A DNA stretch of 24,063 bases from a virus. Numbering within the stretch: position 1 is the first letter of the stretch; every line of letters starts with the position of its first letter. Below are positions 1 to 24,063 of the stretch, piece after piece. The stretch covers positions 1 to 24,063 of the IMG/VR virus record IMGVR_UViG_3300011407_000002, one strand, 5' to 3'. Under the pieces are notes generated by a model. That model searched no databases, had not been told where the DNA came from, and saw only the letters and a program-made list of their open reading frames with translations. A program made the translations under genes and the position numbers.

Positions 1-1
1 C

Positions 2-1552
2 GTCAACCCGAACGGGTCGTACCACGATCAGCTCCTGCACTGCCCCGCGAACGCCCCCGAGAAGCAGATCGACATCCCGGCCCGCCTTGTCGCCTCTCCG
101 ACCGATCTGGCGAAGGACCTTCAAGAGCACGGCGTCGCGCTCCGTAACGTGCCGAAGTTCGCCCTGTGGATGGTCTGCTCGGAAGAAATCTACTCGGCGT
201 CGAAGAAGCCCCCGTCCATGTCGTTTGAACAGTTCGGCTGGAATTCCAAGGGGTTCTTGTGGGGCGATCGGCTCTTGACGCCAGCCGGAACGGAGCGGCC
301 CCGCATCCCGCCCGCGCTCGGGCAACGAGTGAAGCATTTCCAGCCGCAAGGCTCGCTGGAGAGCTGGAAGGGAGCATCGCAAGCCCTGCTCTCCGAGAAC
401 TTCCCGCTCCAGCGCCTCGCCTTGCTCGGCAGCTTCGCCGCGCCCCTGATGCCCATTATGTCCCCCGACGAAGGCGGAGCGGTCCTGCATTTCGTGTCGG
501 CCGATTCCGGGACGGGTAAGAGTACAGGCCTCAAAGTCGCCGCCTCGGTATGGGGGAACGCCCTCGGGCTCCAATGCACGCTCGCCGACACCAAGGCCTC
601 GACCGGAATACAGTGGGGGATGCTCGGCAATCTGCCTCCGATCTTCGACGAGCTGGTCATGCGCAAGGCGGACGAAGCCGAGAACCTGCTTCGCCTCTTC
701 ACAACGGGCGTCGATAAGGCCCGCGCCGCGCGGGACGGGGAGGGGCTGCGCAAGGCGTCCTCGTGGAACACGCTGATGATCTCGGCCGGCAACGCCTCGC
801 TGGTCCATACCGTCACCGCGGCCTCGAGGTCGAGCGCCATGGCGGAACGGGTGCTCGAATTCGAGGTCGAGATGCCGCCCGTCTCGTCCATGGACTTGCT
901 GCGAGGGCAGCGGATGCGGAACCAAGTGCAAGCCAATTGCGGGCACGCCGGGCTGCTCTACCTTCAGGCGCTCGTCGCGCAAAGAGCGGGCCTCCGTGAG
1001 TCCATGGAGACCCTGGAGGCTGTCTTGCGGGAGATGTACCCGCAGTGGGGGTCGAACCGGCGTTACTGGCTCCGCGCGCTCTCGGCGATGCTGCTCGGGG
1101 GCAATCTCGCGAACAGCTTGGGGCTGATCGACTTCGACCCGATGGGGGTCGTCGAGCACGCCGCGAACCTGCTCGATACCCGGCACGTCGCGGAAGGCCG
1201 CAAGCCCGACGCCGAGGAACTGCTGGCGACCTACCTGGACGCGCATCTCGTGCAAACGCTAGTGGTCGAGCAGTTCGGCGGAAGCATCCGGGTGGTCGAG
1301 GCTCCGCACGGCGACTTGCTCATCCGCAAGGACTTGACTGGCACATGCCAGATTTCCAAGGTTCACTTCCGCAACTGGCTCTCTTCGCGCGACCAGAACC
1401 CCGACAAGGTTGTGCAGGCGTTGAGGGATCGGGGAAGCATGGCCTCGCACGATCGCCGCGCCTATCTCGGCGCGGGGACGCAGTTCACTGGGGGGCAGGT
1501 TCATGTCCTGGAATTGACGCTTTCAGCTTCTCGAACTCCAGCTTCAAGCTAG
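2..1552 (+). CDS. DUF927-type P-loop ATPase / replicative helicase-like protein (5' partial)
   Basis: The reading frame is open from base 2, so the true start lies left of the window; 516 residues are visible. Counting from the edge, there is a Walker A motif GTGKST at residues 170-175, a Walker B-like PPIFDE with D216-E217, and a sensor-1-like SAGN with N264. This layout, and the stretch just before Walker A, match the DUF927/Cch-like helicase family. In phages and mobile elements that family often sits behind a primase domain and acts in replication initiation. Any primase domain would be outside the window. It is the only plus-strand gene here and converges on the late region, as expected for a replication gene facing a structural operon. 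Its last 68 bases overlap the end of the minus-strand gene at 1485. ATPase assignment is firm; the helicase role is inferred from the family. Confidence 0.85.
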   Translation, partial: VNPNGSYHDQLLHCPANAPEKQIDIPARLVASPTDLAKDLQEHGVALRNVPKFALWMVCSEEIYSASKKPPSMSFEQFGWNSKGFLWGDRLLTPAGTERPRIPPALGQRVKHFQPQGSLESWKGASQALLSENFPLQRLALLGSFAAPLMPIMSPDEGGAVLHFVSADSGTGKSTGLKVAASVWGNALGLQCTLADTKASTGIQWGMLGNLPPIFDELVMRKADEAENLLRLFTTGVDKARAARDGEGLRKASSWNTLMISAGNASLVHTVTAASRSSAMAERVLEFEVEMPPVSSMDLLRGQRMRNQVQANCGHAGLLYLQALVAQRAGLRESMETLEAVLREMYPQWGSNRRYWLRALSAMLLGGNLANSLGLIDFDPMGVVEHAANLLDTRHVAEGRKPDAEELLATYLDAHLVQTLVVEQFGGSIRVVEAPHGDLLIRKDLTGTCQISKVHFRNWLSSRDQNPDKVVQALRDRGSMASHDRRAYLGAGTQFTGGQVHVLELTLSASRTPASS

Positions 1553-1847
1553 CCCAAGCGGTCAGATCGACTTGGGTGCGAAGCCGGTTCTCGTCCACCT
1601 TCAATTGCGCGTCGATCACCTTGGAGGCGGCGAGGTTCTTCGCCTTCACCACGGTGTCGAACACATCGTCGGACGTGTCGGGGAGGTGCAAGTCCAGCAC
1701 CCTCTCGAGGTGGGCGAGTGCCTTGGGGACAAGAACATCGGCCAGCTTCTGCGCGGGCGTTAGCTGAACAACATCCCGGTCGCGAACCCCTTCGCCTGGA
1801 GCTCCGGGAGCTGACGGGAAAGGCGACGGCCAATATCCGTCCTCCAC
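1485..1847 (-). CDS. small helical protein of unknown function, last gene of the late region
   Basis: The C-terminal 90 or so residues look like a genuine protein: two or three charged amphipathic helices, with a segment around KVDENRLR that resembles small phage proteins sometimes found near terminase genes (weak memory-based resemblance only). The start is unclear. No ATG lies in frame near the stop of the ATP-grasp gene at 1760; a GTG at 1847 would give 120 aa with an 88-bp overlap, and a GTG at 1700 would give 71 aa, but neither has a convincing ribosome site. The 3' end overlaps the convergent plus-strand ATPase gene by 68 bp. It could be a small DNA-packaging or regulatory factor, but no function can be assigned. 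Confidence 0.5.
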   Translation of the reverse strand: MEDGYWPSPFPSAPGAPGEGVRDRDVVQLTPAQKLADVLVPKALAHLERVLDLHLPDTSDDVFDTVVKAKNLAASKVIDAQLKVDENRLRTQVDLTAWASLKLEFEKLKASIPGHEPAPQ

Positions 1848-3058
1848 ATGGCGGAGTTTGGAATAGTGAGGCCGTTCAAACGGGCGTAGGCCGCCTCCCT
1901 CGCGCCCTGCACCGTCGCGCTTGTCCCCGTCGCGACCAGGATGTAATCCCCCGCCGTCACGATCAGCTTTTCCTTTCCCTGGCAGGTCTCCACTTCGCCC
2001 AGGGAGCACTCGCACAGATGGAGGTTCTGCCAATTCCGGGTCGTTATGCCGAAGATCGGGACGCCGACGACTTCTTTTTTTGTCAGGTGGGAGTACGGGT
2101 AATCCGGAATCGACAGCACTACCCCCACCGCCACCTTGCTTTCCGAAAACAAGTCGAAGGGCTTCCCCTGGGTTAAAGTCATCATCCACTCGATGAAATC
2201 CCCGTTGTAGAGAGCGGCCTGGATATTCGTCGTGGGCCACCCCGAGCGCATCGTGAACTCCAGGGGCCATGGCTTGCCCTTGTCGTCGATGATGCAGTTC
2301 ACGTCGATGTTACCGCAATAGCCGATCGCCTCCAACTGAGGGGTCAAGGGGCGAAGCATCATGTCGGCCAGCTTCGATTTGCGCACGAAGCGCATGACGG
2401 TGCCCTGCTCGCCGGTGTTGCAGCCGAGGTCGCCGTTCATCAACTTCTTGAACTCCCAATTCTCCTCGAATTGTCGATGCCAGCCGCCTGGCCCGAACCA
2501 CCCCGAGACGGCCATCTCTGTCCCGCCGACGAAATCCTGTAGGATGAATGCCTCTTTGAGCGTGTCCGCCTTCTTCCATCGGTTGAGCATGTAGATCAGG
2601 TCATCGGGCGACTTCGACACGTAGGAGAGGGACTTGTTCTCCCCGCCCGTCTTCGACACGTAGCGTTTCAACGTCTTCTTCACGTGCCGGATCGCGGCGT
2701 CGTAATCGGTGAATTCCTTGCAGGGCAAGGTGTCGATCTTCGCCTTGCGCAGCACGGCGTCGCCGACGGTGCGATCGGTCTCCCACGCCGCCTGCTCTCG
2801 GGTGCAGCCGATGAAGGGAATGCCCTTGCTCTGGCACTGCTCGGCGGCGCGAAGGTATTTGGTGTTCGACGGGAAGTAGACCAGATCGGCCCAGTTCAAC
2901 CAAGGCTGCCAGTCATCGACCCGTTCAACCAATCCCTTACCGATCTCGGCGAGGCGGGGGGTCGAGTGAAAGTACCATTTGACTTGATGGCCCTCTCGCA
3001 TCGCGCGCAGTGCAACATCGAGCGCGAGCGCGCCGTCGTCGATAATGAGGAGTCGCAT
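1760..3058 (-). CDS. PurD-like ATP-grasp ligase (phosphoribosylamine-glycine ligase fold)
   Basis: A 432-aa protein with the order of PurD: a Rossmann-like N-terminus (MRLLIIDDG), an ATP-grasp core with FVGGTE (E181), the signature GDLGCNTGEQGT at 209-220 matching the GD-GpNTGgmG block of GAR synthetase, and a C-terminal metal/substrate loop EFTMRSGWPT at 267-276. In bacterial PurD that last block reads EFN-RFGDPE, so N has become T and the D/E pair is lost. An ATP-dependent ligase is well supported; true glycinamide ribonucleotide synthesis is doubtful, and the acceptor may differ. Start chosen at 3058 because AGGA lies 7 nt upstream; the frame stays open further up but reads as non-protein. 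It overlaps the winged-helix gene before it by 163 bp. An alternative role is amino-acid ligation to a nucleotide or a base-modification precursor. Confidence 0.8.
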   Translation of the reverse strand: MRLLIIDDGALALDVALRAMREGHQVKWYFHSTPRLAEIGKGLVERVDDWQPWLNWADLVYFPSNTKYLRAAEQCQSKGIPFIGCTREQAAWETDRTVGDAVLRKAKIDTLPCKEFTDYDAAIRHVKKTLKRYVSKTGGENKSLSYVSKSPDDLIYMLNRWKKADTLKEAFILQDFVGGTEMAVSGWFGPGGWHRQFEENWEFKKLMNGDLGCNTGEQGTVMRFVRKSKLADMMLRPLTPQLEAIGYCGNIDVNCIIDDKGKPWPLEFTMRSGWPTTNIQAALYNGDFIEWMMTLTQGKPFDLFSESKVAVGVVLSIPDYPYSHLTKKEVVGVPIFGITTRNWQNLHLCECSLGEVETCQGKEKLIVTAGDYILVATGTSATVQGAREAAYARLNGLTIPNSAMWRTDIGRRLSRQLPELQAKGFATGMLFS

Positions 3059-3321
3059 GGGATGATCCTGACGTAGCCCCCGGAGCACTCCAGGGTCGAG
3101 CCCACCGCCTCCAGCCGGCGACGAAGGGACATGAGCCGCACCCGGATGTCGCCCAAGGCGGAGTTCGGCCCGCCTTCGGGGAGGTCCCCCCAAACGATGT
3201 CGAGCAGCTCGGGGATGGTTCTTGCCTTTATCACGAGAGCCGTGGCGATGCGAAAGAGCTGCTTGGAGAGTTTCACCCCGCCGAGGGTGCGGGTTTTGAA
3301 GTTCGCGACCGTACCGATCAT
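2896..3321 (-). CDS. OmpR/PhoB-type winged-helix DNA-binding protein, no receiver domain
   Basis: The 141-aa product has, in residues about 18-86, the pattern of a Trans_reg_C winged helix: LLDIVWGDLP, then a recognition-helix region with IRVRLMSLRRRLE and the closing hairpin GGYVRI. There is no receiver domain with a phosphorylatable Asp, so it is a stand-alone DNA binder, perhaps a late-gene or host regulator. Its start ATG overlaps the TGA of the preceding small membrane protein gene (ATGA), suggesting translational coupling. The last 50 or so residues lie over the start of the ATP-grasp gene in another frame and look low in protein character, so the real C-terminus may be a non-conserved tail. 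Family call is from motif reading only. Confidence 0.6.
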   Translation of the reverse strand: MIGTVANFKTRTLGGVKLSKQLFRIATALVIKARTIPELLDIVWGDLPEGGPNSALGDIRVRLMSLRRRLEAVGSTLECSGGYVRIIPCDSSLSTTARSRSMLHCARCERAIKSNGTFTRPPASPRSVRDWLNGSMTGSLG

Positions 3322-3503
3322 GGTTTGATCCAGGCGATGAACTTGTCGAGCGTGAACGTGAACGCGGTGCCAATGGCGACGAAGCCGCCCGTCACCCAAT
3401 GCTGCCACGTTTCAACACGCGCGAGACGCTTCGGGATGCCTTCGAATAGCGCCTCGATCCGAGCAAGGCGCTCAAACAGCTCGTCCTCACGCTCCGGGGT
3501 CAT
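3318..3503 (-). CDS. XhlA-like small membrane protein (possible holin accessory)
   Basis: 61 aa. An N-terminal charged helix with a heptad-like pattern (ERLARIEALFEGIPKRLARVE) is followed by one hydrophobic segment, about residues 36-55, and a short basic end. This is the architecture of XhlA-type haemolysin/holin accessory proteins and of several phage membrane anchors. A GGAAGG ribosome site lies about 8 nt upstream of the ATG. It overlaps the previous 46-aa gene by 17 bp and the next gene by 4 bp (ATGA), so it is part of a coupled string. Membrane location is well supported; a role in lysis is inferred and uncertain, because a separate lysis cassette lies at 20.5-21.7 kb. Confidence 0.6.
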   Translation of the reverse strand: MTPEREDELFERLARIEALFEGIPKRLARVETWQHWVTGGFVAIGTAFTFTLDKFIAWIKP

Positions 3504-3627
3504 CTCCGCGCGCCTTCCACTTATAGGGGTAGTCGAGAAAGTCCAAGAGGGCGGCGTAAGCCGGGGCCGAGACGATCGCGCCCGCGGCGAAAGCGAACAT
3601 GCCGACGAAAACAGTTGTCCAGTTCAT
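3487..3627 (-). CDS. 46-aa single-helix membrane protein
   Basis: A very short gene. The product starts MNWTTVFVGMFAFAAGAIVS, so residues about 4-30 form one hydrophobic helix, followed by a polar tail with DYPYKWKARGDD. The ATG overlaps the stop of the large virion gene before it (ATGA), a common coupling arrangement, and the gene overlaps the following XhlA-like gene by 17 bp. It may be a holin, a pinholin partner or a membrane anchor. Nothing beyond one membrane segment and its position next to another small membrane protein supports a function. Confidence 0.55.
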   Translation of the reverse strand: MNWTTVFVGMFAFAAGAIVSAPAYAALLDFLDYPYKWKARGDDPGA

Positions 3628-5888
3628 TGCGGGCCTCCGTAGGGAGACGACTTCTTCGGGATGGTACGCGCGCCGACGGCCTTGTCGAGCCCCATCTGCT
3701 CGCCCACCCACTCGGAAAGTCGGTTGCCCCCGGCTTCGACCGGACCTTCCGGCTTGCGCATCCGCCGCGTATGCTCGGCGCGACCGTATCGCCGCGCGGT
3801 CGCCTCGCGCCGTTCGGGCGTCGCCGCATTGTAGACCCCGAGCCCGCTCGCCGAGGCGGCACCGAGCATCTTCACGAGGGCGGAAGGGATGCTCTCGTCG
3901 GTCTGCATATCCTTCCACGCGCCATCAGCAGCCTGATAGGGCTGGACCCCGAGGCGCAAGAGATGGTCGAGCGACTGCGCGGTCTGTCGGATCGACGCCT
4001 GCACCATGCTCTCGTCCATGTCGCGGGTGCGGATCGCCTTGCCTGTGAACAGGTTCCGGTTCGCCCACTGCTCGATGAAGAACTTCGTCGCTGGGGCGAG
4101 GCCGAATGCGAGCTGCGCCAGTGAGGTAACGTCCGCGGTCCCGTTCTGCACCTTCTCGGCGGCCTCCACGACAGCGAGCGGCCCGAAGCCGATAAGCTTG
4201 GGGGCCTTCTTCTCGTCTCCGAACTTGCCCCGGAGCAAGGTGTTCGCCCCCTGGAGCCCTTCCCAAAGCACGTAGGTCGCGAAGAGCGCGCCCACGCCGT
4301 CCATCTGTTGCGCGGCCGTCGTCGCCCGGCCCAGCCCGAACGCATCGCCGAGAGCGGCCCCCCAGGACCGCAACCGGCCATAGTGATACCGGCTGAATTG
4401 AGCAATAGCCGGGTTCTGGAAGGCATGGCTCAAGAGGCGGCTTTCCAGCACGCGCTCGGGGATGCGATAGTTCGGCACGTGCCGCTCGATTTCCTTGATC
4501 GCGGCCTTCGACGAGTATCCCTTGGCGACGAGCTCCTGATACCGCTCGAGCATGAACACGTCGCCGGTTGTCCACAGCGAGCGGTTCGACCACTTGTAAA
4601 CGTTGCTGACCCCGTTCGACACCGGGTTGTTCTGCATCGCCAGCTTCATGGTTTTCCAGTCGGGAAAGCCAGCGGAGCGCGCCATGTTCGCGGCGACTTC
4701 GGGGTTCGCGTCGAGCCCTTGCCCGAACTTGTTCAGAAGCTGCTCGTAAAATTTCGCGTTGTCGAGCGAGCCCGAGATGAGCGCGCCACCATCCCGCAAG
4801 AACGCCTTGAACGTCGCGTCCTGCGTGGTGACGGACTCCAGGGCGCTTTGAAAGCCCCGCGCACGTGAGGGGACATTGGTCGGGTTGAAGTTCCCCCATC
4901 CGCGCGACACGACAGCGTGCAAGGCGACGTTCGTCGCATGGACAAGCGGCGACCAGAACATCGCCTGCACGAAGTAGCGGTTCGCCGCCGCCAAAGAGTT
5001 CTCGATCCCGCTGCGCTGGATGCCGGCGAAGTCGTCGAGAGCTTCGGCGATCCGAGGCTCCATGACATAGCCGTTGAAGTTCGGGTTCTTCGGCGTCTTC
5101 CAGCCTTCCGGGTGCAGGTTCGACCCGGCGCGGGTGCTATTCTGTTGAAACCACTCGGTCGATTTGATTTCCTTCAACAGCTCGGCGTTGCGCACCGCCC
5201 CGCGGAGACGCTGCACGTTCTCGGCCGTGTTCGCGAAGGCCGACTTGTTGTAGCGATAGGGGGTCTCGGCCTCGATCTCTCGAGTGAAGGCGGTGCTGAA
5301 CCTCCAAGGCTGCCCGTCGTGCTCGATAATCTCCCCGACCTTGGGTTGCGCACTGCCCTTCGTCGGAGCCCAGCCGTCCACGGTCTGTCCCGGCTTCCCT
5401 CCAGACCACGTGCGAAGGTTGCCGTCGGCGTCGATGCTGACGACGCGCCGATCGCCGGCACGGTTTTCGATCGCGAAGAGCGAGCGTTGCTCCAGCGAAG
5501 GAGCAGAAGTCGGGATGCCTCGTTTAAGCTCCCCGACCGGCCCGCCGACGAGAAAGTCCGTACCGGGCAAGGAAGGGTCGCCCGGCCCGCGGTCGGGTTC
5601 GACCCCCTTCACTACCCTGTGCATGTAGCCCGATCGCTCGGTCGGGTCGATCACGTCACCCAGGTCCACTTCGAGGGACTTGGCTCGCGCATAGAGCCGT
5701 GCTTCCTCGGCCTTCAATGGCGCGACGTGTGCGTCCCAAAGCTTCCGCTCGGTAGGGTCGAGCGTGATCGAAGGGTCGCGCTCCCCGAATGCGTATAAAC
5801 GCTCTTGAATAGCCTGCGGGGTTTTCGTCGGCACTTCCTGCCGGGGGGTCGAGGTTTGCTGGAGGGAACCGTCGCCGCCCGGAGCCAT
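3624..5888 (-). CDS. large putative internal/ejected virion protein, C-terminal part (754 aa)
   Basis: A 754-aa, largely helical protein without cysteine-rich or obvious catalytic motifs. The middle (around residues 305-330, FWSPLVHATNVALHAVVSRG) resembles the helical parts of very large phage polyvalent proteins, and a second aliphatic region lies near residues 520-545. Size, position behind the lysozyme and FDDLVP-repeat genes, and neighbours suggest a DNA-ejection or internal core protein. The ATG at 5888 has no good ribosome site. The preceding frame overlaps it by 175 bp and is offset by -1, so this is probably the continuation of the protein that starts at 6769, giving about 1,040 aa in all. 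The separate start is therefore doubtful although the coding frame itself is secure. Confidence 0.7.
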   Translation of the reverse strand: MAPGGDGSLQQTSTPRQEVPTKTPQAIQERLYAFGERDPSITLDPTERKLWDAHVAPLKAEEARLYARAKSLEVDLGDVIDPTERSGYMHRVVKGVEPDRGPGDPSLPGTDFLVGGPVGELKRGIPTSAPSLEQRSLFAIENRAGDRRVVSIDADGNLRTWSGGKPGQTVDGWAPTKGSAQPKVGEIIEHDGQPWRFSTAFTREIEAETPYRYNKSAFANTAENVQRLRGAVRNAELLKEIKSTEWFQQNSTRAGSNLHPEGWKTPKNPNFNGYVMEPRIAEALDDFAGIQRSGIENSLAAANRYFVQAMFWSPLVHATNVALHAVVSRGWGNFNPTNVPSRARGFQSALESVTTQDATFKAFLRDGGALISGSLDNAKFYEQLLNKFGQGLDANPEVAANMARSAGFPDWKTMKLAMQNNPVSNGVSNVYKWSNRSLWTTGDVFMLERYQELVAKGYSSKAAIKEIERHVPNYRIPERVLESRLLSHAFQNPAIAQFSRYHYGRLRSWGAALGDAFGLGRATTAAQQMDGVGALFATYVLWEGLQGANTLLRGKFGDEKKAPKLIGFGPLAVVEAAEKVQNGTADVTSLAQLAFGLAPATKFFIEQWANRNLFTGKAIRTRDMDESMVQASIRQTAQSLDHLLRLGVQPYQAADGAWKDMQTDESIPSALVKMLGAASASGLGVYNAATPERREATARRYGRAEHTRRMRKPEGPVEAGGNRLSEWVGEQMGLDKAVGARTIPKKSSPYGGPQ

Positions 5889-6769
5889 GCCGTGATCTTG
5901 CTCGGCTGCTTCGGGGGAGCAGGAACAGGCGGCATCTGCGCGGCCATAGCGTCGCCGCGCTGGCGCATTTCGATCATGTCGGCTTGCGCCGCGGTGCGGG
6001 TCGAGTACAGGTCATCCGCCAACTGTCCGACCTGCTCTGCGTGCGTCACGGCGGGCTCGACCGGAACCTGCCGCCCGCGCAAGTCGCGCACGGTCCGAAC
6101 GGTGTTGCTGACCCCCGAGCCCGCAATCGCGCCGGCAACGCCGCCCAGGAGCGCCCCCGGCGTGCCGCCGATGTCCGCGCCGGCCTGCGAGCCCGCGCCT
6201 ATAAAGCCGGCCTGGAGCGCCTTGCGCGCGACGCTCTGCGGCCCCATCGCAACAAGCGGGACCACTTGCGCGATTGCCCCGAAATACTTCCCCGGCGTCG
6301 TTTGCGGCGTATGGACGGGCAAGCCTTTCGACTGCGCGTAGCCTTCGATGTCGCTGGTCGTGGGAAGCTGGAATGCCGGCTTCGTGCTCTCCGCGACCTT
6401 GCCCCCGAGCGCGCGCACGATCGGGCTCACTGTGTGCTGGAGCCCCCATTCGACACCTTGCCGGCCGAGCTCGGGAATGTCGCCGAGCATCCCGGGGATC
6501 GACATGACGCCGCGCGCGAGGCTGGAGCCTACCGACTTGGTAATGTCCTCTGCATAGGACATTTGGCGTTGCGCAGGGGGCGCGTTCGGGGTAGAAAGGG
6601 CCTGTCGCGTTGGGTTGACTGTCCCATGTGACGTTTCCTCTCTAGACTTCGGGTCGCCTTGTGCGACCCCTTTTTTTGGCACGAGGTCGTCGAACCTGCC
6701 CCCTTTCGAGGGCACGAGGTCGTCGAACGCCCCCTTCTTCTGGGGCACCAGGTCGTCGAACATTCCCAT
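5714..6769 (-). CDS. FDDLVP-repeat virion protein, N-terminal part
   Basis: The first 34 residues hold three FDDLVP repeats with an 11-residue period, a feature of the N-termini of long phage virion proteins. A Pro/Ser linker follows, then helical and Gly/Ala-rich segments near residues 190-220 (GALLGGVAGAIAGSG) that look like glycine-zipper membrane-active helices. The last ~60 residues (after about 290) are strongly basic and read like an out-of-frame translation; they overlap the next 754-aa frame. The real protein most likely changes frame near a C5 run at 5913-5917 and continues into that frame. The ATG at 6769 lies 3 nt after the stop of the previous gene. A role as an ejected internal virion protein is inferred. 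Confidence 0.7.
   Translation of the reverse strand: MGMFDDLVPQKKGAFDDLVPSKGGRFDDLVPKKGVAQGDPKSREETSHGTVNPTRQALSTPNAPPAQRQMSYAEDITKSVGSSLARGVMSIPGMLGDIPELGRQGVEWGLQHTVSPIVRALGGKVAESTKPAFQLPTTSDIEGYAQSKGLPVHTPQTTPGKYFGAIAQVVPLVAMGPQSVARKALQAGFIGAGSQAGADIGGTPGALLGGVAGAIAGSGVSNTVRTVRDLRGRQVPVEPAVTHAEQVGQLADDLYSTRTAAQADMIEMRQRGDAMAAQMPPVPAPPKQPSKITAWLRAATVPSSKPRPPGRKCRRKPRRLFKSVYTHSGSATLRSRSTLPSGSFGTHTSRH
6668..6760 (-). repeat. three FDDLVP coding repeats
   Basis: A 33-bp periodic segment encodes three FDDLVP motifs spaced by 11 residues at the very N-terminus of the long virion protein. The spacers are Lys/Gly-rich. Similar short motifs occur at the ends of very large phage proteins and may serve packing into the capsid or docking to a partner. 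Confidence 0.7.
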
Positions 6770-6772
6770 CGG

Positions 6773-8038
6773 TCACAGCCCGCTCGGGTCGATGCCTTGC
6801 TGCCGAAGCCGCTCGAGCACTTTTTCGCGAGGTGCCCCCCGCTCGATCGCGTCGCGCGCCTCCTCCATGACTTGCGCACCATCTTGCGGCGGAGTAAATC
6901 CTTCCGGGGCCGAAGATGCTGGAGCATCCTGCGACCCTGCGGGGGCGGGAGGCGTGGAAGCACCTCCCGCCCCCGCGTCACCTCGAGGCGTCGTGCCCTG
7001 TTGCGCGCGCGACAAAATCTCGCTCACCGCCGCGTCGATCGCGTCCTGTTGCGCCTTGGACGCTTCCTGGATCGCCTTGATGTCGCCCTTGCTCGCACCG
7101 GCCATCATCAACCGCGCCGTGTTCGCGATCTCGACATTGACCGCCGACTGCTGCTGGCGAAGTGCAGCGAGCGCCGTGCGCTGCTCGTTCGCGGTTCTCG
7201 CGTTCGCGATACGTTCGGCTGCCTGTTGAAACGTCTTCTGGTGCTTGTCTACCGACTCCTTGAACCGCTCCCGGCTGAGTTCGATCCGCTGCTGCGTCGC
7301 CCCTTCCGTCGCGAGATTATGGCGCTGCGCCTCCGCGGCCTTACCTTGGTCGAGTTGCAGCCTGCTCGCCTGTGAGCCTTCTCGAAATTCTTGCGCGTCG
7401 CCCAAGCGGTTCTCGCGCGTGGTCGCAACTCCGACCCGCTGCTGGCCTTGCTCGACCCTTTGCTGCCCCTGCTCGACCCTTTGCTGCCCTTGTGCGAGCC
7501 GCGCCTGTGACCGCTGGTCGGCGATGCGCCTCCAGTAGCTCGCCTCTTCGGCGTTCATGAAGGGCAAGGCGATTTGCATCGCGTTCGCGACGGCTTCCGG
7601 GTGCTTGCCGATGTTGGGGTTCGCGACCTTCATGCGCCGCACGAAGGCCTTCACTCCCGTCTCGGGGGCGTCAGACTGCCCCCCGGGCTGTGCGCTCCCG
7701 AGGGGCAGTCCTTTTTGCGACGCCATGGGGACCGGCGAGAGCGCCCCGGGCGTCGCCCCCGGGGAAAACTGACTGGGAGCCTGCTGCTGCCCGCCCGACT
7801 CGGGTAGCAACATGGTTCGACCGAACGTCTGCTTTCCCGCGAGTTCTTCCTGCCGCGCCTGCTGGCGTTCTGCGAGCTGCTGCTGGATAAGCTGCATTCG
7901 CATCTGGTGAGCCTGAGCATTGCGAATTGCCCGAGGCCCCCCGAACAGGCCGGTAAAAAAGTCGTTACCTCCCCCGCCGCCGCCGCCGCCGCCGCCGCCG
8001 AACGAAGGTTGCGTCTGCGCGCCCGCCGAGCTGGACAT
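6773..8038 (-). CDS. Gln-rich coiled-coil virion protein with poly-glycine N-terminus
   Basis: 421 aa. The N-terminus has a run of eleven glycines (residues 14-24) before NDFFTGLFGG. Next come Gln/Arg-rich helices, a middle segment with PNIGKHPEAVANAMQ, three 7-residue tandem repeats of the VEQGQQR type, and long predicted coiled coil up to about residue 330. The C-terminus is Pro/Ala-rich and then ends in a short helix with EKVLERLRQQGIDPSGL. The start ATG shares a base with the stop of the upstream SGNH/lysozyme gene, and the next gene begins right after its stop. Composition and place in the string match internal core or ejection proteins of podoviruses; no enzyme motif was seen. Confidence 0.75.
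   Translation of the reverse strand: MSSSAGAQTQPSFGGGGGGGGGGGNDFFTGLFGGPRAIRNAQAHQMRMQLIQQQLAERQQARQEELAGKQTFGRTMLLPESGGQQQAPSQFSPGATPGALSPVPMASQKGLPLGSAQPGGQSDAPETGVKAFVRRMKVANPNIGKHPEAVANAMQIALPFMNAEEASYWRRIADQRSQARLAQGQQRVEQGQQRVEQGQQRVGVATTRENRLGDAQEFREGSQASRLQLDQGKAAEAQRHNLATEGATQQRIELSRERFKESVDKHQKTFQQAAERIANARTANEQRTALAALRQQQSAVNVEIANTARLMMAGASKGDIKAIQEASKAQQDAIDAAVSEILSRAQQGTTPRGDAGAGGASTPPAPAGSQDAPASSAPEGFTPPQDGAQVMEEARDAIERGAPREKVLERLRQQGIDPSGL
7441..7503 (-). repeat. three 21-bp coding repeats (VEQGQQR type)
   Basis: Three consecutive 21-bp units encode heptads in the coiled coil of the 421-aa virion protein. The first two differ at only two bases. Heptad length fits in-register extension of a coiled coil. 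Confidence 0.7.
7973..8000 (-). repeat. GCC/GGC trinucleotide run encoding polyglycine
   Basis: About nine GCC triplets in a row (plus strand) encode the glycine run at the N-terminus of the 421-aa protein. Such runs are slippery in replication and in sequencing, so the length should be regarded as uncertain. Confidence 0.75.
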
Positions 8039-9576
8039 TACGCATCCTCTATAAACGCCGCGAACAGGTCACGTCGCGGCTGCTCCTCGACTTGCTGCCC
8101 CCAGGCTTTGCGCACCGAACCCGGCGCGCGACCGAGCAAGATATTCTCGGGGAGCGGCACCCCCTGTGCAAGCTGAATTTGCGTCGGCGGGTCTTCCTGC
8201 CCGGGCTGCATTGGCTGCTCTTCTTCGCCGCCGCCGCCGCCGTCTCCGCCACCCCCGCCGCCGTCTCCGCCACCCCCCCGGTCTTCCGTGTCGAGCTCGG
8301 CCAGCATCTGCTCGATCGTCGGCACCGGCTTGCCGCCCGAGGCCTGCGACTGCCCGGTCTCGTAGGGCATGGAAGGGGTTCCGTCTCCCCCTCGGCCCGG
8401 AGCATCCCCACCACCCTGGCTCGAGGCGAGTGACCCTTGTGGCACCGCCTCTCGTGAGAGCCCCGCCGCGATGCGCTGCGCCGCCGCGATCTCACGAGGG
8501 CGCAAGTCTTCCCTCGGGCTCTCGTACCGGTGCACGATGTCGGCGATATTATCGAGCCGAATACCTCGCCCCTTGGCCTCCGCCACGATGAAGTCGAGCT
8601 GCGTGTGAGGATCGGCCGGGTTCATGCCCCGCTTGCCCGCGAAGTCGGCGAGCAGTTTCTGGCGCGGCCCGTTGAACTGAGCAAAGCCGAACGCGCCGCG
8701 CGGATTCAACGCGCCCCCGCGCTCGCTCCCCTGCTTGCCGAACGAACCGGAATAAAGCTTGCCCCCGAACGATCGGCTTTCCGCCGCGAGAACCCCCGCG
8801 AGGCTCGACGCCTCCCGGTGATTGAGCCCCCTTCCGAGCAGCATCGTGTAAACTTGCCCCGGCGAAGCGAAGGCCCCCCCGGTCAGATTGCCCCGGTTCT
8901 CCGGCGTGAACGAATAGCTGGAGGGGCTTGCGCCTTTGGGGAGGCCCGGGTCGTTTCGTTTGTTGACGAAGGTATCGGCCGGCTTGTCGAGAAGCCCCGC
9001 GTAGCTCTTCGGGTGAACGCGATCCGCCGACAAGTTGGCGAGCGGCCCCGCGAAATTGGCATTGATCCCTTGCGCCTTGGCCTGCTGGACCATCTGAGCG
9101 AGTTGATCGTTCACGCCCCTGAAGTCCGGCCGGTCGCCGACGCCCATGACGGTGACGCCCTTCGCGCCCTTCATGGCAGCGAGTTGCTGCATGACCATCT
9201 CGAGCTGCTTCGGATTGTTGCTCGCCCCCGACGAAAGGATCACGTCCTTGCCGGCGAAGTCCTGCCCTTGCAGCGAGCCGAGCACGTCCTTCGGGGACCG
9301 GCCGACTTTCGTGAGAGCAGGGTCGAGCCCGAGCTGTTTCGCGAGACCTGCCCCGATGCTGTCTCCGACGACGAGACGCCCGCCGAGCCCGCTCGGCTCC
9401 CCGGTCCCCCGCTGCAATGTCGGCTTCGCTGGATTGGCGACGGACTCGGAGAGCAGTTGCTGGAAGCCCAAGGGCATCGACGACTGCCGATAGGTCGAAG
9501 GGTCGCCGCCCCCTACCGGAAGGTTATGGGGGTTCCGGTCCCGATAGATGTCGCCCCGCCCCTCACCTGCTCCCAC
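8038..9576 (-). CDS. SGNH-hydrolase plus lysozyme-like bifunctional virion protein
   Basis: 512 aa from a GTG at 9576, chosen because GGGGAG lies 8 nt upstream; a GTG at 9627 is an alternative with no good site. Residues about 65-195 show SGNH/GDSL-hydrolase blocks: GDS at 71-73, a block II glycine at 92, SGASNN with N120/N121, and DRVH with D185 and H188. Residues about 235-340 look like a phage tail-lysozyme domain: AAESRSFGG with E266 as likely catalytic acid, then GAFGFAQFNGPRQ. The rest is disordered and Gly/Pro-rich with Asp-Gly blocks. Such a protein would degrade peptidoglycan during DNA entry, and the esterase part may remove acyl groups from cell wall or surface glycans. The start overlaps the previous gene by 14 bp. 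Confidence 0.75.
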   Translation of the reverse strand: MGAGEGRGDIYRDRNPHNLPVGGGDPSTYRQSSMPLGFQQLLSESVANPAKPTLQRGTGEPSGLGGRLVVGDSIGAGLAKQLGLDPALTKVGRSPKDVLGSLQGQDFAGKDVILSSGASNNPKQLEMVMQQLAAMKGAKGVTVMGVGDRPDFRGVNDQLAQMVQQAKAQGINANFAGPLANLSADRVHPKSYAGLLDKPADTFVNKRNDPGLPKGASPSSYSFTPENRGNLTGGAFASPGQVYTMLLGRGLNHREASSLAGVLAAESRSFGGKLYSGSFGKQGSERGGALNPRGAFGFAQFNGPRQKLLADFAGKRGMNPADPHTQLDFIVAEAKGRGIRLDNIADIVHRYESPREDLRPREIAAAQRIAAGLSREAVPQGSLASSQGGGDAPGRGGDGTPSMPYETGQSQASGGKPVPTIEQMLAELDTEDRGGGGDGGGGGGDGGGGGEEEQPMQPGQEDPPTQIQLAQGVPLPENILLGRAPGSVRKAWGQQVEEQPRRDLFAAFIEDA

Positions 9577-9988
9577 CGACTGGACTCCCCGCCGGTGCGC
9601 CGGCTTGCGCGATCGAGCCGATCCCACCGAGCCCGCGGAGCCCCGGAGTGAAGCCGCCCGGCCCGAAGGTCGAAGGTGCGCCCATCGGCATCATGCCCCC
9701 GCCCATCGGCCCGCCCGCGCCCCCGGCCATCGGGTTCATGGCTTGGGAGAGTAGCGAGCCGAGCATGAGCCCGGTCCAAAGCCCCGCGTAAGGGCTCCCC
9801 CCGGTGTCGCCCATCGGAGAAGAGCCCGGCTGCGGGGTCGGAAACTGCCCGCTCGTCGGGTTGAACTGCGTCAACTCGGCCGGGACACCCTGGCCGGTAT
9901 AGGTCGTCTTGTCGATCACGGTCCCGCCGAGATACTGGGAACCGGGTTTCGGGCCGTTCAAACCGCCCGCCGAAGCCGTGCTGCCCAT
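9563..9988 (-). CDS. Gly/Met/Pro-rich putative virion protein
   Basis: 141 aa when started at the ATG at 9988, which overlaps the preceding stop as TGATG and has GGGGGA just upstream; an in-frame ATG at 10024 is the longer alternative. The N-terminal half is polar with aromatic residues (YTGQGVPAELTQFNP). The C-terminal half has one moderately hydrophobic segment (AGLWTGLMLGSLLSQAM) followed by low-complexity glycine/methionine/proline sequence. No family recognised. Its place among the Gly-rich proteins points to a small structural or ejection component. Confidence 0.65.
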   Translation of the reverse strand: MGSTASAGGLNGPKPGSQYLGGTVIDKTTYTGQGVPAELTQFNPTSGQFPTPQPGSSPMGDTGGSPYAGLWTGLMLGSLLSQAMNPMAGGAGGPMGGGMMPMGAPSTFGPGGFTPGLRGLGGIGSIAQAGAPAGSPVGGSR

Positions 9989-10629
9989 CAGGTCCCCCAG
10001 GGTCTGCCGTTCGCGCCCCACCATCGGGACGCCCCGGAAACGTCACCATAATTCGACATGCTGCCCTGGATGCCGGTATTCGGCGTTCCGGGGCCTTGCT
10101 GACTGAACGTCGCCCCAGGCTGTCGATTGCGTACCGTGTCGAGCATGTACTGCGAATAGGCCCCGCCTGTCGGCTGATAGTTCCCCATCCCGGCCATCTC
10201 CGGCCCCCCGGACCATGAATTATTCCAGATCGGGTCGCCTGACGCCGGGGTGTTGGAGAGCTGCGGCTGCCAAAGGGCAGGGTTGATATCGTTGCCCCAA
10301 AGCCCCGCGCCTTGGTACTGGTTCGGGGAATTGTAGGCGGCGAGGTTCGCCATCGGCGTGTTGTTGTACCCGGCGAGCGCCCCACCCGCACCCCCGCCGG
10401 CGTAGCCGTTCCCGGTAAAGAAGGTGTGGTTCCGGTTCACGTTCGCCCACTGCGGGGTCTGCGTGTCCGCTAGAATTCCCAGCTGCCCACGCAAGGAATT
10501 CGGGGCCGGCGTTCCCGGTCCGTACCAATATTGCGTTTGCCCCTGCGGGTTGTATTGCGTCTGGTAGATCATCGGGTCGGCATAGAAGCCCTTGCCTCCC
10601 CCGCCGCCTCCGCCGCTCGAGCCGCCCAT
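9988..10629 (-). CDS. Gly/Asn-rich putative virion protein with MGGSSGGGG tag
   Basis: 213 aa, rich in Gly, Asn, Tyr, Gln and Trp, with little predicted secondary structure. It opens with MGGSSGGGGGGGKG, almost the same N-terminus as the gene just before it (10633-11436). The following text has repeated aromatic-Asn-Pro-Gln clusters (IYQTQYNPQGQTQYWYG). AGGAAAGG lies upstream of the ATG, and the gene starts 3 nt after the previous stop. It ends in a TGATG junction with the next gene. Function unknown; likely an internal or tail-associated protein given the context. Confidence 0.65.
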   Translation of the reverse strand: MGGSSGGGGGGGKGFYADPMIYQTQYNPQGQTQYWYGPGTPAPNSLRGQLGILADTQTPQWANVNRNHTFFTGNGYAGGGAGGALAGYNNTPMANLAAYNSPNQYQGAGLWGNDINPALWQPQLSNTPASGDPIWNNSWSGGPEMAGMGNYQPTGGAYSQYMLDTVRNRQPGATFSQQGPGTPNTGIQGSMSNYGDVSGASRWWGANGRPWGT

Positions 10630-10632
10630 GGC

Positions 10633-11436
10633 TTACGCCTTTCCTCTCATGCCGCCCATCAAGCTTTGCGCCCCGCCTATCGCCATCTTCGCGATCCCCA
10701 TAGCGCGCTCGTTGTTCATCTGGTGGGCTTTCAGCTCCTGATCGTTCAGCGCCATTTGCTCCTGTGCGGCCGCGCTGCTCGCCTGCGTGCCGCCCTGGAG
10801 GTAGCCGAGCCAATCGGTGATCGCCTGCTGCGCCTGGCCGAGCCGCGACGCATTGAGCCCCGACAGGAAGTTCGACACGTCCATTTGGGACTGCGGCCCC
10901 GCCTGCTGGAGAGCAGCGGATTGCTGCTGGCTCTTCCCGAACTGGTTCACGAGACCCGATGCGGACTCCGCGGACTTGATCATCCGGTCGAGCGCCTGCT
11001 GCTGCCAGTTGGCGTCGAGGCTGGCGAGGTTCTGCCCCATGATCCCCTGCGCGAAGGGCGAACCCTGGAGCCCCTGCTGTGCAAGAGATGAGTTCGTCTG
11101 GTCGGTGATCTGCTGCTGCATCCGTTGGAACAGCGCGCCTTGCGGGTCGAACCCGGCCGCGCCGATCTGCTGCGCCATGTAGGGCAGGCCCGCGGATGCG
11201 TCCTGCACATTGATGCCTTGCTGCGTGACGTTGGCCGGGTTGTAGCCGGTATTGTACTGCGGGATGCCACCGAGGCTCCCCTGAGCCTGATTATAGATTT
11301 GCTGGTTCTGAGGGTCATTGTAGAGGTTCGAGATTGCGGCGGTCGCGTTATAGTCGGCCGTCGGCATGTTCCCGTACTGATAGATCGGGACCGCGCTCCC
11401 GCCCTTGCCCCCGCCCCCGCCGCTCGATCCGCCCAT
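10633..11436 (-). CDS. Gln-rich helical putative internal virion protein
   Basis: 267 aa from the ATG at 11436, which overlaps the previous stop as TGATG. The same frame is open further up but that part reads as non-protein. The N-terminus is MGGSSGGGGGKGG followed by a Tyr/Asn/Gln-rich stretch (residues 15-75). From about residue 90 to the end it is helical and Gln/Ala-rich, with LDANWQQQALDRMIKSAESASGL and similar segments, ending in Gly/Met. This composition is common in podoviral proteins between the tail genes and the lysozyme-type ejection proteins. No enzyme motif. Confidence 0.7.
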   Translation of the reverse strand: MGGSSGGGGGKGGSAVPIYQYGNMPTADYNATAAISNLYNDPQNQQIYNQAQGSLGGIPQYNTGYNPANVTQQGINVQDASAGLPYMAQQIGAAGFDPQGALFQRMQQQITDQTNSSLAQQGLQGSPFAQGIMGQNLASLDANWQQQALDRMIKSAESASGLVNQFGKSQQQSAALQQAGPQSQMDVSNFLSGLNASRLGQAQQAITDWLGYLQGGTQASSAAAQEQMALNDQELKAHQMNNERAMGIAKMAIGGAQSLMGGMRGKA

Positions 11437-11636
11437 CAAACTGCCTCCAGCTCCAGAACGGGCCGCTCTGCTCGCCACGCCTGCCGGGGCATGAACCCGG
11501 CGAACACGCACCCGTCCTCGTTCACTGCCGTGACATAGAACTCGTCATCCCAATCGAAGTGGTCATAGAAGCTTGGCGAAGGTGTACTCGACTTCGACGT
11601 AGCCGAGCCGCCTAAAAACAGGTCCAGAATCGACAT
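11436..11636 (-). CDS. 66-aa protein of unknown function overlapping the GNAT gene
   Basis: Starts at the ATG at 11636 (MSILDLFLGGS), with AAGGA 9 nt upstream; an ATG at 11645 lies directly against that site and is less likely. After a Ser-rich linker there is an acidic-aromatic part (FYDHFDWDDEFYVTAV) and a beta-like end. The first 74 bp overlap the end of the acetyltransferase gene in another frame, and the last bases overlap the next start (TGATG). No family recognised. The overlap is unusual in length, but both frames read like protein there. Confidence 0.55.
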   Translation of the reverse strand: MSILDLFLGGSATSKSSTPSPSFYDHFDWDDEFYVTAVNEDGCVFAGFMPRQAWRAERPVLELEAV

Positions 11637-12105
11637 GCTGCCCATTCCTTCTCTTCGGCACCCACTCGAGCCGGTGCACCCCCAGCTCTTTCATGTGACG
11701 TTCGACTTCCCGGATTGCGCGCAGGAACGGCGAAGAAAGCCCGGTTCCTCCCCGGAAGGCGGGTAAAATATAGAAGCTATCCCCCCTTGCACGGACGCAA
11801 CTTCGGGTGTGAAGGAGAGGAAGCACAACGAGGCTAATGTATCCGACAAGCAGATTGTCCCCGGCGCATCGAAGGGCGAGAATGTGGAGGGCACCTTGGC
11901 GTTCCAGCTCAAAGTAAAACTCCCATTGCGGATCGAAGGGGAACTTGTCAGTAAAATCAAAAGCCTCTTTGTAGTGGCGTCTCATAAGTGGGAGGGCTTC
12001 CTTCACCCCGGAAGAAAAACTCTCCCATCTCGTGAATATTTCAGGTCTTGCGCCCGCCGAGGGTCTTTGGGGTTGCGGCGGTGCTTTTACGGGTCTTGAA
12101 ACCAT
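11563..12105 (-). CDS. GNAT-family N-acetyltransferase
   Basis: 180 aa from ATG 12105; a GTG at 12111 is 6 nt further up. The domain begins near residue 25 and shows the GNAT order: helix pair (LMRRHYKEAFDF), beta strands with HILALRC and LLVGYISLVV, an acetyl-CoA loop region ILPAFRGGTGLSSPFL, helix IREVERHMKELGV, and the end VFRRLGYVEVEYTFAKLL. GNAT enzymes transfer acetyl from acetyl-CoA to an amine. Genes of this type sit between tail and ejection-protein genes in a number of podoviruses, where their target is unknown. Local GC is visibly lower than its neighbours (about 52% over 11821-12000 by hand count). It overlaps the 55-aa gene upstream by 65 bp and the 66-aa gene downstream by 74 bp. 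Confidence 0.8.
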   Translation of the reverse strand: MVSRPVKAPPQPQRPSAGARPEIFTRWESFSSGVKEALPLMRRHYKEAFDFTDKFPFDPQWEFYFELERQGALHILALRCAGDNLLVGYISLVVLPLLHTRSCVRARGDSFYILPAFRGGTGLSSPFLRAIREVERHMKELGVHRLEWVPKRRNGQHVDSGPVFRRLGYVEVEYTFAKLL

Positions 12106-12208
12106 CGACACTCGGATACCCCGTCTGGTTTTTCACCCCCGTGTTCTCGGAAGAATTGCCTTTCGCGCCCATCTTGTCATGGACGCCGAGGCCCCCTTTC
12201 TTCGCCAT
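12041..12208 (-). CDS. 55-aa basic small protein
   Basis: A short gene starting MAKKGGLGVHDKMGAKGN and ending with a TGA at 12041. AAGGAAA lies 5 nt upstream of the ATG, inside the end of the preceding 33-aa gene, and only one base separates the two genes. The product is Lys/Gly/Thr-rich, without cysteine or a membrane segment, and looks unstructured. Like the 33-aa neighbour it starts with MAKK, so the pair may be minor nucleic-acid-binding or virion proteins. Its 3' part overlaps the GNAT gene. Existence is supported by the ribosome site and spacing; function unknown. Confidence 0.55.
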   Translation of the reverse strand: MAKKGGLGVHDKMGAKGNSSENTGVKNQTGYPSVDGFKTRKSTAATPKTLGGRKT

Positions 12209-12209
12209 A

Positions 12210-12311
12210 TCACTTTCCTTTCTTGCCCATCGGAGGCATCCCCTTGCCGCCCATCATCGGCATTCCTTTGCCACCTTTACCCTTCGGCATGGGCTTCGGT
12301 TTCTTTGCCAT
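12210..12311 (-). CDS. 33-aa Lys/Met/Gly-rich protein
   Basis: Begins MAKKPKPMPKGKGGKGM and consists almost wholly of Lys, Gly, Met and Pro with short repeats of the GKGMP type. Its ATG overlaps the TGA of the 176-aa gene (TGATG), and it is followed after one base by the 55-aa gene. Tiny basic low-complexity proteins at this location can be virion-associated or DNA-binding. The stop/start coupling is the main evidence that it is translated. Confidence 0.5.
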   Translation of the reverse strand: MAKKPKPMPKGKGGKGMPMMGGKGMPPMGKKGK

Positions 12312-12841
12312 CACTGCACCTTTTCGATGATACACCCATTGAGGGTCATGGTCCCCGCCGTCGCGGCGGTCAGGCTGACGGAGATGTCGAGCGGCCCCGC
12401 GATCGACTGCGTGCTGTTCGCCGGCCCCGCCGTCGTCACGACGGTCGCTGCCGTGTTCGCGCGGATCATCTCGGATTGCACCGGGGAGGCGACCGTTCCG
12501 ACGTTCTGGAAGTAGGCTTCGAATTCCCAAATCTGCCCCGAGCCCGTCACGATCGCGTTCGCGGTGAGCGCGCCATAAGCAACAGTGATCGTCTTGGCGT
12601 TCACGTCGGCGGAGTTTACACCCCACCCCCGAACCCGAAACACCTCACCGAGAGCAAAGGTGCCCCCCGGGACCGTGTAGCCGAGCGCCTTGTTCGCGCC
12701 GGTGCCGGTCGTGACGAACGGCGCGGGGATAGCCGCGACGATCCCCCCGATGCTGGCATTGATCGCCTGCGCTTGCAGGTTGTCGGAGAGCAGGGGATTG
12801 GTGATGTCCAATGGCCCTGGGTTGAGCGGTACGTCTGACAT
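12311..12841 (-). CDS. putative beta-rich virion accessory (fibre/decoration) protein
   Basis: 176 aa. After a short polar N-terminus with repeated Asn/Gln helices (LLSDNLQAQAINASIGGIVAAI) the protein is beta-rich, Ala/Thr/Val-heavy and low in charge, as in phage head fibres, decoration proteins or fibre tips. AGGGGA lies 6 nt before the ATG. It follows the signal-peptide fibre gene by 15 bp and is coupled to the 33-aa gene after it. No specific family was recognised; a structural role is inferred from composition and place. Confidence 0.6.
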   Translation of the reverse strand: MSDVPLNPGPLDITNPLLSDNLQAQAINASIGGIVAAIPAPFVTTGTGANKALGYTVPGGTFALGEVFRVRGWGVNSADVNAKTITVAYGALTANAIVTGSGQIWEFEAYFQNVGTVASPVQSEMIRANTAATVVTTAGPANSTQSIAGPLDISVSLTAATAGTMTLNGCIIEKVQ

Positions 12842-12856
12842 GCTGGTCCCCTGCGT

Positions 12857-14425
12857 TTACATGCGGTACTCGAAGAAGAAACCCCCGAATTGGATCGTCC
12901 CGACATTTCCCACGAAACTGCCCGTCCCGCAAGACACTAGCTCGATAGGAGCAACGAAGTGCGCTCCTATCCCGGGGATGAGCACCCTGTGCGAGGTCAC
13001 GCTCGCTTGTGTCGAGCCGAAACCCGACACCCCCGCGATCTGACTTGTCCCGGGATTGGTCGTTATGTCGAAGCCTATCCCGACAATAGAATAGCACGAA
13101 ATATTGTTGTTGTAAGCGAACACGTTATAGTTGGCCGAAAGCCACTCGTCGGCGACACCCGTTATAAAGCTGACGAGGTTCCCCGTCGATCCGTCTGCTA
13201 TCCGGTAGGCCGCGACATTGTAGGCCCACTGCCCGGTATCCTGCACTGTCGTGTAAACGGGGAGCCGATTGTAGCGGTTGAACACCCCGAACGTCGCGGG
13301 AGAGCCCCCGCCCGCTTGCCCGCCGTAAAGCCAGCTCACGGTCGGCCCCGACGAGTCCGTCACGATCGTCGCGATGTGCAAGCCCGCTTGCGCGGCAGGC
13401 CCGTTCGTGATCGCGTTCAAGTTTACGGCATAGGCCCCGTTCTGGATCGTCGTCTGGTCCGCTGCTGCCCCGCGCACCGTGCCGGAAGTCCAGGCAGGCC
13501 CTCGCGAGATTGCGAAGGTCTTGATGAGCGAAGCATTCACCGAGAAGGTGCCGGACCCCGAGGCCGTCGCATTGTTGCTGATATGGATTTGCGTCGGCGT
13601 GTCGATCGAGGTGACGGTCGTGGCGACGGGAATTCCCGGCCCGGTGATCGCCGCGCCGACGACAAGCGAGCCGGTCCCCCCGGTGATTCCGCCGATCGTC
13701 GAGAGCACTTGCGACCCGGAAGTCGTCACCCCGGTGAAGGTCGTATCGGTGTGATACCAGAAGTAAACGTCGTAAACGGTCGCCGCGACCGCCGCGGCCG
13801 GGCTCAATGTCGTGTCACTGAGCAGTTGCGAGAGCGTGGACGTGAGCTGCGTCGAGAAGATATTCCCGGCCCCGTCCGTGTAAACGGCGGTCGTGCCGTT
13901 GTAGGGCACGTAATAGATCGAGGTCGCCGCCGTGACAGACGCGACCGGCATGAACTGCGTGCTCGAATTCGACACCCGAAGCTGTGGGAGGAGCACGCCC
14001 TGCTTCGAGTCCACGTAAGCGACCGTTGCCGCGTCGCGCGCCGAGGGCGTGGTCTGCGCGGGCAAGAGATGCAGGCCTGTGTTATTCCAGCACCCGACCT
14101 GCACTCCGGCGTGGGTGATCCCCAGGCACCCGTTTACGGTGTCATAGAAGAGCCCGGTCGTGGCGAAGTTCGCGAAGGTCAGCGACGGGAGCGTCGCCGA
14201 GCCGTTCCCGAGCCCCGCGATCGTCGTGATGTTGTTATTCAGCCCGCTCGTCGCGGCGTTCGCGTTGACCTGATTCGCAATCTGGTTGAAGTTCGCCATT
14301 ACCTGACCGGCATCGGCGATCGTCCCGTTCTGGAGAATGAACGGATAGCTCGTGAAAATCTGTGCCTGCGCTACCGGAGCGAAGAGCAGGAGCAGCGCGC
14401 TAAGGACGCATCTGAGAATACCCAA
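12857..14425 (-). CDS. putative tail fibre with N-terminal Sec signal peptide
   Basis: 522 aa from a TTG start at 14425, chosen because AGGGAGGA lies 5 nt upstream. It then begins MGILRCVLSALLLLFAPV and has an AQA site, so residues 1-21 look like a Sec signal peptide cut after A21. The rest is beta-rich and Ser/Thr/Gly/Asn-rich as in fibres: an N-terminal helical segment (ADAGQVMANFNQIANQVN), a trimeric-fibre-like repeat zone, and a C-terminal domain with SAATxIYY, DTTLSPAAAVAATVYDVYFW, RGPAWTSGTVRG and ITNGPAA motifs. That C-terminal domain is shared with the fibre at 21704. It overlaps the tail-nozzle gene by 26 bp. Receptor binding is inferred. Whether it is exported or the hydrophobic N-terminus serves assembly is open. 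Confidence 0.75.
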   Translation of the reverse strand: MGILRCVLSALLLLFAPVAQAQIFTSYPFILQNGTIADAGQVMANFNQIANQVNANAATSGLNNNITTIAGLGNGSATLPSLTFANFATTGLFYDTVNGCLGITHAGVQVGCWNNTGLHLLPAQTTPSARDAATVAYVDSKQGVLLPQLRVSNSSTQFMPVASVTAATSIYYVPYNGTTAVYTDGAGNIFSTQLTSTLSQLLSDTTLSPAAAVAATVYDVYFWYHTDTTFTGVTTSGSQVLSTIGGITGGTGSLVVGAAITGPGIPVATTVTSIDTPTQIHISNNATASGSGTFSVNASLIKTFAISRGPAWTSGTVRGAAADQTTIQNGAYAVNLNAITNGPAAQAGLHIATIVTDSSGPTVSWLYGGQAGGGSPATFGVFNRYNRLPVYTTVQDTGQWAYNVAAYRIADGSTGNLVSFITGVADEWLSANYNVFAYNNNISCYSIVGIGFDITTNPGTSQIAGVSGFGSTQASVTSHRVLIPGIGAHFVAPIELVSCGTGSFVGNVGTIQFGGFFFEYRM

Positions 14426-16073
14426 GGCGTTCCTCCCTGAACCAAATGCCGGCGAAGCGGAGCCCCGACGCACAATCCCCTGTGATGCTGAACCGCAGCC
14501 GCCGATAAACTAGGGGCCTGTGCCAGTCGATCCGGCGCGGGCCGAAATAATTCGAAGCCGCCGCCCAATTGGCCTGCCCCCAAACGAAGCTGCCCCAGAT
14601 CGAGGCCGCGCCCGCTGCCGTATACTCTGCACTGTCCAGCGGCGAACCTTGCTCGTCATAGGCCGTCACCATGATCTTAGTAGCCGAGGGCATCCCTGCA
14701 ATGACGGATGTCTCGATAACCGAGCACTCGTTGATCCCCCCAGGGTCTTGCACGAAGGCCGTGTCGAGGCTGTAGACCATCTGCGCGCCGGCTTCGACAA
14801 ACCCGCTCGCCGCGGTCTGGTGCGAGTCCGACTGCCAAAGCTGCCCCGGCATCCCATGCGGAGCCAGAACGAAACTGTCGCCGTAGGAAGCGATCAAGTC
14901 GGCCGGGAACGTGTGCGCGCCGCTCCAGGTTCCTCGCTCGAGGTCGAACCAATATTCTTCGGTCGGGATGCCCGCGTCCAGTATGTCGTCGAAAGAGATG
15001 CGGATCAGGTTCGAATTCGTCGCCGCGCATATCCGGGAAGGCGAAACGATCTGGTAGAAGACGGCGTTCACCCCCTTCCCCATCCCCCCGATCGGGGGGC
15101 TCACGTTCCCTTCCCAATCCATGAGCCGTAACCCATCCGGCGCGACGAAGAACAACCCCTTGGGCGTCGCCACGATCGAGTTGGGAGCAAGGCAAGTGGT
15201 TGCGCAATTCAGAGCGTTTACACTGAGCCCGCTGGACAGGGTGATCGTCGTCGAGCCCGCGACGACGGCTTGCGTCGCCTGCGACGAGTCGCCGGTGATC
15301 TGGTACATGTTGTAAACGCCGTTCGGCGAGCCCTTGAACACGATCAGCGACTGGATGAGGCCCCCGAGCTGGTTCTTGAAAGGCAGGCCGTGCAGGGCAG
15401 AAATCGGCGTGTTGTCGCCGAACGTCAGGATTTGCGTAGCGCTGGTCAGGTTCAGCGTGCCGGTGTCGGTGAAGTAGCAAGCCGAGTACCCCGAGACGAG
15501 ATTCACCGCGAACCATGCCCGGTCCATGTATTGCGCGACGGCGACGGGCACGAAGGGGAGCGGTGTGCCGGTCGTGTTGCCGGCGTTCCAGGCCGGAGCC
15601 CCGAGCGAGGACAGATCGAACCAGCCGAAGAAGTTCGCCGTGCCCGCAAAGCCGGGGTGTGTGACAAATAGTCGTGCCCCCACGAGCGCCATCGTCGGCG
15701 GAGTCCAGTTCCCCGTCGTCGGCTGCGTGAAGGGCACGTTGTCGGCGAGCACATTCGAGACGGTCAGGAACACGCCGCCCGCGATATTGAACGCGAAGGG
15801 TTCGTCCTTGCCCGCGTTCCGGCCGGTCGCCAGCATCCCATAGGCGATGCCGTTGATGACGGTCAGCGCAGAGATTTGCCCCGGCGTCGTGAAGCCTTGG
15901 AACTGCGTGAGGCGGACGGCCGCGGGCCTGCATACCCACGAGTCCTCTTGCCTGGTGTCCCGGATCAGGTTCTTGAGCTGGAGGCAGGTTCCAGGGAAGC
16001 CGTGGTCCTCGTCGAACGCATCGCCCACCCCCTTGGGCGAGAAGAGGCGCGGTTGCGTGTTGCGAAGGGACAC
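14400..16073 (-). CDS. tail nozzle / stabilisation protein, beta-propeller-like
   Basis: 557 aa from a GTG at 16073, one base after the stop of the tail adaptor gene and close behind GGTGG. The opening RNTQPRLFSPKGVGDAF with LKNLIRDTRQ and repeated blades ending in aromatic-Asp or Trp motifs fit the P22 gp10 / T7 gp12-like nozzle group, which plugs onto the adaptor ring and seals the tail. Pairing with the adaptor gene directly before it strengthens the call. Residues about 290-300 have a CATTC cysteine pair. The C-terminal part is beta-rich and ends with FAGIWFREERLGYSQ. Family assignment is from length, order and texture, not from a search. Confidence 0.75.
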   Translation of the reverse strand: MSLRNTQPRLFSPKGVGDAFDEDHGFPGTCLQLKNLIRDTRQEDSWVCRPAAVRLTQFQGFTTPGQISALTVINGIAYGMLATGRNAGKDEPFAFNIAGGVFLTVSNVLADNVPFTQPTTGNWTPPTMALVGARLFVTHPGFAGTANFFGWFDLSSLGAPAWNAGNTTGTPLPFVPVAVAQYMDRAWFAVNLVSGYSACYFTDTGTLNLTSATQILTFGDNTPISALHGLPFKNQLGGLIQSLIVFKGSPNGVYNMYQITGDSSQATQAVVAGSTTITLSSGLSVNALNCATTCLAPNSIVATPKGLFFVAPDGLRLMDWEGNVSPPIGGMGKGVNAVFYQIVSPSRICAATNSNLIRISFDDILDAGIPTEEYWFDLERGTWSGAHTFPADLIASYGDSFVLAPHGMPGQLWQSDSHQTAASGFVEAGAQMVYSLDTAFVQDPGGINECSVIETSVIAGMPSATKIMVTAYDEQGSPLDSAEYTAAGAASIWGSFVWGQANWAAASNYFGPRRIDWHRPLVYRRLRFSITGDCASGLRFAGIWFREERLGYSQMRP

Positions 16074-16074
16074 G

Positions 16075-16809
16075 TCACCACCCGATCGTCTTGGTGTTCG
16101 GGAGGCCCGCCAAGCGAGCGTTTCGCCCGAACATGCGCCGGTCGAGGGACACCCGCGACACCACGTCGTTACGGTCCCCTTGCTTCTTCAAGTAGCGGTC
16201 GAGCATGTATTGCGCCCCCTGGGGGAGCCCCTGCCCGCCCTTGCCGTCCCCGAGGAAGTCGCCGCACCGATCGTCATTGCAAATCTTCATCAGCTCACCA
16301 GCGAGGCGCGTGATGAGATAGTCCTGGCTCGGGAACCACGGAACCTCCGTGGAAGTCTCGGGATCCACGATGTCGGCCTTTTGCTTATAGTACCGACACG
16401 TCACCGGGAAAGAACCGGACGGCGGCACCCAAACAAACATGACCGGTGGGCTCAGGCTCATGTCGGTCGTATAGTATGACGGGTAGGCTTCGAGCCCCGC
16501 CTGCTGCACGAACCAATCGTACTCCTCGATTTCTACTTTGATCATGGGGTAGACAACCCCGTCGATCGTGTAGAACACGTCCTTGTTCCTTGCCCGAAGC
16601 CAATCAGAGGGCAAGGTATAGGGGCCGGAGCCGGTCCCCGTCGCACTGTTGAAGTTGAACAGGTAGAGCCCCCGAGCGACTTCCAGGTCGTAAGTCTGGC
16701 TCAAGTCGCTCAGGATCATGTTCAAGAGCTGCCCGGCCTGCGCTGTGAAGGCCGGGACTTTGGCGACCTGACAGGCAAGCGTGACGATCTGGTTTGCCTG
16801 TAGCGCCAT
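16075..16809 (-). CDS. tail adaptor protein (P22 gp4 / T7 gp11-like)
   Basis: 244 aa. It begins with helices (ALQANQIVTLACQVAKVP and LLNMILSDLSQTYDLEVA), passes a beta part with the LPSDWLRARNKDVFY and PPSGSFPVTCRYYK segments, and ends in a basic tail. Helix pair, LP-DWLR, and a C-terminal YY/W-rich beta sheet are typical for the dodecameric adaptor that joins portal and tail nozzle in podoviruses. GGAGTG precedes the ATG, which lies one base after the previous stop. The nozzle gene follows after one base. Good support from context and texture. Confidence 0.78.
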   Translation of the reverse strand: MALQANQIVTLACQVAKVPAFTAQAGQLLNMILSDLSQTYDLEVARGLYLFNFNSATGTGSGPYTLPSDWLRARNKDVFYTIDGVVYPMIKVEIEEYDWFVQQAGLEAYPSYYTTDMSLSPPVMFVWVPPSGSFPVTCRYYKQKADIVDPETSTEVPWFPSQDYLITRLAGELMKICNDDRCGDFLGDGKGGQGLPQGAQYMLDRYLKKQGDRNDVVSRVSLDRRMFGRNARLAGLPNTKTIGW

Positions 16810-16810
16810 C

Positions 16811-17278
16811 TCACTCCGCCGCTTGCTGTAGCCCCGCGTCCACGAGGCCGATCAACTGCGCAATCTCGCGCTCCAGCCGCTCGACCATGTCTCGCGACGT
16901 GGCGAGGCTGGTGTTCAAGGTCTCTTCGTGCTGCGCTTCCTGGGCTGGAAGCTTGAAGGGGTTCTTCCGCCCGGACTCCGTGTGCTCCTGCGCGAGCCGA
17001 TTGTACCGATCTGCCACGCGCGCCTTGTCGCGAGACATGGTGTCGAACTGCTGCCGCGCGAGAGCGAGCTGCGATTGCTTGGCCGCGATCTCGCCTTTGA
17101 GCGCCTGCCGGGTCGCGACGCGCTCCACTTTATCGACGACAGCGCCGATCTCCTCCGCCGACACGTCCTGGAGGAAATTGGTCTCGAAAACCAACTGCGG
17201 CCCATGCGGACCCCCGAGGGGGAAGTTCAAGCTTACTCGGATAATCGGGATGTTAGGTTCCTGCGTATTGTCGGACAT
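16811..17278 (-). CDS. coiled-coil protein of unknown function
   Basis: 155 aa from ATG 17278 (AGGTGG 8 nt upstream); a GTG at 17290 is the longer alternative. The N-terminal 40 residues look like beta strands with a GGPHGP turn. Residues about 50-150 form a long charged coiled coil with many Ala/Arg/Glu/Gln. No cysteine or enzyme motif. It overlaps the preceding gene by 26 bp and is followed at one base by the tail adaptor. It may be a head-tail assembly factor or a virion accessory protein; no family recognised. Confidence 0.65.
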   Translation of the reverse strand: MSDNTQEPNIPIIRVSLNFPLGGPHGPQLVFETNFLQDVSAEEIGAVVDKVERVATRQALKGEIAAKQSQLALARQQFDTMSRDKARVADRYNRLAQEHTESGRKNPFKLPAQEAQHEETLNTSLATSRDMVERLEREIAQLIGLVDAGLQQAAE

Positions 17279-17729
17279 TGCGTTTGCCACCTAGCTGCAC
17301 GTTTCGGGTTCGCCTGAACAAGTTCCCTCGCGTCTCGTCCAGGCGGCACTCTTCATTGAACCACGCCCGCGACATAATTTCCATCAGGGTCGCACGAACC
17401 CCTTCCGTGACCTTGTACTCGGTTTCCGGGTAGAAGGTCCGCACCCCGTCGAGCACGATGAAGGGGGCCTCGTCGGGTAGGTCGATGAAGATCGAATGCA
17501 GTTGCTCTTCGGGGAGCCTTTCCTGCGCTACCTTCTTTCGGCGGTCGGCAATGTAGGATTGCTCGGCCTCGAAAATCTGCTTCGCCTTGATCTCCGCTTC
17601 GACCTGCATGTCGAGCCGAGCCTTGTCGGCTTCGGTCAACATGGCTTCCATTTCAGGGGTCAGCGGCTTAGGCCGCGCCGGGGGAGGTGTCAGGGTTTTC
17701 TTCTGGGGGGAAGGGGGTAGTTGGGCCAT
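17253..17729 (-). CDS. conserved-looking head-region protein of unknown function
   Basis: 158 aa. The N-terminus is Pro/Lys-rich and disordered (MAQLPPSPQKKTLTPPPARP), then a charged helix to about residue 75, a beta part (APFIVLDGVRTFYPETEYKV), and a basic end with NLFRRTRNVQLGGKRNVRQY. AAGGA sits close to the ATG. It lies between the capsid group and the tail adaptor, where head-completion proteins are often encoded, but no homologue was recognised. A 78-bp gap with a GC-rich hairpin separates it from the previous gene. Confidence 0.65.
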   Translation of the reverse strand: MAQLPPSPQKKTLTPPPARPKPLTPEMEAMLTEADKARLDMQVEAEIKAKQIFEAEQSYIADRRKKVAQERLPEEQLHSIFIDLPDEAPFIVLDGVRTFYPETEYKVTEGVRATLMEIMSRAWFNEECRLDETRGNLFRRTRNVQLGGKRNVRQYAGT

Positions 17730-17774
17730 TGATCCTTGTCCATCTGTGAACCGTCTTCGACACGAAGGACGGGT

Positions 17775-17795
17775 GCCGGGCCACGGTCGCCCGGC
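17775..17795 (-). other. GC-rich hairpin in the gap after the capsid group
   Basis: A perfect 7-bp dyad, GCCGGGC and GCCCGGC, with a 7-nt loop lies in the 78-bp gap between the small head protein gene and the 158-aa gene. No T-run follows on the minus strand. It may act as a leaky terminator, pause or mRNA 3'-end stabiliser that lets capsid genes be expressed more than the tail genes. Confidence 0.4.
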
Positions 17796-17807
17796 GTTCC
17801 TGCCACC

Positions 17808-18131
17808 TCACGAGTGCACCCAACTCGGGTTCGCCGCACCGGCCGCGCCCGACACTAGGATCGGCCAGCCGGTTTGCGTGTCCACGGCCACGAAGTCGCC
17901 CTGGAACACTTTGAGAACCCCGCGCCGCGGAACATAGAGGAAGCCGTTCTTAGCGAAGGCCTGCGTCACGAAAGTCCCGCCGACCAAGCCCTCACCCGCG
18001 GAACCCGAAACCGGGATGTCCACTTTGATGAGTGCATTGATCGACGCCATGTCCGCGTCGAGAGCAACGTGCGAGAAGGCGAGGGCAGTCAGCGAGTTAT
18101 TCGCCGTGGTTCCCATGGTAATAGTTGACAC
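17808..18131 (-). CDS. small putative capsid decoration / head protein
   Basis: 107 aa from a GTG at 18131 with AGAGGG 7 nt upstream; the ATG at 18116 would shorten it by five residues. The product is beta-rich, low in charge and without cysteine: NNSLTALAFSHVALDADM, then VDIPVSGSAGEGLVGGTF and a Tyr/Pro/Arg turn. It follows the major capsid gene by 16 bp, the usual place for a capsid decoration or minor head protein. No specific family recognised. Confidence 0.6.
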   Translation of the reverse strand: MSTITMGTTANNSLTALAFSHVALDADMASINALIKVDIPVSGSAGEGLVGGTFVTQAFAKNGFLYVPRRGVLKVFQGDFVAVDTQTGWPILVSGAAGAANPSWVHS

Positions 18132-18147
18132 CTGACTGCCCTCTCTC

Positions 18148-19515
18148 TTAGCCGAATGCGCCGGTATTGGAGGCGGTGCTTTCGATGCGCATGAAGAACT
18201 GGTTGTTCTTGATGAGCGTCGCGTAAAACACCTTCCAGCCGATAACCCTGATCTGGTTCAAGGGGTCCGACTTGTCCGCACTGAACAGCCCTACGATCTG
18301 GACGTTCTGGAGCTCGATCTGGGTGTAAGCACCCTTGCCGAAAATGAACGTGGGGTAAACCGTGATCCCGTTCGCATTGCCCGGGAACGCAGGGGGAACC
18401 TGCGCGACGCCGATCCCGGTGATGAACACTGTCGTGCCCCCCGGAAGCTGCGTCGCCTGCCCGAGCAGCGGGCCGGAAGCCGGGCCCTGCGGGCTCACCC
18501 CGAGGTTCACAGGGGAGGTCGTCGTGCCGATGTAAACGTTGAAGGTGAAGCCCGGCGCGTTGTTCGGCAGGGTGACGGCGATCGACCCGTTCGGGCCGGT
18601 GACGGACTGCGCACCCGAGACCGTGTAAATGCGGCTCTCGAATTGGTTCTGCGTGTCCACGCCGGTGACGATGATCCGGTAGCCGGCGTTCGTCGCCAGC
18701 GAGCCCGAATTGCCCGGCACGTAGGCCAGGCCACCGTCGTTGTTCGCGAACCCGGTGAAGCTCGGAATCATGTTCGACCGGCAGAACCGAACCCCGTTCA
18801 GCTCGCCGAGCTCGTTGTTGTAAATCTTGTTCAGGTCCGAATAGGACCATGCGGTCGTGACTGTCGCGTCCTCGCGCATGTCCGCTTCGACAAACGGATG
18901 GAGCATGGCGACATAGTGCTGGTTCGTGCGCGGGTTCGACGAGGACTTCGCCCCGCCCGAGCCGGCGTCGATCTTCTGGTCCGTCCTCTCGTCGCCGAGA
19001 TAGAGCGGTGCGCCGAGGTTCAAGAGCAGCGCGACAGCGCGCTGGACTTCGTGCCGGTTCATATAGTCGGCAGCCTGGAGCGCCGGCCGCGACCCGCGTG
19101 AGTTCACGAAGTTGACCTGCGTACCGCCGAGCAGGTTCACGATGGTGTTGCGGTCGAGCGTTTCCGCGATCTGGTAGCCCATGACCCGCTGTGCTTGCTT
19201 GACGAGCGGGTGCTTGATCGTCAGCTCGGCGACGTCGGTGAGCGTCACCTTGTCGCCCCACTGTTGGGCGACCGCCGATACCTGCTGGATCGACATAGTT
19301 TGCCCGACTGGAGGAACCGCTTCCGAGAGCGGCGCATAGGGCAGGGGAAGCCGCAAGAACCTCGTCATCGTAAAGGTCGTGCCGCGCCCCTCCGGCATCG
19401 ACTCCATGTCGCCGAACTGGTAGAAAACGAGCTGGCGCTGCGCCAGATCGAGGGTCTTGTCCGCGATAAAGTTCTCGATGTCCGCGGAAAAAGACGGCGC
19501 GACATTGACCGGCAT
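18148..19515 (-). CDS. major capsid protein, N4 gp56 family
   Basis: 455 aa. The N-terminal arm and E-loop region hold RGTTFTMTRFLRLPLP and VTLTDVAELTIKHPL. The body has YVAMLHPFVEADMRED and GELNGVRFCRS, and the end has IRVIGWKVFYATLIKNN. This order matches the HK97-fold N4 gp56-type major capsid family. Residues about 262-375 form an extra Gly/Thr/Asn-rich beta domain that looks like an inserted Ig-like or jelly-roll surface domain. AGGAG lies 8 nt before the ATG. The scaffold gene lies 36 bp upstream, the expected partner. It should form the capsid shell. Family call is by motif reading. Confidence 0.88.
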   Translation of the reverse strand: MPVNVAPSFSADIENFIADKTLDLAQRQLVFYQFGDMESMPEGRGTTFTMTRFLRLPLPYAPLSEAVPPVGQTMSIQQVSAVAQQWGDKVTLTDVAELTIKHPLVKQAQRVMGYQIAETLDRNTIVNLLGGTQVNFVNSRGSRPALQAADYMNRHEVQRAVALLLNLGAPLYLGDERTDQKIDAGSGGAKSSSNPRTNQHYVAMLHPFVEADMREDATVTTAWSYSDLNKIYNNELGELNGVRFCRSNMIPSFTGFANNDGGLAYVPGNSGSLATNAGYRIIVTGVDTQNQFESRIYTVSGAQSVTGPNGSIAVTLPNNAPGFTFNVYIGTTTSPVNLGVSPQGPASGPLLGQATQLPGGTTVFITGIGVAQVPPAFPGNANGITVYPTFIFGKGAYTQIELQNVQIVGLFSADKSDPLNQIRVIGWKVFYATLIKNNQFFMRIESTASNTGAFG

Positions 19516-19551
19516 CTAACCTACTCCTGCTAGCTGCCGACCTTCGCGGGG

Positions 19552-20337
19552 TCAGAAGCGCACGCGCGATAGCCGCTCTTCACGTTGCTCCAGCGTTTCG
19601 GCCCTGCCGCCCCCGCGAGAGCGGGCCGGAGCTACATCGTTCCGCCCCCCGCTCGGCGCGGCAACCCTCTGCCGCTGCACCCCCGGGGAGGCCGTCCTGG
19701 TCTTTCCTTGCCTCTTTTGAAGCTGTTCCTGCCCGAACAGGTAGGTGAAAATCGCCTCCCTCGGTAGAAACTGCCCGCTGTTCAACCTCTCGTAGAACGT
19801 CGCCTCTACTTGTGCCTGCATCCGGCGCATGTCCGCGTCCGCGGCTGCTTTCGCCAAGTAGGTGTTCTGGTCCGTCATAATGTGCTGCTGCAACTGCATC
19901 CGCTGCATTGCAGTCTGGTGCTGCTGCTCCGACTTCCTCAGCCGGTACTCGATCTGCTGCTCGAACGGCAGAGACGCGACTTCCAGTTCCTCTTGCCGGC
20001 GTGCCTGCTCCTCTTGCTGCTGGCGCAGCCCCATGGTCTGCTGCTCGCGCAGCGCGGCCAGTTCTCGTTCCAGTGCGACCGCCCGGGCCTGCTCGAGCTG
20101 TGCTTGCTGCTCCAGCTTGGCCCATCGCCTGTTCAGGCGTTCCGATTTCCCTCTCGCATTGGGTTCGCTAGGGGCCTCCGGTTGATCTTCGAGATCAAGG
20201 TCTTCGGCTCCACCGTCTGTGAGGTCGCCTTGTTCTCCGAGGTCATCGTCTTCGATGGCACCTGGAGGCAGCGGGGGGTCTTTGTCGAGGACTTCACTCG
20301 GGATTCCTCCAAGCGGATCGAGGTCGTCGATTGCCAT
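19552..20337 (-). CDS. capsid scaffolding protein
   Basis: 261 aa with the typical scaffold layout: an acidic, Pro-rich N-terminus (residues 1-65, many Asp/Glu), a long Gln/Glu/Arg coiled coil (about 70-175), and a basic C-terminus rich in Arg/Gln/Gly, probably the capsid-binding end. It is the first gene after the promoter/repeat gap and is directly followed by the major capsid gene. GGGAG lies about 7 nt before the ATG. A scaffold guides prohead assembly inside the shell and leaves before maturation. There is no protease motif. Confidence 0.85.
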   Translation of the reverse strand: MAIDDLDPLGGIPSEVLDKDPPLPPGAIEDDDLGEQGDLTDGGAEDLDLEDQPEAPSEPNARGKSERLNRRWAKLEQQAQLEQARAVALERELAALREQQTMGLRQQQEEQARRQEELEVASLPFEQQIEYRLRKSEQQHQTAMQRMQLQQHIMTDQNTYLAKAAADADMRRMQAQVEATFYERLNSGQFLPREAIFTYLFGQEQLQKRQGKTRTASPGVQRQRVAAPSGGRNDVAPARSRGGGRAETLEQREERLSRVRF

Positions 20338-20349
20338 TTCACTCTCCCA

Positions 20350-20443
20350 GCGGATAACGTCCGCAAGACGCGCAGGCTTTGACGGGGCCGAACCGGGCAG
20401 ATTACGTCTGCCGGACGCGCAGGCTTTTACCGGGGCCGAACCG
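20350..20443 (-). repeat. two tandem leader repeats with covarying hairpins (period 47 bp)
   Basis: Two copies of a unit lie between the promoter and the scaffold start. Each has a conserved block of about 29-30 bp (20367-20395 and 20414-20443) and a short dyad. The dyads, read on the minus strand, are GCAGA-CGTAA-TCTGC (within 20396-20412) and GCGGA-CGTTA-TCCGC (20350-20364). An A-T pair in one is a G-C pair in the other, so pairing is kept while the sequence changes. This points to RNA hairpins in the 5' leader, or to tandem protein-binding dyads. It is the most conspicuous non-coding structure in the window. Confidence 0.75.
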
Positions 20444-20450
20444 TTGAAAC

Positions 20451-20480
20451 AGAATATCGTTCAGTGCTTGTTCTCGTCAA
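20451..20480 (-). promoter_or_regulatory. sigma70-like promoter of the scaffold-capsid transcript
   Basis: On the minus strand TTGACG (20480-20475) is followed after 18 nt by TATTCT (20456-20451). The -35 matches the consensus at five of six bases and the -10 at four. It sits in the only sizeable non-coding gap of the late region. The predicted transcript start near 20444 would put both tandem repeats in the leader. Spacing is one base above the optimum. Confidence 0.55.
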
Positions 20481-20497
20481 GCCCTTGCCTCTAGGGC
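20481..20497 (-). terminator. weak hairpin at the end of the lysis cassette
   Basis: GCCCT-7 nt-AGGGC forms a 5-bp stem that spans the stop codon of the lipoprotein gene and abuts the -35 box. There is no T-run after it on the minus strand, so it is a poor intrinsic terminator; it may merely cap the lysis transcript or be chance. Confidence 0.25.
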
Positions 20498-20760
20498 ACC
20501 TTTACTGCCGTCGCCGTGCCCCCGAGAGAAGCACAAACGATCTTCGACGCCGTGTAAACTTTTCCAGCCCCCGTCACGTATGCCTGCTTCGCCGAGACCG
20601 CTTGTGCGACTTCCGCGCCGACCGCGGCCGCACGCGACACCCGACAGGCCACCACGTTCAGCTTGGCATCGACAGCCGCCCAGTCGATCGGGTTCGGCGT
20701 GTTTCCGGTCGTCGTGCAAGCGCAGAGCGCGAGCATGGGAAGGATTGCGAACTTCTTCAT
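20491..20760 (-). CDS. small lipoprotein of the lysis cassette
   Basis: 89 aa. It starts MKKFAILPMLALCACTTTG: basic N-region, hydrophobic core and a lipobox LCAC with the lipidated cysteine at residue 15. After lipidation it would sit in the inner or outer membrane. The mature part is Ala/Val-rich with two more cysteines and a likely amphipathic helix. Its ATG overlaps the stop of the 86-aa gene (ATGA), and the endolysin is three genes upstream, so an outer-membrane spanin (Rz1-like) role is possible. It lacks the Pro-rich sequence of classic Rz1, hence the caution. Confidence 0.7.
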   Translation of the reverse strand: MKKFAILPMLALCACTTTGNTPNPIDWAAVDAKLNVVACRVSRAAAVGAEVAQAVSAKQAYVTGAGKVYTASKIVCASLGGTATAVKVP

Positions 20761-21017
20761 GGCTTGGTCCTCTTCAAGAATTTCCCGGTCTTCGGGTCGA
20801 AACGAGAGTTCGTCACCGGGACGAAGCCCCCCTGCCCGTCCGGCACGATGCTCCCATCGTGCAGGCCGGCAATCAAGTTCTGCCCCTCGAGCAGAACAAA
20901 CGCTCGGATCGTCCTGAACACCGGAGCCAGCGCCGGCCAAACCCCCGCGGCGAGATCGAGGGCTTCCGCGATCTTGCTCACGGTCTGCGTGATCTGACCG
21001 TCGTGCTCGGTGTTCAT
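20757..21017 (-). CDS. 86-aa lysis-cassette protein of unknown function
   Basis: 86 aa. A helical N-terminal half (ITQTVSKIAEALDLAAGVWPALAPVFRTIRAFVLLEGQ) is followed by a short domain with GLHDGSIVPDGQGGFVPVT and a basic end. It overlaps both neighbours as ATGA, so it is translated with the small membrane protein before it and the lipoprotein after it. The hydrophobic part is too polar for a sure membrane helix. It could be a spanin partner or regulator of lysis; no family recognised. Confidence 0.65.
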   Translation of the reverse strand: MNTEHDGQITQTVSKIAEALDLAAGVWPALAPVFRTIRAFVLLEGQNLIAGLHDGSIVPDGQGGFVPVTNSRFDPKTGKFLKRTKP

Positions 21018-21193
21018 TTCTTGTGGACGAAGTTCAATGCGAGCCAGTTGATGATCTGCTGCACCTTCTTCACCTTCGGGTTCTCCCCGGCCTGGGGGTC
21101 CACTGCATTGATCCCGTTCGCGGCGACCGAAGCCACAGTGATGACGAGAGGAGCCCAGGTCTGAACCTCGCTCCAGATATGCGCCATGTCCAT
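21014..21193 (-). CDS. 59-aa single-helix membrane protein, possible holin
   Basis: Starts MDMAHIWSEVQTW at the ATG at 21193, which overlaps the endolysin stop as TAATG and has GAGGGTG upstream. A longer open frame exists but reads as non-protein. Residues about 14-31 (APLVITVASVAANGINAV) form one hydrophobic helix, followed by a charged tail ending in VQQIINWLALNFVHKK, an ending I recall from other small phage proteins. Immediate coupling to the endolysin suggests a holin or holin-like protein. It has only one clear membrane helix, so the class is uncertain. Confidence 0.6.
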   Translation of the reverse strand: MDMAHIWSEVQTWAPLVITVASVAANGINAVDPQAGENPKVKKVQQIINWLALNFVHKK

Positions 21194-21693
21194 TAGATCA
21201 CCCTCGCTGCTTGGAAGTGCATCCCGTCGATGCTCTTCCCCGACCAATCCCCGCCCCAAATCCAGCCGGCTTCCTTGAAGCACTTCACGACTTCGGACAC
21301 CCGCGCGAAGTGAGGGCGGGAATTTCCTTGCAGGTTGCGAGCGGGGTCGAGGTCGATCGCGATCCCCATCGCGTGCATAGAAAGCCCCGCCCCGCTCCGC
21401 GTCAGCCTGTAATTGTAGCAGCCGCCATAGATCGACGCTCCCCAGGAATCGACGACGGCCTGGTCGTGCTTGGCCGCGGCCCAAATCGCCATGAGGATGT
21501 TCGCCAAGCTGCCTGCGACTTTCTTGTGGCACCTGATCTTCGTGATCGGCTTGCCGTCATAGGTCATCCGAAACGGGGGTGTGATATAAACGAGGTTCGA
21601 CACCTCCCAAGCAGGGGATGCATGGGCGGGGTTCTTCCCCCTCGGGTTCCCGAAAAAGTTGCTCGCTTCCGCTTGTGTCGGCCATACCGTCAT
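21193..21693 (-). CDS. M15-family peptidase endolysin (VanY/L-Ala-D-Glu or D,D-peptidase type)
   Basis: 166 aa with the M15 zinc site: SMHAMGIAID, giving H107 and D114, and GMHF, giving H159 as third ligand with D156 two to three residues before. No signal peptide or SAR helix at the N-terminus, so release to the wall would need a holin. Such enzymes cut peptide cross-links or stem peptides of peptidoglycan at lysis. AGGTG lies 5 nt before the ATG. The one-helix gene follows directly. The size is normal for a single-domain M15 endolysin. Good support. Confidence 0.85.
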   Translation of the reverse strand: MTVWPTQAEASNFFGNPRGKNPAHASPAWEVSNLVYITPPFRMTYDGKPITKIRCHKKVAGSLANILMAIWAAAKHDQAVVDSWGASIYGGCYNYRLTRSGAGLSMHAMGIAIDLDPARNLQGNSRPHFARVSEVVKCFKEAGWIWGGDWSGKSIDGMHFQAARVI

Positions 21694-21703
21694 GTTGCAC
21701 CTA

Positions 21704-23494
21704 TCAATTGTGAACCTGCACCATCAGCCTATTGAGCCCCGAAGCATCGAAGGTGTTCGCGTTCGTCCCGTCGCCCTGCTCCACCGCCTGAATAAAGTGA
21801 ACCCCGAGCTGAGGAGCAATAATGAGCGAGCTGGTCAGCCCGAATGTAGCCACGGCTCCTACCCCATACCCGACACTCTGTGTAGACGAAAAGGCCGAGG
21901 TGGTGTCCAAGCCGAGCCCGGTCTGGAGATTAGCCCCCGCCGCGGCAGTACAGAGCTCGACTACACTATAGTGCGACGAGGCTGCATCCTCTGCTAGGCC
22001 AGAAACAAAAGTAACCCTGTTCGTATTACTTGCTCTCGCCGCGCGGACAGTCGCTGTCGTATAGGTATAATTTGCCCCGTTATCGCTCACGTCTCCGAGG
22101 GCCGTGACCCGGTTATACATATTCCAAACCATAAGCCGGGCTTCGCCGCCCCCCGAAGCCGCGCTCCCGAAGGTATAGTCGATCGTACTCGTTCCGTTCG
22201 ACGCGACCGACCCGAGATAGGTTCCAAACCCTGCTGCTGGACCATTGGTAATCGCGACCGCGTTGACCAGGACGCCTTGCACCCTCGTGAGTTCCGAGGT
22301 GCCCGCGCCGGTTCCGCGCGCCGTGGCGGAAGTCCACGCCGGCCCCCGCGTCACGCGGCTCGTTCCGGCGTCCGACCACCCGAACAAATCATAAACCGCG
22401 GTCGCGGCGACCGCGGCCGGGCTCTTGGTCGTGTCCGTCGTCGCCTGCGAGACTTCACTGAATGTCGTTGAAACGAAACTGCTTCCGTTCCAAAGCGGGA
22501 TACGATTGCCGACATAGGGCGTGTAATAGATCGTCGTCGCCGCGGAGACCGTCGAAGTCATGACCGGCGTGCCGGTCGTCAGCGTCAACCGCCCTTTCGG
22601 CGTGTCCGCAGGCAACAGTACTTCGAACCCCGCCCCGGACACCGTGCCGGACGCCGACAGGTTCGTGAACGCGCCGGTGCTCGGCGTCACATCCCCGATC
22701 GGGCCGGGGGCCGAAAAGCGCGATGTAAACCCGGCCCCCGATACCGTGCTGGTCGCCGAGAGGGTCGTGAACGCGCCGGTGCCTGGAGCTGTCGAGCCGA
22801 CCGCAGGCGGACTCGCGAGGAAAGCATCGAACCCGGAGCCCGAGACCGCGCCGGTCGCCGAGAGGGTCGTGAACGCGCCGGTGTTCGGAGCGGTCCCCCC
22901 GATCGCAGGCGGACTCGCGAGGAAAGCATCGAACCCGGAGCCCGAGACCGCGCCGGTCGCCGAGAGGGTCGTGAACGCCGCCGAGCTCGGAACCCCGTTC
23001 CCGATCGGAGGAGGGCTCGAAAACAGCGAGTTGATCCCGGAACCCGACACCGTACCGAAGGCCGTCAGGTCCGTAAACGCGCCGGTGTTCGGGGCGACCG
23101 AGCCGATCGGAGCCGGGCTCGCAAGATAGGCGTCCAGCCCCGCCCCCGAGGCCGACGTGAGCACCTGAAGGTCGTTGATGATCAGGGGGTTCGGAAGAGC
23201 CGAGCCGAGCACCGGCGCGTAGGTGAAGTTCCCGTTGATGTCCGTCCCGGTCACAAACTGATTGCCCGGCCCGGTCTGGTTCGCGAACGGGTTCATCCCC
23301 GAGAAGGAAAACCTTCTCGACATGATGTCCACTGACCCGAACGGGATGCAGGGTGCCCCGTTCAAGAATACCGAGGGAACCTGCACGCAGATCGGATAGG
23401 GGTTCGCCCCGTTCACGAAGAAGAACGGAGCGGGAAACTGTTGCGCCGACGCGGGTGCGATCAGCGCGAGAAGAGCAAGAAGAACCCGCCGCAT
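21704..23494 (-). CDS. repeat-rich putative tail fibre with N-terminal Sec signal peptide
   Basis: 596 aa from ATG 23494, which overlaps the preceding stop as TGATG. It begins MRRVLLALLALIAPASAQQ: a clear signal peptide with ASA before the predicted cut after A17. A beta-rich part follows, then five 34-residue repeats (about 119-288) of the LASPPAIGGTAPNTGAFTTL type, known from long phage fibres. The C-terminal ~290 residues are paralogous to the fibre at 12857: SAATTIYYTPY, DTTKSPAAVAATAVYDLFGW, RGPAWTSATARG and ITNGPAA recur in the same order. No S74 chaperone domain was seen. A receptor-binding role is inferred; the signal peptide is unusual for a virion protein. Confidence 0.78.
   Translation of the reverse strand: MRRVLLALLALIAPASAQQFPAPFFFVNGANPYPICVQVPSVFLNGAPCIPFGSVDIMSRRFSFSGMNPFANQTGPGNQFVTGTDINGNFTYAPVLGSALPNPLIINDLQVLTSASGAGLDAYLASPAPIGSVAPNTGAFTDLTAFGTVSGSGINSLFSSPPPIGNGVPSSAAFTTLSATGAVSGSGFDAFLASPPAIGGTAPNTGAFTTLSATGAVSGSGFDAFLASPPAVGSTAPGTGAFTTLSATSTVSGAGFTSRFSAPGPIGDVTPSTGAFTNLSASGTVSGAGFEVLLPADTPKGRLTLTTGTPVMTSTVSAATTIYYTPYVGNRIPLWNGSSFVSTTFSEVSQATTDTTKSPAAVAATAVYDLFGWSDAGTSRVTRGPAWTSATARGTGAGTSELTRVQGVLVNAVAITNGPAAGFGTYLGSVASNGTSTIDYTFGSAASGGGEARLMVWNMYNRVTALGDVSDNGANYTYTTATVRAARASNTNRVTFVSGLAEDAASSHYSVVELCTAAAGANLQTGLGLDTTSAFSSTQSVGYGVGAVATFGLTSSLIIAPQLGVHFIQAVEQGDGTNANTFDASGLNRLMVQVHN
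22631..23140 (-). repeat. five 102-bp coding repeats in the fibre gene
   Basis: Each unit encodes 34 residues of the fibre shaft. Two neighbouring units share an identical stretch of about 73 bp (22803-22875 and 22905-22977), so they arose by recent duplication or are kept alike by recombination. Unit number may vary between relatives. Confidence 0.85.
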
Positions 23495-24063
23495 CAAAGT
23501 ACCCGCAGTGTCGAGGGGAGCACATTAGGAACGGTAAACGGCCCCCGCGACGCTCCGACCGCGAGCACGCCAGAAACCCCGTTGCCGATCCGCCACCCCT
23601 GCGTCGAAGGCCCTGTCGCCTCCCCGAGCGTCCCGATGCACACGAACGTTTCAACACCATCGATCGCCCCGAGGATTGCCCCCGGCTGCCCGTCGTCGTG
23701 CCAGTTATTGTTGCTGAACATCAAAGACTTGACCCAATTCCCGTAAGGCGTCGCGGGAACCGAGAGCCCGTAGTGCGCAAGGTTGAGGATGTTGTCACTG
23801 ATGAGCACCCCGCCGAGCGTCCCGTTCCCTTGCGGGTAGAGAGACACCGCCGCAATCGAGGCCCCGTCGATCGTATTGCCGCAAATGAAGAGCTGCCGCA
23901 TCGCGCTCTGCCCGGGCACGAGAGCAGGATCTTGCGGATAGATGTTCACCCCGTACCTGTGGTTCAGGATCGCATTGTGCGAGATGTTGCACGCGCCGTT
24001 CCCTGTCCACGTGATCCCCGAATAGGGAAGCACGACACCCGGCCCCGGAACTTGGTTGCCACC
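23494..24063 (-). CDS. beta-helix fibre / depolymerase-like protein (5' partial)
   Basis: The frame is open to the right edge, so only the C-terminal ~189 residues are visible. They hold right-handed parallel beta-helix-like turns: NISHNAILNHRYGVNIY, LFICGNTIDGASIAAVSLY, VLISDNILNLAHYGLSV and LMFSNNNWHDDG, a texture seen in pectate-lyase-fold tailspikes and depolymerases. A short beta domain with a GWRIGNGVSG turn ends the protein. The stop overlaps the start of the signal-peptide fibre gene (TGATG). A glycan-degrading spike or a host-binding fibre is likely. Catalytic residues cannot be judged from this part. Confidence 0.65.
   Translation of the reverse strand, partial: GGNQVPGPGVVLPYSGITWTGNGACNISHNAILNHRYGVNIYPQDPALVPGQSAMRQLFICGNTIDGASIAAVSLYPQGNGTLGGVLISDNILNLAHYGLSVPATPYGNWVKSLMFSNNNWHDDGQPGAILGAIDGVETFVCIGTLGEATGPSTQGWRIGNGVSGVLAVGASRGPFTVPNVLPSTLRVL

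Follow-up and report, generated by a model that had tools for sequence, protein, structure and literature searches.

A small covarying hairpin repeated in the scaffold–capsid leader of an uncultivated phage family recurs in unrelated phages

The leader of the scaffold and capsid genes in a 24,063-base IMG/VR virus record (hereafter the window, analyzed over its full length) is a cis-acting RNA array made of copies of one small hairpin. The same element extends beyond capsid mRNAs: many unrelated phages carry it, as a single copy or as a tandem array. Few phage genes are expressed as strongly as those for the capsid, and to our knowledge it has been worked out in only a handful of model phages how their messages are favored. 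In the present case, a single short, strongly covarying hairpin makes up the capsid-operon leader in an uncultivated phage family and recurs before tRNAs, non-coding RNAs (ncRNAs), and unrelated capsid genes.

The hairpin array of the scaffold–capsid leader

The promoter, the hairpins, and the scaffold and capsid genes all lie on the minus strand of the window, where the leader occupies a gap of ~150 nt between the start of the scaffold gene (20337) and the end of the next upstream ORF (about 20490). A sigma70-like promoter, TTGACG-18-TATTCT (20451–20480), is spaced from the first unit as in most relatives; an alternative −10 element, GATATT with a 16-nt spacer, can also be read. The position of the −10 box predicts a transcription start at 20444–20446. 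The leader contains a 38-nt direct repeat, 82% identical, with its copies 47 bp apart (20350–20387 and 20397–20434), and includes the dyads GCAGA-CGTAA-TCTGC and GCGGA-CGTTA-TCCGC. An earlier note, made from the sequence alone, had described a promoter followed by two repeated units with dyads. Both are present, and the units match, beyond chance, a covariance model derived solely from relatives and excluding the window's own units. This model scores U2 (CGTCCG-GCAGA-CGTAA-TCTGC, 20397–20417) at 24.0 bits (E 1e-4) and U4 (CGTCTT-GCGGA-CGTTA-TCCGC, 20350–20370) at 26.9 bits (E 1.5e-5), the E-values being rough owing to a shortened calibration, and it finds nothing else in the whole 24 kb better than E 0.15. 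U4 sits 12 nt upstream of the scaffold start codon, and the ribosome-binding region TGGGAGAGTGAA (20338–20349) lies between the two.

Two further, degenerate units, which the model leaves unscored, probably complete the array. U1 (CGGTTC-GGCCC-CGGTAA-AAGCC, 20422–20443) begins 26 nt before U2 and 7–9 nt after the −10 box, as first units do in relatives, and U3 (CGGTTC-GGCCC-CGTCA-AAGCC, 20375–20395) keeps the phase between U2 and U4, its stem having three pairs and a C-A mismatch at each of the other two positions; the CGTCA loop closed by a mismatch also occurs in two relatives, L010 and L024. Layout, spacing, and the distance to the −10 box suggest that U1 and U3 are true units, in which case the window leader probably comprises four units spaced 26, 22, and 25 nt, compared with a family mode of 24–26 nt. 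The two 47-bp units of the earlier note are a real repeat, but the conserved block of 29–30 bp described in each is better read as a further, weaker unit of ~24 nt. The window leader alone folds no better than shuffled sequence (z +1.2), so the evidence for the hairpins is comparative rather than energetic.

That comparison draws on 80 related contigs gathered with the capsid protein, most of which have a TTGACA-type promoter followed, ahead of the scaffold start, by one to three copies of the unit. The unit consists of a single-stranded CGAYUK flank, a 5-bp stem of free sequence, and a pentaloop, which among 116 distinct units reads CGTAA in 59, CGTTA in 29, and CGGAA in 17 (CGUAA, CGUUA, and CGGAA in the RNA). 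In a set of 63 distinct units, preselected for at least four of five pairs, every one of the five stem pairs shows changes on both sides, and 97.1% of cells are paired, compared with 60.2% after shuffling and 27–52% when one side is slid. Because these units were selected for pairing, we also counted pairs without demanding them: among the 197 motif matches to leader regions, four or more pairs form in 151 and all five in 118, whereas the corresponding counts for reverse-strand matches, used as a control, are 18 and 0 of 76. Tandem matches in IMG/VR, found with a pattern that left the inner three pairs free, pair at 578 of 612 inner cells, and at 530 of 564 in more scans with duplicates removed. 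The top ranks of mutual information are exactly the five stem pairs, and the covariation includes G-U pairs. First stems surrounding a constant CGTTA loop, for example, read GCCGG/CCGGC (L048), ACCAG/CTGGT (L066 and L075), GCTGG/CCAGC (L068), and ATCGG/CCGAT (L069).

The compensatory change that the earlier note saw between the two dyads thus reappears in relatives as covariation throughout the five-pair stem, next to a fixed flank and loop. Leaders that keep the flanks and lose the dyads are not the rule; most relatives maintain pairing as the stem changes. This covariation backs the proposal of a structured RNA leader at the predicted transcript start of the scaffold–capsid operon. In predicted folding energy the leaders are unremarkable (mean z −0.34), and the median pair probability of the units is 0.53. 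A search by mutual information for a pseudoknot between loop and flank returned weak associations of flank position 3, none of them Watson–Crick. We also rejected the idea that stems within one leader are kept different, as a guard against cross-pairing or recombination, since 6 of 88 pairs are identical where 4.9 are expected.

The architecture is regular across 79 distinct leaders, a set that includes a distant phage with chance matches (L159), and its units repeat every 24–26 nt. Relatives carry one to four units, which start at the predicted transcription start; the first mostly begins 7–13 nt past the predicted −10 box, and the last stem mostly ends about 10–20 nt before the scaffold start codon. 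As the array spans the predicted transcription start to near the start codon, the 5′ UTR would consist almost entirely of hairpins. Across 20 relatives, whole or partial, model matches with E<0.01 fall only in the scaffold–capsid leader. Among distinct tandem sites in IMG/VR, 88 of 94 precede scaffold and capsid genes, three are cut by a contig end, and three lie elsewhere, in collection scans by pattern that favor canonical units and draw on many near-duplicate contigs. The canonical unit is absent from 12 of 59 distinct leaders, one of which belongs to a distant phage with 28% capsid identity (L160); in most of these 12 exceptions variant hairpins remain, their loops including UCGUAA, CCGUAC, UCGUAU, and ACGCAC. 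One family member, L083, has units with six-base loops (YCGTAA) instead of five.

The leader opens onto a scaffold-like gene of 261 aa (19552–20337), whose product in relatives has an acidic N-terminus and a basic, Arg-rich C-terminus, followed by the gene for the major capsid protein (18148–19515), which belongs to phrog_1357 and matches Phage_capsid_4 weakly, below the Pfam cut-off. Directly past the capsid gene, on the same strand, a small protein of 107 aa (17811–18131) is encoded, as it is in all seven compared relatives. It has a conserved core, PNRG...PGDY...GWPI, and a predicted model with pLDDT 78; weighed as a binder of the hairpin, it has no family match, and it is possibly a decoration protein. 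Elsewhere in the window, a PurD/GARS-like ATP-grasp protein (1760–3058, minus strand), with GARS_C and GARS_A both slightly below Pfam cut-offs, has relatives in five of the seven other family members compared, and a DUF927 protein (149–1552, plus strand) is transcribed against the late genes. A sub-threshold Rfam match to the suhB/mmgR sRNA (6616–6684, plus strand; 37.8 bits, gathering 41, E 1.3e-4) encloses a terminator-like hairpin with a T-run (6651–6669), antisense to the late genes.

The unit outside the scaffold–capsid leader

Copies of the unit are found in several other settings. One pair of units precedes the scaffold gene of L206 and a second pair its capsid gene, and in L188 a tandem pair follows a TTGTCG-17-TACGAT promoter, 105 nt before a distant capsid gene of phrog_1357. 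An 89-kb phage contig (L189) carries five units within about 1 kb of non-coding RNA genes, an array that also holds Proteo-phage-1 RNA and tRNA-Tyr. In isolates, the two units of Burkholderia phage Mica (L215) lie past its integrase gene in a non-coding region, where a long stem immediately follows each of them (fold z −5.6); Bordetella phage PHB04 (L223) has one unit 11 nt before tRNA-Pro (34.6 bits), and the single unit of Pseudomonas phage IME307 is intergenic. Isolate phages yielded only three convincing matches, and five distant isolates (MW202477, MW202637, OR838459, OR779980, and MK533143) have no units. The E. coli genomes searched gave no match, and of four matches in genome contigs one was real, a phage contig in a MAG.

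Single units are more widespread. The single-unit pattern CGACTNGCNGCCGTAAGCNGC, which represents one common version of the unit, matched at least 120 IMG/VR contigs. Among the matches listed, the free stem positions are complementary at 98 of 98 distinct sites, and sites before start codons cluster at a distance of 18–35 nt, several of these units being accompanied by SD-like sequences. The pattern read backwards is absent from the loci examined. Single units precede unrelated capsid genes of phrog_3437 (L232, L246, and L293), as well as genes for a glycosyltransferase, a Cas4-type exonuclease, and SSB, and further copies precede tRNAs and structured RNA. At sites lacking a nearby gene, a fold z<−2 is found on the 3′ side of the unit in 22 of 71 cases, compared with 8 of 71 on the 5′ side (p=0.01). 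On these modest statistics, the units stand on the 5′ side of an RNA segment at the places examined. At L295 5919–5939 the unit is directly followed by a T-run, so the hairpin there looks like an intrinsic terminator.

Several RNAs came to light beside these sites. Mica (2495–2750) and L189 (8236–8500) share a homologous ncRNA domain that folds strongly (z about −5.5), is apparently unannotated, and in both cases has a unit in front of it. About 50 nt of this domain form a core also present in three Schitoviridae phages, Piffle, Paxi, and PB119; in Piffle and PB119 the core lies in tRNA arrays that, unlike Mica, have no units. The tRNA array of PHB04 includes a permuted tmRNA (1462–1833) with the tag ANDDYIRAAA, around which the phage's gene table lists no RNA genes.

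Candidate roles of the array

Only the flank and loop of the unit are fixed while the stem is free, which points to recognition by a protein, and the presence of the unit in unrelated phages makes a host factor or RNA polymerase likelier as the partner than anything specific to one phage. We propose that copies of the hairpin form nearly the whole scaffold–capsid 5′ UTR, from the transcription start to the ribosome-binding site, and that flank and loop would be read by a protein, probably a factor shared by the phages' hosts, with copy number setting the strength of the effect. The unit would control the fate of whatever segment follows, be it mRNA, cistron, tRNA, or structured ncRNA, a reading that we favor because the places examined lie 5′ of an RNA segment. 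A protected or processed 5′ end would make abundant RNAs, the capsid message for example, long-lived. That the element is a factor-recognized hairpin 5′ of RNA segments, acting on their stability or processing, is a tentative view to which we give somewhat less than an even chance. Counting against stability, a purely stabilizing hairpin needs no conserved loop and flank; placements near ribosome-binding sites are also compatible with translational control, and those at the start site and in RNA arrays with antitermination.

Much of the leader's layout would suit a translational operator, at which a protein, for instance free scaffold or capsid protein acting autogenously, binds the hairpins by the ribosome-binding site and represses or enhances synthesis of scaffold and capsid. 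The last stem mostly lies 10–19 nt before the start codon, inside the ribosome footprint, the scaffold start is where 88 of the 94 tandem sites are tied, L206 repeats the unit pair before its capsid gene, and several single units stand 18–35 nt before start codons with SD-like sequences; the basic, Arg-rich C-termini of the scaffold proteins could be added to this list. A capsid-specific autogenous ligand cannot explain all uses, however, since the unit is also found before tRNAs, in untranslated RNA arrays, and before such unrelated genes as those for the glycosyltransferase, the Cas4-type exonuclease, and SSB, and we judge this account rather unlikely. Antitermination would instead have the nascent hairpins bind RNA polymerase, either directly, as put RNA does at the beta-prime zinc-binding domain, or through a factor, as at nut/boxB, and so permit read-through of terminators and Rho sites. 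The array does begin where transcription is predicted to start, much as putL closely follows PL (PMC9378689), and untranslated RNA arrays need protection from Rho. But the downstream late region has no excess of intrinsic terminators (16 found, 16.2 expected), put consists of two long stem-loops of about 70 nt rather than 5-bp hairpins (PMC9378689), and single intercistronic units right before ribosome-binding sites would be left unexplained. We consider antitermination unlikely as the function of the unit.

Two further explanations fare worse. The hairpin might be a mimic or sponge that titrates or misleads a host RNA-binding protein, such as a Cas6-like nuclease, in the manner of RNA anti-CRISPRs; a 5-bp stem with a pentaloop resembles the repeat hairpin of type I-F CRISPR systems. 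Racr repeat units, too, are solitary and intergenic, and they often follow a promoter directly (PMC10651486). A mimic would be expected to preserve the repeat sequence, whereas here the stem sequence is free within one leader and among close relatives, and only about a dozen positions are conserved, which makes such mimicry very improbable. Since the dyads adjoin a promoter, the earlier note had also offered them as paired operators for a winged-helix protein encoded at 2896–3321, a proposal that finds no support. The arms of the unit vary and its center is fixed, the opposite of a DNA operator; the changes in the stem include G-U pairs; the hairpins run downstream of the promoter as far as the ribosome-binding site; and the winged-helix ORF is not among the genes common to at least three of the seven compared relatives. 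This ORF lies on the minus strand, overlaps the 5′ part of the ATP-grasp gene, and has no Pfam or PHROG match. DNA operators, whether for this protein or for another DNA-binding regulator, strike us as scarcely credible.

Control of the following RNA segment by a factor that reads the hairpin can be put more broadly, as a portable phage RNA tag: one mini-hairpin placed 5′ of the RNAs that a phage needs most, with one host- or polymerase-associated factor treating all of them alike. The RNAs so tagged would be capsid mRNAs (in tandem), other cistrons, tRNAs, and ncRNA domains. We regard this broader reading as close to evenly balanced between right and wrong. If it is true, the unit would belong to a previously unrecognized layer of post-transcriptional control in uncultivated phages. 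The partner of the hairpin could reveal a shared host factor exploited by phages, and the unit could find use as a small RNA part.

Comparison with known RNAs

The covariance models of Rfam 15 gave no match at the units of the window, of 12 relatives, or of L189 and L215, and a literature search for capsid leaders with tandem hairpins found none. The hairpin is apparently an undescribed phage RNA signal, although an element missing from Rfam 15 and from the literature searched may still have been described. With no Rfam match in the tested records, no occurrence in the E. coli genomes, and few in isolates, it may have been overlooked.

Among phage elements, the boxB hairpin of the lambda nut site is also a 5-bp stem with a pentaloop in a leader, its loop being GNRNA. 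Unlike boxB, the present unit has C at loop position 1 (116 of 116 distinct units, a count that is not independent because C was in the search motif), and no boxA is evident; nor does GNRNA fit CGTAA or CGTTA, the loops of U2 and U4 in the window, or the variants seen in the exceptional leaders. Sites for CsrA/RsmA differ as well, with GGA in a hairpin loop, a triplet seen in only about 17 of the 116 distinct units. Proteo-phage-1 RNA (RF03044) is another phage ncRNA and shares the L189 array, but it is a separate RNA of 82 nt, and its match there (8590–8672) falls between the units, not on them.

Like the put RNA of HK022, the array is a cis-acting set of tandem hairpins just after a phage promoter, as at putL (PMC9378689). 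The two long stem-loops of put, about 70 nt, form an RNA triplex (PMC9378689), whereas here the stems are of 5 bp and a repeated consensus recurs with a period of 24–26 nt. Racr elements, found in many phages, are solitary intergenic repeat units that often follow a promoter closely (PMC10651486); they keep the host repeat, stem included, unlike the stems here, which are free and vary within one leader.

The Guanidine-II (mini-ykkC) riboswitch shares with the array tandem, GC-rich mini-hairpins with CG in the loop, located in leader RNA (PMC5486947). It has an ACGR tetraloop, a conserved loop-proximal stem, and a linker mostly of 13 nt or more (PMC5486947), in contrast to the CGKWA pentaloop, free stems, and linker of about 9–11 nt found here. 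Leader targets of ANTAR proteins (EutV, NasR, and AmiR) present two small stem-loops to a single protein (PMC3369931). They differ from the present array in their hexaloop with A1 and G4, where we find the pentaloop C-G-K-W-A, and in number, since up to four units occur here. The overlap with a terminator that characterizes ANTAR targets is not seen, the capsid leaders examined having no U-tract, because the last unit abuts the ribosome-binding site. The two resemble each other in other respects: in both, loop residues are fixed, stems are free, and the linker is short (5–12 nt in ANTAR targets, about 9–11 nt here).
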